A stretch of DNA of 64,000 nucleotides from Rhizobium sp. BK313 (GTDB taxonomy: Bacteria; Pseudomonadota; Alphaproteobacteria; Rhizobiales; Rhizobiaceae), in assembly GCF_014193655.1 (NCBI RefSeq), contig NZ_JACHZQ010000001.1:2418001-2482000 (forward strand), written 5' to 3'. Position numbers and translations under genes: made by a program. The stretch's first letter is position 1. The number at the start of each line of letters is the position of its first letter. Below, in pieces: positions 1-64,000 of the stretch. The notes beneath the pieces are model-generated. The model was not told the origin of the DNA and searched no databases. It saw only the letters and a program-made list of their open reading frames with translations.

Positions 1-824
1 TTGGAAGGCCAAAGCAGGTGGAAACGGCCTGGGCCATCGATATGGTCGTCAAGCACGGTGCATAGCTTCCCTTCGGCGAGCGCGCTGCGCGCCAAAAAAT
101 CCGGCATGCAGCCGATACCGAGGCCGCTGAGGGTCGCGCCGCGCAGGGCCTCCATGTTGTTGCAGGACAGGACCGTTCGCGTGCGCAATTCCGGCTCACC
201 TTCCGGCAGAGTCAAAGGCCAGTTCTGGATCTTACCGCTGTTGGGGAAGCGGAAGTGGATGGCCAAGTGACCGTCGAGGGCGCGCGGACAATCGGGAACG
301 CCATAGCGTTCGAGATAGCTCGGTGCGGCGCACAGCAGCATCTGGAACGGCCGCAGCGAGCGCGACATCAGCCGTGAATCCGGCAGGTCGCCGCTGCGGA
401 TCGCCACATCGACGCCCTCTTCGATCATATCGACGATGCGGTCGTTGAAATCGATATCGAGTTCGACATCGGGATAGCGGGTAACGAATTCCGGCAGCAC
501 CGGCAGCAGAAGATGATAACTGACAATGGGCACGCTGACGCGCAGCCGCCCGCGCGGCACGGCGACTGCTTGCGCGAGTGACGCCTGAGCGTCGTCGAGA
601 TCATCAAGAACGCGCCGGCAGCGCTCGTGGAAGAGGCGTCCCTCCTCGGTCAGGCGAATGCTGCGGGTCGAGCGCTGCAGCAGCCGCACGCCGAGCTGCC
701 GTTCGAGATTGGTCACCGCCTTGCCGACGGCGGAGGCCGATAGGCCGAGCACGCGCCCCGCGGCGGCAAAGCTGCCGAGATCGGCGGTTCGCACAAAGGC
801 AGTCAGGCCACTTAACCGATCCAT
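1..824 (-). CDS. LysR family transcriptional regulator (partial, C-terminus cut by window edge)
   Basis: DNA-binding regulator of the LysR type. The N-terminus reads MDRLSGLTAFVRTADLGSF and runs into a winged helix-turn-helix with typical LysR residues (ASAVGKAVTNLERQLGVRLL, then RSTRSIRLTEEG). An effector-binding domain follows and is open to the window edge. I chose the ATG at 824 because MDRL is a common start in this subfamily and GGAAATTAGC precedes it; an in-frame ATG at 836 is possible. It diverges from the MFS exporter at 1015 across about 190 bases, so it probably controls that gene. The inducer cannot be read from the sequence. Confidence 0.9.
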   Translation of the reverse strand, partial: MDRLSGLTAFVRTADLGSFAAAGRVLGLSASAVGKAVTNLERQLGVRLLQRSTRSIRLTEEGRLFHERCRRVLDDLDDAQASLAQAVAVPRGRLRVSVPIVSYHLLLPVLPEFVTRYPDVELDIDFNDRIVDMIEEGVDVAIRSGDLPDSRLMSRSLRPFQMLLCAAPSYLERYGVPDCPRALDGHLAIHFRFPNSGKIQNWPLTLPEGEPELRTRTVLSCNNMEALRGATLSGLGIGCMPDFLARSALAEGKLCTVLDDHIDGPGRFHLLWPS

Positions 825-1014
825 GCTAATTTCCATTCGAGCGTTTTTTTCCGGCATATATGGAAACTTAGCGCTATTCTCTCTGAATTAAAGCAAAATT
901 ATCTTGCTTGGGTATTCCACCGCTCCCGCGGATGATGACCGCCATTTTTAGAGGCAGTTTCCAATCCGAAACCGTCCGCGGGTTTCTTTTTGCTCAAACA
1001 CAGCGGAAATCCCG

Positions 1015-2580
1015 ATGTATCCAAACAAGATAAGGGCCGCGAGTCCGGCCGAAAAACTGTTCGTTCTTGTCGCGGTCTGTTGCGCAGCGGCCGCCATGCC
1101 CCTGACCTTCACCGGTCCCGCCGTAGCCCTGCCGGCAATCAGCCGAACGCTCGGCGGCAGCCCAATTGCGCTCAACTGGGTCACCAACGCCTTCATGTTG
1201 ACCTTCGGCAGCAGCCTGATGGCCGCCGGTGCGCTCGCCGACAGTTTCGGGCGCAAGCGCATCTTCCTCATAGGGCTCGGCGGCTTCGCCATATTCTCGG
1301 CAGGACTGGCCTTCGCCGGCGACATCGTCTGGTTCGATATCCTGCGGGCGCTGCAAGGCATGGGTGCTGCTGCGGCGTTTTCCGGCGGCATGGCGTCACT
1401 CGCGCAGGAGTTCGAGGGTACCGCGCGCATGCGCGCCTTCAGCATCGTCGGCGCAAGCTTCGGCGTCGGTCTTGCTTTCGGACCGATCGCTTCCGGGCTT
1501 ATGATCGAAGCCTTCGGTTGGCCGGCAATCTTTCTTCTGGTCGTCATCCTCGCCGTCCTCGCCTTTGGCCTCGGCGCATACTTCCTGACCGAGTCCAGAG
1601 ATCCGGATGCCGGCGGTCTCGATTGGCCAGGCGCGCTCAGCTTTACGCTCGCCCTAACATTGTTCACCTACGGCGTGTTGCGCGCTCCGGAAAACGGTTG
1701 GAGCGACCCGCTGGTCATTGCCCTGCTTTCGGGCGCGGCTTTGCTCTTCGTGGCCTTCGGCATCATCGAGCGCTCGGTGAAACGCCCGATGCTGGATCTC
1801 ACTCTGTTTCGGTATCCGCGCTTCGTCGGCGTGCAGTTGCTGGCGGCCGCACCTGCCTATGCCTTCGTCGTGCTGCTCATCCTTCTTCCAGTTCGCTTCG
1901 TTGGCATCGAGGGCATGAGCGAGGTCGCCGCCGGCCGGATGATGGTCGCCCTGTCGGCGCCGCTTCTCGTCCTGCCGATCGTTGCAGGTCTGCTGACGCG
2001 GTGGTTCACGGCCGCTACGATCTGCAGCGCGGGCCTTATCATTTCCGCCGCCGGATTGTTCTGGCTCAGCCATCTCGCCACGGGATCAGCACCTATGGCA
2101 TTGATTGGTCCGTTGCTCACCATCGGCATCGGTATCAGCCTGCCCTGGGGCTTGATGGATGGGCTCGCCGTGAGTGTCGTTCCGAAGGAGCGTGCGGGCA
2201 TGGCGACAGGCATTTTCAGCACCACCCGCGTCGCCGGCGAAGGTGTTGCGCTTGCTGTCGTCAGTGCCGTCCTATCGGCACTCATTCAATCACATCTCGG
2301 CGCTGAGGCGGGCGAACATGCCCCCATTGCAGCGCAGCGGCTCGTCACCGGCGATCTCCTCGATGCTGCATCGAATGTGCCGGCGATCCCACATGTCCTG
2401 CTGATCCAAAGCTACAGTGATGCCTTTAGTGCGCTACTATGGCTACTGACGGCAATCACGACCATCACGGCAATTGTCGTCTTCGCGTTCCTTGGCCGCG
2501 GCACCGGGGAGAGCACCGTCGAAGCAGCAGACCTGGAGCCGGAGGGCGACGAGGAAGCGCTTAATGCCTCCAACGCCTAA
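1015..2580 (+). CDS. MFS transporter, DHA2 (14-helix) drug exporter type
   Basis: Inner-membrane proton-coupled exporter of 521 residues, the length usual for the 14-helix DHA2 group. Hydrophobic segments run through the whole protein. The MFS loop 2-3 motif is present as ALADSFGRKR (residues 73-82). No periplasmic adaptor or outer-membrane partner lies beside it, so it may act alone. The divergent LysR gene suggests inducible control. The substrate is unknown. The C-terminal tail after the last helix is short and acidic. Confidence 0.9.
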   Translation: MYPNKIRAASPAEKLFVLVAVCCAAAAMPLTFTGPAVALPAISRTLGGSPIALNWVTNAFMLTFGSSLMAAGALADSFGRKRIFLIGLGGFAIFSAGLAFAGDIVWFDILRALQGMGAAAAFSGGMASLAQEFEGTARMRAFSIVGASFGVGLAFGPIASGLMIEAFGWPAIFLLVVILAVLAFGLGAYFLTESRDPDAGGLDWPGALSFTLALTLFTYGVLRAPENGWSDPLVIALLSGAALLFVAFGIIERSVKRPMLDLTLFRYPRFVGVQLLAAAPAYAFVVLLILLPVRFVGIEGMSEVAAGRMMVALSAPLLVLPIVAGLLTRWFTAATICSAGLIISAAGLFWLSHLATGSAPMALIGPLLTIGIGISLPWGLMDGLAVSVVPKERAGMATGIFSTTRVAGEGVALAVVSAVLSALIQSHLGAEAGEHAPIAAQRLVTGDLLDAASNVPAIPHVLLIQSYSDAFSALLWLLTAITTITAIVVFAFLGRGTGESTVEAADLEPEGDEEALNASNA

Positions 2581-2604
2581 GTCCACTTTTGCATCGATGG
2601 GTGG

Positions 2605-2624
2605 GCCGGCACAATGACGCCGGC
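2605..2624 (+). terminator. Possible intrinsic terminator after the MFS gene
   Basis: GCCGGC at 2605-2610 and GCCGGC at 2619-2624 form a self-complementary stem with an 8-base loop, 24 bases after the stop codon. The sequence after it (tcatttccccctttt) is only moderately T-rich. Confidence 0.45.
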
Positions 2625-2896
2625 TCATTTCCCCCTTTAGATCCCCCACTCATGATCAAGGAAATCGGGGGTTCTTTCCTCGCCTTCGGCGCGATCAGAT
2701 AGGCCCGGGCCGCGAGCCATGACGGCGGCGGTCCCCAGGCAAAGCGTCTGAAGACACTGGCGAAGGAAATAGGCGTAAGCTATGGAAATTATGGGCCGTA
2801 GGCGCTTTTAGCTTTCCTCTGTGCGCAACGATATATTTCGAAAACACACAAAATGTGTGCACCGCTAGGCGGCGATCGCAGCTATAAAATAGTCTT
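2625..2896. other. Non-coding stretch between the MFS and VanZ-like genes
   Basis: Together with the hairpin before it, about 316 bases lie without a gene. The only structure I see is a small inverted repeat near 2845-2860 (ACACA...TGTGT) and an AT-rich stretch before 2897 that probably holds the downstream promoter. Confidence 0.4.
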
Positions 2897-3262
2897 ATGA
2901 TATCAAACCGGTTTTTGAAAACTATTGCGTGGAGCTACATTGCGGCACTGGTTGCCGTAACCTTTGCGCATCTCAATTGGCAGGCCGAGTTTGGCAATCC
3001 CTTCAACATGTATCGCGCCGGCGCACTCTGCGTCGCCGGCATGCTGGCGCGAATTGCCTATCCGCAATCGCCCTCCTTCACTTGCCTCTTGATGATCGGC
3101 AGCGTGTCGGTGCTTTGCTTCTCGCATTTCCTGGCGAACGGAAGTTACGGCTCACCGATGGATATCATCGTCGACATGGCCGGCGCCCTCTGGGGCCTTG
3201 CGATCGGCGCCATGCTCAGCAAGCTGATATCGCCGACTTCGAAACGTACCGCTCTCTATTAA
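2897..3262 (+). CDS. Small membrane protein, VanZ-like
   Basis: A 121-residue protein with about four hydrophobic segments (near residues 8-25, 42-58, 62-82 and 90-110). The region DIIVDMAGALWGLAIG resembles the last helix of VanZ-like proteins, where an Asp and a Gly-rich helix are conserved. The short length fits the single-domain VanZ-like proteins of rhizobia. No catalytic residues are evident and no function can be assigned. ATG start; only a weak ribosome site precedes it. Confidence 0.65.
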   Translation: MISNRFLKTIAWSYIAALVAVTFAHLNWQAEFGNPFNMYRAGALCVAGMLARIAYPQSPSFTCLLMIGSVSVLCFSHFLANGSYGSPMDIIVDMAGALWGLAIGAMLSKLISPTSKRTALY

Positions 3263-3703
3263 TCGGCGCTCTCAGGCTTTCACCCTCCATAGCAATCCGA
3301 TCCTACATCGCTGAAGGCGCCGATTTCGATTGAGCGCAGTGCGCCTCCACATTCGGCGCGGACATTCCGGCGGCTGCCAAGGTCTGCTTGATGTACCCCC
3401 TCGGGGCTAATCCCCTTTTTCCACTTTCTAATCCGAAGTGATTATTATGCAGACAATATTATGACAAACTTACTATCTGCATTTGCAGATGTTGCTTTCA
3501 TGCAACTTAAAATGAAAAATCACGAAAACGTCATTCTGAGAAAAATATATCATATAACTTTGCAGGAATTCGGTCTTAATAGCGCACAGAAGCGGGTGGG
3601 GCCTGCTTCTCCCGAGTCGGGGTTTTTAAACAGGGATAGGGTGAGGCACGTCGATTTTTCGGCGCGATAGCCTGTGCCCAATCTATATTGGATTGGAGTT
3701 TTT
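3263..3703. other. Intergenic region upstream of the porin
   Basis: This 441-base AT-rich region precedes a porin gene that is likely strongly expressed. It should contain the porin promoter and a long 5' leader. A minimal hairpin CCCG-AGT-CGGG followed by TTTTT occurs near 3610-3630. A 69-codon reading frame at 3461-3670 has no protein-like features and is not called. Confidence 0.4.
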
Positions 3704-4765
3704 ATGAACATCAAGAGCCTTCTTCTCGGCTCCGCTGCTGCTCTCGCAGTAGTTTCCGGCGCTCAGGCAGCCGACGCTGTCGTCGCCGCTGAGCCGGAGC
3801 CGCTCGAATACGTCCGCATCTGCGACGCATACGGTGCCGGTTACTTCTTCATTCCGGGCACGGAAACCTGCCTCAAGATCGGCGGCATGGTTCGTACCGA
3901 AGGCAAGTGGTACAACGCCTACAACCCGGCCGACCGTTCCGGCACGCTGTGGCACACCCGCGCCCAGCTCAGCGTCGACACCGCGACCGACACCGAATAC
4001 GGTCCTCTGAAGACCAACACCATCTATCGTTTCGACTGGCAGGAAGGTGGTTCCACGACCACGAAGCTGCTGTTCGCTAACATTAGCCTGGCTGGCTTCA
4101 CCATCGGCAAGCTCGACTCCCAGTACAACCTGTACATGGGCTATGCCGGTAACGTCATCAACGACGACGTGGTCTATGACGGCCCGTACGAACTCAACCA
4201 GTTGACCTATAGCTACGACGCCGGCAACGGCTTCACGGCTATCGTCTCGCTCGAAGATTCCAACTCCGGCGCTGGCGCAACCGGCGTCAACGGCGAAGAC
4301 AGCTCGGATCATTACGCTCCGGACGTCGTTGCCGGTGCTGGCTACAAGGCTGGCAACTTCGGCTTCAAGATCGTCGGCGGTTATGACTCGATCGTCGAAG
4401 AAGGTGCTATCAAGGCTCGCGCCGATGCCGACTTCGGCGTCTTCAAGGCGTTCGTCATGGGCGGCTGGAACACGGACGGCGACAAGCTGAACAAGTACGC
4501 CAGCTCGAACGGTGCAGGCCCGGCCAAGGGCATCGGCTGGGGTGACTGGGCTGTTTGGGGCGGCGTCACCGTTCCGTTCAACGACAAGCTGCAGGCCAAC
4601 GCTCAGGTTGCCTACACCGACTCGAAGATCTTCGCAGCAACCGCCAACCTTCGTTGGAACCCGGTCAAGAACCTGCTGGTTCAGCCGGAAGTTTCCTACA
4701 CCAACTGGGATTCGATCAACGAAGACCAGTGGGCCGGCGTTCTTCGCTTCCAGCGTAGCTTCTAA
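3704..4765 (+). CDS. ropA: Outer membrane porin, RopA-like (Porin_2 family)
   Basis: General diffusion porin of the rhizobial RopA/Omp family, a beta-barrel that forms trimers in the outer membrane. The protein has 353 residues. A signal peptide at 1-22 ends in AQA. The mature start carries the family's conserved RICDAYGAGYFFIPGTETC region with two cysteines, followed by alternating beta strands. It ends in RFQRSF, where the terminal Phe is the usual BAM signal. I chose the ATG at 3704 over the GTG at 3674 because a GGAG site lies 5-8 bases upstream and the signal peptide starts there. A strong hairpin follows. Rhizobia usually carry several close paralogs, so the exact name is tentative. Confidence 0.93.
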   Translation: MNIKSLLLGSAAALAVVSGAQAADAVVAAEPEPLEYVRICDAYGAGYFFIPGTETCLKIGGMVRTEGKWYNAYNPADRSGTLWHTRAQLSVDTATDTEYGPLKTNTIYRFDWQEGGSTTTKLLFANISLAGFTIGKLDSQYNLYMGYAGNVINDDVVYDGPYELNQLTYSYDAGNGFTAIVSLEDSNSGAGATGVNGEDSSDHYAPDVVAGAGYKAGNFGFKIVGGYDSIVEEGAIKARADADFGVFKAFVMGGWNTDGDKLNKYASSNGAGPAKGIGWGDWAVWGGVTVPFNDKLQANAQVAYTDSKIFAATANLRWNPVKNLLVQPEVSYTNWDSINEDQWAGVLRFQRSF

Positions 4766-4811
4766 GACCTCATTTCCGAGATCTGATCTGACTTGACCCC
4801 TGATCGGATGG

Positions 4812-4847
4812 GGATCGGCCCTGCTTCCAGCGAAGCGGGGCCGGTCC
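4812..4847 (+). terminator. Strong hairpin terminator after the porin
   Basis: Sixteen paired bases (4812-4827 with 4832-4847, two G-U pairs) around a CAGC loop, 47 bases after the porin stop. There is no long T run, but the stem is very stable. Confidence 0.75.
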
Positions 4848-5168
4848 TTCCGAGATGGAAATTGCTACATTTGCCAATCGCTATCAGCCGGGTGCATCAC
4901 AGCCGGGCGTAGAAACTTGTTTTTGTCATATTATATATAATGTTACACTTATACTATGCGACTGACAGGATCGTTCAAAGCCAGAGGCCGCCAGCGGCAT
5001 CGTTTTGGCTTCGTGCAAACAAAGAGCAAACGGACGGTAAGCTGTAGCCGGCTTTCGCGGGCCGGGCGATAAAGCGAGGAGCTGGCGCCCGCGGCAAGGC
5101 TTGTGATGATGCACTCCAAACGCATCAATAGCATCGACAAGCCGGATTTTTTGTCGTAGAGAGGCCGC
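4848..5168. other. Non-coding region upstream of the aroG leader
   Basis: About 320 bases without a gene. It contains an AT-rich block at about 4920-4955. A plausible sigma-70 promoter lies at TTGTGA (5101-5106), 17 bases, ATCAAT (5124-5129), which would start the leader RNA near 5136. The promoter is a guess from spacing and weak matches. Confidence 0.35.
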
Positions 5169-5243
5169 ATGTCTTTCACCTACGCAAATGCCTCGCGATT
5201 TTATTCGTACCGCTGCTCTCAGCGGAGGCGGGCCCGTGCGTAG
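5169..5243 (+). CDS. Putative Phe/Tyr leader peptide of the aroG attenuator
   Basis: A 24-codon frame starting at ATG 5169 behind a good ribosome site (GAGAGG, 5159-5164). The peptide begins MSFTYANASRFYSYRC and ends at TAG 5241-5243. Five of 24 codons are Phe or Tyr (residues 3, 5, 11, 12, 14), with the cluster FYSY at codons 11-14. Codons 14-15 overlap the first arm of a hairpin (5210-5215/5220-5225). An intrinsic terminator follows at 5275-5303, just before a DAHP synthase gene, the first enzyme of Phe/Tyr/Trp synthesis. This layout is that of a translation-coupled attenuator. Confidence 0.7.
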   Translation: MSFTYANASRFYSYRCSQRRRARA

Positions 5244-5303
5244 GTAAAACTGACGCAACGACATAAACCCGAACAGCCGCTAGTCCTACCTGGCGGCTTT
5301 TTT
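5178..5303 (+). promoter_or_regulatory. Transcription attenuator of aroG (alternative hairpins plus terminator)
   Basis: Seen in the sequence: an outer stem ACCTACGCA (5178-5186) with TGCGTAGGT (5237-5245); hairpin 1:2 CCGCTG (5210-5215) with CAGCGG (5220-5225); a possible 2:3 pairing AGCGG (5221-5225) with CCGCT (5277-5281); and terminator 3:4 AGCCGCTA (5275-5282) with TGGCGGCT (5291-5298), ending in six T (5298-5303). A ribosome stalled on the FYSY codons would cover arm 1, free arm 2 to pair with arm 3, and so block the terminator. The 2:3 helix is only 5 bp, so the exact fold needs a thermodynamic check. Confidence 0.65.
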
Positions 5304-5338
5304 GTCGGCACGGTATGACCCAAAAAGGAACCGATACC

Positions 5339-6403
5339 GTGTTGAATTCCACTGATGATTTGCGAATTATCGAGATCACTGCCCTTACGCCCCCCTCTCG
5401 CATTATAGAGGAGATTCCGCGGGATGAGGCTGTCACCACGACCGTGACGGAAACTCGCAACGCCGTTCACGGCATCCTGCATAATCACGATGATCGATTG
5501 ATTGTGGTCATCGGCCCCTGCTCCATCCATGACCCCGTCGCGGCGCGAGATTATGCTGCCCGCCTGAAGGAACAGCGCAACCGGTTCGCCGACGATCTCG
5601 AAATTATCATGCGGGTCTATTTCGAGAAGCCTCGAACCACGGTCGGCTGGAAGGGTCTGATAAACGACCCACATCTCGATGGAAGCTACCGTATTGAAGA
5701 GGGATTGCGCATCGCCAGAAGCCTTCTGGTCGACGTCAACGAAATCGGGCTGCCGGCCGGCTGCGAATATCTCGACACGATCACGCCGCAGTACATTTCC
5801 GATTTGGTAAGCTGGGGCGCTATCGGTGCGAGGACCACCGAGAGCCAGGTGCATCGCCAGCTTGCCTCGGGCCTTTCATGCCCGGTCGGTTTCAAAAACG
5901 GGACGAACGGCGATGCAAAGATAGCCCTCGATGCAATCGTGGCGGCCACGCAACCGCATCATTTCCCGGCCGTAACCAAGGATGGCTTGGCGGCGATTGC
6001 CTCGACGCGCGGCAATGAGGACTGCCACCTCATTCTGCGCGGCGGCATGCAACCCAACTATGATGCGGCCAGCGTGCAAGCGGTTTCGGTACAGGCTCGG
6101 CAAGCCGGACTTGATCCGCGGATCATCATCGATGCCAGCCATGCCAATAGCGGCAAGGACCCCGAGAACCAGCCGATGGTCGTCAGCGCCGTCGCAGAGC
6201 AAATATCCGCGGGCGACCATCGCATCAAAGGCATGATGATGGAGAGCAACATCGTCCGCGGCCGCCAGGATCTCGTTCCCGGCAAAGCGTTGGTCTATGG
6301 CCAGAGCATCACAGACGGCTGCATTGATTGGCCAACCTCCGTCCGCACATTGGAGGAACTGGCTCGAGCCGCACAAACAAGGCGGCGGCTGCTTCGCAAG
6401 TAG
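5339..6403 (+). CDS. aroG: 3-deoxy-7-phosphoheptulonate (DAHP) synthase, class I-alpha
   Basis: Condenses phosphoenolpyruvate and erythrose 4-phosphate, the first step of the shikimate pathway. Family motifs are intact: VIGPCSIHDP, RVYFEKPRTTVGWKG, the KNGTNGD loop, LRGG and DASHANSGKD (metal and substrate ligands). I prefer the GTG at 5339. An AAAAAGGA site (5322-5329) sits 9 bases upstream, and the protein then starts VLNSTDDLRI, aligning with the E. coli AroG N-terminus; length is then 354 residues against about 350 for AroG. An ATG at 5315 is in frame but has no ribosome site and touches the terminator. Known AroG/F/H enzymes are feedback inhibited; which amino acid applies here is not visible. 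Confidence 0.93.
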   Translation: MLNSTDDLRIIEITALTPPSRIIEEIPRDEAVTTTVTETRNAVHGILHNHDDRLIVVIGPCSIHDPVAARDYAARLKEQRNRFADDLEIIMRVYFEKPRTTVGWKGLINDPHLDGSYRIEEGLRIARSLLVDVNEIGLPAGCEYLDTITPQYISDLVSWGAIGARTTESQVHRQLASGLSCPVGFKNGTNGDAKIALDAIVAATQPHHFPAVTKDGLAAIASTRGNEDCHLILRGGMQPNYDAASVQAVSVQARQAGLDPRIIIDASHANSGKDPENQPMVVSAVAEQISAGDHRIKGMMMESNIVRGRQDLVPGKALVYGQSITDGCIDWPTSVRTLEELARAAQTRRRLLRK

Positions 6404-6415
6404 CATTCCGACCAA

Positions 6416-6452
6416 GGGATTGTTCACCTAGTACGCGTTGGTGAACGATCCC
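6416..6452. terminator. Inverted repeat between convergent aroG and methyltransferase genes
   Basis: GGGATTGTTCACC (6416-6428) pairs with GGTGAACGATCCC (6440-6452) over 13 bases with one G-U, loop of 11. It sits between two convergent genes, so a bidirectional terminator is the simplest reading, although no T run follows on either side. Confidence 0.5.
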
Positions 6453-6513
6453 TGGCCGCCGTCAGGCTTGTCCTCGCCGAGTGGCGAAGACAAAAATCTC
6501 CCTTCGATCCGTT

Positions 6514-7296
6514 TCAGGATCGCCCGCGACCGACGATCAGCTTTAGCGAGCCCTCGAATTCCGGCTGCGTGCGTAGATGCCCGTATTTAGCATCCCAGGT
6601 GCCGTCCTTCAGGTCACGGCTGAGATCGGCGACGAAGCGATCGCCGATCGAGGCATCAACGAAGCTCCAGGCGGAATTCGCGAGACGTGCGCCCGGCTCC
6701 AGCAGGCGTTCCGGGCGCCCGTAATAGGCCTCTCCGAAACCGTCCGTGCAACTCAGTGGGATCGGCACCGGAATGACCTTGGCATTGCCGCCTAGCCCTT
6801 CGCTGATGGTCGCCATTTGCGGATAGCGGCGCGCCTCTACCGCGATCACTTCCGGCGCATAGTCGACGAGCCAGAAGCGATTGAGCTCGTCCGGATCGCC
6901 GGTCAGGATCAGGACCGGACCGCGCGTCACCCGCCGCATCTCGGCAAGCCCTGCTGCCAGATCGGACCACTGATGCACGGTGAATGTCGCCATGGAGGCA
7001 TCGAAACTGCCGTCTGCAAAAGGAAGCTTCTCGGCGGTGGCATCGATGGCGGAGGGCAGATGCGCGGGCCGCTGCGCCCGCATCGACGCTGAGGGCTCGA
7101 CTGCCGTCACCGCACGGTCAACGGGCTCATAGGAGCCGGCGCCGGCGCCGACATTGAGGACACTGCGGGCATCGCCCAATGCAGCGCGGATAAACGCCGC
7201 AATATGCGGATCGGGCTGGCGGTATTTTGCGTAATTCGTGCCAATGACGCCGTAGTTTGCATCACCGGCGCTACCGTCCTGATGTCGGTTGACCAT
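6514..7296 (-). CDS. Class I SAM-dependent methyltransferase (Methyltransf_11 type)
   Basis: A 260-residue Rossmann-fold methyltransferase. The SAM-binding glycine loop is VLNVGAGAGSYEP, followed by the acidic residue of motif II (AVEPSASM) and the LPFADGSFDASMATFTVHQW region typical of Methyltransf_11. I start it at ATG 7296 because GAGGA lies just upstream and the SAM domain begins about 30 residues later; a longer frame to 7500 has no support. The substrate is unknown. It diverges from the LysR gene at 7501. Confidence 0.85.
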   Translation of the reverse strand: MVNRHQDGSAGDANYGVIGTNYAKYRQPDPHIAAFIRAALGDARSVLNVGAGAGSYEPVDRAVTAVEPSASMRAQRPAHLPSAIDATAEKLPFADGSFDASMATFTVHQWSDLAAGLAEMRRVTRGPVLILTGDPDELNRFWLVDYAPEVIAVEARRYPQMATISEGLGGNAKVIPVPIPLSCTDGFGEAYYGRPERLLEPGARLANSAWSFVDASIGDRFVADLSRDLKDGTWDAKYGHLRTQPEFEGSLKLIVGRGRS

Positions 7297-7500
7297 AAGG
7301 TCCTCATCCTCATTGTCTGGCTGCACTGGGCAGCGTCGTTGTTTGGTCCAGGCATAGCTTTGCCGTCGTCGAAAATGCTCTCGCACTCCGATTTTCATTG
7401 TTCCCTCAACGGGGAAATTTACATTGTAAGCAGGACAAAACATTATGGTGCGCAGGAAGAAAACCGATATGATCGAACAAAAGCTGTTCGGAAATCTCAC

Positions 7501-8391
7501 ATGGCTCGCCGCATCCCATCTCTCAACGCATTACGTGCCTTCGAAGCTGCCGGCCGGCATGGGCGGATGACCTTGGCGGCTGACGAGTTGAACGTGACGC
7601 ATAGCGCCGTCAGCCGTCAGATCCAGCATCTTGAGGACGTGTTGGGTGTGCCGCTATTCGAGGGGCCGAAGAACAAGCTGCGGCTGACGGAGGCAGGTTC
7701 GACCCTGTTGTCGGGCTTGGTCTCCGCTTTCGATCAGATCGACATGTCGGTGCGTTCTGTTGCGGACACGGAAGACGGATCACTCGACGTCTCCTGCCCC
7801 GGCACCTTTACCATGCGTTGGCTGATCCCGCGGCTTTACCGGTTCCAGGCGGAGTACCCCAATATCGAAGTTCGCCTGACGGCATCGTCCCGTCCGGTCG
7901 ATTTCACCCGCGACGGGTTCGATGTCGCGATCCGGGTCGGTGCAGCACCCTGGCCGCAGGGCGCGGAGGTGATTGCGCTTTTTCCGGAGCAGACGGGCCC
8001 GGTTCTCTCCCCTTCCCTCGAAAAAACCGTCGAAGAGAACTTCGCCGGCGTTCCGCAGCTTCATACCAGAACGCGCCTTCGCGCCTGGGGCGACTGGCTG
8101 TCGCGGTCAGGCGCAGCAGTCGAGACCGGAGCGCGCGTGGAATACGAGCATTTCTATTTCATGCTGGAGGCTGCGAGCGCGGGCCTTGGCGTCTGCGTCG
8201 CGCCGTGGCCCTATGTGACCGACGATATTCGTTTCGGCCGCCTCACCGCCCCACTGGGTTTCATCGACAGCGGCCATCACTATGTGGCGCTGCGGCGCGC
8301 CCGGCGGAATCGAAAATCGGTGTTGTTTTGCGAATGGCTGCAGAAGGAAGCGCAGGCCTTCTCGGTCTCGCACCCGGCCCTGACGGGCTAG
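7501..8391 (+). CDS. LysR family regulator, GcvA/AmpR-like
   Basis: A 296-residue regulator whose start MARRIPSLNALRAFEA and HTH (ADELNVTHSAVSRQIQHLE) match the GcvA/AmpR branch of LysR proteins. Its effector domain has the usual GTFTMRWLIPRL and FDVAIRVG segments. It is transcribed away from the methyltransferase gene with about 205 bases between them and may control it. The stop codon overlaps the edge of a rhizobial palindromic repeat. Confidence 0.9.
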   Translation: MARRIPSLNALRAFEAAGRHGRMTLAADELNVTHSAVSRQIQHLEDVLGVPLFEGPKNKLRLTEAGSTLLSGLVSAFDQIDMSVRSVADTEDGSLDVSCPGTFTMRWLIPRLYRFQAEYPNIEVRLTASSRPVDFTRDGFDVAIRVGAAPWPQGAEVIALFPEQTGPVLSPSLEKTVEENFAGVPQLHTRTRLRAWGDWLSRSGAAVETGARVEYEHFYFMLEAASAGLGVCVAPWPYVTDDIRFGRLTAPLGFIDSGHHYVALRRARRNRKSVLFCEWLQKEAQAFSVSHPALTG

Positions 8392-8490
8392 AGCGGTTCA
8401 GCCTTTTGCGGAATCGCAGAACCGCTCCCTCTCTTTGTTTTTTCGCAATTCCAGGAAAACCGCTTCGCACTTTTCCTGGAATTGCTCTAG
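8390..8490. repeat. Rhizobial intergenic mosaic repeat with two palindromes
   Basis: First palindrome AGCGGTTC (8392-8399) with GAACCGCT (8419-8426), with an inner TGCG/CGCA pair. Second palindrome GCAATTCCAGGAAAA (8445-8459) with TTTTCCTGGAATTGC (8471-8485), a perfect 15-base match. From memory this kind of element is dispersed in many copies in Rhizobium genomes. It lies between convergent genes and could also act as a terminator. Confidence 0.75.
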
Positions 8491-8915
8491 ACGCGGCGAT
8501 AGTGAGCCAGGCTTACATAGTGCTTTCGGGGCCCTTGTACGTGCCACATCTCTGCCCACGTATCCGGTCCACGAAAGAAAAGACGGCCGCGATAAAGATC
8601 GGGGCCGCATTGATGGACGAGGCGTTGCGATGCGCCATCTCCGATGCGGACGAATTCGGTGAGGTCGGGGAAATAGACGACGACATTCCCAGCACCGCTG
8701 CTGAGCGCATAGGTACGGCTGCTCCTGAGCGTCGTATAGTCCGTCGTCGTGTCGCCATGCTCCTCGAACTGGCGAGGCGTGACGAACGCCTGCCCTTCGA
8801 ACAGGACGAAAGAGGCGTTGAGGCGGTCGATGATCTTCCGCCTCACGTCCCAGGTGCCGAGATAGGATCTCAGCCGTTCATTTTCGGCCGCTCCCGGCGG
8901 CCAGGCGTCCCCCAT
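8487..8915 (-). CDS. DUF6314 family protein
   Basis: A 142-residue soluble protein with the pattern of the DUF6314 family: LRSYLGTWDVRRKIID near the start, GQAFVTP and TYALSSGAGNVVVYFPD in the middle, and HQCGPDLYRGRLFF late. The family looks like a small lipocalin-like or calycin-type barrel with no known reaction. Its start codon directly follows the msrA stop, so it is probably translated from the msr mRNA. A role alongside oxidative damage repair is inference from position only. Confidence 0.75.
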   Translation of the reverse strand: MGDAWPPGAAENERLRSYLGTWDVRRKIIDRLNASFVLFEGQAFVTPRQFEEHGDTTTDYTTLRSSRTYALSSGAGNVVVYFPDLTEFVRIGDGASQRLVHQCGPDLYRGRLFFRGPDTWAEMWHVQGPRKHYVSLAHYRRV

Positions 8916-9449
8916 TCAGGACGCGGCACGTTGCGTTGCATCAGCGCCTGATTGCCTGACCGGCAGTTTCCAACCGGGGCGGACGAAATGGCAGGTATAG
9001 CCGTTCGGAATGCGCTCCAGATAGTCCTGGTGCTCCGGCTCGGCTTCCCAGAAGTCGCTTGCCGGCGTCACTTCAGTGACGACCTTGCCCGGCCAGAGAC
9101 CGGATGCCTCGACATCGGCGATCGTGTCCAGGGCGACCCGCTTCTGCTCTTCACTCGTATAGAAGATCGCCGAGCGGTAGCTCGTGCCGACATCGTTGCC
9201 CTGGCGGTTGCGCGTGGTCGGATCATGGATCTGGAAGAAGAATTCCAGTAGGTCGCGATAGCTGATCTTCTCGGGATCGAAGGTGATCTCGATCGCTTCC
9301 GCATGGGTGCCGTGGTTGCGATAGGTCGCATTGCGGACCTCGCCGCCGGTATAGCCAACGCGTGTCGAAATGACGCCCTTATAGCGGCGGATGAGGTCCT
9401 GCATGCCCCAGAAACAACCGCCGGCGAGAACTGCACGTTCCGTAGTCAT
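8916..9449 (-). CDS. msrA: Peptide-methionine (S)-S-oxide reductase MsrA
   Basis: Reduces the S form of methionine sulfoxide in proteins, with electrons from thioredoxin. The catalytic GCFWG motif is at residues 11-15 (Cys12), followed by VGYTGG and the [11 protein letters not shown] segment. A resolving Cys is at about 153 (GYTCHF). The length of 177 residues is normal for a single-domain MsrA. The ATG overlaps the msrB stop by 4 bases, so the two are translationally coupled. Confidence 0.96.
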
Positions 9450-9895
9450 CGGATATCCTCCACTTGGTCGAGATAGGCACCATAGCCCTCAGCTTCCATC
9501 CTGTCGCGATGCACGAAGCGAAGGGAGGCGGAGTTGATGCAATAGCGCAGACCGCCGCGATCCTGCGGTCCATCGGGAAAAACATGACCCAGGTGGCTGT
9601 CGCCATGGATAGAGCGCACTTCGGTGCGCATCATGCCGTGCGAGAGGTCGGTGAGCTCATTGATGTTGGTAGTTTCGATAGGCTTGGTGAAGCTCGGCCA
9701 GCCGCAGCCTGAATCGAACTTGTCTGAGGAGGCAAACAGCGGCTCGCCAGATACGATGTCGACATAGATGCCCGGCTGCTTGTTGTCGAGATATTCGCCC
9801 GTGCCGGGACGCTCGGTACCGCTTTGCTGCGTCACACGGTACTGTTCGGGGGACAGCTTCGCTATAGCCTCGGAAGTTTTGCTGTAGTTCTGCAT
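9446..9895 (-). CDS. msrB: Peptide-methionine (R)-S-oxide reductase MsrB (zinc-free type)
   Basis: Reduces the R form of methionine sulfoxide in proteins. The catalytic Cys lies in [11 protein letters not shown] (about residue 119), with [10 protein letters not shown] before it and SGCGWPSF supplying a likely resolving Cys. The paired CxxC zinc cysteines of many MsrB proteins are missing ([13 protein letters not shown] where CxxC would sit), which marks the zinc-free form. I chose MQNYSKT at 9895; the frame continues to 9922 without a better start. First gene of msrB-msrA-DUF6314. Confidence 0.95.
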
Positions 9896-10083
9896 TCCTG
9901 TTCTCCTTGCCCTCAGACGCATGTTTCGAACTCAACCAGGTACTACGAGAGAACACTGGATATCGTTACAGACATCAAGCTCGATGAGCGTCGCGGGAGT
10001 GGTTGCGACGCAGATATAGGTATCGGGCAGCCGATTTGCCATATCGCACACGGCGGCGTGATGCGCCGCCCAGCCTCAGGCAA

Positions 10084-10581
10084 TCAATCATCCCAATCGC
10101 AGGCAGAGGCATAGATCGCCGCCAAAGCCTCAATGCCGGCCTGGTCGTCGCTGTCGAAGCGACTGGCAAGAGGACTATCCAGATCGATGACGCCGAAGAC
10201 CTGGCCATCGCGAAACAGCGGGACCACCAGCTCCGACCGAGAAGCGGCATCGCAGGCGATATGGCCTGGGAAAGCATGTACGTCTTCGACGAGGATCGAC
10301 TGCTCTTTCTCGATCGCCGTCCCGCATACACCGCGGCCGACTGCGATGCGGACGCAGGCTGGTTTGCCCTGGAATGGCCCGAGCACTAGTTCGTCATCCG
10401 ACTGGAGGAAATAGAAGCCGGCCCAGTTGAGGTCCGGCAGCATCTGGTAAATCAGCGCCGATGTATTGGCGGCGTTGGCGATCGGATCGGCCTCGCCGTC
10501 GAGCAGCGCCTGCAATTGGCCGGCAAGCTCACGGTAGAATTCGGGTTTGTTGGCGTGTTGGATCGTCTTTTCCGCAAACAT
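10084..10581 (-). CDS. msrC: Free methionine-(R)-sulfoxide reductase (GAF-domain fRMsr)
   Basis: A single GAF domain of 165 residues that reduces free L-methionine-(R)-sulfoxide. Three cysteines at 76, 86 and 110 have the same spacing (10 and 24) as Cys84/94/118 of E. coli fRMsr, and the surrounding GPFQGKPACVRI and GRGVCGTA residues match that family. It lies 188 bases upstream of msrB on the same strand, so all three known Msr activities are grouped here. Confidence 0.92.
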   Translation of the reverse strand: MFAEKTIQHANKPEFYRELAGQLQALLDGEADPIANAANTSALIYQMLPDLNWAGFYFLQSDDELVLGPFQGKPACVRIAVGRGVCGTAIEKEQSILVEDVHAFPGHIACDAASRSELVVPLFRDGQVFGVIDLDSPLASRFDSDDQAGIEALAAIYASACDWDD

Positions 10582-10625
10582 TGGATTGCTGCCTTTCAGT
10601 CTTGTCGTTGCCCACCGGATTGTTT

Positions 10626-11408
10626 TCAGTCTTTGTCGTCAGGCGGACAGGGCCAGTTTTCCGGCGATTTCAGCCCGGCAGGCAACACGGTCGCCTTGTC
10701 ACCGCAAGCAAGATTGATCTGCTCTTGTTCCAGGCCGGTGGCGGTTGAGAGATCGAGCCCTTCGATACGGGTCAGATACATGAAGGCACCGCCGAAGGCG
10801 ACCGGGCCTTTGATCGTCGCGCCGCTCAAAGCGGCGCGGGAAAGATTGGCGAGAGAAAAATTACTCCCCGTCAGCACCGCCTTATCGAAATCGGCACGGC
10901 CAAGCTCGGCCTTCTGAAAATCCGCGTTGGTAAGCTGCGCGCCGCCGAATTCAGCCCGTTGCAGCTCCGCGCTGGCGAATCTGGCGCCGTTGGCCGAGAT
11001 GTTGCTGAAATCGGCGCGGTATGCTTCGATCCTCGAGAAATTCGCCGCCTCGGCCCGCGCATTCTTCAACCATGCGCGCACCAGCGTCGCTTTTTCCAGA
11101 TTTGCCAATGTGAGATTGGCGTTGCTGAGATCGGTGCTGTCGAAATGAGCGCCGGCAAGATTGGCTCCTTGGAGATCACTGCCCTCCAGCATGATATTGG
11201 TCTTGCTGCATTCGCTCCAATCCAGACCGGGCGAGGCCACATTGCCGCAATCGGCGGCTTGCGCAGGATTATGGGCGCCGGACGCGAGCAGGATTGTCAC
11301 AGCCAGCGCCAGCCCGGAAAGACCGGCAGCAACGGGCCTACCCATAGCTGCAAACCAACTCAGAGCCGCGCCGCGACCCTTTCGTCCCCGCCAAACCTGC
11401 ATCCTCAT
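10626..11408 (-). CDS. Secreted pentapeptide-repeat protein
   Basis: 260 residues. A cationic N-terminus and a hydrophobic segment (about 28-45, ending NPAQAADC) form a signal peptide. From about residue 70 to 200 the A(D/N)LXX-type pentapeptide repeat is clear (for example GANLAGAHFDSTDLSNANL), which folds as a right-handed beta helix. Four Cys (DCGNV, SECSK, LACGD, WPCPP) flank the repeat block and could form disulfides in the periplasm. The function is unknown; not all pentapeptide proteins bind gyrase. Confidence 0.85.
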   Translation of the reverse strand: MRMQVWRGRKGRGAALSWFAAMGRPVAAGLSGLALAVTILLASGAHNPAQAADCGNVASPGLDWSECSKTNIMLEGSDLQGANLAGAHFDSTDLSNANLTLANLEKATLVRAWLKNARAEAANFSRIEAYRADFSNISANGARFASAELQRAEFGGAQLTNADFQKAELGRADFDKAVLTGSNFSLANLSRAALSGATIKGPVAFGGAFMYLTRIEGLDLSTATGLEQEQINLACGDKATVLPAGLKSPENWPCPPDDKD

Positions 11409-11961
11409 CCCTCGCTTCGCTTCTCCATGCAGGCGCCTTGCCTCGGCATCGAGTCAGGCGTCCCGTGCAACTCTGTATATAGTGTTTCCCACAACGAAAA
11501 GCGCCTATGGCGCCAAAGGATATCGCACAACAACCGCTATCAGCGAATTGTCGCACCGCAAGAAAGCTTAGAAAAGAGGACCGGCGACAGATACGCACGA
11601 TAAAACCACATATCGGCGGCTCACAGTCATTGCAAAGACCGTCAAGCGGAATGACAGAGCCCGGCAGAAGCGGAGTCGACGCCCCAGAAGAGAAGTGGCC
11701 TGGCCGAGGGAAACGACCAGACCACTATGGTGCAGATTGGAGGTCAATCTAATCTAGCACCCTAATAGTAAGATCGACTTAGTTTTTGTCAATAAGGATG
11801 TGGCGGTGCTTTTGGACGCGGGGCGTTTGGGGCGCAATTGCAGGCTTCACGCGGCAGATTTCGCGAGATTATTTCCGATCGGCCCATCACCGGCACTACA
11901 AACGGTTGTGCCAAAAGGTCTCAGGCGATAGCAATTGCTCTGCTATTTCTAGGGGCATTTA
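11409..11961. other. Long intergenic region, no gene recognised
   Basis: About 550 bases between divergent genes. Reading frames here are short and lack protein-like composition. It must hold the promoters of the pentapeptide gene (minus strand) and the ClpP-like gene (plus strand). AT-rich patches occur near 11750-11800 and 11930-11955. I see no RNA gene or repeat. Confidence 0.4.
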
Positions 11962-12777
11962 ATGACAATTCGCTCGCGCTTTTTTGCCACCGTTTATGTG
12001 GTGATCGTAGGCCTTCTTCTGACTATGGCGGGAAACGTATTTGCCGCCGCAAACCAACCCCCTCTTGAAAAGAGATCGATGGATTTCGTGCTGGTCAGGA
12101 ATCACAACTGCCAGGAATCCTGCGTCCAATGGATATCCGCAGAAGGGGAAATAACGGCTGGTTCGCCGATGGGGCTTCGGAAGCTTTTGAAGAAGCTCAA
12201 GGGCCGAAAGCTCCCTGTGGTGTTTCAATCCATCGGCGGCAATGTCTCCGGTGCCTTATCGATAGGACGCATGATCCGCGCCGCCGGCCTCGAAACGGTG
12301 GTCGGGAGGACGCAGTTGAAAGACTGTCCCATGCTGCTGCCACGCTGCCCCGAGAAGATAGTCAAGGACGGATGGTCGGAAGGCGAAGTTCACGCTGGAG
12401 GCGCATACTGTTTTTCGGCCTGCCCGTTTGCACTTGCTGGAGGAGAAACTCGCACTGCGGCTGTGAACGCCTCTATCGCCGTTCATCAGATAACGAATGG
12501 AACTTCAAATACGAAAACATCAAATCCGGGACGAAGAAGACTTGACGAAATATCGACAACTCCCAGTCCGGCCTTGAAGGCGGATCTTGCCTCTTATCTT
12601 GACGAAATGGGCGTCAGCCATGACGACGTGTTCGCTATGATGGGACTGGCAACCCCGCAGGGCCTGTACCACGTCGGAAACGCCGAAGCGCTCAAATCGG
12701 GTCTTATTACAAAAGTCTTCTCGTATGACGACGAGCCAGGCTATGTCACGGGCGGAACCGACGCCCAAAGGGAATGA
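11962..12777 (+). CDS. Periplasmic ClpP/crotonase-fold protein (COG3904-like)
   Basis: 271 residues with an N-terminal signal peptide (hydrophobic 9-28, VFAA). The body has the Gly-rich oxyanion strand QSIGGNVSGALSIGRMIRAAG and the later CFSACPFALAGG, which places a Ser-Ala-Cys at the ClpP/SppA nucleophile-elbow position. This resembles the COG3904 group of predicted periplasmic proteins seen in rhizobia. Paired cysteines (NCQESC, CPMLLPRC) suggest disulfides. Protease activity is not established. The gene stands alone. Confidence 0.65.
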   Translation: MTIRSRFFATVYVVIVGLLLTMAGNVFAAANQPPLEKRSMDFVLVRNHNCQESCVQWISAEGEITAGSPMGLRKLLKKLKGRKLPVVFQSIGGNVSGALSIGRMIRAAGLETVVGRTQLKDCPMLLPRCPEKIVKDGWSEGEVHAGGAYCFSACPFALAGGETRTAAVNASIAVHQITNGTSNTKTSNPGRRRLDEISTTPSPALKADLASYLDEMGVSHDDVFAMMGLATPQGLYHVGNAEALKSGLITKVFSYDDEPGYVTGGTDAQRE

Positions 12778-12830
12778 CGAACACTCACCCGGAGCGCCAC
12801 CCTCGATCCTACCGTCGCAATGCAAAAACG

Positions 12831-12856
12831 AAAAAAGCCCGCGAACGCGGGCTTTT
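12831..12856 (-). terminator. Intrinsic terminator of tRNA-Pro
   Basis: AAAAGCCCGC (12833-12842), loop GAAC, GCGGGCTTTT (12847-12856). On the minus strand the hairpin is followed by a run of U from the A tract at 12831-12836, directly 3' of the tRNA. Confidence 0.85.
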
Positions 12857-12861
12857 CAAGC

Positions 12862-12938
12862 TGGTCGGAGTGGAGTGATTCGAACACTCGACCCCCACGT
12901 CCCGAACGTGGTGCGCTACCAGACTGCGCTACACTCCG
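12862..12938 (-). tRNA. tRNA-Pro (CGG anticodon)
   Basis: Reverse strand folds as a complete cloverleaf: acceptor CGGAGTG/CACTCCG, D arm GCGC/GCGC, anticodon arm CCACG-TTCGGGA-CGTGG giving anticodon CGG, T arm GAGTG-TTCGAAT-CACTC, discriminator A and an encoded CCA (12862-12864). Confidence 0.95.
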
Positions 12939-13241
12939 TGACCAGCGGCGCTTCTATAGACCAGCCATTTTTGATGCACAAGCACCAAAATCAAAAAAAC
13001 CGGCCGATTCTTGACGAAAAGATTACAGAGGCAATTGCCCAGAAAATCGGCAGTAAAACAGGCGTCGAACCGGCCGAAGTGCATAAGACGCAACACATTT
13101 CGCAAAATCCCACTTGTACACGCGGATGGGAATTTTCTTTTGCCGGCTTTGGCGCTAAAGCCTTAGCGGGACAGGCGGAAATGTCGTGGGACAGCGGCGT
13201 TTCCGCAGCCGAATGCGAGACAGAAGCTCAAGGACGATACG
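12939..13241. other. Intergenic region between tRNA-Pro and the lipoprotein gene
   Basis: About 300 bases. It contains the tRNA-Pro promoter on the minus strand and the lipoprotein promoter on the plus strand. No further structure seen; a long reading frame across it also crosses both tRNAs and is spurious. Confidence 0.4.
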
Positions 13242-13640
13242 ATGAATATCCGCATGATCACCGCGGCGGGGCTGTTGCTGGCCCTGACCGGCTGCACCAC
13301 TACAACCGCAGTACTCCCGACGATTGCGAGCAACCCGGTTCAGGACCGCTGGGAAGGGCAGTCGGCCGGCCGTTTCTTCGCCTCATACGGGCCACCGATC
13401 GCCGATCGCGACGAAGGCGGCAACCGCGTCTATACGTGGCGTGGCGGCTACAAGACGGTCACCGTCGCCGCCAAGAAGGGCGCCAAGAAAGGCAGCAAGC
13501 TCTATCTCAGCTGCAAGGCCGATATCGTCACCAACCAGAGCTATGTCATTCGCTCGGTCCACATCCTCGGCGACCAGCCCGGCACCAACGGCTCCTCCTA
13601 CTGTGCCGAACTCTTGGCGCCGCCGGAAAAGGCGAGCTGA
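13242..13640 (+). CDS. Small lipoprotein
   Basis: 132 residues with a lipoprotein signal peptide: AAGLLLALTGC places the lipobox Cys at residue 18, followed by TTTTAV. The mature part has a YGPPIADRDEGGNRVYTWRGG segment, a Lys-rich loop (AAKKGAKKGSK) and two later Cys that could pair. The pattern YGPP...GG..YTW is like the small SmpA/OmlA-type lipoproteins, but the match is too weak to assign. Strong terminator downstream. Confidence 0.8.
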   Translation: MNIRMITAAGLLLALTGCTTTTAVLPTIASNPVQDRWEGQSAGRFFASYGPPIADRDEGGNRVYTWRGGYKTVTVAAKKGAKKGSKLYLSCKADIVTNQSYVIRSVHILGDQPGTNGSSYCAELLAPPEKAS

Positions 13641-13671
13641 GCTTCGAGAACTATCGGGGACGGGAATATCG

Positions 13672-13704
13672 CAGGCGGCTCGAAAGGGTCGCCTGTTTTT
13701 GTTT
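13672..13704 (+). terminator. Intrinsic terminator of the lipoprotein gene
   Basis: Ten-base stem CAGGCGGCTC (13672-13681) with GGGTCGCCTG (13686-13695, two G-U pairs) around a GAAA tetraloop, followed by TTTTTGTTTT. Confidence 0.9.
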
Positions 13705-13764
13705 TGGCGGAGCACTCGACTATTTGTGGGGTAGCCAGCTCAATTTGATTTTGGAAATTTGCAG

Positions 13765-13839
13765 TGGCTGGGGCGCCTGGATTCGAACCAGGGGATGGCG
13801 GTACCAAAAACCGCTGCCTTACCGCTTGGCTACGCCCCA
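13765..13839 (-). tRNA. tRNA-Gln (TTG anticodon)
   Basis: Reverse strand gives acceptor TGGGGCG/CGCCCCA, D arm with AAGCGGTAAGGC, anticodon arm GCGGT-TTTTGGT-ACCGC (anticodon UUG), T arm CCTGG-TTCGAAT-CCAGG, discriminator G and encoded CCA (13765-13767). Confidence 0.95.
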
Positions 13840-13996
13840 CCGTACGACATGGCGACTGTTCGCGCCAAATCGGCGTCTGATTAGCAAAGGTCGCATCCGC
13901 TCACAATCACTAAGTTACGTGTGAACGCATATTTCTGTGCGCTTCCGGGGTGGCTATGATAGGTCTTGGCCCGCCCAAATCCAATCAGGAGATCCG

Positions 13997-14299
13997 ATGA
14001 GCCAATATCGTGCCCGCCCGCCGGCTGTTCCGACAGTGCTCCTCGACGATGCCGTCGTGCGTATCACCCGCTGGCATTTCGAGCCGGGCGCCGATACTGG
14101 ACATCATGTCCACGGTCTCGGCTATGTCGTGGTGCCGATGACGGATTGCCAGTTCCTGATCGAGGAAGCGAACGAAAACAGGCGCGTCGACCTTGCCAAG
14201 GGCGCGGCCTACCGCCGCGATGCCGGCGTCGAACACAACGTGGTCAATGCCGGGTCCGAACCGATGTCCTTCATAGAAGTTGAATACAAGCGACCATGA
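13997..14299 (+). CDS. Cupin domain protein
   Basis: A 100-residue single-domain cupin. Metal-ligand motifs are recognisable: HHVHGLGYVVVPMTD for cupin motif 1 and GVEHNVVNAGSEPMSFIEVE for motif 2. I chose ATG 13997, preceded by CAGGAG; a longer frame from 13937 has no support. Its stop overlaps the start of the MBL gene by 4 bases (ATGA), so the two are coupled. It resembles the small cupins sometimes annotated as beta-alanine degradation protein BauB; no substrate can be inferred. Confidence 0.85.
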   Translation: MSQYRARPPAVPTVLLDDAVVRITRWHFEPGADTGHHVHGLGYVVVPMTDCQFLIEEANENRRVDLAKGAAYRRDAGVEHNVVNAGSEPMSFIEVEYKRP

Positions 14300-15204
14300 G
14301 CACTCCCGAATTCGACCTTGCCTTCGAGCCCGCCTATGGGCGCGCCGTTCCCATTGCGCCCGGCGTCGAGCGGGTGACGGTCAACAATCCCAGCGCTTTC
14401 ACCTTCTACGGCACCAACAGCTATATCGTCGGCGGCTCGTCCGTTGCGGTCATCGATCCCGGCCCGGAGAATGACGCGCATTTCGCGGCTCTGATGGCGG
14501 CGCTGAAGGGGCGCGAGGTGACGCATATCTTCGTCAGCCATACCCATCGCGACCACTCGCCGCTCGCCAAACGGTTGAAGGAGGCTACCGGCGCCTTGAC
14601 GGTCGGCGAAGGACCGCACCGCGCCGCGCGGCCGCTGCATGACGGCGAGGTCAATCCCTTTGCCGAAAGCTCGGATACAGGCTTCCTGCCGGATATCGCG
14701 CTTGCCGATGACGAAAGCGTCTCGGGAGACGGTTGGGAGCTGACCTCACTTCTGACGCCCGGCCACACGGCCAACCACGCCTGTTTTGCGCTGGAGGGCA
14801 GCGGCGTCGTCTTTTCCGCCGATCATGTCATGGCGTGGGCGACGACGATCGTCGCGCCGCCTGATGGCTCCATGGCCGACTATATGGCTTCGCTCGACCG
14901 GCTACTTGGCCGTGACGACCGCCTGTTCTTTCCCGGCCATGGCGGGCCAGTGAAGGAACCCGCCTCCTTCATGCGCGGCCTCAGAACCCATCGGCGCATG
15001 CGCGAACGCGCCGTACTGGAGCGCATCAAGGCTGGTGATCGTCTGATCCCCGACATGGTGAAAGCCATCTACCGCGACACCGACCCACGCCTGCATGGAG
15101 CAGCCGCATTGTCTGTGCTGGCGCATCTGGAGGATCTGGTGGGGAAAGGCCAGGTCGAAACGGACGGACCGCCGGCGTTGCTCGGGGCTTATAGGCCCGC
15201 ATAA
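14296..15204 (+). CDS. MBL-fold hydrolase with C-terminal winged helix (LACTB2-like)
   Basis: 302 residues. The metallo-beta-lactamase zinc motif is SHTHRDHSP (HxHxDH), with later ligands in TPGHTANH, SADHVM and FPGHGGP. The last 60 residues (RTHRRMRERAVL...AALSVLAHLEDL) form the winged helix found in LACTB2-type proteins. Human LACTB2 is an RNA endonuclease, but the bacterial members are mostly uncharacterised. Second gene of the cupin-MBL pair. Confidence 0.85.
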   Translation: MSTPEFDLAFEPAYGRAVPIAPGVERVTVNNPSAFTFYGTNSYIVGGSSVAVIDPGPENDAHFAALMAALKGREVTHIFVSHTHRDHSPLAKRLKEATGALTVGEGPHRAARPLHDGEVNPFAESSDTGFLPDIALADDESVSGDGWELTSLLTPGHTANHACFALEGSGVVFSADHVMAWATTIVAPPDGSMADYMASLDRLLGRDDRLFFPGHGGPVKEPASFMRGLRTHRRMRERAVLERIKAGDRLIPDMVKAIYRDTDPRLHGAAALSVLAHLEDLVGKGQVETDGPPALLGAYRPA

Positions 15205-15210
15205 GCCGTT

Positions 15211-16143
15211 TCAGCTTCCGGCAATGCCCAGGAGTTCGGCGTCCAATGCCTTCAAGTAGCTTTCCGCTATGTTGGCGCTGATGCCGAGATCGTCCTGGCC
15301 ATAGCGAGAGGCGACGCGGACGTCGACAAGCGTCGTCTCCGCTTCTTCACGCAGGCGGATCAGCACATCGAAGTGCAGACCGAGAATGCGGGTGCGGGTC
15401 TCGCCCTGCAGGACGACGTCGGAGCTTTGGCGGATCAGGTCAGCTACGTCGTCGCGAAAGGGGCGCGGCGTCGGCACAGGCACGACATCGGGCATGTCGG
15501 TCACGGCACTGTCGTCCGGCGGCTGGCTTGGATGCTGTCGGAGCGCTGGACGCTTCGGCTTTTCATCGCTGTTCGGATCAGTGACATCGGCGCCGGCGGC
15601 CTTGACGATGGTGATGTGGTTGTCCTTGGCGACCTTGCGTACGGCCTCCAGCACGCGGTCGACAGCACCTTCGTAGCGACGGCCGGTGAGGGCCGGATAG
15701 GCGGCATATTGCGCCTCACGGTCCTGCGCTGTCACAAAATGCCTTGCCGGCAGCCAGATCTGTTTGGCCTCCGGCGGCGTCAGCCATTCCGGAGTGTCAG
15801 CGAGATCGGTCGAGACATCGTAGATGGCGGGCCGTGTCCAATAACGCTCGACGCCGATGCCGACGATCGCCAGGGGCAGCGCGGCGTAAATCAGCGCCTT
15901 GACGGCCGAAACCCCACCTACGGCGGCAACCCGCCAGAGCTGCGTCAGGCCGATGGCCGCAAGCAGTACCGCCAGCGCGGCAAAGCCGGCGGAAATCAGC
16001 ATCAGCAGGACGAAATAGGGCGTTTCCAGCGGCCCAAATCGATGGCCGATCAGAATCACTCCGCATAGCACCAGCGCAAAGGACGCAATCAAGCGCGCGG
16101 CGCGAGCTGCATGCGAAACGGGACGGTCGAAGCGAATGGTCAT
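15211..16143 (-). CDS. DUF1499 membrane protein
   Basis: 310 residues. Three hydrophobic segments in the first 110 residues (about 15-37, 45-68 and 78-100) are followed by a soluble DUF1499 domain with the family pattern YDVSTDLADTPEW, LTGRRYEGAVDRVLEAV and VDVRVASRYGQDDLGISANI. A Pro-rich insert (about 215-245) interrupts the domain. I start at ATG 16143 because MTIRFDRP directly precedes the first helix; an upstream in-frame extension to 16248 is unlikely. Function unknown. Confidence 0.8.
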   Translation of the reverse strand: MTIRFDRPVSHAARAARLIASFALVLCGVILIGHRFGPLETPYFVLLMLISAGFAALAVLLAAIGLTQLWRVAAVGGVSAVKALIYAALPLAIVGIGVERYWTRPAIYDVSTDLADTPEWLTPPEAKQIWLPARHFVTAQDREAQYAAYPALTGRRYEGAVDRVLEAVRKVAKDNHITIVKAAGADVTDPNSDEKPKRPALRQHPSQPPDDSAVTDMPDVVPVPTPRPFRDDVADLIRQSSDVVLQGETRTRILGLHFDVLIRLREEAETTLVDVRVASRYGQDDLGISANIAESYLKALDAELLGIAGS

Positions 16144-16358
16144 CAAGAACTCGTCGGCGCGTCGGATCGGAAGGCGGATGCACCGAATCCCGAAGGTCGA
16201 CCTCATGTTTAGAGCAAGAGCCGGCGAAAATAAATCAGATGTCGGCACAGACGATTAACGCTCGACCGCAAGCAGATTCCGGGCCAACTGACACGAAAAC
16301 GTGAGTACTTGCTTAAATTCCGAAAAAGGGCCATGCTTTTTGGCGTTTTACTAAGGCC

Positions 16359-16802
16359 ATGAAAGGACTTGAGGAGATGGAAACGATACAATCGCCAGAC
16401 ATCGCCGCCAAGCCGTTGCCTGCAGCGGCCGGAACGGTCGCCGATGCTGCCGATCCCACCCTGCCGCTCGAACTGTTGGAGCTGGAATTATCGCTCGAAG
16501 GTTTTTCCGGCGGAGAGTCGGCCTTTTGCGAAGCAGTACGCGACGCCGCCCGGGCTGCGCATGGCGAATTCCTGTTCGATCTCCCGGCCGCGGGATTGAT
16601 ATCGGATTGCCGCCGGCTTGCGGTTCTACGGATCCCTGGGGATGGAGAGGCCATGCGCGTCATCTTCGCGGTGCTCGACGAAGACGGTGCGGAAATCCGC
16701 CTGCTGCAGCCGGATGAGGAAACCGAGCCCCTGCTCCGCTTCACCGACGCCTTCGTTAATCTGCTGCAACGCCTGCCGGAAAGGCCGCACGAGTCCGCTT
16801 GA
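16359..16802 (+). CDS. Hypothetical protein
   Basis: 147 residues, acidic and soluble, with no family that I recognise. An Ala/Pro-rich N-terminal tail (to about residue 33) leads into a mixed alpha/beta domain (LELLELELSLEGFSGGESAF, VIFAVLDEDGAEIRLLQPDEE). The start could be 16359 or ATG 16377; AAAGGA sits 9 bases before the second. Codon usage matches its neighbours, so it is probably a real gene of the core chromosome. Confidence 0.6.
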   Translation: MKGLEEMETIQSPDIAAKPLPAAAGTVADAADPTLPLELLELELSLEGFSGGESAFCEAVRDAARAAHGEFLFDLPAAGLISDCRRLAVLRIPGDGEAMRVIFAVLDEDGAEIRLLQPDEETEPLLRFTDAFVNLLQRLPERPHESA

Positions 16803-16924
16803 GCGGCGCAAGCCGCACGGTGTTGTTCAACGGTTCGTGATGAGCCGGCAGCAATACATCTTTCGTACCTCGCCGAGCGGGATTATAGTTCTGGCATAAG
16901 TATTTATGCCCAGGATATCGAGTC

Positions 16925-17200
16925 ATGCGTATTCTTCCCGCACTCTCCCTCGTTGCTATTGCTCTGGCGTTATCCGCCTGCCAAACCGCGGAAGAAATCC
17001 GGGCGAAAGACGAGGCGAAATGCAGCGGCTACGGCTTCCGGCGCGGTACCGAAAGTTTTGCCAACTGCCTGATGAATCAGGATCTGAACAGGCAGGCGGA
17101 CCAGCGCGCCTTCATGGAAAGCAATGATGATTTCTTCTGGGGTCCGCCATACGTCATCGGCGGGCCAGGCTATTATCATCGCGGCTACTGGCGTCGCTGA
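16925..17200 (+). CDS. Small lipoprotein with Gly/Tyr-rich tail
   Basis: 91 residues. The signal peptide LVAIALALSAC gives a lipobox Cys at residue 19. The mature protein has two further Cys (AKCSGYGF, ANCLMNQ), an Arg/Gln-rich helix and the tail GGPGYYHRGYWRR. Small rhizobial lipoproteins with this AKCxxYGF...CL pattern are common; their role is not known. Confidence 0.75.
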   Translation: MRILPALSLVAIALALSACQTAEEIRAKDEAKCSGYGFRRGTESFANCLMNQDLNRQADQRAFMESNDDFFWGPPYVIGGPGYYHRGYWRR

Positions 17201-17221
17201 TCGCCTCGTCCTGCAACGAAG

Positions 17222-19888
<2,667 letters not shown>

Positions 19889-20123
19889 TTTCCCCCGTCC
19901 AACTCCCAAGGTTGAACTTAATTCATTGAGGTGGAAATGAAAATCGACAAATGCGGCGAAATGTTGCGCTGCACAATAAATATGGAATTAAAGCCTATTT
20001 ATCGCCGCTTCCATGAAGCGACGATCATCTTTTCGGATCAAGGACGACACCATAGCCGTGATGCGCATATTCGACGATGGTCAAAAGATGCGCATGATGG
20101 GAGCGAATTAAGCTTTAGGCTGT

Positions 20124-21449
20124 TCAGGCACTACTCTCACGCTGCGCCAGAATCTTGTCGATCCGCATGCCATCCAAGTCGACGATTTCGAAGTGCCAGC
20201 CATCGAATGTGAAGCTCTCGCCGACCTCAGGGATATGGCCGAGTTGGTAAAGCGCAAAGCCGGCGAAGGTGTGGAAATTGCCGTCTTCGGAACGCCCGCG
20301 CAGGCCAAGCCTTTGGAAGGCGTCATAGGCGGGCATCATGCCTTCGATCAGCAGCGAGCCGTCGGCGCGCTCGACGATATCCGGTCCCTCGTTCTCCATA
20401 TCCGGCAGGTCGCCGGCGATAGCTTCCAGCAGGTCCGTCTGCGTGACGATGCCCTCCAGGCTGCCATACTCATCGATGACCATGGCGAGACGGACAGGCG
20501 CGCGCTTGAAACTCTCGAGCACTTTGAACACCGCCGTCGCTTCATGAACGATAAGAGGCTGACGCATGACGGCTATCGGATCGAGGGGTTGGCCGTTCAA
20601 GAGCTGATCGAGAAGATCCTTCTTCAGGATCATGCCGATCGGTTCGTCTATCGTCCCGCGACCGACCAGGAGCTGTTCGAAACGACTTTCGCGAATGGCC
20701 TTCAGCATCTCCTCGGACGTATCTTCGGCGTCGATCCAATCGACTTCCAGCCTCGGCGTCATGATATCGGAGACATCGCGGTCGCCGATGTTGAAGACAC
20801 GTTCGACCAGCTCCTGCTGCGCCTGTTCCAGCAACCCCGCCTCCTGGCTTTCGGCGACCAGCAGTTTGATTTCCGCAGGCGAATGCAGCGAGCCTTCTCC
20901 GGCACCCGGCCGCAGGCCGAAGAGCCGCAGGACCATATTTCCGAGGCCGTTCAGCACCATGATCGCGGGGCGGAGCAAGAACAGGAACAAGCCCAGCGGC
21001 CGCACGACACCCAAAGCGGTGCCTTCGCTGCGCTGCAACGCCAGGCTCTTCGGTGCAAGTTCGCCGAGAACGATGTGCAGGGCCGTAATGATGACGAAGG
21101 AAATCACGACAGCTACGGCGTGCGATCCGGCAGCGGCCCAGGAGCCGGGCAGAAAATTGAGAAGCGGCTCCAGAAGATGGGCGAGCGCCGGTTCACCGAC
21201 CCAACCGAGCGCAAGCGAAGATATGGTGATGCCGAGCTGGGTGGCCGCGAGGTTGGCGTCGAGATTGTCGACCGCCCGTTGTAGGGCCGTGGCGTTCATC
21301 CGCCCTTCGGCTACGAGTTCGGTCACACGGCTGCGCCGAACGGAAACGAGCGAAAACTCAGCCGCAACGAAGAAACCATTAGCGGCGACGAGTAACAACA
21401 CGGCGAGTATTCCGAGAAAATCGAAAATACCGCCATCAAATCCAGACAT
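20124..21449 (-). CDS. CorC/HlyC-type transporter-like protein (DUF21-CBS-CorC_HlyC)
   Basis: 441 residues. An N-terminal DUF21/CNNM membrane domain has about four helices (start LGILAVLLLVAANGFFVAAEFSLVS, in part). A tandem CBS pair (DIMTPRLEVDWID and AVFKVLESFKRAPVRLAMVIDEYGSLEGIVT regions) and a C-terminal CorC_HlyC domain (FHTFAGFALYQLGHIP) follow. Members are linked to magnesium or cobalt efflux; the hemolysin label in older annotation is historical. Appears monocistronic. Confidence 0.88.
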   Translation of the reverse strand: MSGFDGGIFDFLGILAVLLLVAANGFFVAAEFSLVSVRRSRVTELVAEGRMNATALQRAVDNLDANLAATQLGITISSLALGWVGEPALAHLLEPLLNFLPGSWAAAGSHAVAVVISFVIITALHIVLGELAPKSLALQRSEGTALGVVRPLGLFLFLLRPAIMVLNGLGNMVLRLFGLRPGAGEGSLHSPAEIKLLVAESQEAGLLEQAQQELVERVFNIGDRDVSDIMTPRLEVDWIDAEDTSEEMLKAIRESRFEQLLVGRGTIDEPIGMILKKDLLDQLLNGQPLDPIAVMRQPLIVHEATAVFKVLESFKRAPVRLAMVIDEYGSLEGIVTQTDLLEAIAGDLPDMENEGPDIVERADGSLLIEGMMPAYDAFQRLGLRGRSEDGNFHTFAGFALYQLGHIPEVGESFTFDGWHFEIVDLDGMRIDKILAQRESSA

Positions 21450-21697
21450 GCTTCCCTTCCGGGCGGATTAGCGCCACGTATTATTGATCGAAAACAAATC
21501 TAACACGCTTTCCGGCTGTGCGGCAGCCGAGACGGCAATTTCTTGTCGATAAGAGAAACATTTTCCTTTCAAAGGACCCGCCAAGATCTCGCTCAGAACG
21601 GAGGCCAAACAAGAAAAGCGGCGTCGATAGCGGCTCCCGCCAGCCTCGCTTTCTGCACTGCTATAGCGATCGAACGGAATTTCGCCCAGACATCACC

Positions 21698-22312
21698 CTA
21701 GGCGAAGAGCCCGTCAAAGACGGCTTCCTTGAACTCGACCAGCGCTACATCGCTCTTCTCGGCTCGCATACGCAGCAACGCGCCTTCCCAACTGTTCAAC
21801 ACGAAACGACCGAGCAAAGCTGCGGGAAGCTTGTCGCTAATCACTCCCTGCTTCTGCGCCTCAGCGATGCATTTTTCAAAGAAACTGCTCCAGGCTTCAA
21901 AATGCTCGACCAGATGCTCGCGCATCAGCACGCTGTGATCGGCGACCTCTGCGCTAAAATTGCCAAGCAGGCATCCTCGCGCAAATCCATTCGCTCTGAA
22001 AGCAGCGATGCGATCGTCGAAATAAGCCTCCAACCTGGCGAGCGGTTCAACATTCGAATTGCAGAAGAAGTCACGCAACTTGCCCTCGTTGCGATCGAAA
22101 TAGGCGTCGACCACTTCGATCCCGAACGCCTCCTTACTCGGGAAATGATTGTAGAAAGAGGCCTTGGGCACGTCAGCCCCATCCACGATGCTCTGGATGC
22201 CGGTCGCGGCATAACCTTCGGCGTGGATCATCTGCAGACCCACCTGAAGGAGATTGTTACGCGTATCAGGCTTCGGCTTCGGGCCGCGCTTGGCGCCTGC
22301 AGGAGATTTCAT
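21698..22312 (-). CDS. TetR family regulator (AefR-like, TetR_C_6 type)
   Basis: 204 residues. The N-terminal HTH reads LLQVGLQMIHAEGYAATGIQSIVDGADVPKASFYNHFPSKEAF, in family-typical form. The C-terminal domain GFARGCLLGNFSAEVADHS is characteristic of the branch often found next to alkene or quinone reductases and hydrolases. I chose ATG 22312 (MKSPAGAKRG). A short palindrome GACC-AACC-GGTC at 22334-22345 just upstream is a likely autoregulatory operator. It diverges from the alpha/beta hydrolase at 22526. Confidence 0.88.
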   Translation of the reverse strand: MKSPAGAKRGPKPKPDTRNNLLQVGLQMIHAEGYAATGIQSIVDGADVPKASFYNHFPSKEAFGIEVVDAYFDRNEGKLRDFFCNSNVEPLARLEAYFDDRIAAFRANGFARGCLLGNFSAEVADHSVLMREHLVEHFEAWSSFFEKCIAEAQKQGVISDKLPAALLGRFVLNSWEGALLRMRAEKSDVALVEFKEAVFDGLFA

Positions 22313-22333
22313 TTCAGCCTCTTGACTAATTCC

Positions 22334-22345
22334 GACCAACCGGTC
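22334..22345. promoter_or_regulatory. Putative TetR operator (GACC-N4-GGTC)
   Basis: GACCAACCGGTC lies 22 bases upstream of the tetR start. It resembles the GACCGACCGGTC-type sites known for this TetR branch. Only one copy is seen. Confidence 0.5.
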
Positions 22346-22525
22346 ATACGATATTTATCGCAACTCTCGGGACAGGTGTCAAGAGAGCGGCATGCTAACG
22401 CGCAACATACCGAAGATCGAATGCGGGCACGGGCATCCTCGTTGGGGACGCCTGTCGGCGGAGCGCGGCTTCGGATCATCGCGGACATGAGCATCGATCA
22501 ATGAGATCAATTGGTTGGAAGGATA

Positions 22526-23473
22526 ATGATCGTGTTTTCAAAACTCGACGTGAAAATCCCGGCAGAGGACGGAATAGAGCTCGGGGCTTGGCTGTTTCTG
22601 CCAGGTGGAGCAGGTCCACACCCAGCCATCACAATGGCGCATGGCTTTGCGGGGACCAGGGAGCACGGCATCGAGCGCTTCGCGAAGGCGTTTGCCACGG
22701 CGGGTTTTGTCGTGCTTCTCCATGACCACCGCAATTTCGGGACAAGCGGCGGCGAACCACGTGCCGACATCGATCCCTGGCGTCAAATCAAAGACTGGCG
22801 TCGGGCAATCTCCTACATCGAGGCGCGTCCCGAAGTCGATCCGAATCGTATCGGGCTTTGGGGCACGAGCTATGCGGGCGGCCATGCTATCGTGCTTGGC
22901 GCCACAGACCGTCGCTTGCGGTGCATCGTCGCGCAGGTTCCAACGATCAGCGGCTATGAGCAAGGATTGCGGCGCGTTGCTCCCGATGCCCTGCCCGCGC
23001 TGGAGCAGGCCTTCAGCGACGACGAAAGGGCGCAATTGCGTGGCGAGGCACCGCGGCGGCAGGCCGTCGTCGGTGCCGATCCCTCCGTTCCCGCCGCCTA
23101 TCGCTCGAAGGACGCCATCGATTTCTATCTGCAGCCTGTCCCCGCCGGCATTTGGGAAAACGAGGTCACCCTCCGGTCAACGCGCGCTGCACGGATGTAC
23201 GAGCCAGGCAATTGGATTTCCCGTGTGTCGCCAACGCCTTTACTGCTGGTCGTCGCGCGGGACGATAAGCTCACAGTCACCGATCTTACGCTTCAGGCTT
23301 ACGAGCGCGCGCTTGAGCCCAAGCGCCTCGCTCTCATACCTGGCGGTCATTTCGACCCTTATCTCGACCAATTCCCGCAAGCGGAAGCTGCCGCAACCGC
23401 ATGGTTCCGCGAGCATCTCGGCAAACCGGACGTCAGTATTTCCGAACCCGCACTCTCCCAGGGCGCCGCTTGA
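22526..23473 (+). CDS. Alpha/beta hydrolase (dienelactone-hydrolase/acetyl-xylan-esterase-like)
   Basis: 315 residues with the alpha/beta hydrolase nucleophile elbow GTSYAGG (Ser in GxSxG), an oxyanion HGFAGTREHG segment, the acid in LVVARDDKLT and His in PGGHFDPY. The layout resembles DUF1100/DLH-like hydrolases of the family headed by YcjY. I start at ATG 22526, since GGAAGGA is 3-10 bases upstream. It is the first gene of a hydrolase-MBL-NTF2-like series controlled in all likelihood by the divergent TetR. Confidence 0.85.
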   Translation: MIVFSKLDVKIPAEDGIELGAWLFLPGGAGPHPAITMAHGFAGTREHGIERFAKAFATAGFVVLLHDHRNFGTSGGEPRADIDPWRQIKDWRRAISYIEARPEVDPNRIGLWGTSYAGGHAIVLGATDRRLRCIVAQVPTISGYEQGLRRVAPDALPALEQAFSDDERAQLRGEAPRRQAVVGADPSVPAAYRSKDAIDFYLQPVPAGIWENEVTLRSTRAARMYEPGNWISRVSPTPLLLVVARDDKLTVTDLTLQAYERALEPKRLALIPGGHFDPYLDQFPQAEAAATAWFREHLGKPDVSISEPALSQGAA

Positions 23474-23523
23474 TAGGGCCCGCTTCGGAACCGCGAATTC
23501 CTCAAACCGCAATGGAGACCACA

Positions 23524-24390
23524 ATGACTGAGATTGAAACCGTCAAGCCGAGCCTGAACTGGAATGTACTGACGATCAAACGCCCAGGCCTCGGCCGAGA
23601 CGTGCCGGCCGGCAAGGAGGAGCTGATGTGGGTGGTGAATTCATCGACGCTCATCTATGGCGAGCGCGACGCAGTCCTCGTCGATACCTTCCTCACGGCC
23701 GAGCACGCGCAGGTCTTGCTGGATTGGGTCGTCGCGAGCGGCAAGAACCTCACCACGATCTATGTCACCCACGGACACGGCGATCATTTCTTCGGCCTCG
23801 CACCGCTTCTGGAGCGTTTCCCAAATGCGAGGGCGCTCGCGACGCCGGCGGTGGTCGCGGCCATGCATGAGCAACTGTCGCCAGCGTCGATCGACGATTT
23901 CTGGCGCAGGCTCTTTCCTGGCCAGATTCCCGACCGGTTGCTAATCGCCGAGCCGCTCGACGGCGACACGTTGGAACTGGAAGGCCATAAGCTTGTCGTG
24001 GTGAATGCCGGGCATACCGACACCGCGCAATCAACCTGCTTGTACGTCCCATCGATCGGGCTGATCGTCGGCGGGGATGTCGTCTACAACGGCATCCACC
24101 TTTACCTTGGCGAGACCGACACGCAGAGCCGGCTTGAATGGATTGCCGCGCTCGACAAGCTAGAGGCCCTGCAGCCCAAGACGGTGATCGCCGGGCACAA
24201 GCTGCCTGAAAACGCCGATGATCCCCGCATTATCGGTGAGACGCGGCAATATCTTCTCGATTTCAATCGCCTGAACGAGGCAACAACGACCGCGCGCGAA
24301 CTCTATGACGCCATGTTGGAACTCCATCCTAATCGCGCCAATCCGGGCTCACTTTGGGGTGGCTCGAACGCCGCCAAGAAGCAACGTTAA
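23524..24390 (+). CDS. MBL-fold metallohydrolase
   Basis: 288 residues. Zinc motif THGHGDHFF (HxHxDH), then NAGHTDTAQS, GGDVVYNG and IAGHKLPENADD supply the remaining ligands. The WVVNSSTLIYGERDAVLVDTF strand pair is usual for single-domain MBL enzymes. It resembles the quorum-quenching/SoxH-like group, but the residues that would fix the substrate cannot be judged by eye. Lies 50 bases after the hydrolase, same strand. Confidence 0.87.
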   Translation: MTEIETVKPSLNWNVLTIKRPGLGRDVPAGKEELMWVVNSSTLIYGERDAVLVDTFLTAEHAQVLLDWVVASGKNLTTIYVTHGHGDHFFGLAPLLERFPNARALATPAVVAAMHEQLSPASIDDFWRRLFPGQIPDRLLIAEPLDGDTLELEGHKLVVVNAGHTDTAQSTCLYVPSIGLIVGGDVVYNGIHLYLGETDTQSRLEWIAALDKLEALQPKTVIAGHKLPENADDPRIIGETRQYLLDFNRLNEATTTARELYDAMLELHPNRANPGSLWGGSNAAKKQR

Positions 24391-24489
24391 GAACAACAGG
24401 ATGTGGCGGGCCGGTTTCACTCCCGGCCCGACTTCCGCTCCTTAATTTAGAATCTGCCCCTCAATCAACGGGCACAAGGGATATTGAAC

Positions 24490-25017
24490 ATGCAAAAAAT
24501 GCTCTCCGCTGCCTTCGCTTTGGCAGTGCTTTCGGCCGGGTCAGTGGCAGCAGCGCCGGCGGCCTATAAGGATCCGCTGGACACTCGAACCCTCAGCACG
24601 ATCAAGTCGCATTTCAGTCAGCTCATGGATTCAGCAAACAAGCATGATCTCAAGGCGTTGCACAACATTTTCTGGCAGTCACCTTCTGCCCTTCTGGTCG
24701 CGAAAAGCGCCATCCCCTCCGAAGGCAACTGGGCGGGGTTTTGGGGTAATGAGGCAGTAGACCAGAAGCTCCACGATATCGCCGGGTCGGGACCCGTCGT
24801 GCTTGCGCCCGATTTCTCCAAACTTAAGGTCGTCGGATTGACCCGCGAAATGGCAGAATCCTATGCGCCGATGAACATTACGGTTTCCTATGCCGGGCAG
24901 GACGGTACCCCAAAGCCGTTCCTGATGATCATCAACTGGATCAAGGTAAAAAGGGACTGGAAGGTCGCATCCGAAATCATCCTCCCTGTGCCGCCGGCGC
25001 CCGTCGCCAAAGGTTAA
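24490..25017 (+). CDS. Secreted NTF2/SnoaL-like protein
   Basis: 175 residues with a signal peptide (MQKMLSAAFALAVLSAGSVAAA). The mature chain has the conical alpha+beta layout of the SnoaL/DUF4440 superfamily: IKSHFSQLMDSANKHDLKALHNIFW and later IINWIKVKRDWKVASEIIL. I start at ATG 24490; an upstream TTG is 2 codons earlier. Ligand or reaction is unknown. Probable last gene of the TetR-controlled group. Confidence 0.7.
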   Translation: MQKMLSAAFALAVLSAGSVAAAPAAYKDPLDTRTLSTIKSHFSQLMDSANKHDLKALHNIFWQSPSALLVAKSAIPSEGNWAGFWGNEAVDQKLHDIAGSGPVVLAPDFSKLKVVGLTREMAESYAPMNITVSYAGQDGTPKPFLMIINWIKVKRDWKVASEIILPVPPAPVAKG

Positions 25018-25147
25018 GGCATCGACAGTCCATTGGGCTACTGACGAGAATTCCTCCCAAGGCCCTTTCCGGAGCGACGACTTCCATCTCGGATTGGTTC
25101 GGGCAATCAATGCTTTGATGGCAGTTGCCGCCGGGCAACGAAAAACG

Positions 25148-28100
25148 TCAGGCAATTTCCCGCAGTTGCTCCGCGGTCTGCAAGTCGACGGAAACAAGCT
25201 GTGAAACGCCCTGCTCAGCCATGGTCACGCCGAAGAGGCGGTCCATGCGAGCCATCGTAATGGGATTGTGGGTAATGATCACGAAACGCGTCTCCGTCGA
25301 GGCCGCCATCTCATCCATGAGATTGCAATAGCGTTCGACATTGTGGTCGTCTAGCGGCGCATCCACTTCATCCAACACGCAGATCGGCGCCGGATTGGTG
25401 AGGAAGACGGCAAAGATCAGCGCCATCGCCGTCAGCGCCTGTTCGCCACCGGAAAGCAGCGTCATGGTTTGCGGCTTTTTGCCTGGCGGGCGGGCGAGGA
25501 TTTCGAGGCCCGCCTCCAGCGGATCGTCGGATTCGATCAGTTGCAGCTCGGCCGTGCCGCCACCGAAAAGATGAGTGAACAGCCGCTGGAACTGCACGTT
25601 GACAACGTCGAAAGCGGCGATCAGCCGCTCGCGCCCTTCCCGGTTGAGGCTCTGGATCGCACCGCGCAGCTTACGGATGGCGTCGATGACATCGTCGCGC
25701 TCCTTGATCAAGGCCTGCAACCGCTGGGTCAGTTCCCTGCTTTCCTCTTCGGCGCGCAAGTTGACGGCACCCAGGCGCTCGCGCTCGATCCTCAGCCGCT
25801 CCAGCTCGCGCTCCACCTCGCGCAAATCGGGAACATTCTGCGTCGCCGACAGGCCGGCAAGCCGCAACACCTCGTACGGCTCGATATTCAGTGTCTGACG
25901 GATGCGCAGCTCGCTTTCCTGGCGGCGCTCGCGAGCAGAAACCAGCCGCTCCTCGACACGGCCACGCTTTTCGCGGCTTTCCGCCAGTTCAGACAGCGCC
26001 GTGGCCGCTTGCCGATCGGCCTCGCGCTGAACGATTTCCGCCTCAACCAGACGGTCGGCTGCAGTGCGGCGCGCCTCCTCCGCCTTTTGCAGTTCATTCA
26101 TCAACGCGCGGCGCTTGTCATCGAATTCATCCGGTGCAAGATCCAATTCGGCGGCTTCGTCGCGCGCCTCTTCCTCACGGTCGCGCAGGGTCTGGATATG
26201 CTCTTCCGCGCTGGCGGCGCGTTGACGCCAGCCGTCGCGCTCCTGCCGGATCGCCAAGATGCGGCGCTGCCGCGCCTCGTTTTCCCGATTCAGGCCCTCG
26301 TAACGGGCACGCGCCTCAGCAAGCGCGCCGCGATCCGTGGCAACATCCGCCTGCTGATCGCGCAACTTGAGATCGATGGTCGTCAGATCGGGCGCATCCT
26401 CCAGTTCGATGCGGGCATTTTCATCCTGCACCGTCACCTCTTCCATCTGCGCCTGTAGGTGGCTGGCAGCCTCCGTTATGACATCGCGACGGCGGATCAG
26501 ATCGCCGGAGGCACGCTCCGCCGCCACCAACGTTTCGCGAGCCTCGGCGAGGTGGCGGGCGGCAAGCCGGCTGGCATCGCGAGCGACGACAAGACGGCCT
26601 TCCTCAGCCCGGATCGCCTCGCCGGCAATCGCCAAACGCTCCTCGGCCTCGGCTAGAACATCGCGCGCCACCTCGGCTTCGGCCTCAAGCTCCGCCAGAC
26701 GATTTTTCTGCGCCAACCGCAGCGCGGCCGCACTGGGGGCATCCGCCCCGGTCACATGCCCATCCCAGCGAAATACGGCGCCGTCCTTCGTCACCAGCCG
26801 CTGACCCGGCTTCAAAGCCGCCATCAGGCGCATGGCATCTGCGGCAGCCACGAGGCCGATCTGGCGCAGACGCCGCGTCAACGCGGTCGGTGCGCCCACA
26901 TGCGAAATCAGTGGCACGACGCCTTCCGGCAAGGCGGGATCGGTCGCGCCGCTGCCATTGTCGGACCAGTGGGCGGGCGATTGCGGATCCAGTGGCGATT
27001 CCAGATCGTCGCCAAGAGCTGCACCTAGCGCAGTCTCGAAGCCACGATCAACACGCACCTCTTCTGCAACGGGCGCAAACGTGCCCGAGGCGGCTCCCGC
27101 CGCCAGCATCTTGGAGATGGTGCGCGCTTCTGTTTCCAGGGCGTTGAGCTGCGAGCGGGCCTGATCGACTGGCGCTCGCGATAGAGCTTCGGTCTCTCGG
27201 GCCCCGGCGAGGGCCGCCTCGACGAGCTGGATCGCCGCCTCGGCATCGGCAACGACACTTTCGGCTGCTTCGACCATATCGCGCTTTTCGCCGGGGTCCG
27301 GCAGGGCAACCACCTTTGCATCGATCGCTGCAAGCTCTCGGTTCGCTTCTTCCAACTGGCGTTCCAACCGCATCTTACGGTCGGCAAGATCGCGAATGGC
27401 GCGCTCGAGCTGATTGCGAGCGGCAGCGGTCTCGGCGCGTTCGGCGGTCAGCGTAGTAAAGATGCGCTCGCTATCGGCCAGCTTGGCGGCGGCCTCCTCG
27501 AAGGCCTCGCGCGTCTCCTCGGCAAGCCGGCCGGAATCGGCGAGGACATCGGCAATGTCGGCCTCCTCCGCATCGAGCTTGGCCAAGATCTCGGCATTGT
27601 CGGACACAAGGCGTTCTTCACGGGTGATATCTTCGGCCAGTTGCACCAGCCGCCGGGTCAACTCGTCGCGACGGCGCAGAATGCGATTGGCATCTTCCTC
27701 CAACTGAGTGCGGGCGATTTGCAGACGCTGTAGAGCCGCTGCGGCCTTCGCCTCTCCCTCACGCAATTCGGGCAGCTTCAGGCTGGCTATGCCCTGTGTC
27801 TTTGCGGCCTCCATCTGTATCTGCGCTTTTTCGGCGACCAGAAGCGTTGCCTGGTTGAGGGCGCTGTCGGCCTCCGCTTCCGCCTCCTTGGCCTGTACCC
27901 AACGGATATGCAGGAGCATGGCTTCGCGGGCACGGATATCGGCGGACAGCATCTTGAAACGATTGGCCTGACGCGCCTGACGCTTCAGGCTCTCGATCTG
28001 GCTCTCAAGCTGGGAGGTCACGTCGTCCAGACGCTCGAGATTGCCTTCGGCGGCGCGAAGACGCAGTTCTGCTTCGTGCCTGCGCGAATGCAGGCCCGAA

Positions 28101-28609
28101 ATACCGGCCGCCTCTTCGAGAAGCTGTCTTCGGGCCTGGGGCTTGGCCTGGATCAACTCGCCGATACGTCCCTGCCCGACCATCGACGGCGAACGCGCGC
28201 CGGTCGAGGCATCGGCGAACAGCAGTTGCACATCCTTGGCACGGGCCTCCTTGCCGTTGATGCGATAGAGCGAACCCTGCTCCCGCTCGATGCGGCGGGT
28301 GACCTGGATTTCGTCACTGTCGTTAAAGGCGGCGGGCGCCGTGCGGTCGCTGTTGTCGAGATAAAGACCGACTTCCGCAGTGTTGCGCGCCGGGCGATTG
28401 CCGGAGCCGGAGAAGATGACATCATCCATACCGGAGGCGCGCATGTTCTTATAGGAATTCTCGCCCATCACCCAGCGCAGCGCTTCGACCAGATTGGACT
28501 TGCCGCAGCCGTTCGGGCCGACGACGCCCGTCAACCCGCGCTCAATGACGAATTCCGCCGGCTCCACAAAGGATTTGAAACCGACGAGACGAAGCCTGTT
28601 GAACTTCAT
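25148..28609 (-). CDS. smc: Chromosome segregation protein SMC
   Basis: Structural maintenance of chromosomes ATPase, which organises and segregates the chromosome together with ScpA/ScpB. 1,153 residues. Walker A GPNGCGKS is at 31-38. Two long coiled coils surround a hinge at about residues 510-640. The C-terminal head carries the LSGGEQALTAMAL signature and CVLDEVDAPLDD Walker B/D-loop. I chose ATG 28609 (MKFNRLRLVGFKSFVEP), the conserved start; three codons upstream are dispensable. A dsbA-like gene is upstream on the same strand. Confidence 0.97.
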   Translation of the reverse strand: MKFNRLRLVGFKSFVEPAEFVIERGLTGVVGPNGCGKSNLVEALRWVMGENSYKNMRASGMDDVIFSGSGNRPARNTAEVGLYLDNSDRTAPAAFNDSDEIQVTRRIEREQGSLYRINGKEARAKDVQLLFADASTGARSPSMVGQGRIGELIQAKPQARRQLLEEAAGISGLHSRRHEAELRLRAAEGNLERLDDVTSQLESQIESLKRQARQANRFKMLSADIRAREAMLLHIRWVQAKEAEAEADSALNQATLLVAEKAQIQMEAAKTQGIASLKLPELREGEAKAAAALQRLQIARTQLEEDANRILRRRDELTRRLVQLAEDITREERLVSDNAEILAKLDAEEADIADVLADSGRLAEETREAFEEAAAKLADSERIFTTLTAERAETAAARNQLERAIRDLADRKMRLERQLEEANRELAAIDAKVVALPDPGEKRDMVEAAESVVADAEAAIQLVEAALAGARETEALSRAPVDQARSQLNALETEARTISKMLAAGAASGTFAPVAEEVRVDRGFETALGAALGDDLESPLDPQSPAHWSDNGSGATDPALPEGVVPLISHVGAPTALTRRLRQIGLVAAADAMRLMAALKPGQRLVTKDGAVFRWDGHVTGADAPSAAALRLAQKNRLAELEAEAEVARDVLAEAEERLAIAGEAIRAEEGRLVVARDASRLAARHLAEARETLVAAERASGDLIRRRDVITEAASHLQAQMEEVTVQDENARIELEDAPDLTTIDLKLRDQQADVATDRGALAEARARYEGLNRENEARQRRILAIRQERDGWRQRAASAEEHIQTLRDREEEARDEAAELDLAPDEFDDKRRALMNELQKAEEARRTAADRLVEAEIVQREADRQAATALSELAESREKRGRVEERLVSARERRQESELRIRQTLNIEPYEVLRLAGLSATQNVPDLREVERELERLRIERERLGAVNLRAEEESRELTQRLQALIKERDDVIDAIRKLRGAIQSLNREGRERLIAAFDVVNVQFQRLFTHLFGGGTAELQLIESDDPLEAGLEILARPPGKKPQTMTLLSGGEQALTAMALIFAVFLTNPAPICVLDEVDAPLDDHNVERYCNLMDEMAASTETRFVIITHNPITMARMDRLFGVTMAEQGVSQLVSVDLQTAEQLREIA

Positions 28610-28678
28610 GAGCGCCACTCCCCCTCTCCGCGCCAGCGGGGAAAGGAAGAAACCCCTATCTTTTTAGGAGTGAGGGAC

Positions 28679-28712
28679 AAAAAAACGGGCGCACAGGTTT
28701 CCCCGCCGCCCG
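28679..28712 (-). terminator. Intrinsic terminator of the dsbA-like gene
   Basis: On the minus strand CGGGCG (from 28712-28707) pairs with CGCCCG (28691-28686), followed by seven U from the A tract at 28679-28685. It separates the dsbA-like gene from smc. Confidence 0.75.
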
Positions 28713-28732
28713 CCGTTTCGAAAAGGCACGGA

Positions 28733-29470
28733 TCAGAGAAGGCTGTCGATGAGCTTCGACATGGCACCAACCGACATGTCCCCTGCATAACGCTTGCCGT
28801 TAATCAAGAAGGTCGGCGTAGCATTGACGCCGAAGTCTTTGGCTGCGCGTTCCCTAACTGAGTTGACATCATCCAGAAGCTTCTGGTTCGTCAAGCATTT
28901 CGTAAAGCTATCCTCAGTAAAACCGGCAAGTTTCGACATTTGCAGCAGTGCGGCACGGCCATCGACATCCGGCGACGCCCAGGCGATCTGCTGCTTGAAC
29001 AGCATATCGACCATCGGAAGGTACTGTTCCTGCGGGGCGCAACGGGCCAGCATGAAGGCAGCAGCGGCACGCGGATCGAAGGGGAATTCGCGGATGATGA
29101 AGCGGACTTTGCCGGTGTCGACGTATTTCTGCTTGATCGTGTCGAAGGTGGTGACGGCGAAATGCGCGCAGTGTGGGCAGGTCAGCGACATGTATTCGAC
29201 GATCTTGACCGGAGCGTCTTCCTTGCCGAGCGCAATTTCCGGCAGGGCGCCGGGCTTCAGCACTTCGTTCATGTCGACGCTGCCATCCGGCGACGGAACT
29301 TCATCCTCCGAAGAGGTGGCGGTATTGGTGGTCTCTTGGGCGCCGCCGACCGTGGTGGCATTGGCGGCGGATGCGGTGTCGGCAAAGGCAGCGAACGCCA
29401 AGGAGAGCGCCGCAACGGCGGTGCCGCCCAGCAGGTGGCGTTTGGTCAAGAGCATGTCGGACATCGGCAT
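28733..29470 (-). CDS. DsbA family thiol:disulfide oxidoreductase (DsbG/BdbD-like)
   Basis: 245 residues. An N-terminal signal (KRHLLGGTAVAALSLAFAAFA) exports it to the periplasm, and an Ala/Thr/Glu-rich linker precedes the thioredoxin fold. The active site is CPHC at 98-101 (SLTCPHCAHF) and the cis-Pro loop NATPTFLINGK. It introduces or isomerises disulfides in exported proteins. Three in-frame ATG starts (29470, 29464, 29455) are possible. A DsbA-like gene before smc is a common rhizobial arrangement. Confidence 0.92.
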   Translation of the reverse strand: MPMSDMLLTKRHLLGGTAVAALSLAFAAFADTASAANATTVGGAQETTNTATSSEDEVPSPDGSVDMNEVLKPGALPEIALGKEDAPVKIVEYMSLTCPHCAHFAVTTFDTIKQKYVDTGKVRFIIREFPFDPRAAAAFMLARCAPQEQYLPMVDMLFKQQIAWASPDVDGRAALLQMSKLAGFTEDSFTKCLTNQKLLDDVNSVRERAAKDFGVNATPTFLINGKRYAGDMSVGAMSKLIDSLL

Positions 29471-29633
29471 AGAGTCACCCGTCGTTAAGAGGTCTTTGAA
29501 TAGTCATGCGATATAACGGCTGGTTGCCGCTAACAAGGCACGGTTGACCAACTTTCTTCAAAGAATTGTGACTTAGCAAAGACAAAGAGATTAAATTATC
29601 GTCAGAATTACTGCGAATAGCGGCTTAAAATAG

Positions 29634-30131
29634 CTATCGCCCCCGCTTCCAGACCATCGCGGTGCCCAACCTTTGAATTGCGGCGCGCAGCTTGTCGTCC
29701 TCGATACCATCCATCATGCCTTCGAGCTTACGGGCCGCCTCGCCTTTCAGTGGCGGTGGCGTGCGCGAGCGTTTGGAGGCAATGGAGACTGGCTTCTGAA
29801 CGATGCGGATCTGGCTGACGGCGTGGAAGCCGAAGAAGCCGTTGATGCGCTGGATGAGTTCGCCCTGCGCGTGGGTCAGGAACAGGGCGCGGGCGCCCTC
29901 GCAAGCGATGGTCAGCACACCGGGCTGGTAACCGCCATCTTCGCCCGAACCGCCGCGTTTCGCCCAGGCGATCTTTTCCGGCCGCGTGCATTCGGCGAAA
30001 TCCTCACCGGCGATTTCGTCCCAGGAGCCGAGCAGCGCGGTATTGATTCCCGCACGCTTCGCCAAAACGGGATCGACGATACCATTGGTCAGCTCGGAAA
30101 TCTGTTTTTCGCCTTTTCGGGGATAACTCAT
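29634..30131 (-). CDS. DUF721 (DciA-like) family protein
   Basis: 165 residues from ATG 30131; the frame continues upstream to a TTG at 30197 with a GAGGGGAAG site, so a 187-residue form is possible. The N-terminal DUF721 fold includes LLGSWDEIAGEDFAECTRPEKIAW and GVLTIACEGARALFLTHAQGELIQRINGF. DciA proteins of this family load replicative helicase in many bacteria, but rhizobial DUF721 proteins have not to my knowledge been tested. It diverges from mutY. Confidence 0.8.
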   Translation of the reverse strand: MSYPRKGEKQISELTNGIVDPVLAKRAGINTALLGSWDEIAGEDFAECTRPEKIAWAKRGGSGEDGGYQPGVLTIACEGARALFLTHAQGELIQRINGFFGFHAVSQIRIVQKPVSIASKRSRTPPPLKGEAARKLEGMMDGIEDDKLRAAIQRLGTAMVWKRGR

Positions 30132-30229
30132 TGGATAGTGGACCCGGAACCGTGTTTGCGCATCCGAGACCTTGATCGGCCGGCGCAGCTTGGCCAAGTA
30201 TAGAGCACTTCCCCTCGATGCGGCAAATC

Positions 30230-31342
30230 ATGACGACGACATTAGAATCCCCAACCGCCGCACCCCTGCTTGCCTGGTACGACCGCCATCACCGCGACCT
30301 GCCGTGGCGCGTCTCGCCGACGATGGCTGCGCGCGGCATTCGGCCTGATCCCTATCATATCTGGCTGTCGGAGGTGATGCTGCAACAGACCACGGTGCCG
30401 GCGGTCAAAGCCTATTTCGCCAAATTCCTGGAGCGCTGGCCGACGGTTCACGATCTCGCGGTGGCGCCCACCGACGATGTCATGGCCGCCTGGGCGGGGC
30501 TCGGCTATTATGCCCGCGCCCGCAACCTGAAAAAATGTGCGGAGGCCGTGGCAGCGGAACATGGCGGACGGTTCCCAGACACCGAGGATGGGCTGCGGGC
30601 CTTGCCGGGAATCGGCGACTATACGGCGGCGGCGGTCGCGGCCATTGCATTCAACCGGCAGGCAGCTGTCATGGACGGCAATGTCGAGCGGGTCATCTCC
30701 AGGCTTTATGCCATTGCCACACCATTGCCCGCCGCCAAGCCGTTGATGAAGCAGAAAGTGGCTTTACTGACGCCTGACGATCGTCCCGGCGATTTCGCGC
30801 AGGCGATGATGGATCTGGGTGCAACGATCTGCACGCCGAAACGGCCGGTCTGTTCGCTCTGTCCCTTCAACAATGCCTGCGAGGCACTGCGGCTGCATGA
30901 TCCCGAACATTTTCCGGTCAAAGCAGCAAAAAAAGAAAAGCCGGTGCGGCAGGGGGCTGCCTTCGTGGCGGTGAATTGCGATGGCGAGATCTATTTGCGA
31001 CGGCGCATCGCTAGCGGCCTTCTCGGCGGCATGACAGAGGTGCCGACCACTGGCTGGACCGCGCGGATCGATGGCGAGACCAGCACCACCGCCGCTCCCT
31101 TCCCGGCCGATTGGCAGGCTGCGGGCACTGTGACGCATGTGTTCACTCACTTCGAATTGCGGCTGTCGATCTATCGCGCTCAGGTCGCATCGAGCACGAC
31201 CTGCAATGACGGATGGTGGGAGCCGGTTACAAATCTTGAAGCGCAGGCCTTGCCGACTGTCATGAAAAAAGCGATCGCTCAGGCTATTCCACGCGCATTC
31301 GCAAAGACCAAGGCATTCGAAAAGGCAGGGCATAATTCATGA
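30230..31342 (+). CDS. mutY: A/G-specific adenine glycosylase MutY
   Basis: Removes adenine mispaired with 8-oxoguanine. 370 residues. The HhH-GPD domain has SEVMLQQTTVPAV, GLGYYARARNL and LPGIGDYTAAAVAAIAF (helix-hairpin-helix) with VMDGNVERV supplying the catalytic Asp. The [4Fe-4S] loop is exact, C-x6-C-x2-C-x5-C (CTPKRPVCSLCPFNNAC). The C-terminal NUDIX-like domain (about 245-360) recognises oxoG. Start 30230 or 30218. It overlaps the HAD gene by 4 bases. Confidence 0.97.
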   Translation: MTTTLESPTAAPLLAWYDRHHRDLPWRVSPTMAARGIRPDPYHIWLSEVMLQQTTVPAVKAYFAKFLERWPTVHDLAVAPTDDVMAAWAGLGYYARARNLKKCAEAVAAEHGGRFPDTEDGLRALPGIGDYTAAAVAAIAFNRQAAVMDGNVERVISRLYAIATPLPAAKPLMKQKVALLTPDDRPGDFAQAMMDLGATICTPKRPVCSLCPFNNACEALRLHDPEHFPVKAAKKEKPVRQGAAFVAVNCDGEIYLRRRIASGLLGGMTEVPTTGWTARIDGETSTTAAPFPADWQAAGTVTHVFTHFELRLSIYRAQVASSTTCNDGWWEPVTNLEAQALPTVMKKAIAQAIPRAFAKTKAFEKAGHNS

Positions 31343-31953
31343 CGACGGAAATCCGGCATATCGTTTTCGATATCGGCAAGGTTCTTATTCACTACGATCC
31401 GAACATTCCCTATAGCCGCGTCATCCCCGACGAGGCTGAGCGCGCTTGGTTCTTTGCCAACGTCTGCACACATGAATGGAACATCGAACAGGACCGCGGC
31501 CGGACCTGGGAAGAAGCCGAAGCGCTGCTGATCGCCGAGCATCCCGAGCGCGAAGAACAGATCCGCGCCTTCCGCAAATACTGGCATGATATGGTCCCTC
31601 ATGCCTACGACGATAGCGTCGCAATTATGGAAAAGCTGATCGCCGAGGGCCGCGACGTCACCATGCTGACCAACTTCGCCTCCGACACATATCGTGAGGC
31701 GGAGGCGCGCTTCTACTTCCTCACCAAGCCGCGCGGCGTGACCGTGTCCGGCGACATTGGCCTGATCAAGCCGGATGTTGCGATATACCGGACACATGCG
31801 GAAAGCTTCGGTCTGGATCCAGCTTCGACCATCTTCATCGACGACACGCTCGTCAACGTCGAAGGCGCAAAAGCTGCGGGTTGGAAGGCCGTCCGTTTCA
31901 CCGGCGCTGAGCAGCTGCGCAGCGATCTCGCCGCCTACGGCATCAAGGTTTAG
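31339..31953 (+). CDS. HAD family hydrolase (YihX-like)
   Basis: 204 residues. Motif I is FDIGKVL, the YihX-type DxG variant of the HAD nucleophile. Motif II MLTNFA, motif III around IKPDVAIY and motif IV FIDDTLVNVEGA are present. Phosphatases of this branch act on sugar phosphates such as glucose 1-phosphate, but the substrate here is unknown. Translationally coupled to mutY (ATGA). Confidence 0.9.
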   Translation: MTTEIRHIVFDIGKVLIHYDPNIPYSRVIPDEAERAWFFANVCTHEWNIEQDRGRTWEEAEALLIAEHPEREEQIRAFRKYWHDMVPHAYDDSVAIMEKLIAEGRDVTMLTNFASDTYREAEARFYFLTKPRGVTVSGDIGLIKPDVAIYRTHAESFGLDPASTIFIDDTLVNVEGAKAAGWKAVRFTGAEQLRSDLAAYGIKV

Positions 31954-31957
31954 GCTC

Positions 31958-32323
31958 ATGACTTTCGATCCGGCAGAACGCATCACCCAATTCCACGACG
32001 CGATCAACAGGCTCGATTACGAAGCAATCGAAAATTTCTTCGCGGAGAATGCCACCTATGTCTCCAACGGCGTCGGCAGCCTTGCCGGCCGCGAGGCGAT
32101 CATGGAGGCCTTCCGCGGCTATTTCGATACCTATCCGGATCAAACCGCCGTCAATTCATTGGTGGAAACGCTGACGCCGCTTTCGGGCCGAAGCGTCTGG
32201 TCCGTCCGGGCAACGAACAGCAAGACTGGCAAACCGCTCGTCCGCGAGGGCGAGGAGACGATTACCTTCGACGAAGATGGACACGTCGTCCGGGTCGATG
32301 TGACCGACTATCAGGAATTCTGA
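31958..32323 (+). CDS. SnoaL-like/NTF2-fold protein
   Basis: 121 residues, cytoplasmic. ITQFHDAINRLDYEAIENFFAENATYVSNGVG and LAGREAIMEAFRGYFDTYPD are typical of SnoaL_2-type proteins with a small cone-shaped pocket. It starts 5 bases after the HAD stop, so mutY-HAD-SnoaL form one transcript ending at the hairpin at 32343-32368. No catalytic assignment. Confidence 0.82.
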   Translation: MTFDPAERITQFHDAINRLDYEAIENFFAENATYVSNGVGSLAGREAIMEAFRGYFDTYPDQTAVNSLVETLTPLSGRSVWSVRATNSKTGKPLVREGEETITFDEDGHVVRVDVTDYQEF

Positions 32324-32342
32324 GTCGTCAGGAAAAAAATGG

Positions 32343-32368
32343 CGCCCAGGGTTTGTATCCCCTGGGCG
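32343..32368 (+). terminator. Hairpin terminator after mutY-HAD-SnoaL
   Basis: CGCCCAGGG (32343-32351) pairs with CCCTGGGCG (32360-32368), loop of 8 bases, then tctcgccttctt. Confidence 0.7.
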
Positions 32369-32429
32369 TCTCGCCTTCTTCCCTAACTGGAGGTACTTGA
32401 CGGAAGAAGGCGGGTATGCGGATCCGGCG

Positions 32430-32474
32430 GCTGCGGCATGATCCCGAAAGGCAGGAAACGGTTTTCGGATGAGA
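32430..32474. repeat. Rhizobial palindromic repeat remnant
   Basis: Reads gcatgatcccgaaaggc followed by a GGAAACGGTTTTCGG core and gatgagatcacgc. The arms (TGATC..CGAAA and TTTTCGG..GAGATCA) are imperfect inverted repeats. The core resembles the GAAGCGGTTTTTGG core at 38058-38098. It lies just downstream of ccrM. Confidence 0.5.
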
Positions 32475-32497
32475 TCACGCCGCTCGAATAACTGGGA

Positions 32498-33700
<1,203 letters not shown>

Positions 33701-33747
33701 CTAAAGCGAGCAGGACATTTTACAAATTTGCGAAAATACGCCCGTTG

Positions 33748-34122
33748 TCAGGCGTCGCCAGTCCTCGCTGTCTCGGGTACATCATGCACCGCCCGGCTAT
33801 CTTCCGGCACCTCCTCCCTCTCGTTCATTCCGTAATCGCGGACCACATGCGCAATGCGTAGCCGATAGTCGGCGAATATCGCCCCTCGTCCGGCCTTTTG
33901 CGCGGCGCGGTGTGCCTCGCGATTGCGCCATTCCATGACGGCCGCCTCGTCCCGCCAGAACGAGAGGGAGAGAAGCTTGCCCCGTTGCGTCAGGCTCTCG
34001 AACCGCTCGATGGAGATGAAACCATCGATGGTCTCAAGCTCGCTACGCAGGCTGCCGGCGAGATCGAGATAGTGATGGCGCTCGCCGAGATAGGGAATGA
34101 CCTCGAAGATGACGGCGATCAT
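33748..34122 (-). CDS. Antibiotic biosynthesis monooxygenase (ABM) family protein
   Basis: 124 residues forming a dimeric ferredoxin-like fold. MIAVIFEVIPYLGERHHYLDLAGSLRSEL and GFISIERFESLTQRGKLLSLSFWRDEAAVMEWR are typical ABM. The last 25 residues are a charged tail. It overlaps the upstream NIPSNAP gene by 4 bases. Family members are small cofactorless oxygenases or heme-degrading proteins; no activity can be chosen here. Confidence 0.85.
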   Translation of the reverse strand: MIAVIFEVIPYLGERHHYLDLAGSLRSELETIDGFISIERFESLTQRGKLLSLSFWRDEAAVMEWRNREAHRAAQKAGRGAIFADYRLRIAHVVRDYGMNEREEVPEDSRAVHDVPETARTGDA

Positions 34123-34448
34123 GGCGACACCTTTGGACCATGTGGCAGCGACACGTTTTTCAGGAAGATGCGGTCTTCCCTGATAATGAAGCGTTCGCGG
34201 CAGGAGAAATCGTAGTTCGCCTTGCCCAGCGGATCAGCGGCGAGACGAGCGCGATAGGCCTCATAGGCAGCCAGGCTTTCGATGTTGTAGACGCCGTAAG
34301 CAGTCGTCGCCGAGCCTTCGTGCGGGGCGAAGTAGCCGATGAGGTCGGCGCCGTTGCGCGGGATGACCTGGCCCCATGCCCTGGCATATTCGGCAAAGGC
34401 ATCCTTCTTGAAGGGATCGATCTCGTAGCGGATGAAGCAGGTGATCAT
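34119..34448 (-). CDS. NIPSNAP family protein
   Basis: 109 residues with a ferredoxin-like fold (MITCFIRYEIDPFKKDAFAEYARAWGQVIPRNGADLIGYF, in part; then YRARLAADPLG). This is the single-domain bacterial NIPSNAP type, related to ABM proteins. It is first in a two-gene operon with the ABM gene and diverges from an ArsR-type regulator at 34522. Confidence 0.85.
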   Translation of the reverse strand: MITCFIRYEIDPFKKDAFAEYARAWGQVIPRNGADLIGYFAPHEGSATTAYGVYNIESLAAYEAYRARLAADPLGKANYDFSCRERFIIREDRIFLKNVSLPHGPKVSP

Positions 34449-34521
34449 GGTTTTTTCTCCTTTGGTGATGGAGATGTTATCGCATATTGCGCGACGCGGA
34501 TGCTTCGGTTACGATCGAAGT

Positions 34522-35244
34522 ATGAAGGAAGGTCCTGACATAGCGCAAATTGGCGCGCTCATCGGCGATCCGGCGCGGGCGAACATGCTCACCGCGCTGA
34601 TGGACGGCCGTGCCCTGACGGCCACGGAGCTGGCGGAGGCTGGCGGCATTACGCTGCAGACGGCCAGCACGCATCTGTCGAAGCTTGAAGCGGGTGGTTT
34701 ACTTGCGCAACGCAAGCAAGGCCGGCACCGCTATTTTACGCTCGCCGACGACGGCGTCGGCAAGCTTCTCGAAAGCATCATGGGTTTCGCTGCGACGCGT
34801 GGACATCTGCGCCACCGCCCTGGCCCGAAAGAGCCGGCACTACGCAAGGCGCGCATCTGCTACGATCATCTCGCCGGCGACTACGGCGTGCGTATGCTCG
34901 ACAGCCTGATTTCGACCGGTGCGATTTCTGCGGTCGGTGACGGCTTGAATCTGACAGAGCGCGGCGAAACACAGCTTACCTCGATCGGCATAGACGTGAC
35001 CGGGCTGCGCTCGACACGACGCCCCCTCTGCCGTTCCTGCCTCGACTGGAGCGAACGCCGCGCGCATCTCGCCGGTAGCCTCGGCAAGGCGCTGCTTTCC
35101 AACTTCTTCGACAAGGGCTGGGCACGGCGAACGGAAAACAGCCGCTCGATCCTGTTTACCTCGGAGGGCGAACGACGGTTTCTGGCGCTGTTTCCTGTCG
35201 AAGCTGGCGCGATGAACAAAGAGCAGGAAAGTGTCGACGCCTGA
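34522..35244 (+). CDS. ArsR-type winged-helix regulator with C-terminal extension
   Basis: 240 residues. The N-terminal HTH begins GALIGDPARANMLTALMDGRALTATELAEAGGITLQTASTHLSKLEAGGLL, an ArsR/SmtB fold without the classic ELCVC metal site. A C-terminal domain (about 110-225) includes RRPLCRSCLDWSERRAHLAG with two close Cys. I start at ATG 34522 (MKEGPDIAQI). Divergent from NIPSNAP/ABM, which it probably represses. Proteins of this layout are common next to NIPSNAP genes in rhizobia. Confidence 0.87.
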   Translation: MKEGPDIAQIGALIGDPARANMLTALMDGRALTATELAEAGGITLQTASTHLSKLEAGGLLAQRKQGRHRYFTLADDGVGKLLESIMGFAATRGHLRHRPGPKEPALRKARICYDHLAGDYGVRMLDSLISTGAISAVGDGLNLTERGETQLTSIGIDVTGLRSTRRPLCRSCLDWSERRAHLAGSLGKALLSNFFDKGWARRTENSRSILFTSEGERRFLALFPVEAGAMNKEQESVDA

Positions 35245-35286
35245 GTTTCACGGCGCACCCTCCATGCTGCCGGAGACATGCCAGTC

Positions 35287-35712
35287 TTAGCTTGAACCGA
35301 TCAATATCCCTTTGAAATTGCTTGCAGCAATACGGCTGCAAAGTTCCTTCCATTCACAGCCACGACAGGCGTAGCGAATATCACCACTCGCGAAATTCTG
35401 GCGTAACCTTGCGAGAAGACCGGCATCAGGCACGAGAACTGAGCCGGATTCGATCTTTTCACCCAGAAGCGTAGCCACATCCGCCAATGCTGCAGCGTCA
35501 CGCGCGATCACGCTGTCTCTGAAACAATGTGGCTCCTTCTCGTCAAGAAGCGGCGCGCAGATATCGTCAGGACCGGAGACGAGTTCAATCTCTTCTCCGG
35601 CCGTAAGACGCTCAGCGATGCGACGGTAGTTGGCAATGAAGGCCGGCGTATAGCCTTCACCGACAAAGGTCAGCATGCAGAGCAGATGATGGGCGCGAAG
35701 CCGAACGGTCAA
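35287..35712 (-). CDS. DUF1284 family protein
   Basis: 141 residues, Cys-rich: RLRAHHLLCMLTFVGEGYTPAF at the start is the family signature, followed by DDICAPL, PHCFRDS and the C-terminal YACRGCEWKELC. The Cys/His set suggests a metal site, perhaps an iron-sulfur cluster, but this is not established. It overlaps bioY by 4 bases, so it belongs to a bioY operon. Confidence 0.85.
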   Translation of the reverse strand: MTVRLRAHHLLCMLTFVGEGYTPAFIANYRRIAERLTAGEEIELVSGPDDICAPLLDEKEPHCFRDSVIARDAAALADVATLLGEKIESGSVLVPDAGLLARLRQNFASGDIRYACRGCEWKELCSRIAASNFKGILIGSS

Positions 35713-36299
35713 TTCAGCCGTGCCTTACCGCCATAGATTTTCAAACCCATGAGGACGGCGGCGGCGAGCGCCGACTTCAGGACAGCGCCGAGAATGAACG
35801 GCGCAACACCGAAGAGCCAGCCCTTTTCCGCGCCCATCAATACGGCGAGCCAAGCGCCGCCGATCACCAGGCAGAGAACGTTGCCGGCAAGGTGAGCCGC
35901 AAAGCTGCGCACGACACGGTCGCCGCTCCAACCACGCTCGGCAAGCCAGCCGACCAATGCGCCGATGATCGGGAAGGACACGAGATAGCCGACAGTGGGC
36001 CCCGTGAAGGGAGCAATGCCACCGGCGCCGCCAGCCAGAACCGGAAAACCGACCATTGCCTCGCCCAGCCAGGCGAGAATGGTGAGCGCGCCAAGGCGCC
36101 AGCCGTAAAGCGCGCCGATCATCGTGACCGCCAAGGTCTGCATGGTCACCGGCACCGGCACCATCGGCACCGAAATCTGCGAAGCTAGCGCCAGCACCAG
36201 TGTGCCAGTGAGAACGAAGACGGCCTTGACAACCAACGACCGTTCGCCGAGGCGCAGCGGATCAAAAACGGTATCTTCATGGTGATGCGATAGGGACAT
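35709..36299 (-). CDS. bioY: Biotin transporter BioY (S component)
   Basis: 196 residues, about six helices, in the BioY family: ISVPMVPVPVTMQTLAVTMIGALYG carries the conserved motif, followed by GGIAPFTGPTVGYL. BioY binds biotin in the membrane. It can work alone or with an ECF energiser, and no bioMN genes are adjacent. ATG 36299 has AGAAGGAGAA just upstream. A BioR-like site (36319-36328) overlaps the promoter region, so biotin-dependent repression by BioR is expected. Confidence 0.95.
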   Translation of the reverse strand: MSLSHHHEDTVFDPLRLGERSLVVKAVFVLTGTLVLALASQISVPMVPVPVTMQTLAVTMIGALYGWRLGALTILAWLGEAMVGFPVLAGGAGGIAPFTGPTVGYLVSFPIIGALVGWLAERGWSGDRVVRSFAAHLAGNVLCLVIGGAWLAVLMGAEKGWLFGVAPFILGAVLKSALAAAVLMGLKIYGGKARLN

Positions 36300-36318
36300 A
36301 CAATTCTCCTTCTTCAAA

Positions 36319-36328
36319 TTATAGATAG
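36319..36328. promoter_or_regulatory. BioR-like operator at the bioY promoter
   Basis: TTATAGATAG, matching 9 of 10 bases of the BioR consensus TTATMKATAA, about 20 bases before the bioY start codon. Confidence 0.65.
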
Positions 36329-36563
36329 TTTTTGATTCTCATCTATTTTTATGATGGAGCTTGCGAATTCGGGCAAGGGGAAATGCAGCTTTTTCCTTCT
36401 TTCCAAACCAACGGACAGCAAAGTTTCAGTGCATTGACGGAGGCTAGAGCATGATATCGCAGGGCATCAAGCGTCAGCGAAAGTTCAATTCCACCCGAGC
36501 GCACCTCAAAATTGCGCAAGGCTTCACCTCCCTTCGCGGGAAGGCAAAGCCGCAATATCAAAA

Positions 36564-36573
36564 TTATCTATAA
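36564..36573. promoter_or_regulatory. BioR operator just after the bioR stop
   Basis: TTATCTATAA is a perfect match to the BioR consensus, inside a longer AAATTATCTATAATTT near-palindrome. It lies 4 bases past the bioR stop codon and about 265 bases upstream of bioY. Confidence 0.75.
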
Positions 36574-36576
36574 TTT

Positions 36577-37245
36577 TTAGCCAACGATGGCAAAAGCTTC
36601 GCGCGTCGTGCCCGAGGGCGTCCTTACCGGCGCCCGGCCGATCCATTGCACATGCTTCTGCAGGATCGAAGCCGCCTCCTCCGTCCGACCCTGGCGCAGG
36701 GCGGCGAGGATGGCGCGATGGTCGTGATCGGTGCGTTTTTCCCAGCCCGATTGCCAAGCGGAGAAAAGGAAGCGAGCGCTGGCGGCGTGCAGGTCATCGA
36801 TCGACGCGAGCAGCCGCGCCATGCCGCAGGGCGCAAGGATCAAGCGGTGGAAGCGACGGTTGGCCTCTTCCCAGGCGCGGACGTCGGCAGCAGCATCCCC
36901 TTCCCGCGTCGCCTCTTCGGCGGCATCGAGGATTGCCGGCGTCAAGTGTTGGGCCGCGTGTTTCAGTGCCAAACTCTCGAGCGCCGCCCGCATTTCCGCG
37001 ACTTCACGGACTTCCTTGAGATCGAAGGAGGCGACCCGAACGCCGCGGCGGGGCACACTGATCGCCAGCCCCTGCGCCTCCAGCCGTCGAAACGCCTCAC
37101 GCACCGGCACATGGCTGGCGCCGAACTCCTCGGCGATGTGATCTTGCCGCAGACGCGCATCGGGCGCGATCTCGCCACGGATGATGCGATCGGCAAGCAC
37201 CCGGCTGATACGGCTGGCAATCGTGTCGTCCCGCTCTTTGGCCAT
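36577..37245 (-). CDS. bioR: GntR family biotin regulator BioR
   Basis: 222 residues. Winged-HTH of the FadR group (ADRIIRGEIAPDARLRQDHIAEEFGASHVPVREAFRRLEAQGL) plus a C-terminal FCD-type helical domain with the acidic/His residues of FadR-like metal sites (NRRFHRLILAPCG, DHDHRAILAAL). Identification as BioR rests on the gene order bioR-bioY and on two BioR-type operators between them. In Agrobacterium and Brucella BioR represses biotin genes. Confidence 0.88.
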   Translation of the reverse strand: MAKERDDTIASRISRVLADRIIRGEIAPDARLRQDHIAEEFGASHVPVREAFRRLEAQGLAISVPRRGVRVASFDLKEVREVAEMRAALESLALKHAAQHLTPAILDAAEEATREGDAAADVRAWEEANRRFHRLILAPCGMARLLASIDDLHAASARFLFSAWQSGWEKRTDHDHRAILAALRQGRTEEAASILQKHVQWIGRAPVRTPSGTTREAFAIVG

Positions 37246-37315
37246 GGCCGATCCTTAAAGATGGCGATCGGCCTTGTCGAGCCATCCAGTTCAAATGTAA
37301 CGGCGACTTGACTTA

Positions 37316-37327
37316 GTGCATATGCAC
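37316..37327. promoter_or_regulatory. Palindromic operator in the marR promoter
   Basis: GTGCATATGCAC is a perfect 12-base palindrome within TTAGT...ACTAA. It lies between TTGACT (37308-37313) and CATACT (37331-37336, 17-base spacing), so binding would block the promoter. Typical of MarR autoregulation. Confidence 0.5.
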
Positions 37328-37342
37328 ACGCATACTAAATCC

Positions 37343-37777
37343 ATGCAAACGGAAGACGATCTTGGTCCCCTCGCCTGTCATTGCCTTGCGACCCGGCAAT
37401 TAGCGCGGCATGTCTCGAAACTCTACGAGCGGCATATGGCGCCGACGGGCATAACCAGCACCCAGTTTTCACTCCTGCATTTCCTCGACCGCAATGCGCG
37501 GATGACGATGAACGAGCTGGCAGCCGCAATGCTGATGGATCGTACGACCCTGCTGCGGGCCGTGAAGCCACTGCAACAACAAGGGCTGATCATCAGCGCG
37601 CCGGAGACGGAGGAGAGCCGACGACTGATGCTGGCGCTATCTCCGGCCGGACAAAGCAAGATTGTGGAGGCGGGACCCTTCTGGCGCGCGGCGCAAGAGG
37701 AATATGAAGCGCAGGTCGGCGAGTTGCATGCCAGAAGCCTGCGCAGCGACTTTTTCAACATGACCCATCACGGCTGA
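37343..37777 (+). CDS. MarR family regulator
   Basis: 144 residues from ATG 37343 (MQTEDDLGPL). The winged HTH reads TQFSLLHFLDRNARMTMNELAAAMLMDRTTLLRAVKPLQQQGLI, followed by the DxRxxxLxLTxxG-type wing (SRRLMLALSPAG). In-frame starts at 37316 (GTG) and 37322 overlap the operator palindrome, so I prefer 37343, although no ribosome site precedes it. No divergent target gene other than bioR is nearby; the target may be itself or distant. Confidence 0.85.
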   Translation: MQTEDDLGPLACHCLATRQLARHVSKLYERHMAPTGITSTQFSLLHFLDRNARMTMNELAAAMLMDRTTLLRAVKPLQQQGLIISAPETEESRRLMLALSPAGQSKIVEAGPFWRAAQEEYEAQVGELHARSLRSDFFNMTHHG

Positions 37778-38132
37778 CTCCTTCTCAATGAGGCTTTTTT
37801 GATAGGTCTTGGCGAGGTCGCCGGCATTCATGTCGGCTATAGCCCCCTCGGCGTCGTGCTCGCGATTTCATCCAGGCTGGGTACGCTGTTGTCTGCGGAA
37901 TTGGGAGCAGGTCGGTACCTATAAGACGTGCCGGAAAGCCGAGATCAGTCTCCGAACTTCGACTTATCCTTTCCGCCAGTGCACCACTGCTATGCCTGCT
38001 GATTGGTTGAGCTTTGCCGGCGCATCGTGTAAAGCCGCACGATCCCTTTCAGAGCAGGCCCCAAAAAGCGCGAAGCGGTTTTTGGATAAGGGCATGCCAA
38101 ATCCAGAGCCCCTTCAAAGGCAGTATATTCTT
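37778..38132. other. Non-coding region with a rhizobial repeat
   Basis: About 355 bases between marR and a HAD gene. Apart from the repeat at 38058-38098, which sits directly before the HAD promoter, no gene-like frame is seen. A frame running in from 37809 has the composition of non-coding sequence. Confidence 0.45.
38058..38098. repeat. Rhizobial palindromic repeat (CCAAAAA...TTTTTGG)
   Basis: CCAAAAA (38061-38067) and TTTTTGG (38079-38085) enclose GCGCGAAGCGG, then ataagggcatgcc. The core shares GAAGCGGTTTT with the elements at 8390-8490 (reverse) and 32430-32474. Confidence 0.55.
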
Positions 38133-38825
38133 ATGAGCAATGGCTTCGATCTCATCATCTTCGACTGTGACGGCGTTCTGGTCGATTCCGAAATCATAGC
38201 GGCGGACGTGGAATCCAAGCTCCTGACTGAAGCCGGGTACCCGATCAGTGCCGAAGAAATGGGCGAGCGCTTCGCCGGCATGACCTGGCAGAACATACTG
38301 TTCCAGGTCGAACACGAAGCGAGCATCCCGCTGTCGGCATCGCTGCTCGACAAATCCGAAAAGCTTCTCGACCTTCGGCTCGCCAGCGACGTCAAGGCTA
38401 TTCCAGGCGTTCCCCTTGCCTTGTCGCGCTTGCCGATGCGGCGTTGCGTCTGCTCGAACTCCAGCAGCGCACGGCTTGACATGATGCTCTCCAAGGTTGG
38501 CTACAAGGAATTGTTTGCGCCGCATATCTATTCCGCCAAGGATCTCGGCGCCGATCGCGTCAAGCCGAAGCCGGATATTTTCCTGCACGGCGCCAAGCAG
38601 ATGAACGTTCCGCCGGCTAATGTCATCGTCGTCGAAGACTCGGTCCATGGTGTCCAGGCGGCGCGTGCCGCCGGCATGCGCGTCATCGGCTTTACCGGCG
38701 CCTCGCACACCTACCCTTCGCATGCCGACCGCCTGACGGATGCAGGCGCGGAAACGGTCATCGCCCGTATGGTCGACCTACCCGGCGTGGTGATGGCATT
38801 GGCGGAATGGGACGGGGTTTTGTAA
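38133..38825 (+). CDS. HAD-IA family hydrolase (beta-phosphoglucomutase-like)
   Basis: 230 residues. Motif I FDCDGVLVDSE (two Asp and the VDSE turn), motif II VCSNSS, motif III Lys in VKPKPDIF and motif IV VVEDSVHGVQAA are all intact; the helical cap lies between I and II. This is a phosphatase or phosphomutase of the GPH/beta-PGM group; substrate unknown. I start at ATG 38133; the frame is open further upstream but enters the repeat. Confidence 0.9.
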   Translation: MSNGFDLIIFDCDGVLVDSEIIAADVESKLLTEAGYPISAEEMGERFAGMTWQNILFQVEHEASIPLSASLLDKSEKLLDLRLASDVKAIPGVPLALSRLPMRRCVCSNSSSARLDMMLSKVGYKELFAPHIYSAKDLGADRVKPKPDIFLHGAKQMNVPPANVIVVEDSVHGVQAARAAGMRVIGFTGASHTYPSHADRLTDAGAETVIARMVDLPGVVMALAEWDGVL

Positions 38826-38912
38826 GCGGCCGCGAATGAAGCAATAGGCAATAGTTTCAGCCTTGAGGCCGGCCTTCGGCTTCCTCCTGCCTATCCTACA
38901 TATCCAAATCGC

Positions 38913-39554
38913 TTAGTGCTTCTTCCGGACCGGCTTCTGGCCCTTCTCCGGCTTCTGAGGTCCCTGATCGAAGCCCACCTGGACGCTGGTGAAGCCGCCT
39001 GAGCCGCCAGCAACCTTGATGTCGTCGTCGGTGAAAAGAAACTGCGTGGTGGTCTCGCCCGGCGGGATTTCGGCGGTGAAATTAATGGTCTTCTCGTAGA
39101 GTGCGGTATTGTCGTCCATAACGGCGACATGGATCGGCATGGTTACCTTACCGGGACCGCCCGTCGGGCCGGCGACGAGACGCCCTTGCGCGACGACGTG
39201 GATACCAAGGCTGGCGCCATCGGTCGTGCACTGGCGCGTCGCCTGAGCGAGCGAGGCTTGGTACATCAACTGGTTCGGATCGTCCTTGGCACCCTTTGCA
39301 TAGGTGCGGTAGACTGAAGCCTCGTCGCGGATCACCACTTGCGGGCACTTGCCGGCGACATAGGCTTGGCCACCGGTCACTTGAGGCGCAGGACTTGTCG
39401 CCGACGCATCGCCGGCCACCGTCTGCGGCGCCACCGTTACCGCTACATCCGACGCGGCCTGCTTGTCGCCGCCGCCGAAACCAAGAGAACTACAACCAGC
39501 CAACAATGCCAGAAGCGAAGCGGAGAAAAGACGACGCGAAACCCTGCCAAACAC
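38913..39554 (-). CDS. Lipoprotein, uncharacterised
   Basis: 213 residues. A signal peptide with lipobox LLALLAGCSS puts the lipidated Cys at 21. A Thr/Ala/Pro-rich linker is followed by an immunoglobulin-like beta region (CPQVVIRDEASVYRTYAKG, then MPIHVAVMDDNTALYEKTINFT) and a basic tail (KPEKGQKPVRKKH). I recognise it as a widespread rhizobial hypothetical lipoprotein, with no known function. Confidence 0.78.
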   Translation of the reverse strand: MFGRVSRRLFSASLLALLAGCSSLGFGGGDKQAASDVAVTVAPQTVAGDASATSPAPQVTGGQAYVAGKCPQVVIRDEASVYRTYAKGAKDDPNQLMYQASLAQATRQCTTDGASLGIHVVAQGRLVAGPTGGPGKVTMPIHVAVMDDNTALYEKTINFTAEIPPGETTTQFLFTDDDIKVAGGSGGFTSVQVGFDQGPQKPEKGQKPVRKKH

Positions 39555-39867
39555 TATTATTCCACCCTCTGCATATAATTCACATTATAGGCCTGCAGCC
39601 CGTTCGACGGGCCTTTAATGACACTTGGCGATGGTCTATACCAGCGGCGCAGCGAAAAATCGATTGGGTAGGCACCGTTTTGGCTCACTTTTCGACGTCG
39701 ACAGATTGGCGCAAGCCGCCGCCCGCCGGAAGCAGCCGGACGGACATTGCGCAAACGCGAAAACCACGCGGCTGATCCGACGCAAAAAGACGGGCTGCCA
39801 TCGCTTCGTTCTTTTACTCTCTCACCCCACCACTCCGGCAATTTTGCGACCAAAGGAATTCTAGACC
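39555..39867. other. Intergenic region upstream of thrC
   Basis: About 313 bases between divergent genes. No leader peptide or terminator-like hairpin of a threonine attenuator is evident. It presumably holds the promoters for the lipoprotein (minus) and thrC (plus) genes. Confidence 0.4.
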
Positions 39868-41265
39868 GTGGACTATATCTCAACGCGGGGAGAAGCCCCT
39901 GCTCTTGGCTTCTGCGACGCCCTTCTGGCCGGCCTTGCACGTGATGGCGGCCTCTACGTACCCCGTGATTGGCCGACCCTCACGAAAAAAGAGATCCGCG
40001 CTTTCCGCGGCAAGAGCTATCAGGAAGTCGCCTTCGCCGTTCTGTCGCCTTTCACCAACGGCGAAATTCCGGATGACGTCTTTCGAGGCATGATCGATGA
40101 AGCCTATTCCACCTTCCGCCACCCGGCTGTCGCGCCACTGGTGCAGACAGGCCCGAACAACTTCGTGATGGAGTTGTTCCACGGCACGACGCTTGCCTTC
40201 AAAGACGTCGCTATGCAGTTGCTTGCACGGCTGATGGACTATGCACTGGAAAAGCGCGGGCAACGGGCGACCATCGTCGGCGCGACATCGGGCGACACCG
40301 GCGGCGCTGCGATCGATGCCTTTGCCGGCCGCGAACGGACCGACATCTTCATCCTCTTCCCGCATGGCAAGGTCTCGCCGGTACAGCAGCGGCAGATGAC
40401 CACCTCGACGGCGGCCAATGTGCACGCGCTGGCGATCAACGGCAATTTCGATGATTGCCAGAACCTGGTCAAAGCCATGTTCAACGACACCGGCTTCCGC
40501 GACGGCGTCAAACTTTCGGGGGTCAATTCGATCAACTGGGCGCGGATCATGGCGCAGGTGGTCTACTATTTCACCACCGCCGTCGCGCTCGGCGGACCGG
40601 ACCGGAAGATTTCCTTCACTGTTCCGACCGGCAATTTCGGCGATATTTTCGCCGGTTATGTCGCCAAGCGCATGGGCCTGCCGATCGACCGCCTGGTGAT
40701 AGCCACCAACGAGAATGATATCCTTGCGCGCGCACTGAAGACTGGACGCTACGAAATGCGCGAGGTCAAGGCCACCACCGCGCCGTCGATGGACATCCAG
40801 ATCTCGTCCAACTTCGAACGGCTGCTGTTCGAAGCCTATGGCCGTGATGCGTCGAAGGTGCGCGCGGCGATGGAAAGCCTGAAGCAATCGAACGGTTTTT
40901 CGATTGGCGAAGACGCTCTGAAGACCATCAAAAAGGACTTCCGCGCCGGCCGCGCCAGCGAGAAACAGGTGGCTGCGACGATCCGCAAAACGCTCGATGA
41001 TACCGGCTATCTCATCGATCCGCACACCGCGATCGGCGTCTTTGTGGCGGAAAAAAACGAGAAGCCGGCAAGCCCGATGGTGACTCTTGCAACGGCGCAT
41101 CCGGCAAAATTCCCCGCCGCAGTAAAATCGGCATGTGGTATTGACCCGGCGCTCCCGACGTGGCTTGCTGGACTGATGAACAGGGAGGAGCGTTTCGACG
41201 TCCTCGATCCCGAGCTTAAAGCCGTTGAAACTTTTATCGGCAAACATGCCCGGGCCGGGGAATGA
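39868..41265 (+). CDS. thrC: Threonine synthase
   Basis: PLP enzyme that converts O-phosphohomoserine to threonine. 465 residues, class II (long) type. The PLP Lys is in HGTTLAFKDVAMQLL. The SGDTGGAAIDAFAGR phosphate loop and FTVPTGNFGDIFAGY motif are clear. A GTG start at 39868 follows AAAGGAATTCTAGACC. It overlaps the M16 peptidase start by 4 bases; the homoserine kinase thrB is 21 kb away near the other end of the window. Confidence 0.97.
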   Translation: MDYISTRGEAPALGFCDALLAGLARDGGLYVPRDWPTLTKKEIRAFRGKSYQEVAFAVLSPFTNGEIPDDVFRGMIDEAYSTFRHPAVAPLVQTGPNNFVMELFHGTTLAFKDVAMQLLARLMDYALEKRGQRATIVGATSGDTGGAAIDAFAGRERTDIFILFPHGKVSPVQQRQMTTSTAANVHALAINGNFDDCQNLVKAMFNDTGFRDGVKLSGVNSINWARIMAQVVYYFTTAVALGGPDRKISFTVPTGNFGDIFAGYVAKRMGLPIDRLVIATNENDILARALKTGRYEMREVKATTAPSMDIQISSNFERLLFEAYGRDASKVRAAMESLKQSNGFSIGEDALKTIKKDFRAGRASEKQVAATIRKTLDDTGYLIDPHTAIGVFVAEKNEKPASPMVTLATAHPAKFPAAVKSACGIDPALPTWLAGLMNREERFDVLDPELKAVETFIGKHARAGE

Positions 41266-42584
41266 TAAACGCAGAAAGACAGACGATGACAGTGGAGTGC
41301 ACCCGGCTTGCGTCCGGGCTGACAGTAGCGACCCAAACGATGCCACACCTCGAAAGCGTGGCACTCGGCGTCTGGATCAAGTCGGGTTCGCGTAACGAAA
41401 CCGAGGCGGAGCACGGCATCGCGCATCTGCTCGAACATATGGCATTCAAGGGTACGGCGCGTCGCACGGCGCGCGAGATTGCCGAGGAAATCGAGAATGT
41501 CGGCGGCGAAGTCAATGCCGCCACTTCGACCGAAACGACCTCCTACTATGCCCGCGTGCTGAAGGACCATGTGCCGCTCGCCGTCGATATCCTCGCCGAT
41601 ATCCTCACCGAATCCGCTTTCGACGATGACGAACTGCAGCGCGAAAAGCAGGTCATCCTGCAGGAAATCAACGCTGCGAACGACACGCCCGACGACGTGG
41701 TCTTCGACAAATTTTCCGAAGTCGCCTATCGGGGCCAGACGCTTGGCCGGGCGATTCTCGGTACTCCGGAGACCGTCGTCTCCTTCTCACCCGGACAAAT
41801 CCGCGGTTATCTCAGCCGTAACTACACGACCGATCGCATGTTCGTGGTGGCCGCCGGCGCGGTGGATCATGAAAGCTTCGTACGCCAGGTCGAAGAGCGC
41901 TTCTCGAGCCTGCCGACCAAGCCGTCGGCGCCGCCTGTCATCGAGCCTGCCCGCTATATCGGCGGCAATATCCGCGAGACGCGCGACCTGATGGATGCAC
42001 AGATCCTGCTCGGCTTCGAGGGGCGCGCCTACCACACGCGCGACTTCTACTGCTCGCAGATCCTTGCCAACATCCTTGGCGGCGGCATGTCCTCGCGGCT
42101 GTTCCAGGAAGTGCGCGAGTTCCGTGGCCTCTGTTATTCCGTTTATGCCTTCCATTGGGGCTTTTCCGACACGGGCATTTTCGGCATCCATGCCGCAACA
42201 GGCGGCGAGAACCTGCCGGAGCTGCTGCCGGTCATCATCGACGAGCTGCATAAATCCTCCCACAACATCGAGCAGCAGGAAATTGAGCGCGCCCGCGCCC
42301 AAATCCGCGCGCAGTTGCTGATGGGGCAGGAAAGCCCGGCGGCGCGCGCCGGCCAGATCGCACGGCAGATGATGCTCTACGGCCGGCCGATCCCCAACCA
42401 GGAGATGCTGGAGCGGTTGCAGGGCATTACCATCGACCGTCTGACGGATCTTGCCGGCCGCCTCTTCTTCGACACGGTGCCTACGCTGTCGGCGATTGGG
42501 CCGTTGGAGCAGTTAGCGCCGATGGAAGATATCGTCACGTCCTTGTCAGCGCCAACCCCTGCCTCCAAAAGCGCGAGTGGCTAA
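41262..42584 (+). CDS. M16 family zinc peptidase (mitochondrial-processing-peptidase-like)
   Basis: 440 residues, the one-chain 50-kDa form. The inverted zinc motif HLLEH is at 55-59 (AHLLEHMAFKGT), with the downstream Glu in the EINAANDTPDDV region. The C-terminal half includes the GGGMSSRLFQEVREFRGLCYSVYAF loop. It degrades peptides, perhaps signal peptides or imported fragments. The start at 41262 overlaps the thrC stop; ATG 41286 is an alternative. Conserved thrC-mpp order in rhizobia. Confidence 0.93.
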   Translation: MINAERQTMTVECTRLASGLTVATQTMPHLESVALGVWIKSGSRNETEAEHGIAHLLEHMAFKGTARRTAREIAEEIENVGGEVNAATSTETTSYYARVLKDHVPLAVDILADILTESAFDDDELQREKQVILQEINAANDTPDDVVFDKFSEVAYRGQTLGRAILGTPETVVSFSPGQIRGYLSRNYTTDRMFVVAAGAVDHESFVRQVEERFSSLPTKPSAPPVIEPARYIGGNIRETRDLMDAQILLGFEGRAYHTRDFYCSQILANILGGGMSSRLFQEVREFRGLCYSVYAFHWGFSDTGIFGIHAATGGENLPELLPVIIDELHKSSHNIEQQEIERARAQIRAQLLMGQESPAARAGQIARQMMLYGRPIPNQEMLERLQGITIDRLTDLAGRLFFDTVPTLSAIGPLEQLAPMEDIVTSLSAPTPASKSASG

Positions 42585-42601
42585 GACCGCATCGCGAGCC
42601 G

Positions 42602-43249
42602 ATGGGTTCAATCTTCCGGGGAGTGATGGGCGGAATGCAAAAATCGGTCTTTCGGTTTCTGTCACGTCATCCGGACGCGGTTGAACTCGAAGACGCGACC
42701 TATTTACTGCGGCTGCCGCGTTACTCCGATTTTAACCAATGGCACCGGCTGCGGGCCGAAAGTCGGCGCTTCCTGGAACCCTGGGAGCCGACCTGGCGCC
42801 ACGACGAACTGACCGAGGGCGCCTATCGGGCCCGTGTTATCCGGGGAAAACAGGAATACAGCTCCGGCCAGGCCATCCCACTTTTTATTTTCCTTAAGGA
42901 GAATATGACCTTGCTCGGCGGCATCACGATCGGCTACATCCGCCGGGGTGCCGCACAAAGCTGCATGATCGGCTATTGGATGGGCGAGCGGCATTCAGGC
43001 CAGGGCCATATGTTCGCCGCACTTCAGTTGGTTATACCCTATATCTTTTCGGGACTTGAGTTGCACCGTATTGAAGCAGCCTGTATTCCGGATAATGAGC
43101 GTAGCATGCGGCTTTTGGAAAAGGCCGGTTTCCAACGGGAAGGTCATTTGCGCGGTTATCTTAAAATCAACGGTCAGTGGCGTGATCACGTGATGTTTTC
43201 CCGGTTGGCGTCCGACGTCGACCCGAGCAGAAAATCCGACCAGCGATGA
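42602..43249 (+). CDS. GNAT N-acetyltransferase (RimJ-like)
   Basis: 215 residues. The GNAT core is in YWMGERHSGQGHMFAALQLVIPYIF (acetyl-CoA loop) and HRIEAACIPDNERSMRLLEKAGFQREG, the classic RimJ/RimL C-terminal motif. It modifies N-terminal or small-molecule amines; ribosomal protein is the usual target in RimJ. Start at 42602 is uncertain: ATG 42626 with GGGGAG upstream also fits. Stop overlaps the GGDEF/EAL gene start by 4 bases. Confidence 0.88.
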   Translation: MGSIFRGVMGGMQKSVFRFLSRHPDAVELEDATYLLRLPRYSDFNQWHRLRAESRRFLEPWEPTWRHDELTEGAYRARVIRGKQEYSSGQAIPLFIFLKENMTLLGGITIGYIRRGAAQSCMIGYWMGERHSGQGHMFAALQLVIPYIFSGLELHRIEAACIPDNERSMRLLEKAGFQREGHLRGYLKINGQWRDHVMFSRLASDVDPSRKSDQR

Positions 43250-46158
43250 CCGCCGATCTCACGCCGACCATGCCGTTGACCAAATGGTTGTCCGCGATCC
43301 TCGCGACGCTTGCGGCTGCCATGTTGCTCTTTCTTGCCGGCATGGCGCATGCCGCCGAACCCGTGAAGATTTCGCGCGACGACACCGCGCTGGATTTGAC
43401 GGCGACGACGGAGATCTACACCAATCAGGGCGAAGCCTTCCAGGTTTCCACCGCCGCCGGCGCCGACGGCATTCGCCGCCGCATCGAGGTGCGGTCCTCA
43501 TCGCCGAACCATCAGGGTGACTGGGCCGTCTTCGCACTCGCCAATGTCTCGGAAGAACAGCTCGAGCGCGTCATTGTCGCACCCCACTTCCGCCTGGTGA
43601 ATTCGAAAATGTTCTGGCCGGACCTCGGCTCGCAGCGCATTATCGCGATCACGCCGAGCGAAGGCTTCGCCCTCGACCGGCAGCCAAGCGACGAAGCTGA
43701 TGTCTTTCGCATCACGCTGAACCCCGGTGCCGTCGTTACCTTCGTCGCCGAACTCTCTTCGCCGAACCTGCCGCAGCTCTATCTCTGGGAGCCGAACGCC
43801 TACAAGGACACGGTCAACGCCTTCACGCTCTATCGCGGCATCGTGCTCGGCATTGCCGGCCTGCTGGCGGTTTTCCTGACCATTCTCTTTGTCGTCAAGG
43901 GAACCTCGATGCTCCCGGCGACGGCCGCGCTTGCCTGGGCGGTGCTCGGCTATATCTGCGTCGATTTCGGTTTCCTCGGCAAACTCATCAGCATCACCTC
44001 CAGCGATCAGCGAATATGGCGCGCCTGTGCGGAGGTGGCGCTCGCGTCGAGCCTCGTGATCTTCCTGTTCACCTATCTGAACCTTAATCGCTGGCACGCG
44101 CATCTGGGCTACGTGACGCTTGCATGGGTGCTTGGTCTCGCTCTGCTCTTCGGCGTGGCGATCTATGACCCGTCGATTGCCGCTGGCATCGCGCGGCTAT
44201 CGCTGGCGCTTACAGCGACCGCTGGTCTGCTATTGATCATCTATCTCGGCTTCAGCCGTTACGACCGCGCCATTCTGCTGGTGCCCGCCTGGGCGCTGAT
44301 CCTGGTCTGGCTGTTTGGCGCCTGGATGACGATAACCGGCAAGCTCGACAACGACATTATCCAGCCGGCACTCGGCGGCGGCCTCGTTCTGATCGTGCTC
44401 CTGATCGGTTTCACCGTAATGCAGCATGCTTTCGCCGGCGGCGCATTCCAGCAGGGCCTGTTCTCCGATCTCGAGCGGCAATCCCTGGCGCTCACCGGCT
44501 CCGGCGACACGGTCTGGGACTGGGACGTGGCGCGCGACCGTGTGGTGACGACGCCGGATATCTCGATGAAACTCGGCCTGTCGCCCGGCACCATGCATGG
44601 CGCGGCGCGCAACTGGCTGCCGCGATTGCATCCCGACGATCGCGATCGTTTCCGCGCGACGCTCGACGTGCTTCTCGAACATCGCCGCGGCCGGCTGAAC
44701 CATGAATTCCGCATTCGCGCCGAAGACGGGCATTTTCATTGGCTGTCGATCCGCGCCCGACCGGTACTCGGCTCGAACGGCGAGATCATCCGCTGCGTCG
44801 GCACCATCGTCGACGTCACGGAGCAGAAGAATTCGATCGAGCGGCTGCTTCACGACGCACTGCACGACAATCTGACCGGTCTGCCCAATCGCCAGGTTTT
44901 CATTGACCGCCTGCAGGCCGTTCTCACCTTGGCGCCGGAAGGCAGCCAGGTGCGCCCGACGGTGATGGTGATCGACATCGACCGCTACAAGCTGGTCAAC
45001 GATACCCTCGGCGTTGCTGCTGGCGACAACATCCTGATCGCCCTTACACGCCGCCTGCGTCGGCTGATGAAGCCGCAGGATACGCTGGCGCGGCTCTCCG
45101 GCGACCAGTTCGGCCTGATCCTCGTTTCCGAGCGCGACCCGGCAAAGGTCGCCGACTTCGCCGATGCGATCAGCAAGGCGATCATGGTGCCGATCAATTT
45201 CGCCAATCGCGAAATCATCCTGACCGCTTCGATCGGGCTTACGTCCTGGGTCGACCAGCAGGAAAGCGCTACCGGTCTGTTGAGTGACGCCGAACTTGCC
45301 ATGTACCGGGCCAAGCGCGCCGGCGGGAATCGCGTCGAGCCTTTCCAGCCCGCTTTCCGCAGCTTCGGCACCGACCGCCTGCAGCTTGAAACGGACCTAC
45401 GCCGTGCCGTCGAGCGCAAGGAGCTGTCGCTGGTCTACCAGCCGATCGTGCGGCTGGAAGATGCCGAAATCGCCGGTTTCGAGGCGCTGATGCGCTGGGA
45501 GCATCCGAAACGCGGCAATATTCCGCCATCGGAATTCATACCGATCGCCGAAGCCTCGGACATCATCGGCCCGCTCGGCATGTTTGCGATGGAACAGGCG
45601 ACCAACGACCTGATGGCCTGGCAGCGCCAGACCGGCGACCTGCCGCTCTTCGTTTCCATCAATCTGTCCAGCGTGCAGCTCCTAAACAATGAGCTCTACG
45701 ACGATATCCGCGCTTTGCTCGCCAAAACCCATTGCGAACCGAACCGCATCAAGCTCGAATTGACGGAATCGCAGGTGATGGAGAACCCGGAACAGGCCCG
45801 CCTCGTGCTCGGCAAGCTGCGCGAAGCCGGCATCGGCCTGGCGCTCGACGATTTCGGCACCGGCTATTCCTCGCTCTCCTACCTCACCCGTTTCCCCTTC
45901 GACACGATCAAGCTCGATAAGGCGATGGTGCGTGACGAAAGCGATAAGAAAGCGGTGCTTCTGCGCTCCGTGATTTCCATGGCGCGCGAGCTCAACATGC
46001 GTGTGGTCGCCGAAGGTATCGAATCGGAAGAGGATGCGCTCGAACTCGCCAAGATGGGTTGCGCTTACGGCCAGAGTTTCATCTTTGGCCCGCCGATGGG
46101 TTCGGACTCAGTACTGCGGCTGCTGAAGGAACGCTTTCCGCTGACGAAGCGGGCGTAG
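43246..46158 (+). CDS. Membrane GGDEF/EAL protein (c-di-GMP phosphodiesterase candidate)
   Basis: 970 residues. A signal/first helix (about 10-37), a periplasmic beta-rich region (40-185) and about seven helices (195-400) form a 7TMR-DISM-like sensor. A PAS domain (about 425-525) follows, then GGDEF and EAL domains. The GGDEF signature is degenerate, SGDQF at 618-622, so cyclase activity is doubtful. The EAL domain looks intact: EALMRWEHP (E746), LELTES, DDFGTGYSSLSYL and VVAEGIE. It therefore probably degrades c-di-GMP, perhaps with GTP-regulated GGDEF. Last gene of thrC-mpp-GNAT-EAL. Confidence 0.93.
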   Translation: MTADLTPTMPLTKWLSAILATLAAAMLLFLAGMAHAAEPVKISRDDTALDLTATTEIYTNQGEAFQVSTAAGADGIRRRIEVRSSSPNHQGDWAVFALANVSEEQLERVIVAPHFRLVNSKMFWPDLGSQRIIAITPSEGFALDRQPSDEADVFRITLNPGAVVTFVAELSSPNLPQLYLWEPNAYKDTVNAFTLYRGIVLGIAGLLAVFLTILFVVKGTSMLPATAALAWAVLGYICVDFGFLGKLISITSSDQRIWRACAEVALASSLVIFLFTYLNLNRWHAHLGYVTLAWVLGLALLFGVAIYDPSIAAGIARLSLALTATAGLLLIIYLGFSRYDRAILLVPAWALILVWLFGAWMTITGKLDNDIIQPALGGGLVLIVLLIGFTVMQHAFAGGAFQQGLFSDLERQSLALTGSGDTVWDWDVARDRVVTTPDISMKLGLSPGTMHGAARNWLPRLHPDDRDRFRATLDVLLEHRRGRLNHEFRIRAEDGHFHWLSIRARPVLGSNGEIIRCVGTIVDVTEQKNSIERLLHDALHDNLTGLPNRQVFIDRLQAVLTLAPEGSQVRPTVMVIDIDRYKLVNDTLGVAAGDNILIALTRRLRRLMKPQDTLARLSGDQFGLILVSERDPAKVADFADAISKAIMVPINFANREIILTASIGLTSWVDQQESATGLLSDAELAMYRAKRAGGNRVEPFQPAFRSFGTDRLQLETDLRRAVERKELSLVYQPIVRLEDAEIAGFEALMRWEHPKRGNIPPSEFIPIAEASDIIGPLGMFAMEQATNDLMAWQRQTGDLPLFVSINLSSVQLLNNELYDDIRALLAKTHCEPNRIKLELTESQVMENPEQARLVLGKLREAGIGLALDDFGTGYSSLSYLTRFPFDTIKLDKAMVRDESDKKAVLLRSVISMARELNMRVVAEGIESEEDALELAKMGCAYGQSFIFGPPMGSDSVLRLLKERFPLTKRA

Positions 46159-46164
46159 CAAGAG

Positions 46165-47217
46165 CTACGCTCCCCTGATCACTCCATGTAGATATTCCAG
46201 CTTCGCTATCACCGGCGGCGACAGGATGAAGGGATAGGAATCCGGCTGGCCCATACTGCGCTGGATGGCATTGATCGCGACGCTCAGGGGAATCCAGGCA
46301 CTAACGAGCTGTTCGGCGCTTTCAGCCTTGTAGGGATTGAAATCCACTGCCGCTGCCATTTCGTGATAGCCGTAGGGATCGACCGCCAAGCCGAAGGAGC
46401 GGGCCGTCTCCAGCGTATCGACAATATGAAGATAGTGCGCAAAACATTCGGCAAAATCCTCCCAGGGGTGAGCGCTGGCATAGGCGCTGATGAAATTTTC
46501 CTGCCAGTTTGGCGGCGGGCCGTTGTCATAGTGCTGCTGCAGGGCCGCGCCATAATCCATCCGCTCTTCACCAAACACGGCACGGAAGGCATCGAACCGA
46601 TTGCGGTCGCGGATCAGCTTGTTCCATATGAAATGACCGGTCTCGTGGCGGAAGTGGCCGAGCAACGTGCGGTAAGGTTCATTCATAGATGTTCGCGCCT
46701 GTTCACGCGCAACATCATCGGCCTCAGCGGCGCGGATGGCGATCCGCCCCTCATCGTGGCCGGTCCTAGCCGGCACGATGGTACCGCCCTGCATGGCGTC
46801 CTCGAGGAAATCGAAGACTAGCCCACCTTGCGGATCCTGTTGGCGATCGGGATGCGGCAGGTTCCAACGTAGCAGCGAATAGAACAGATGCCGCTCGGCC
46901 TGACCGATCCGCCGCCAACGGTCTATGCCCTGCTGCGTATCCGTATTCGGCACCAGCCTGTTGTGGCGACAAGCAATGCAGAAGGGTTCGGGATCTCCGG
47001 CCTCAACCACCCAATTGCAAATATCGAGCTCGGCATTGGCGCAGAAACGGACAATACGGGTCGGCTCGGCAACCAGACGCCAATTCGATCCGTCAGCCTC
47101 CAGCGCATATATCGCAAGACGCTCAGGAACAAAGCCAAGCTGATGGCCGCAGCGCACACATTGACGGTTATCGAAATGCACCGGTTGGCCACAATGGTCA
47201 CAGGCGAAAAGCCTCAT
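46165..47217 (-). CDS. Zinc-binding metallopeptidase with zinc ribbons (COG4307-like)
   Basis: 350 residues. The N-terminus has two CxxC pairs (Cys6/9, 20/23) of a zinc ribbon, with further Cys at 59, 67, 80 and 83. A gluzincin HETGH motif is at 191-195 (GHFRHETGHFIWN) with the third ligand probably in PWEDFAECFAHYLH. This is the family described as zinc-binding metallopeptidases of unknown substrate in alphaproteobacteria. Cytoplasmic; no signal peptide. Confidence 0.82.
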   Translation of the reverse strand: MRLFACDHCGQPVHFDNRQCVRCGHQLGFVPERLAIYALEADGSNWRLVAEPTRIVRFCANAELDICNWVVEAGDPEPFCIACRHNRLVPNTDTQQGIDRWRRIGQAERHLFYSLLRWNLPHPDRQQDPQGGLVFDFLEDAMQGGTIVPARTGHDEGRIAIRAAEADDVAREQARTSMNEPYRTLLGHFRHETGHFIWNKLIRDRNRFDAFRAVFGEERMDYGAALQQHYDNGPPPNWQENFISAYASAHPWEDFAECFAHYLHIVDTLETARSFGLAVDPYGYHEMAAAVDFNPYKAESAEQLVSAWIPLSVAINAIQRSMGQPDSYPFILSPPVIAKLEYLHGVIRGA

Positions 47218-47253
47218 GGAAAGCTCTCCAAAATCAGGCCATTACAGGCATGA

Positions 47254-47287
47254 AAAGAGCCTGTCGCGAATTCGTGACAGGCTCTTT
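47254..47287 (-). terminator. Terminator of the csbD gene
   Basis: AAAGAGCCTGTC (47254-47265) pairs perfectly with GACAGGCTCTTT (47276-47287), and the central CGAATTCG extends the stem. On the minus strand it ends in U from the A tract at 47253-47256. Confidence 0.8.
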
Positions 47288-47357
47288 CACTGCGCCGCGC
47301 ATGCGACAGCACGCGAAAGGACGCAGCACTTAAATAGGCGCATATCAGACTGCCGGA

Positions 47358-47549
47358 CTACATCCGGTCGACCGCGCCCTTGGCCTTATCCTTGGCTTTG
47401 CCAACCGCTACCTGCGCCTTACCCTTGGCCTCCTGGGCCGTGCCTTCGGCGCGCATCGTCTTGCTCTTGGTAGCCTTGCCAACAACCTGCTTGGCCTTGC
47501 CGGCCGCCTCGTTGGCCTTACCGGATACCTTGTCACTCATGCTGCCCAT
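47358..47549 (-). CDS. CsbD family stress protein
   Basis: 63 residues, made almost entirely of the CsbD pattern: [21 protein letters not shown], then [36 protein letters not shown]. Highly charged, Lys/Ala/Gly-rich and probably disordered. I start at ATG 47549 because GGAGG is 8 bases upstream. CsbD-like proteins accumulate under stress in many bacteria; the molecular function is unknown. Confidence 0.9.
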
Positions 47550-47645
47550 GTCGAACGCCTCCTCATTCGGCACCAGCGGGGTTGCCGGTGCAGTGACAGG
47601 GAAACGTCACTGATGATATTTCGTTCCACCAGGACGCGGAACGGC

Positions 47646-48251
47646 TCAGGCATGCCCCGCGTGCGGCGACAGCATAGCGGCATTGATACCCATCAGCGCC
47701 AGGGCGCGTTCATACTTATCGTCAAGGCTGCGGTCGAAGATCAGCTCCTCATTGGCCGGGCAATTGAGCCAGCCGTTGTTACTGATTTCCGCCTCCAACT
47801 GACCTGCACCCCAGCCGGCATAACCGAGCAGCATGGTGGCGCGCTTCGGCCCACCGCCTTTGGAAATGGCGCGCACGATATCCAGCGTCGCCGTCAGGCT
47901 GATGTCGTCGCTGACCGGGATGCTGCTATCGCTGATGTAGTCGTCGGAATGCAGGACGAAGCCGCGGCCACTTTCAACCGGCCCCCCGGTCTGAATCGGG
48001 AAATCGCGGGCGACTGCAGGCAGAAGAATAGCATCGTCATCCTTGATCATTTCAAGATGCAGCAGCACGTCGGTAAAGGTCAGGTTCTGTGCCCGGTTTA
48101 TGACGAAGCCCATGGCGCCGGCGGCAGAATGAGCACAGATGTAGATCACCGTGCGATTGAAATTCCGGTCTTCCATGCCGGGCATGGCAATCAGGAACTG
48201 GCCGTCGAGAAATCCTCTTTCGCGTTTATTCTTCAGCGTCGATAGGGACAT
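47646..48251 (-). CDS. YqgE/AlgH family protein (UPF0301)
   Basis: 201 residues. [37 protein letters not shown] is the family hallmark, with [31 protein letters not shown] in part and [15 protein letters not shown] later. Structures exist for the family but no activity is firmly assigned. ATG 48251 has GGAGG-like CAGGAGGTACG upstream on its strand. Confidence 0.93.
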
Positions 48252-48392
48252 CGTACCTCCTGACTGCAGTCTGTAACTGCGCCCCTTAAAAAGGAAGATG
48301 GGGCAATGTCATAAATCAATCAACTGAAAATGATCATTTCTTTTTCGCACTGTTCTGGCACAGCACCGCGCCATCCGGTAAATCCTTGTTCC

Positions 48393-49232
48393 ATGATCGG
48401 AAAAACTTCTTTTGCCCTCCTGCTGACAATGCTGCTCGGAACGCTCGCCGCCGCAATATCGACCGGTGGTATCGCATACGCGGCCATGAGCGATTGGGCC
48501 GACAATGAGGGTGGCCGCATGCGGTTGGTGGCGCTGGCGCCGGATGCGCAAGGCCATATCCGCGCAGCGCTACAAATCGAGCCGGCGCCCGGCTGGATCA
48601 CCTATTGGCGCGAACCCGGCGAAGGTGGAATTCCGCCGCAGGTGAGCCCGGCACCCGAAAGCGGCGTTACGCTGGAAAAGACCAGCTATCCCACGCCCAA
48701 GCCGATCACGGTCGGCGCGATCCAGGAAATCGGCTATGACGCGCCGGTGACGTTGCCGCTCGATTTCCGCGTCAAAGGTAAGCAGCCGACGACGCTCGAT
48801 CTCACCGCCTTCATCGGCCTCTGCAAGGACATCTGCATCCCCTTCCAAGCCGAATTTTCTCTACCGCTATCGGACGCCAGCCAATCGACGTTGCATGAAC
48901 AAGCCCTGCTGGACGCCGCCAACGCGTCGCTGCCGCAGGCCCCTTCCCCGGATTTTGCCGTCGAAAACCACAGGCTTTCACCCGATGCGAAAACCCTTTC
49001 GCTGCACCTGACGCTGCCGGAAACAACCGGCGACGCGCCGTCAATCTATGTGACTGGTCCCACAGGCTATGTCTTTTTCAAACAAATCAACGCCAAACGC
49101 GATGGCAAGATTTTTGCGACCGATATCGCCATCGGCAAGCTTCCGAAGAATTACGATATCAAGGGCAAAAGCTGGGGTGTCCTCGTTATTGACGGTGAAC
49201 GCGCCATCGAAACCACGCTTGCGTTCGAATAG
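48393..49232 (+). CDS. DsbD N-terminal-domain-like exported protein
   Basis: 279 residues with a signal peptide (LLLTMLLGTLAAAISTGGIAYA). The body matches the DsbD alpha-like immunoglobulin fold (GWITYWREPGEGGIPPQV, IGLCKDICIPFQAEFSLPL). Two Cys are in CKDIC, the pair that shuttles electrons in DsbD-alpha. The membrane and thioredoxin domains of DsbD are absent, so it would need a partner elsewhere. I start at ATG 48393 even though no strong ribosome site precedes it. Confidence 0.85.
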   Translation: MIGKTSFALLLTMLLGTLAAAISTGGIAYAAMSDWADNEGGRMRLVALAPDAQGHIRAALQIEPAPGWITYWREPGEGGIPPQVSPAPESGVTLEKTSYPTPKPITVGAIQEIGYDAPVTLPLDFRVKGKQPTTLDLTAFIGLCKDICIPFQAEFSLPLSDASQSTLHEQALLDAANASLPQAPSPDFAVENHRLSPDAKTLSLHLTLPETTGDAPSIYVTGPTGYVFFKQINAKRDGKIFATDIAIGKLPKNYDIKGKSWGVLVIDGERAIETTLAFE

Positions 49233-49315
49233 CCCGGATCTATAGTTTCGCCCTACTATTTTCACTCAAAGGGCGGCTATTCAACCGCCCTCAATCTCGA
49301 CCTAAGGAGAGTGCC

Positions 49316-49801
49316 ATGACCATCGCTGTCGGCGATAAACTGCCTGCCGCCACATTCAAGGAAAAGACCGCTGACGGTCCGGTTGAACTCACCACCGATC
49401 AGCTTTTTGCTGGAAAGCGTGTCGTGCTCTTCGCCGTTCCCGGCGCCTTTACTCCGACGTGCTCGCTGAACCATCTGCCGGGTTATCTGGAAAACCGTGA
49501 CGCAATCCTCGCCAAGGGTGTCGACGACATCGCCGTTGTTGCCGTCAACGATTGGCATGTCATGGGCGCCTGGGCACAATCCTCGGGCGGCATGGGGAAG
49601 ATCCACTTCCTCGCCGACTGGGACGCCTCTTTCGCAAAGGCCCTCGGCCTCGATATCGACCTCACCGCCGGCGGCCTCGGTATCCGCTCAAAGCGCTATT
49701 CCATGCTGGTGGAAAACGGCGTGGTGAAGACGCTCAACATCGAGGAAAGCCCAGGCCAGGCAACGGTTTCGGGCGCGGCAGCGATGATCGAACAGCTTTG
49801 A
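49316..49801 (+). CDS. Peroxiredoxin (Prx5 type)
   Basis: 161 residues. The peroxidatic Cys49 sits in PGAFTPTCSLNHLPGY, the exact Prx5/AhpE-like pattern, with no second conserved Cys for a 2-Cys mechanism. MGKIHFLADWDASFAKALG and RSKRYSMLVENGVV are also typical. It reduces H2O2 and alkyl hydroperoxides, likely using glutaredoxin or thioredoxin. AAGGAGAGT ribosome site before ATG 49316; strong terminator after the stop. Confidence 0.94.
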   Translation: MTIAVGDKLPAATFKEKTADGPVELTTDQLFAGKRVVLFAVPGAFTPTCSLNHLPGYLENRDAILAKGVDDIAVVAVNDWHVMGAWAQSSGGMGKIHFLADWDASFAKALGLDIDLTAGGLGIRSKRYSMLVENGVVKTLNIEESPGQATVSGAAAMIEQL

Positions 49802-49820
49802 ATTTTCCGACTCTGAGAAA

Positions 49821-49857
49821 CAAAAGAGGGCGCCCAACAGGCGCCCTCTTTTGTTTT
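49821..49857 (+). terminator. Intrinsic terminator of the peroxiredoxin gene
   Basis: CAAAAGAGGGCGCC (49821-49834) pairs over 14 bases with GGCGCCCTCTTTTG (49840-49853), loop CAACA, then TTTT. Confidence 0.9.
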
Positions 49858-49985
49858 GCGGCATTGCAGGTGACGCCGGCCAGCGCGATATGCTTCGAAG
49901 GTATTTCTCCCTCAAATTTTCGGCTCGGAACAGTCTCATTCTATATGTTGCCTCTTTTTTGCCGCATTCCCTCCGCTACAACGCG

Positions 49986-50001
49986 TAATGTTATTACATT
50001 A
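49986..50001. promoter_or_regulatory. Zur-like operator upstream of the zinc ABC importer
   Basis: TAATGT (49986-49991), TATT, ACATTA (49996-50001) is a perfect 6-6 inverted repeat with the AATGTTAT...CATT appearance of alphaproteobacterial Zur boxes. It lies 13 bases before the first gene of the importer operon. Confidence 0.6.
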
Positions 50002-50014
50002 TGAAAGCTTCCGG

Positions 50015-50143
50015 ATGCCCTTCAGCAACGATCCCTTCGCCTCTTCCTTGATCGGGCGTTCCGCGTTGACGCGCCTCGCCTTCGTAGCGATCGGCATCGC
50101 AATCCTCTGGGCGACGATCGGCTGGGCGGTGGCATTGGCATGA
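50015..50143 (+). CDS. Small membrane protein preceding aztA
   Basis: A 42-residue frame: MPFSNDPFASSLIGRSALTR, then one hydrophobic helix (LAFVAIGIAILWATIGWAVALA in part). Its stop TGA overlaps the aztA start (ATGA), so it is translationally coupled to the zinc importer. The position under the Zur-like box and the clean membrane helix argue that it is real. A role as an accessory to the transporter is inference. Confidence 0.65.
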   Translation: MPFSNDPFASSLIGRSALTRLAFVAIGIAILWATIGWAVALA

Positions 50144-50922
50144 GTGCTCCGATCCGTCTCGATAATCTCACCGTCACCTATGAGCGCCATCCCGCTGTGC
50201 ATCACGTTTCGGGCGCCTTTCCGGCCGGCAGCCTGACGGCGATCGCCGGACCGAACGGGGCGGGCAAGTCGACACTCCTCAAGGCGATCATCGGCGAATT
50301 GAGGCCGGCGGAAGGGTCTGTCGATCGCGGCGCACTGACGCGCAATGATTTCGGCTATCTGCCACAGGCGGCGGAGATCAATCGTCGCTTTCCCATTTCT
50401 GTCGCCGATACGGTTGTGCTCGGCGCCTGGAAGAATTCTGGCGCCTTTGCCCGATTCTCGCGCGCAGACGCTGAGCGCGCCCGGGGAGCGCTCGCAGCTG
50501 TGGGCTTGGCAGGCTTCGAGCGTCGGCATATCGGCTCGCTCTCGGCCGGGCAATTCCAGCGCGTACTCTTCGCGCGGCTGCTGCTGCAGGACGCTCGCGT
50601 CATCCTCCTCGACGAACCCTTTACCGCCATCGACCAGCGCACGACGCGCGACCTGCTCGACATTGTTCTACGTTGGCATGGCGACGGGCGCACGGTGATT
50701 GCCGTGCTGCATGATTTCGATCAGGTGCGCGCGTATTTTCCCGAGACGCTGCTGATCGCCCGCGAACTGGTAGGCTGGGGCAAGACACAGGATGTGATGA
50801 GCCCCGCTAATCTCGTCAAGGCGCGGGCGATGGCCGAGAGTTGGGACGAGGATGCTGGGGACTGCCTGCCGGAGCCAGAGCTTACCCAACGGGGCTTGGC
50901 GAAGCGGGAGCCGGCCGAATGA
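50140..50922 (+). CDS. aztA: Zinc ABC importer ATP-binding protein (AztA-like)
   Basis: 260 residues. Walker A GPNGAGKST, Q-loop (LPQAAEINRRFP), signature LSAGQFQRVLFARLL and Walker B VILLDEPFTAID with switch His in VLHDFD are all intact. The gene is in a cluster A-I type metal importer with permease and solute-binding protein; the Zur-like box points to zinc, although manganese cannot be excluded. It could be named ZnuC. Overlaps aztB by 4 bases. Confidence 0.9.
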   Translation: MSAPIRLDNLTVTYERHPAVHHVSGAFPAGSLTAIAGPNGAGKSTLLKAIIGELRPAEGSVDRGALTRNDFGYLPQAAEINRRFPISVADTVVLGAWKNSGAFARFSRADAERARGALAAVGLAGFERRHIGSLSAGQFQRVLFARLLLQDARVILLDEPFTAIDQRTTRDLLDIVLRWHGDGRTVIAVLHDFDQVRAYFPETLLIARELVGWGKTQDVMSPANLVKARAMAESWDEDAGDCLPEPELTQRGLAKREPAE

Positions 50923-51791
50923 CGGCCTACGACATCTTTCTCGCGCCCTTTGCCGACTACGGCTTCATGCGGCGCGCGCTCATTGCCTGCCTCTGCCTCG
51001 GCCTTGGCTCCGGACCGATCGGTGTCTTCCTGATGCTCCGGCGCATGAGCCTGATGGGCGACGCCATGAGCCATGCCGTGCTGCCGGGGGCGGCCATCGG
51101 CTATCTGATTGCCGGCTCACTATCGCTGACGGCGATGGGACTTGGCGGGCTGGTGGCCGGCCTGTCGGTGGCGCTGCTCTCCGGGCTCGTCAGTCGCATG
51201 ACAGTGCTGCAAGAGGATGCAAGTTTCGCCAGCTTTTATCTGACGTCACTGGCACTCGGGGTGCTCATCGTATCGCTGCGCGGCTCCAACATCGATCTGC
51301 TGCATGTCCTCTTCGGGACCATCCTCGCCATCGACGCCCCTGCCCTCTACCAGATCGGCGCGATCACCACCGTGACGCTCCTGGCGCTCGCCGTCATCTA
51401 TCGGCCGCTGGTGATGGAGTGCTTCGATCCCGGTTTTCTGCGGGCCGTCGGCGGGCGCGGGCCGGTCTATCATTTCCTTTTCCTGCTGCTGGTGGTGCTC
51501 AATCTCGTCGCCAGCTTCCAAGCGCTCGGTACGCTGATGGCGGTCGGGCTGATGATGCTGCCGGCAGCGATCGCGCAGCTCTGGTCGCGCAGCCTGCCAG
51601 CAATGATGACGATCGCGGCGGCGACGGCGACCGCGTCGGGCTATATCGGGCTCATCGCCTCCTATCATCTCGAATTCGCCTCCGGCCCGACCATCATCAT
51701 CACGGCGAGCCTGATCTACGGCTTTTCCATTCTGTTCGCACCTTCGGGCCTGGCCCGCCGGTTTATTCCCCGTCCCCATCTCAGGGGCTAA
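50919..51791 (+). CDS. aztB: Zinc ABC importer permease (AztB-like)
   Basis: 290 residues, about eight helices, ABC-3 family. MRRALIACLCLGLGSGPIGVFLMLRRMSLMGDAMSHAVLPG is the family start, in part; the later LGTLMAVGLMMLPAAIAQLWSR contains the EAA-like loop. Starts within the aztA stop (ATGACGG) and is followed 20 bases later by the solute-binding protein. Confidence 0.9.
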   Translation: MTAYDIFLAPFADYGFMRRALIACLCLGLGSGPIGVFLMLRRMSLMGDAMSHAVLPGAAIGYLIAGSLSLTAMGLGGLVAGLSVALLSGLVSRMTVLQEDASFASFYLTSLALGVLIVSLRGSNIDLLHVLFGTILAIDAPALYQIGAITTVTLLALAVIYRPLVMECFDPGFLRAVGGRGPVYHFLFLLLVVLNLVASFQALGTLMAVGLMMLPAAIAQLWSRSLPAMMTIAAATATASGYIGLIASYHLEFASGPTIIITASLIYGFSILFAPSGLARRFIPRPHLRG

Positions 51792-51811
51792 TTTTGATCA
51801 AGGAGATTATC

Positions 51812-52714
51812 GTGACCAAATACAGACTGCTTCTCTCCGCGGCGCTGCCGGCCTTCATCGCCTTCGGTATCGCGGCACCCGCTTCTGCCGAAACCTTGAA
51901 TGTCGTCGCCTCCTTCACCGTACTCGCCGATGTCGTCAAGCAGGTGGGCGGCGACCATGTGAAGGTGTCGAGCCTGGTCGGCCCGAACGGCGACCCCCAT
52001 GAATTCGAACCGTCGCCGGCCGACGCCAAGAAGCTCAATGCGGCCAAGGTCACCTTCGTCAGCGGCGAAGGTCTGGAAGGCTGGATGGACCGATTGATCA
52101 GCGCCTCCGGCTACAAGGGCACGCCGATCGTCGCCTCGGAGGGTATCGACACGCGCACCATGGTCGACGACGGCAAGACCATCACCGATCCGCATGTCTG
52201 GAACAGTCCAGTCAATGTGAAGATCTGGGTCGCCAATATCGAAAAGGCGCTGGCAGCCGCCGATCCGGCCGATGCCGCCGATTTCAACGCCAATGCCGAA
52301 CGCTACACCAAGACGCTGACCGAGCTCGACGCCTATGCGCATAGCAAGTTCGACAAGATTGCGGAGGATCGCCGCAAGATCCTGACCAGTCATGACGCCT
52401 TCGGTTATTTCGGTCGCGAATACAACGTCAGCTTCCTGTCGCCGCTCGGCATCTCGACCGAAACCGAGGCCTCGGCCGCGGGCGTCGCCAAGCTGATCGA
52501 GCAGATCAAGAGCGAACATGTGAAGAGCTATTTCTTCGAGAACTCGAACGACCCCCGCCTGGTCAAGCAGGTCGCCAAGGCCACCGGCGCTGAGCCTGGC
52601 GGTGAGCTCTATGTCGAAGCCCTCTCCAAGGCCAACGGTCCGGCTCCGACATATGAAAAAATGTTCCGTTATAACGTTGATCAGCTGGCCGCCGCGATGG
52701 CGAAGTCGAGCTGA
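51812..52714 (+). CDS. aztC: Zinc ABC importer periplasmic binding protein (AztC-like)
   Basis: 300 residues, cluster A-I metal-binding protein. Signal peptide 1-26 (APASA-E). Metal ligands: His63 (DPHEF), His128 (DPHVW), His194 (TSHDAF). The usual fourth Asp of the LYSDALS motif reads LYVEALS, so it would be a Glu (residue 269). A His-rich loop is absent, as in AztC rather than ZnuA. GTG start at 51812 behind AAGGAGATT. AztD, the chaperone of Paracoccus, is not present here. Confidence 0.9.
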   Translation: MTKYRLLLSAALPAFIAFGIAAPASAETLNVVASFTVLADVVKQVGGDHVKVSSLVGPNGDPHEFEPSPADAKKLNAAKVTFVSGEGLEGWMDRLISASGYKGTPIVASEGIDTRTMVDDGKTITDPHVWNSPVNVKIWVANIEKALAAADPADAADFNANAERYTKTLTELDAYAHSKFDKIAEDRRKILTSHDAFGYFGREYNVSFLSPLGISTETEASAAGVAKLIEQIKSEHVKSYFFENSNDPRLVKQVAKATGAEPGGELYVEALSKANGPAPTYEKMFRYNVDQLAAAMAKSS

Positions 52715-52731
52715 GGAAGCCGCACAAGCAT

Positions 52732-52755
52732 GGCCGCGGGCATCTGCCTGCGGCC
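52732..52755 (+). terminator. Hairpin after aztC (GGCCGCGGGCA...TGCCTGCGGCC)
   Basis: GGCCGCGGGCA (52732-52742) pairs with TGCCTGCGGCC (52745-52755), one G-U pair. The same 24-base architecture recurs at 54122-54145. No T run follows directly. Confidence 0.55.
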
Positions 52756-52791
52756 TGCAGCTACATCAGCCGAAAGAGCGCTTGACGATAA

Positions 52792-52823
52792 TTATATAAC
52801 AAGTTATATAATGAGTTATATAA
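52792..52823. promoter_or_regulatory. Triple TTATATAA operator array upstream of marR
   Basis: Three exact TTATATAA copies at 52792-52799, 52804-52811 and 52816-52823, at an even 12-base period (connectors caag and tgag). They end 19 bases before the marR start, so they overlap the promoter. Confidence 0.6.
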
Positions 52824-52842
52824 ATCAAAGCAGGAAAGCGCC

Positions 52843-53337
52843 TTGGTTGAAGATATTGTGAAATCGCTGGGCTTCCTCTGCCTCGGCAGCCGGTTCCGCC
52901 GCATCGGCGAACGCCTTCAGGCCGACACCCAGCAGATCATTGAAGAGCTCGGCGTCTCTCTCCAGTCCGCCCAATATCCCTTCCTCGCGGCAATCGACCA
53001 CGCCGGCCCGCTTACCATCGGTGAACTTGCCCAGACCGTCGGCATTACCCAGCCGGGTGCCACACGCACCGTCTCGCAGCTTCTGGAAATGGGTTATGTC
53101 GACATGCAGGCCGCGGCCGAGGACCAGCGCCGAAGACTGGTCTCGCTGACGCCGAAGGGTCAGGAACTCATCGATTATTCGAAACGATCGGTCTGGCCGC
53201 GCATAGAGCAGGCCGTGACCGAGCTTTGCGGCGGCCTCTCCGGGCCGATCCTGGAGCAACTCGCTGCAATCGAGGATGGGCTTGCGGAAGCACCGCTTGT
53301 CCGTCGAGGCAATCTCGACAAGGAACAGAAACTATGA
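52843..53337 (+). CDS. MarR family regulator
   Basis: 164 residues, TTG start at 52843 behind CAGGAAAG. HTH region reads LQSAQYPFLAAIDHAGPLTIGELAQTVGITQPGATRTVSQLLEMGYV, with the wing DQRRRLVSLTPKGQEL. It overlaps the GNAT gene by 4 bases. The AT-rich TTATATAA array in front is the likely site of autoregulation. The pairing of MarR with a GNAT in one operon is common; the inducer is unknown. Confidence 0.88.
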   Translation: MVEDIVKSLGFLCLGSRFRRIGERLQADTQQIIEELGVSLQSAQYPFLAAIDHAGPLTIGELAQTVGITQPGATRTVSQLLEMGYVDMQAAAEDQRRRLVSLTPKGQELIDYSKRSVWPRIEQAVTELCGGLSGPILEQLAAIEDGLAEAPLVRRGNLDKEQKL

Positions 53338-54020
53338 GCCATATTCTCGACCGTCCGGCCTGGAACGCCCTTCGAACCGCCCATACGACATTGGCCGAAG
53401 GCAGCGAGCGCGCCCGCCGCTATCCACCCTCCATCGTGCCCTTCGCAGCCCCTGCCGATGATACGGCGGAAAGCCTCAATGCTCTGGAGAACCTGCCGGC
53501 CGCCGATGAGGTCATGGCGCTCGTCGAAGCCAACCCCGTCACGATCCCGCAGGGACTGACGGTCATCTCCGAAGGCAAGCTGGTGCAGATGATCGCCGAA
53601 CGGCCCTATGAGCAGGTGTCGGACAGCCGGATCGAGCCGCTGACGGAAGCCGATGCAGCGGATATGCTCGCCTTGGCCACGCTGACCAAGCCCGGCCCCT
53701 TCACGCTCCGCGCCCAGAGCCTCGGCACCTTTTGGGGTGTGAAGATTGATGGCCGCCTCGTTGCCATGGCCGGCCAGCGCATGCGCCAGCCCGGTTTTGC
53801 CGAACTCAGCGGCCTTTGTACCCATCCCGATTTTCAGGGACGCGGCCTCGGCACCCTGCTCTTCCGCTTCGTTGCCGGCGAGATCTCGGCGAGGGACGAG
53901 ACCGTCTACCTGCATGCCTATGCCTCGAATACACCGGCCATCTCGCTTTACAAGGCGATGGGCTTCCGCTTGCGCTCCGAGATGAATCTCGTTGTCGTCA
54001 CTCCCCGGCGGCCAGCGTGA
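53334..54020 (+). CDS. GNAT family N-acetyltransferase
   Basis: 228 residues. An N-terminal extension of about 95 residues is followed by a GNAT domain with FAELSGLCTHPDFQGRGLGTLLFRFVAGEI (acetyl-CoA pyrophosphate loop RGLGT) and YLHAYASNTPAISLYKAMGFRLR, which is the motif B ending. Upstream marR is translationally coupled. A function in detoxification or modification is possible but not shown. Confidence 0.88.
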   Translation: MSHILDRPAWNALRTAHTTLAEGSERARRYPPSIVPFAAPADDTAESLNALENLPAADEVMALVEANPVTIPQGLTVISEGKLVQMIAERPYEQVSDSRIEPLTEADAADMLALATLTKPGPFTLRAQSLGTFWGVKIDGRLVAMAGQRMRQPGFAELSGLCTHPDFQGRGLGTLLFRFVAGEISARDETVYLHAYASNTPAISLYKAMGFRLRSEMNLVVVTPRRPA

Positions 54021-54121
54021 TCTTCCCTTCGGCTGCGAGCACTCTCTCATCTTGCCGATGGTGAGCACTTCGTGGGCGCCACCCAGCCGCCGTCGATGAA
54101 CCTTGTCGATAGGAACAAAGC

Positions 54122-54156
54122 GGCCGCGGGTATATGCCTACGGCCCCTTTATTTTT
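54122..54156. terminator. Terminator between the GNAT and Dabb genes
   Basis: GGCCGCGGGTA (54122-54132) pairs with TGCCTACGGCC (54135-54145), then cctttattttttaaag. It lies between convergent genes and matches the hairpin at 52732 in layout. Confidence 0.7.
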
Positions 54157-54464
54157 TAAAGATTGAGATCGAAAACCAGCAGGCCGGCAAGGCCACCATC
54201 GGTCGACGAGACGATACGCTCACCGACAGCGACGTGTTCGGGATGCACGAGATAGGCGTCGCGCACTTCGGGGTTCTCGAACGTCACCACGAAGCCATCA
54301 ACGAAGCCGCCATGCAGCCCCTCCGGCGAGACATTCGGTCCGTATTTGACATCGATGATGCCGGGAATGACCTGCTTCAGCGCGGCGACGGACTCGAAAA
54401 GCGCCTTTTTCTCATCCTGCGTCATGGCGGATTTGAGTCGCATGAAAACGCTATGCAGGATCAT
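54156..54464 (-). CDS. Dabb family stress-responsive alpha/beta barrel protein
   Basis: 102 residues. MILHSVFMRLKSAMTQDEKK starts the Dabb domain; HGGFVDGFVVTFENPEVRDAYLVHPEHVAVGE carries the conserved HP..H. Small dimeric ferredoxin-like fold. I start at ATG 54464 with GGGAG upstream; the open frame to 54563 lacks support. It stands alone, just left of the accessory cassette. Confidence 0.9.
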   Translation of the reverse strand: MILHSVFMRLKSAMTQDEKKALFESVAALKQVIPGIIDVKYGPNVSPEGLHGGFVDGFVVTFENPEVRDAYLVHPEHVAVGERIVSSTDGGLAGLLVFDLNL

Positions 54465-54761
54465 ATTAATCTCCCTAGATGTTTCGCCCAGCATAGAGAG
54501 AGAAAGGACCGATGGGCAAGACATCACTGCCGCCATCTTTGCGGTTTTCGGCGACTGCCACACTGATCGTAGTCGGCCCAGAGCTGAACCTATGGGACAT
54601 TCTACCTACACATGGGCAGTATCCGCTGATCTTGCCCACGACCTGCCACAACGCCTCCTCTGTCAACTGTGAAGCACTTGCGACGGTCAGCGAAAGTGCT
54701 CGCTCGTAAAGCTTTCTGTGTGGTCTGTACGGCAACGAACCTTCACGAAATCCGGCCGCGC
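54465..54761. other. Gap between the Dabb gene and the ABC-3C cassette
   Basis: About 297 bases. A minus-strand frame at 54475-54735 (86 codons) lies here; it has no recognisable motif and its composition does not suggest a real protein. It may be a left-edge remnant of the inserted cassette. Confidence 0.35.
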
Positions 54762-56711
54762 TTAGTCTATCGGCACATCAGGCCAGTCCTCAGGAACAAG
54801 TGCCGGTGGCTTGGTCCATGGCTCTTCGACCAGGGCCTGCTGGAACCATTCGTCTCGAAGGTTAGCGTGCTCAATAACGATGAGCTGGAAGCCAGGCGCG
54901 TCTTCAGTCGTGAAATGCGACAGCATTTCGAACAGGCGCCTTACGGCTTCCAAATCCGCGTCCTTCTCCGTTCGCTCAATGGAGCCCCCTGCTTCTTCAT
55001 AAGCCTGCTCGGAGGGAAAATAGACCTGCGTTGGCTGGTCGATGAGCATGAAACGCGGGATGGGCTGACCGTATGCCGCAGCAAACCTATGAAGGGAAAG
55101 TAAAGCCGCCAGATGATAGGCAAGATGGTTTTCCCCACCCCCAGTTCTGTTCATGTAGACCGGTCGTCCCGGACGGTCGATTACCACCGTGAGATTGTGC
55201 AGATCAAGTCGTGCAGGGAACTGACCGAATTCCCCACCTAGGCTATTGATGTATCCCCCCATGTAGCTGGCGACGTTGCTCAACGTCGACATAAGACGTG
55301 CATCAGAGTCGTCGGCGCCGAGCCTACGCTCCAGATCCGACACCCGGGACTTTAGACGTGCCTCCTCGTTTTTGAGCCGAGCGAGTTCCGTGTCTGGCAC
55401 AAGATTTTCAATGAACAAACTAATCCGGCCGACGACGCGCGAGGCGGCATTGTTCCTGTTACCCATTTCAGTAATGAACTCGCTGGCGGATATCGCCGAC
55501 GCGAGCTCGAGTTCCTTGGTTCTTATCTGTTCACCGATGGAGACCACTTCTTCCTGCTGCTCCGTCAGGTAGGAATTAAGCGCAGGCCGCTCTCCTGTCA
55601 CCGCGTTCAGTTCGCGGTCCAAGGACTCAACTTCCGACAGAAGAGCCTGGGCTATGGACGTCGTCATTCCAAGGTTCTCTTGGGCAAAAGGCCACTGCCA
55701 CGCTCCTGTCGCTTCGTTGAACGGCAAGGCCTTGATCGACGTCAACCGATCCTTCTGTTCGAATGCCTCGCTTTGGAAACCGTCCGCTCTTCGCGCGAAT
55801 TGTTGCGCGCCATCGATCCGGCGCTGTGTTTCCCGGCGTCGCTCGCGAAGATCTATAAGCTCGCGCTCTATCGTCGATAAGCGCTGTCCGTCGTCATCAG
55901 GAACCGGCTGCGGCTGCCAACTCAATGCTCGGCGGAGCAGATCAATGACTTGCCCTGGATCTATCGCAGCATCCGATGGGATGATGCCAACGGCGCGCGC
56001 CTCAGATAAAAGACCAAACGCTCGTTCCTCTGAATTGTCTACAGCCTCCCTGGCCTGCTGGACCAGCTTGGTCTTGAGCCTGAGTTCGCGCTGCAAGACA
56101 CGAAGCTGCGCCTCCAAGGCAAATTTGTCCCTGCCAGAGACTCCCAGCAAAATCGGCAAAGTATCCCTGATTGCTTGCGGCTGGAACGGTTCATTCTGGC
56201 GATAGAACAACTGGTCTTTGTTGGTGACGATGGTTTGCTTCTGGAACAGATAATACCATGTGTGCTTGATGGTCGTATTGAAGCTATCGCGGCTGTTGTC
56301 GATCGGCACATCCGTCATGTTGTCGGGAATTCCGAGCAACTGGCTCAAAAGGGTTACGACGCCATCGTCATTGTCGTTGATCTTCAATTCGGAGAATTCC
56401 GGTGCCTCAATCACCGCACCCCTTCGAACCATGGCCATGCTTCCACTTTGAGCGGCAGGCGCCGGCGCCGGTTTGGCAACCAGGACTTCCTCTCCCTCAA
56501 AACGGTAGATAACCGCGTACCAGGTGACGCGATCCCGGATCGCGCCTTCCGGTATCTTGAAGTCCGAGCCGCCCATGCAGTACTCGATTATCTCTGAAAG
56601 AGCGGATTTACCCGTCGAGGAACGACCAGTGATGACATTGAGTCCATCATGGAAATTGACGTCACGACGGCGGCCATCATCACTGTAGACGTGGATCGAT
56701 TTGATCTTCAT
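54762..56711 (-). CDS. ABC-3C system SMC/Rad50-like ATPase (DUF3732)
   Basis: 649 residues. Split ABC ATPase with a central coiled coil (about 210-480). Walker A GRSSTGKS is at 29-36; the C-terminal head carries the signature-like TGGGENH (about 523-529) and Walker B FMLIDQPTQVYFP, where D558 is followed by Gln instead of the usual catalytic Glu. A His switch is in VIEHANLRDE. This is the DUF3732 pattern; such ATPases form the third part of ABC-three-component systems. I start at ATG 56711, which overlaps the middle-component stop (ATGA). Confidence 0.9.
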   Translation of the reverse strand: MKIKSIHVYSDDGRRRDVNFHDGLNVITGRSSTGKSALSEIIEYCMGGSDFKIPEGAIRDRVTWYAVIYRFEGEEVLVAKPAPAPAAQSGSMAMVRRGAVIEAPEFSELKINDNDDGVVTLLSQLLGIPDNMTDVPIDNSRDSFNTTIKHTWYYLFQKQTIVTNKDQLFYRQNEPFQPQAIRDTLPILLGVSGRDKFALEAQLRVLQRELRLKTKLVQQAREAVDNSEERAFGLLSEARAVGIIPSDAAIDPGQVIDLLRRALSWQPQPVPDDDGQRLSTIERELIDLRERRRETQRRIDGAQQFARRADGFQSEAFEQKDRLTSIKALPFNEATGAWQWPFAQENLGMTTSIAQALLSEVESLDRELNAVTGERPALNSYLTEQQEEVVSIGEQIRTKELELASAISASEFITEMGNRNNAASRVVGRISLFIENLVPDTELARLKNEEARLKSRVSDLERRLGADDSDARLMSTLSNVASYMGGYINSLGGEFGQFPARLDLHNLTVVIDRPGRPVYMNRTGGGENHLAYHLAALLSLHRFAAAYGQPIPRFMLIDQPTQVYFPSEQAYEEAGGSIERTEKDADLEAVRRLFEMLSHFTTEDAPGFQLIVIEHANLRDEWFQQALVEEPWTKPPALVPEDWPDVPID

Positions 56712-57196
56712 GGTCTTATGCCAAGTGTGGTGTAGATTGTTGCCCGATCGCCCACTCGGGCGAATTCTTTGCCAAGGTATGCCGCAACACGCTGGCATGC
56801 GATGGATTCAGCAGTTCCGCTGATTGTCTTGCGCACCCCGTCAGGGTTCGTCAGGAGCCGGCCATCCGGATTGATAGCGAGCGCTTTGACATGCGTGAGA
56901 ACACCAAGCGCTTCTAACGTGAACGGAAAAACGTCGCTGCAGCGCCTTGCAAAATCGACCTGCATCTCAGGATGCTCGGCCGTGATCTTCAAGAAGTAGC
57001 TGCGGTTTCCTCGCTGTAGGATGTCGCGCGACTGGCGCTGAAGGCACAGCGGCAGTACCAAAAGCGATAGAGAAAACGGCATGCCCGCTTTGTCCACCTC
57101 CCGATAGGCGTTTATCGCCCGAAACAGTACCAAGCCGCAAAAGGCGGGGTTGAAAAGGTTGCGTATTTCGATCGGCCGCTGATGCCAGGCCTTCAT
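56708..57196 (-). CDS. ABC-three-component system middle component
   Basis: 162 residues, no transmembrane segment. It has the look of the small middle component (MC) family: start WHQRPIEIRNLFNPAFCGLVL, then a helical domain and a winged-helix-like end (FTLEALGVLTHVKALAIN). The family is defined by position between effector and ATPase; its job is probably to link the two. Overlaps both neighbours by 4 bases (57193-57196 and 56708-56711). Confidence 0.75.
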   Translation of the reverse strand: MKAWHQRPIEIRNLFNPAFCGLVLFRAINAYREVDKAGMPFSLSLLVLPLCLQRQSRDILQRGNRSYFLKITAEHPEMQVDFARRCSDVFPFTLEALGVLTHVKALAINPDGRLLTNPDGVRKTISGTAESIACQRVAAYLGKEFARVGDRATIYTTLGIRP

Positions 57197-58392
57197 GCGG
57201 CAACTCCAAGTATCTCGGCCAAGTGCTCTAGGAAGCGGGGATGCCAGTGGACGCGCGGAACAGGGTTAGAGTTGGCAAGAATGTGAAATGCGCCGCGGAC
57301 GACGTAAGGTTCCGTGACGCGCTCACGGATGCGAAGCTGAGTGGTATCGCGTTCCGCCCAACGCAGGAGTTCTCGCCCCGCCACTAGCAGAGCTTCCTCT
57401 TGGCTGCCATCCATCAAAGATTCGAAAGCGACCTCCTTGTAACGTGCCCACTCCTCGACGAGGCGGTCCTCATATTCCTCGATCTCGCCGGAAACGATAA
57501 GGTTCTCTCGCGCCCAGCTCGACCGCTGTTCAAATGCTCGGTAGTAGTCAATAATCGCAAACTGTATGCGGGCTTCCGATAACTGTAAGGCATGAAGCTG
57601 TCGGACGAATGTCCGTTGGTCGTGCAGAGCGTCAATTTCGCCAGCGGGCATTCTGTTCCGGAAATTGATCGGCAGGTTGTCCGTCCTATATTCCTCGGCA
57701 AATGCCGCGAGCTTGTCGGAGACTTCCTGAACGCTGATCGGCTCATGCCTTTCTCGCGTCAGAAGCTTTATGACGTTGTTAGTCCACCAGCCTTCCAATC
57801 TCTCAAATAACGGCGTGCGAAACTCTCGCCTGATCGTGCGTAAGCGCTGATCGACCAAGGCGGGAATTTCGTTGATACGAGACGTCTCGGGGAAGATCGC
57901 TATGCGGCCGAAGAAGTCACGGGCTTCGTCGGTGCCGAGGCGGTTGAGGTCGACTTTGAGCTTGAGGAGCGTTTCGCTGGAGGTCTGCGATATTGCTTCA
58001 ATCGCAGCTTCCGCTTTCGTGTCGTCGTCTGCCTTCGCATCGACGAAGAGATTCAAGAACGAACCTGGGGAAACGCTTCCGGTATGGTACAAAAGGAACC
58101 GGGCATTCGATTCGCCCCTTCCGGTGCCCTCGTAGTGCTTCAACCATATTCGTACAGACTTCCAGAAATCGGACGACAAATCTGTTAGTCTGTCACCTGG
58201 CGCTTTGTGCTTGAGCGAGGCGAGCGAAAGCGAGTCGTCCTCAGTCGCGACGAATTCCACGTCGTCGTTCCGCTCGATGAAGATCGCACCATCTTCTGGA
58301 AGATCGAGGACCTTCAGCAGCGCAAACCTCGATTGGAAAATATAGCCTAGACCCTGCTCCGCCGCTGAAAACGCGGACCTATCGTTCGACAT
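57193..58392 (-). CDS. ABC-three-component system effector with Cap4-like nuclease N-terminus
   Basis: 399 residues. The first 85 residues show the Cap4/DUF4297-type nuclease pattern: GLGYIFQSRFALLKVL, then IERNDDVEF (E40, D43, D44), LASLKHKAPG (K61) and DLSSDFWKSVRIWL, fitting a PD-(D/E)xK nuclease; Gln of the usual QxK is Ser here. The rest (about 130-399) is an ABC-3C C-terminal domain with RTFVRQLHALQLSE, AIIDYYRAFEQRSSWARENL and VEEWARYKEV. First gene of the cassette. A DNA-cleaving, growth-arresting role is inference. Confidence 0.75.
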   Translation of the reverse strand: MSNDRSAFSAAEQGLGYIFQSRFALLKVLDLPEDGAIFIERNDDVEFVATEDDSLSLASLKHKAPGDRLTDLSSDFWKSVRIWLKHYEGTGRGESNARFLLYHTGSVSPGSFLNLFVDAKADDDTKAEAAIEAISQTSSETLLKLKVDLNRLGTDEARDFFGRIAIFPETSRINEIPALVDQRLRTIRREFRTPLFERLEGWWTNNVIKLLTRERHEPISVQEVSDKLAAFAEEYRTDNLPINFRNRMPAGEIDALHDQRTFVRQLHALQLSEARIQFAIIDYYRAFEQRSSWARENLIVSGEIEEYEDRLVEEWARYKEVAFESLMDGSQEEALLVAGRELLRWAERDTTQLRIRERVTEPYVVRGAFHILANSNPVPRVHWHPRFLEHLAEILGVAA

Positions 58393-58798
58393 GCAAGATT
58401 AAACTCAACAGTTCGAAATAGTTGATGTGTATCGACTCTCCCAGAAGTTGCTAGTATCGATATACTTGCGGTCGAATGCAATCGGCTATTCGACAATCGC
58501 GGTGATTTCTTTTTCGGGAATTAGTGGTCCACGCGTCGGCGGCCGACGGGAGACACCACGCAGCTGTACCATGCATCGATCATGCAGGCGCACGGGGGCG
58601 TTTGAACTCCTGCGCGTCCAACAGTCTACTTCTGGCGCAAAGCGATCACAGACTCTCGTTAACAATCACAGGCGTTCATCGATGCAAGGCGTACCGGACG
58701 ATCCCTCATTAGCATTCAAACATCGCGTAAAAGCCCGTCTCGGACTCCTGCACGCGGGGCCGTGTCCTGAAGCTTCAGAACACGGCCCTTCATCCCGC
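58393..58798. other. Region between the ABC-3C cassette and the aldo/keto reductase gene
   Basis: About 406 bases. It contains the promoter of the ABC-3C operon near its left end (AT-rich 58393-58450) and the hairpin at 58757-58788. Frames in it are short, and a long plus-strand frame from 58427 only mirrors the reductase gene. No tRNA or integrase is beside it. Confidence 0.4.
58757..58788. terminator. Hairpin downstream of the aldo/keto reductase
   Basis: GGGCCGTGT (58757-58765) pairs with ACACGGCCC (58780-58788), and the interior CTGAAGCTTCAG is itself palindromic. It lies 11 bases past the reductase stop on the minus strand. No clear U run. Confidence 0.6.
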
Positions 58799-59830
58799 TT
58801 ATGCGGCGGCGCGGTGAGCGATTGGTCGGCGGCGCAGCTCCGCCTTCAAAATCGCCGGTGGGTTGTAATTCGCCTCAAGCGGTCCGACATCGGTGCCGGG
58901 CGGAACAATCTCGTCGATCCGATCGAGAATTTCGTCCGTCAGGCTCACCTCGGAGCCTGCGAGCAGATCGTCGAGATGCTCCATCTTGCGGGGACCGATG
59001 ATCGCCGATGTGACGGCCGGGTGAGCCATCACGAAAGCCAACGCCATATGCGTCAGCGGCAGCCCTGCCTCCTCCGCCAGAGGGATGAGCTGCTCCACCA
59101 CGTCCAGCCTGCGTTCGTCAGACATCTGTCTGGGAAATCTTCTGGCGCGCCCGCTGTCGGGCTGTGGCTCGCCCTTGCGGTAGCGGCCGGTGAGCATGCC
59201 CATCGCCAATGGGCTCCACACCATCGCACCCATACCGTACCGCTCGCAGGCGGGCAGCACCTCGCGTTCGATACCGCGGTTCAGGATCGAATAGGGCGGC
59301 TGCTCGGTGCGGAAGCGCGCCAGCCCGCGTCGCTCCGCGATCCACTGGGCTTCGATGATCTCCGATACCGGGAACGTCGATGATCCGATCGCGCGCACTT
59401 TTCCCGCCCGCATCAGATCGGTGAGGGCAGAAAGCGTTTCCTCGATGTCGGTATCCGGCGCTGGCCGATGAACCTGATAGAGATCGATATGGTCGGTCTG
59501 CAGGCGACGCAACGAAGCGTCCACTTCGCGGACCAGCCAACGCCGCGAATTGCCTTGCTGGTTCGGGTCGTCACCCATCGGAAGATGTGCTTTGGTGGCC
59601 AGCACGACATTGTCGCGCCGGCCTTTGAGAGCCTTGCCTACGATCTCTTCCGATTCACCTCGACTATATGCATCAGCGGTATCGATGAAGTTGATTCCTG
59701 CATCCAAGGCCCTGTGGATGATCCGGACCCCCTCGTCATGGTCGGGATTGCCCGCGGCGCCAAACATCATTGCGCCGAGGCAAAAGGGGCTGACTTTGAT
59801 GCCGGTTTTTCCCAGTGTGCGGTATTGCAT
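58799..59830 (-). CDS. Aldo/keto reductase (AKR, YajO/YdjG-like)
   Basis: 343 residues. NADPH-dependent reductase of carbonyls. Catalytic set is visible: Asp/Tyr in DTADAYSRGESE, Lys in VVLATKAH, His in DLYQVHRP; the C-terminal cofactor region is AIIGPRKMEHLDDLL. It follows the SDR gene on the same strand (77-base gap). Likely co-regulated by the divergent TetR. The substrate is unknown. Confidence 0.92.
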   Translation of the reverse strand: MQYRTLGKTGIKVSPFCLGAMMFGAAGNPDHDEGVRIIHRALDAGINFIDTADAYSRGESEEIVGKALKGRRDNVVLATKAHLPMGDDPNQQGNSRRWLVREVDASLRRLQTDHIDLYQVHRPAPDTDIEETLSALTDLMRAGKVRAIGSSTFPVSEIIEAQWIAERRGLARFRTEQPPYSILNRGIEREVLPACERYGMGAMVWSPLAMGMLTGRYRKGEPQPDSGRARRFPRQMSDERRLDVVEQLIPLAEEAGLPLTHMALAFVMAHPAVTSAIIGPRKMEHLDDLLAGSEVSLTDEILDRIDEIVPPGTDVGPLEANYNPPAILKAELRRRPIAHRAAA

Positions 59831-59907
59831 GGTCTATTCCTTCTATTGTTCGTTGATGTGGGGTCAGTGCCGCCCTGCTGCGCTAATTTCCAGCGCTCGG
59901 GCATACG

Positions 59908-60657
59908 TCACCATGGGAGCGGGCCGTCCGCGCTCGAGAACGTGCCCGTCGGACCGTTCGCGTCGAGGGCGACGCGCACAGGATTGCGGGCACCCTGTTC
60001 GACCGTCTCAAAGCCCTCGAAGTTATTGAGGGCCGTTGCGGTGAAGCCCGGGCTCGCGGCGTTGACTTTGATGTTTGTCGACTCGAGTTCAATCGCGAAG
60101 GAAAGCGTGATCGCGTTGAGGGCAGTCTTTGAAGCGGCGTAAACGACGCCGAATCCAGTGCGATACGGATAGGTCGGGTCCGCGTTCAACGTTAGCGAGC
60201 CGACGCCGCTCGTTACGTTGACGATGCGTCCCGCCGGCGCGTCACGGAGGAATGGAAGCATCGCTTGCGTGACGGCAATGACACCGAACACGTTCGTTTC
60301 GAACACCGCGCGCACCTCGTCGAGTGACGCAACGCTCGCACGGCTCGACTCCAGCATCTCCGCAAGCGATCTGCCCGGCTTTCCCGCATGCGAGATGGCC
60401 GCGTTGTTCACAAGCACATCGAGACGACCGAGTTCGATCCGGATGCGCTCTGCTGCTGCAGCGATTGAGGCCCGGTCCGTGACATCGAGCTGCAAGGCGC
60501 GGGCATCCGCTCCGATGCTTTTCGCAGCCGCCTCCCCATGCTCAAGGTTTCGCGACCCAACGAGCACGATGAATCCATGTGCCGCGAGTTCCCTAGCGAT
60601 TTGAAGACCGATCCCTCGGTTTGCCCCGGTGACCAGGGCAACGGGTTTGTCCAGCAT
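59908..60657 (-). CDS. Short-chain dehydrogenase/reductase (classical SDR)
   Basis: 249 residues. Cofactor loop TGANRGIG (10-17), NNAA at the beta-4 site, catalytic Ser in NVTSGVG, and YAASK (Tyr, Lys) are all present. SRNLEHG after beta-2 suggests NADP(H). Upstream gene of the pair with the reductase at 58799. The duplicated TetR operator is about 60-100 bases upstream. Confidence 0.93.
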   Translation of the reverse strand: MLDKPVALVTGANRGIGLQIARELAAHGFIVLVGSRNLEHGEAAAKSIGADARALQLDVTDRASIAAAAERIRIELGRLDVLVNNAAISHAGKPGRSLAEMLESSRASVASLDEVRAVFETNVFGVIAVTQAMLPFLRDAPAGRIVNVTSGVGSLTLNADPTYPYRTGFGVVYAASKTALNAITLSFAIELESTNIKVNAASPGFTATALNNFEGFETVEQGARNPVRVALDANGPTGTFSSADGPLPW

Positions 60658-60718
60658 AGCAATCTCCTTTGCTGTAATGACGTATGGCGGCCACCGCCGC
60701 CCCGTGTTAGTGAAGTAA

Positions 60719-60756
60719 ACGGAACACCATTCCGTTTATACGGAACGATGTTCCGT
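60719..60756. promoter_or_regulatory. Duplicated 17-base TetR operator between SDR and tetR
   Basis: ACGGAA-CACCA-TTCCGT at 60719-60735 and ACGGAA-CGATG-TTCCGT at 60740-60756. The two palindromes have identical arms and are offset by 21 bases, two helical turns, so two TetR dimers could bind side by side. It ends 20 bases before the tetR start. Confidence 0.8.
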
Positions 60757-60776
60757 TTAGCAAATGGAAAAAGTGC

Positions 60777-61403
60777 ATGAGCGATAAATTTGACAAGCAG
60801 GATGATGCCTTGGAGCCGGTGAGCCCGACGGACCGGCGCGTGCGAGCCGATGCGCAGCGCAATCTCGACGGACTGCTGCAGGCGGCCATGACAGTCTTTG
60901 CGGAGTCGGGAGTAGACGCGCCGGTACGGGAGATCGCAAAGAAGGCCGGCGTCGGCGTCGGCACCGTCTATCGCCACTTCTCGCAGCGTTCCGATCTCAT
61001 CAAGGCAGTCTTTCGTCGCGAAATCGATGCCTGCGCAGATGCAGCATCGGTGCTGGCCAAAGAGCACGGTCCCGGCGAAGCGCTGGCGCAGTGGATGCAG
61101 CGTTACGTTGACTTCATCTCAGCTAAACGCGGACTGGCTGCAGCCCTGCATTCCGGCGACCCGGCCTATGAAGCCTTGCCAGCTTATTTCGACAAGCGGC
61201 TCCGTCCCGCGCTGGAATCATTGCTGGGCGCCGCGGCTGCGGCAGGCGAAATACGGGCTGGGGTCGAACCAAATGACCTTCTGCGTGCGGTCGCAAGTCT
61301 CTGCACGTCAGCGAACGATGTCGGAGCCGATCATTCCCGGCGGATGGTCGCGCTCCTGGTCGATGGCCTGCGCTACGGGGCGAACCGGCACAACCATAAG
61401 TGA
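60777..61403 (+). CDS. TetR family regulator of the SDR/AKR operon
   Basis: 208 residues. HTH domain: LDGLLQAAMTVFAESGVDAPVREIAKKAGVGVGTVYRHFSQRSDLIKAVF, with an Asp/Arg-rich N-terminal tail. The C-terminal domain resembles the TetR_C SbtR-like group. The duplicated operator lies between it and the SDR gene, so autoregulation and control of SDR/AKR are expected. ATG 60777. Confidence 0.9.
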   Translation: MSDKFDKQDDALEPVSPTDRRVRADAQRNLDGLLQAAMTVFAESGVDAPVREIAKKAGVGVGTVYRHFSQRSDLIKAVFRREIDACADAASVLAKEHGPGEALAQWMQRYVDFISAKRGLAAALHSGDPAYEALPAYFDKRLRPALESLLGAAAAAGEIRAGVEPNDLLRAVASLCTSANDVGADHSRRMVALLVDGLRYGANRHNHK

Positions 61404-61493
61404 GGCAGGCAGAGCACTGGCTTCCGCCGCAACTTCCGCCCTTGGCGCATCTGAACCCTGTGGAGATCGCATGTTTGCTATCTGCGGACACTG

Positions 61494-61778
61494 CTAGCCG
61501 GTGATGCGGAATCCTGTCGGCATCTCCGCGAGCGCGGTCGGCTGCTTCTCCACATTGGAAACCGATGCGCCAGAAGGCCCTTGCCAGAAACGCTCAATCA
61601 TGGTCGAAATCGCCGCATCAGGTCCCGCAATCAAAGCGACTACGGACCCATCCAATTCGTTGCGAACCCAGCCTGCCAAACCGAGCTTCAACGCCTCGTC
61701 ACGCGTCCAAACACGGAAACTGACACCCTGTACCCTACCAGTTATCCGTACCAGGGCAGCCTCATAATCATCGGACAT
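61494..61778 (-). CDS. Acylphosphatase
   Basis: 94 residues, the typical length. Catalytic Arg in [15 protein letters not shown] and Asn in [11 protein letters not shown] match the acylphosphatase signature; the FW region and GFRITG end complete the alpha/beta sandwich. It hydrolyses carboxyl-phosphate bonds such as acetyl phosphate. ATG 61778 has GGAGGGGAG upstream; a GTG two codons earlier is in frame. Confidence 0.93.
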
Positions 61779-61817
61779 AGCCACTCCCCTCCGACAACAA
61801 CGACAGAATGACAGAGG

Positions 61818-62258
61818 TTACTTCCTCTTGAAAGGCTCCATGCCCTTGCGTGCCAGTTCGTCGGCGCGCTCATTTTCCGGGTGCCCGGCATGGCCCTTGA
61901 TCCAATGCAACGTCACCTTGTGACGATTGTAGGCCTCATCAAGCGCCTGCCACAGTTCGGCATTCTTCACCGGTTTCTTATCCGCGGTCTTCCAGCCGTT
62001 CTTCTTCCAGCCGAAAATCCACTTGGTAATGCCATCCTTGACGTAGACGCTGTCGGTATAGAGATCGACCTCGCAAGGCGCTTTCAGAGCGCCGAGTGCC
62101 GATATCGCCGCCATCAGCTCCATGCGGTTATTGGTCGTATCCGCCTCGCCACCGGACAATTCCTTCTCCACCTCGCCATAACGCAGCACTGCGCCCCATC
62201 CGCCGGGACCGGGATTGCCGGAGCAGGCGCCATCCGTGAAGATATCGACGTGTTTCAT
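61818..62258 (-). CDS. rnhA: Ribonuclease HI
   Basis: 146 residues. Removes RNA from RNA-DNA hybrids. The catalytic residues are all there: [12 protein letters not shown] (first Asp), [10 protein letters not shown] (Glu), YTDSVYV (second Asp), and [15 protein letters not shown] (His and last Asp). ATG 62258 overlaps the thrB stop by 4 bases; further upstream the frame mirrors thrB. Conserved thrB-rnhA order. Confidence 0.97.
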
Positions 62259-63220
62259 GCCTTGAGCCCGTATTCGGCGCTGGAGGCGATCTGGCGATGG
62301 AAGCGCAGCTTGCGCAGATATTCGATCGGGTCCTTCTTGGTGACCAAGGCGCCGGCCGGCGTCGTCAGCCAATCGTAGAGGCGGGTCAGGAAGAAGCGCA
62401 TCGCCGAGCCACGCGACAGCGTTGGCAGGGCGGCGATTTCGGCGTCGTCCAGCGGCCGGACGCTCTGATAACCTTCCAAAAGCGCCATGCCCTTGGTGAT
62501 GTTGTAAGCACCATCCTTCTCGAAGCACCAGGCGTTGAGGCAGATCGAGACGTCGTAGGCGAGCAGGTCGTTGCAGGCAAAATAGAAATCGATCAGGCCG
62601 GAAAGTTCGTCGCCGAGGAAGAAGACGTTATCCGGGAACAGATCGGCATGGATGACGCCATCAGGCAGGTCTTTCGGCCAGTGGCTGCCAAGGAAATCGA
62701 GCTCGGCGCGGATCTCGTCTTGCAGGCCGGGCTCGACCTCGTCGGCGCGAGCTTCGGATTTTTCCCAAAGCCCCTGCCAGCCTTCAAGCGACAGCGCATT
62801 CGGCCGCTTGATGGCGAAGCCTTCGCCGGCGACGTGCATCGCGGCCAGCGCCTTGCCGACCTCACGGCAATGCTTTGCCTCCGGCTTGCGCAGCCACATG
62901 CCCTCGAGGAAGGAGATCAGCGCCGCCGGACGGCCGGAAAGATGGCCGAGCAGCGCGCCGTCTTTGCGCGGCAAAGGCAGCGGGCAGGAAAGGCCACGGC
63001 TTGCAAGATGCTGCATCAGGCCGAGGAAAAACGGCAAGTCGCCTTTCTCGACGCGCTTCTCATAGAGCGTCAGGATCAACGGCTCGCGCGACGTATGCAG
63101 CAGGAAGTTGGAGTTTTCGACGCCCTCGGCGATGCCCTTGTAGGAGAGCAATGTGCCAACATCATATTCCGTCAGGAACCACTTCAGATCGTCTTCGGTA
63201 ATATCGGTATAAACGGCCAC
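62255..63220 (-). CDS. thrB: Homoserine kinase ThrB (aminoglycoside-phosphotransferase fold)
   Basis: 321 residues. The alphaproteobacterial ThrB type, distinct from the GHMP-type kinase of E. coli. The P-loop-like [18 protein letters not shown] segment and the APH catalytic loop HADLFPDNV (D and N), then [16 protein letters not shown], identify it. Phosphorylates L-homoserine in threonine synthesis; thrC is elsewhere in the window. Coupled to rnhA; ispH lies just upstream. Confidence 0.95.
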
Positions 63221-63253
63221 GAATTATTCCTGAAATAGGCGCTATGGGAAGGG

Positions 63254-64000
63254 TTATTCGCCATTGACGAAGGCCATGTCGGCCGCCGTCAGTTCGATAT
63301 TGCGCAGCTCGCGATTGACGAGGAAATTCTCGGTCTCCTTGACCGTTTCGGCGAGCTCCACCACAGCATTGAAGCGGGCGCGGAAGGCCTCGATGATCTC
63401 GTTGACGATGACCTCGGGTGCCGATGCGCCAGCGGAGAGGCCGACGGTTTTGACATCACCGATACCGTCCCAATCGATCTCCGAGGCGCGCTGGACCAAC
63501 ACCGATTTCTTGGCCCCTGCCCTGAGCGCCACCTCGACGAGACGCTTGGAGTTGGACGAATTCGGTGCGCCGACGACGATGAAGAGATCGCAGCCCGGAG
63601 CCGCCTCCTTCACCACTTCCTGGCGGTTGGTCGTGGCGTAGCAGATCGAGTCGGCTGCCGGTGCAGTCAGATTCGGAAAACGCTGCTGCAGCCGCGCGAT
63701 GACGCCGGCGGTGTCGTCAACCGAAAGCGTCGTCTGGGTGACGAAACCGAGATTATCGGGGTCGGCAGGCTGGTAGGCATCGGCATCCTCCACCGTCTCG
63801 ATCAACGACACCGAACCCTCTGGAAGCTGGCCCATGGTGCCGATCACTTCCGGGTGGCCGGCATGACCGATGAGGATGACATGACGGCCGAGGCGGTTAT
63901 GGCGCATGGCCTGCTTGTGTACCTTGGAGACCAGCGGGCAAGTGGCGTCGAGATAGAAGAGATTACGCGCGTCGGCATCCGCCGGCACGGCCTTCGGGAC
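63254..64000 (-). CDS. ispH: 4-hydroxy-3-methylbut-2-enyl diphosphate reductase (partial, N-terminus cut)
   Basis: Last step of the MEP pathway of isoprenoid synthesis. The C-terminal three-quarters are visible: DATCPLVSKVHK and SICYATTNRQ with two of the [4Fe-4S] cysteines, HAGHPEVIGTMGQ, NSSNSKRL and SAGASAPE. The N-terminus with the first Cys lies beyond base 64000. Same-strand order ispH-thrB-rnhA is typical of rhizobia. Confidence 0.95.
   Translation of the reverse strand, partial: VPKAVPADADARNLFYLDATCPLVSKVHKQAMRHNRLGRHVILIGHAGHPEVIGTMGQLPEGSVSLIETVEDADAYQPADPDNLGFVTQTTLSVDDTAGVIARLQQRFPNLTAPAADSICYATTNRQEVVKEAAPGCDLFIVVGAPNSSNSKRLVEVALRAGAKKSVLVQRASEIDWDGIGDVKTVGLSAGASAPEVIVNEIIEAFRARFNAVVELAETVKETENFLVNRELRNIELTAADMAFVNGE

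Follow-up and report, generated by a model that had tools for sequence, protein, structure and literature searches.

The question that this locus raises is whether a short frame rich in Phe and Tyr codons, lying together with a hairpin in front of a DAHP synthase gene of Rhizobium sp. BK313, is a leader peptide frame through which the gene is controlled by attenuation. In the present study, we analysed the window (the whole stretch of 64,000 nucleotides, with a GC content of 59.7%) and compared the region with related loci in other genomes. From the sequences compared, we consider it highly probable that the region is a ribosome-mediated transcription attenuator, which senses uncharged Phe-tRNA and Tyr-tRNA and, in some relatives, perhaps also uncharged Trp-tRNA.

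Results

The DAHP synthase gene and its surroundings

5339 to 6403, plus strand: class I-alpha DAHP synthase gene, GTG start; the longest frame runs from 5315; TIGR00034

The gene was assigned to class I-alpha by a profile search, in which its product matched TIGR00034 with 506.4 bits against a cut-off of 173.2; it remained below the cut-off of the AroG model NF006723 (522.5 against 568). The GTG at 5339 is preceded by AAGGA. The motif [AT]ACCGTG was found at most 70 bases past the T run of the hairpin in 96 of the 115 leader-bearing Rhizobium loci, and an in-frame ATG stands at most eight codons ahead of it in only 29 of these 96, the example in the window being 5315. The closest named relatives of the gene are found in R. 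lusitanum, R. miluonense, R. tropici and R. dioscoreae, with 86-89% identity.

The next gene-like frame 3' of the DAHP synthase gene is on the opposite strand, so the gene is probably transcribed alone. The same genome holds two class II DAHP synthase genes (G000:C1:1221481-1222791 and G000:C8:328598-329911), and no aromatic leader frame was found in the approximately 800 bases upstream of each of them. The class I-alpha enzyme with its putative attenuator is thus a third isozyme, beside two whose genes have no such leader. Class II matches numbered two in this genome, compared with one in each of the 12 other members of the genus that were searched.

The frame upstream of the leader is one that we take to be porin-like. 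We considered whether the hairpin could terminate this upstream gene and rejected it, because the frame stops at 4765, some 500 bases upstream of the hairpin, and because the hairpin travels with the DAHP synthase gene across loci. Two further observations concern the window in general. An AT-rich stretch at 4917-4955, about 215-250 bases ahead of the leader, is unusual at the GC content of the window. On the minus strand, 8916-9922 holds two adjoining frames whose translations, we assume, resemble methionine sulfoxide reductases A and B.

The leader frame and its aromatic codons

5169 to 5243, plus strand: leader peptide frame MSFTYANASRFYSYRCSQRRRARA, ATG at 5169, TAG at 5241-5243, 24 codons
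5199 to 5210, plus strand: control codons Phe11 TTT, Tyr12 TAT, Ser13 TCG and Tyr14 TAC, conserved in Rhizobium leaders

As the initial annotation had described, the frame of 24 codons carries five Phe/Tyr codons (F3, Y5, F11, Y12 and Y14), four of them in residues 5-14. A cluster of codons for the end products within a short frame is expected of an attenuator, and here F11, Y12 and Y/F14 of the cluster are conserved, residues 11-14 reading F-Y-(S/W/Y)-(Y/F) in nearly all Rhizobium leaders. Among 100 distinct 24-residue Rhizobium leaders, position 11 is Phe in all 100, position 12 is Tyr in 99, and position 14 is occupied by Tyr in 90 leaders and by Phe in the other 10, with Ser (57), Trp (31), Tyr (11) and Cys (1) at position 13. 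The conservation extends to the codons themselves, codon 11 being TTT in 100 and codon 12 TAT in 99 of the same 100 leaders. In three groups, TTT made up 59, 74 and 76% of the Phe codons of the leaders against 6, 7 and 17% of those in the DAHP synthase genes; for Tyr, there was no steady preference for the rarer codon (TAT 53, 49 and 60% in leaders against 69, 43 and 36% in genes). In one theoretical treatment of attenuation, a particular choice among synonymous control codons is linked to high sensitivity (PMC1183508).

Judged by its substitutions, the leader frame overall is evolving as coding sequence. The in-frame dN/dS is 0.60 in the clade of the window, 0.61 in a second clade and 0.69 in all Rhizobium, and the other two frames give values of 0.91-1.46. 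It is hardly credible that the frame arose by chance and that translation plays no role, the hairpin being simply an ordinary terminator or one controlled by a protein or ligand: the frame is conserved, its control codons lie directly ahead of the first hairpin arm, and leaders that are otherwise unlike one another have aromatic codons in several groups of proteobacteria. Moreover, no Rfam riboswitch family matches, the whole window giving two tRNAs only. The sole Rfam match up to an E value of 10 within 5050-5400, isrK, was rejected, as it scored 16.6 bits against a threshold of 50.

Related leaders include both Ser (TCG) and Trp (TGG) at codon 13 (5205-5207 in the window), and from this interchange it appears that Trp sensing may be switched on or off by one base change. 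Codons for all three of Phe, Tyr and Trp are present in 2 of 38 distinct leaders of the window's clade, in 31 of 64 from other Rhizobium clades and in 41 of 60 from the rest. The window's own leader has no Trp codon.

Predicted promoter and start of the leader RNA

5134 to 5139, plus strand: predicted -35 element TCGACA, 17 bases from the -10 element; CATCGACA at more than 90% per position
5157 to 5162, plus strand: predicted -10 element TAGAGA, with 6 bases between it and the ATG; clade form TCGTAGAGA
5169 to 5303, plus strand: predicted leader RNA after termination, its 5' end at the AUG or adjacent to it, as judged from promoter spacing and terminator

The frame had initially been credited with a good ribosome site, and this view has to be revised, since AGAGAGG is kept in close relatives only and TCGTAGAGA is conserved instead. 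In the 38 distinct leaders of the window's clade, both TCGTAGAGA and CATCGACA are kept at more than 90% per position, and 32 of these 38 have 6 bases between the end of the highest-scoring promoter-like pair and the ATG. What had been taken for a ribosome site is more probably the -10 element of such a promoter. Over three groups, the highest-scoring pair ends at a distance of 4-10 bases from the ATG in 32 of 38, 54 of 64 and 45 of 59 distinct leaders, compared with 13-14% of shuffles; the distance is 6 or 7 bases in 32, 54 and 34 leaders, and the spacer is of 17 bases in 32, 52 and 33. With such promoter spacing, the leader RNA probably starts at the AUG, and translation of the leader probably takes place on a leaderless mRNA. 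A transcription start at the AUG has been published for trpL of Sinorhizobium meliloti (PMC7298713, PMC10117765).

We regard as improbable an arrangement with a longer 5' untranslated region, in which AGAGAGG would act as a Shine-Dalgarno-like site and attenuation would otherwise be the same. It draws on the window itself, where GAGAGG stands 4 bases ahead of the ATG and the promoter scan scored another site higher, one that ends 34 bases before the ATG. The wider comparison speaks against it, through the confinement of AGAGAGG to close relatives, the position of the promoter-like pair in most leaders and the Shine-Dalgarno-like matches, which were no longer than in shuffles (means 3.18 and 3.35, 2.02 and 2.13, and 2.12 and 2.16 for leaders and shuffles of the three groups). 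The controls for promoters and Shine-Dalgarno matches were base shuffles.

Hairpin 1:2 and the terminator

5210 to 5215, plus strand: arm 1 CCGCTG, starting at the last base of the Tyr14 codon
5220 to 5225, plus strand: arm 2 CAGCGG, pairing with arm 1
5275 to 5303, plus strand: intrinsic terminator in which arms 3 and 4 enclose the loop 5284-5289, with the T run at 5298-5303; all alignment cells paired
5178 to 5245, plus strand: outer stem (5178-5186 pairing with 5237-5245), predicted for the leader of the window sequence when no ribosome is on it

An attenuator should have an intrinsic terminator between leader frame and biosynthetic gene, and one is found here. It had been reported as a terminator with six T at 35 bases before the GTG, which agrees with a 9-bp stem (5275-5283/5290-5298), a loop of 6, the T run 5298-5303 and 35 bases between this run and the GTG at 5339. 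Just past the control codons, at a conserved position, lies the 1:2 hairpin with two compensated pairs, which would be the anti-antiterminator.

The conservation of these structures was evaluated on an alignment (A1) of 34 of the 102 distinct Rhizobium leaders, picked to differ, in which one row (L179) begins at an internal ATG; its mean column identity is 81%. The 1:2 hairpin and terminator together have 99.0% of cells paired. In the terminator stem the figure is 100%, with one pair changed from G-C to A-U in 5 of the 34 leaders, and in the 1:2 hairpin it is 97.5%, with two pairs doubly changed and the innermost pair absent in 5 of the 34 sequences. The compensatory changes that the initial annotation had named as a check are thus present to some extent in both stems. 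They affect three pairs (U-A to G-U or A-U, G-C to C-G and G-C to A-U) and are confined to 4 or 5 related sequences, so they represent few events. Overall, the reading of the region as an attenuator gains support from homologous loci, which have the peptide frame, conserved Phe/Tyr codons and the terminator.

The minimum free energy of 5169-5298 is -51.0, compared with -36.6 (sd 3.3) for shuffles. A scan of 4600-7000 for bare terminators gave 1 against 2.2 expected, which is not above chance. In the same 34 leaders, the terminator loop 5284-5289 and its edges are nearly invariant (A1 columns 121-126, TCTACC, with CAACC in one clade), and the loop is conserved although it is unpaired in the proposed model. 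A loop-to-stem pairing GTAG:CTAC was dropped, because by eye in the alignment it breaks in rows with GTAA or CAAC.

The candidate antiterminator

5221 to 5281, plus strand: composite antiterminator, 5221-5225 with 5277-5281, 5229-5232 with 5268-5271, and an inner hairpin of 5235-5243 with 5250-5260

The segment 5216-5285, which would be free when a ribosome stalls on the aromatic codons, folds into a nested structure of AGCGG:CCGCU, CGGG:CCCG and a hairpin around the stop codon. The antiterminator segment reaches -20.8 kcal/mol, against -15.0 kcal/mol for the terminator alone, and the stalled-state folds are unremarkable for their composition (z of -0.97, for 5216-5285, and -0.61 against shuffles). 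In the 34 Rhizobium leaders, the helices of the antiterminator have 97.1, 96.3 and 77.1% of cells paired and four of the five outer pairs are invariant; its 5-bp core is present in 152 of 162 distinct leaders. Extension of this core helix was not significant, 1657 of 10000 permutations being equally good. For the middle helix, none of 5000 permutations was as good as the own pairs of 80 flank pairs, and 1 of 5000 for the 47 outside Rhizobium, with composition controls that deviate too (z of -1.3 to -3.2, where the real pairs gave -4.6 and -4.5). At the place of the middle helix, other sequences are found in Alcaligenaceae (GGGAA:TTCCC) and Devosia (GGCT:AGCC).

The pairing of arm 2 with its own arm 3, compared with a foreign arm 3, gave a Wilcoxon p of 0.065. 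Against shuffled segments, the pairing of arms 2 and 3 had a mean z of -1.37, and 56% of 62 loci were below -1.64; in just 18% of the 62 loci do at most 5% of synonymous recodings pair as well. These three comparisons lend the pairing weak to moderate support. With the ribosome stalled, pairing of arm 3 was 0.53 against 0.52 for a shuffled segment, and this simple energy test is uninformative. RNAalifold on A1 returned the 1:2 hairpin, the terminator and a 3-bp stem; the antiterminator was absent, as is expected when one fold is reported. Taken together, a composite antiterminator exclusive with the terminator is conserved and energetically plausible with mixed statistical support, and we consider it likely, not proved. 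The frame, the codons, the terminator and the possible alternative pairings, with their conservation, are established by the sequence.

Proposed mechanism

From these features we infer translation of the leader, stalling, termination, the leaderless start and the identity of the sensed amino acids. In the proposed mechanism, RNA polymerase would start at or beside the AUG of the leader frame, and a ribosome would load on the 5' end of the RNA. If Phe-tRNA and Tyr-tRNA are charged (in many relatives, perhaps Trp-tRNA too), the ribosome would pass codons 11-14 and reach the stop codon at 5241-5243, where it would block the downstream pairing of arm 2 and the bases behind it; arms 3 and 4 would then form the terminator, and the RNA would end near 5303. 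If the cognate tRNAs are uncharged, the ribosome would stall at codons 11-14 and cover arm 1, leaving arm 2 and the following bases to pair with the bases ahead of and within arm 3. Formation of this composite antiterminator would preclude the terminator, and the first gene of the shikimate pathway would be transcribed. Since the same arrangement is found in many relatives, the gene is very probably switched on under shortage of Phe or Tyr.

It is also conceivable, at a rather low probability, that the attenuator works as described and that in addition its products, either the leader RNA released by termination or the peptide of 24 residues, act on further genes in trans, for which rnTrpL and peTrpL of S. 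meliloti offer a precedent (PMC7298713, PMC10117765). The predicted plan is the same as in S. meliloti, with a leaderless frame and a terminated RNA of about 135 bases, and the mean column identity in the 34 diverse Rhizobium leaders is 81%, as given above. Furthermore, leader codons 2-10 have an in-frame dN/dS of 0.43-0.58, so the peptide may be under some constraint. On the other side, codons 15-24, which hold the hairpin, have an in-frame dN/dS of 1.10-1.31 and show no peptide constraint, and control codons and RNA pairings account for much of the conservation.

Distribution within Rhizobium

The DAHP synthase gene is present in 119 of 148 Rhizobium genomes, and when the upstream regions of all 119 were inspected, the leader frame with a T run was found in 115. 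A blastn search with the leader alone matched 109 of the 148 genomes, all within the gene-bearing 119, and none of the 29 genomes without the gene. Ten gene-bearing genomes had no blastn match to the leader; four of them are without leader and six have a divergent one. Four Rhizobium loci (L188, L200, L201 and L202) have the gene at 70-73% identity and no leader; in these genomes, the gene may have been relocated or its control may have been lost.

To meet the definition used in the scan of the 64-kb window, a site had to combine a frame of 14-40 codons, at least three F/Y/W in six residues and a terminator at most 90 bases away. On both strands, the leader site alone was returned (1 on the plus and 0 on the minus strand), and six simulated windows drawn with the same dinucleotide frequencies gave 0 sites.

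Distribution beyond the genus

A set of 202 loci was chosen by similarity to the gene (L001-L203 minus L006, which has 29% identity and no match under the threshold). At least three F/Y/W in six residues ahead of the T run were found in 183 of these 202 gene-matching loci, corresponding to 162 distinct leaders, a number also given because some loci are one species from two collections. With a hairpin required and at least three F/Y/W in nine residues, 179 of the 202 real loci passed against 2 of 603 simulated regions, in which dinucleotide frequencies were likewise kept. As the loci are related to one another, such counts do not represent independent events. The 19 loci without a leader call comprise L043 (masked), L072 (cut at a contig end), the Rhizobium loci L188 and L200-L202, and 13 distant loci.

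The same plan with another leader sequence is seen in Devosia, Kaistia, Caulobacter, Alcaligenaceae, Oxalobacteraceae and Pseudoxanthomonas; examples of the peptides are MINAATFYWYFSYPLPAEAIARVS (Devosia), MILAASQQLFWYFSYPTPLAPGGDRLA (Caulobacter), MTATRASFYFWYYFPKPLAEEGLRSP (Pseudoxanthomonas) and MRTVFQFFFFYFYAFPKPLVEEGNGRTH (Alcaligenaceae). In alpha-, beta- and xanthomonad-type gammaproteobacteria, many relatives of the gene have unlike aromatic leaders (e.g. FYWYFSYP) and others none. A loose criterion was passed by 49 of 74 loci among the matches listed for the class and phylum samples (34 newly returned and 40 regions); six of the 49 were judged by eye to be chance frames (L254, L260, L261, L268, L280 and L286), and about 43 look real. 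The other 25 of these 74 loci, among the matches listed, have no aromatic frame, most of them at 55-63% identity; they include L214, L216, L236, L252 and L255 at 62-72% identity, L216 being cut at a contig end. The gene is rare in the class sample (8 of 289 genomes, the window's own included). By these counts, the leader arrangement is frequent in part of the phylum without being universal.

Discussion

Attenuation of a DAHP synthase gene has a published example in Corynebacterium glutamicum, where the aroR leader (Phe-Tyr-Phe) attenuates aroF (Neshat et al. 2014, via PMC11802643 and PMC4046766). As in our locus, an aromatic leader, there with Phe-Tyr-Phe, precedes the DAHP synthase gene, and stalling under Phe limitation raises transcription there. 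Unlike our locus, it belongs to an actinobacterium, and Tyr availability was reported to be without effect; the two are likened by description, not by sequence. The initial annotation knew of no attenuator of a class I-alpha DAHP synthase. For rhizobia, we likewise found none in the literature searched; outside them, the aroF leader of C. glutamicum is a published attenuator of a DAHP synthase gene. The kind of attenuator is therefore already known, and the proteobacterial member appears to be new.

In rhizobia, trpL/rnTrpL of S. meliloti trpE(G) is likewise a ribosome-dependent attenuator with a leaderless leader mRNA; it differs in its Trp codons, its length of 14 residues and the gene that it controls (PMC7298713, PMC10117765). 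For the aromatic gene region hisHb-tyrA of Agrobacterium tumefaciens, a rhizobial relative, an attenuator has been predicted; there the gene is another one and the entry describes no leader peptide (PMC1173090). The pheL leader of pheA in Escherichia coli also senses Phe through a leader peptide, and differs in serving a terminal-branch gene, while the gene studied here encodes the first common step (PMC11802643).

Several candidates at genes of the same pathway have been listed. In Acholeplasma, the candidate uORFC-13-1 upstream of aroF likewise stands before a DAHP synthase gene, contains one or more Phe codons and is accompanied by a terminator; it is reported only from Acholeplasma and environmental sequences and is likened by description (PMC8632094). 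Two candidate Phe/Tyr uORFs at shikimate genes are given as uncharacterised in a figure legend (PMC6429828, Fig. 6b). Their five genomes include the alphaproteobacterium HIMB5 and no rhizobium, and these uORFs may be identical with the leader described here. Attenuation has also been predicted for aroF and aroH of Shewanella (PMC2659441, table rows) and put forward as a hypothesis for aroF of E. coli (PMC8632094). These are again class I DAHP synthases, likened by description, and are gammaproteobacterial predictions or hypotheses. A word search of the available text of PMC2965389, PMC2864571, PMC4833913, PMC11109978, PMC1273637 and PMC3766115 gave no mention of a DAHP synthase leader. We found neither an attenuator of a rhizobial DAHP synthase nor a proteobacterial family like it in the main texts of the open-access literature searched, and the proteobacterial member is apparently undescribed so far.

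Conclusion

The flow into the aromatic amino acids as a whole is governed by DAHP synthase. The leader could serve to test whether several amino acids can be sensed by a single leader, and to test attenuation on a leaderless RNA. More tentatively, we suggest that one leader family, ancient or recurrently rebuilt, may read Phe, Tyr and Trp jointly from leaderless mRNA in alpha-, beta- and xanthomonad gammaproteobacteria. Leaders for Ile, Val and Leu act comparably for the branched-chain pathway. If the suggestion is true, the first enzyme of the shared pathway would be set by the scarcest of its three end products.
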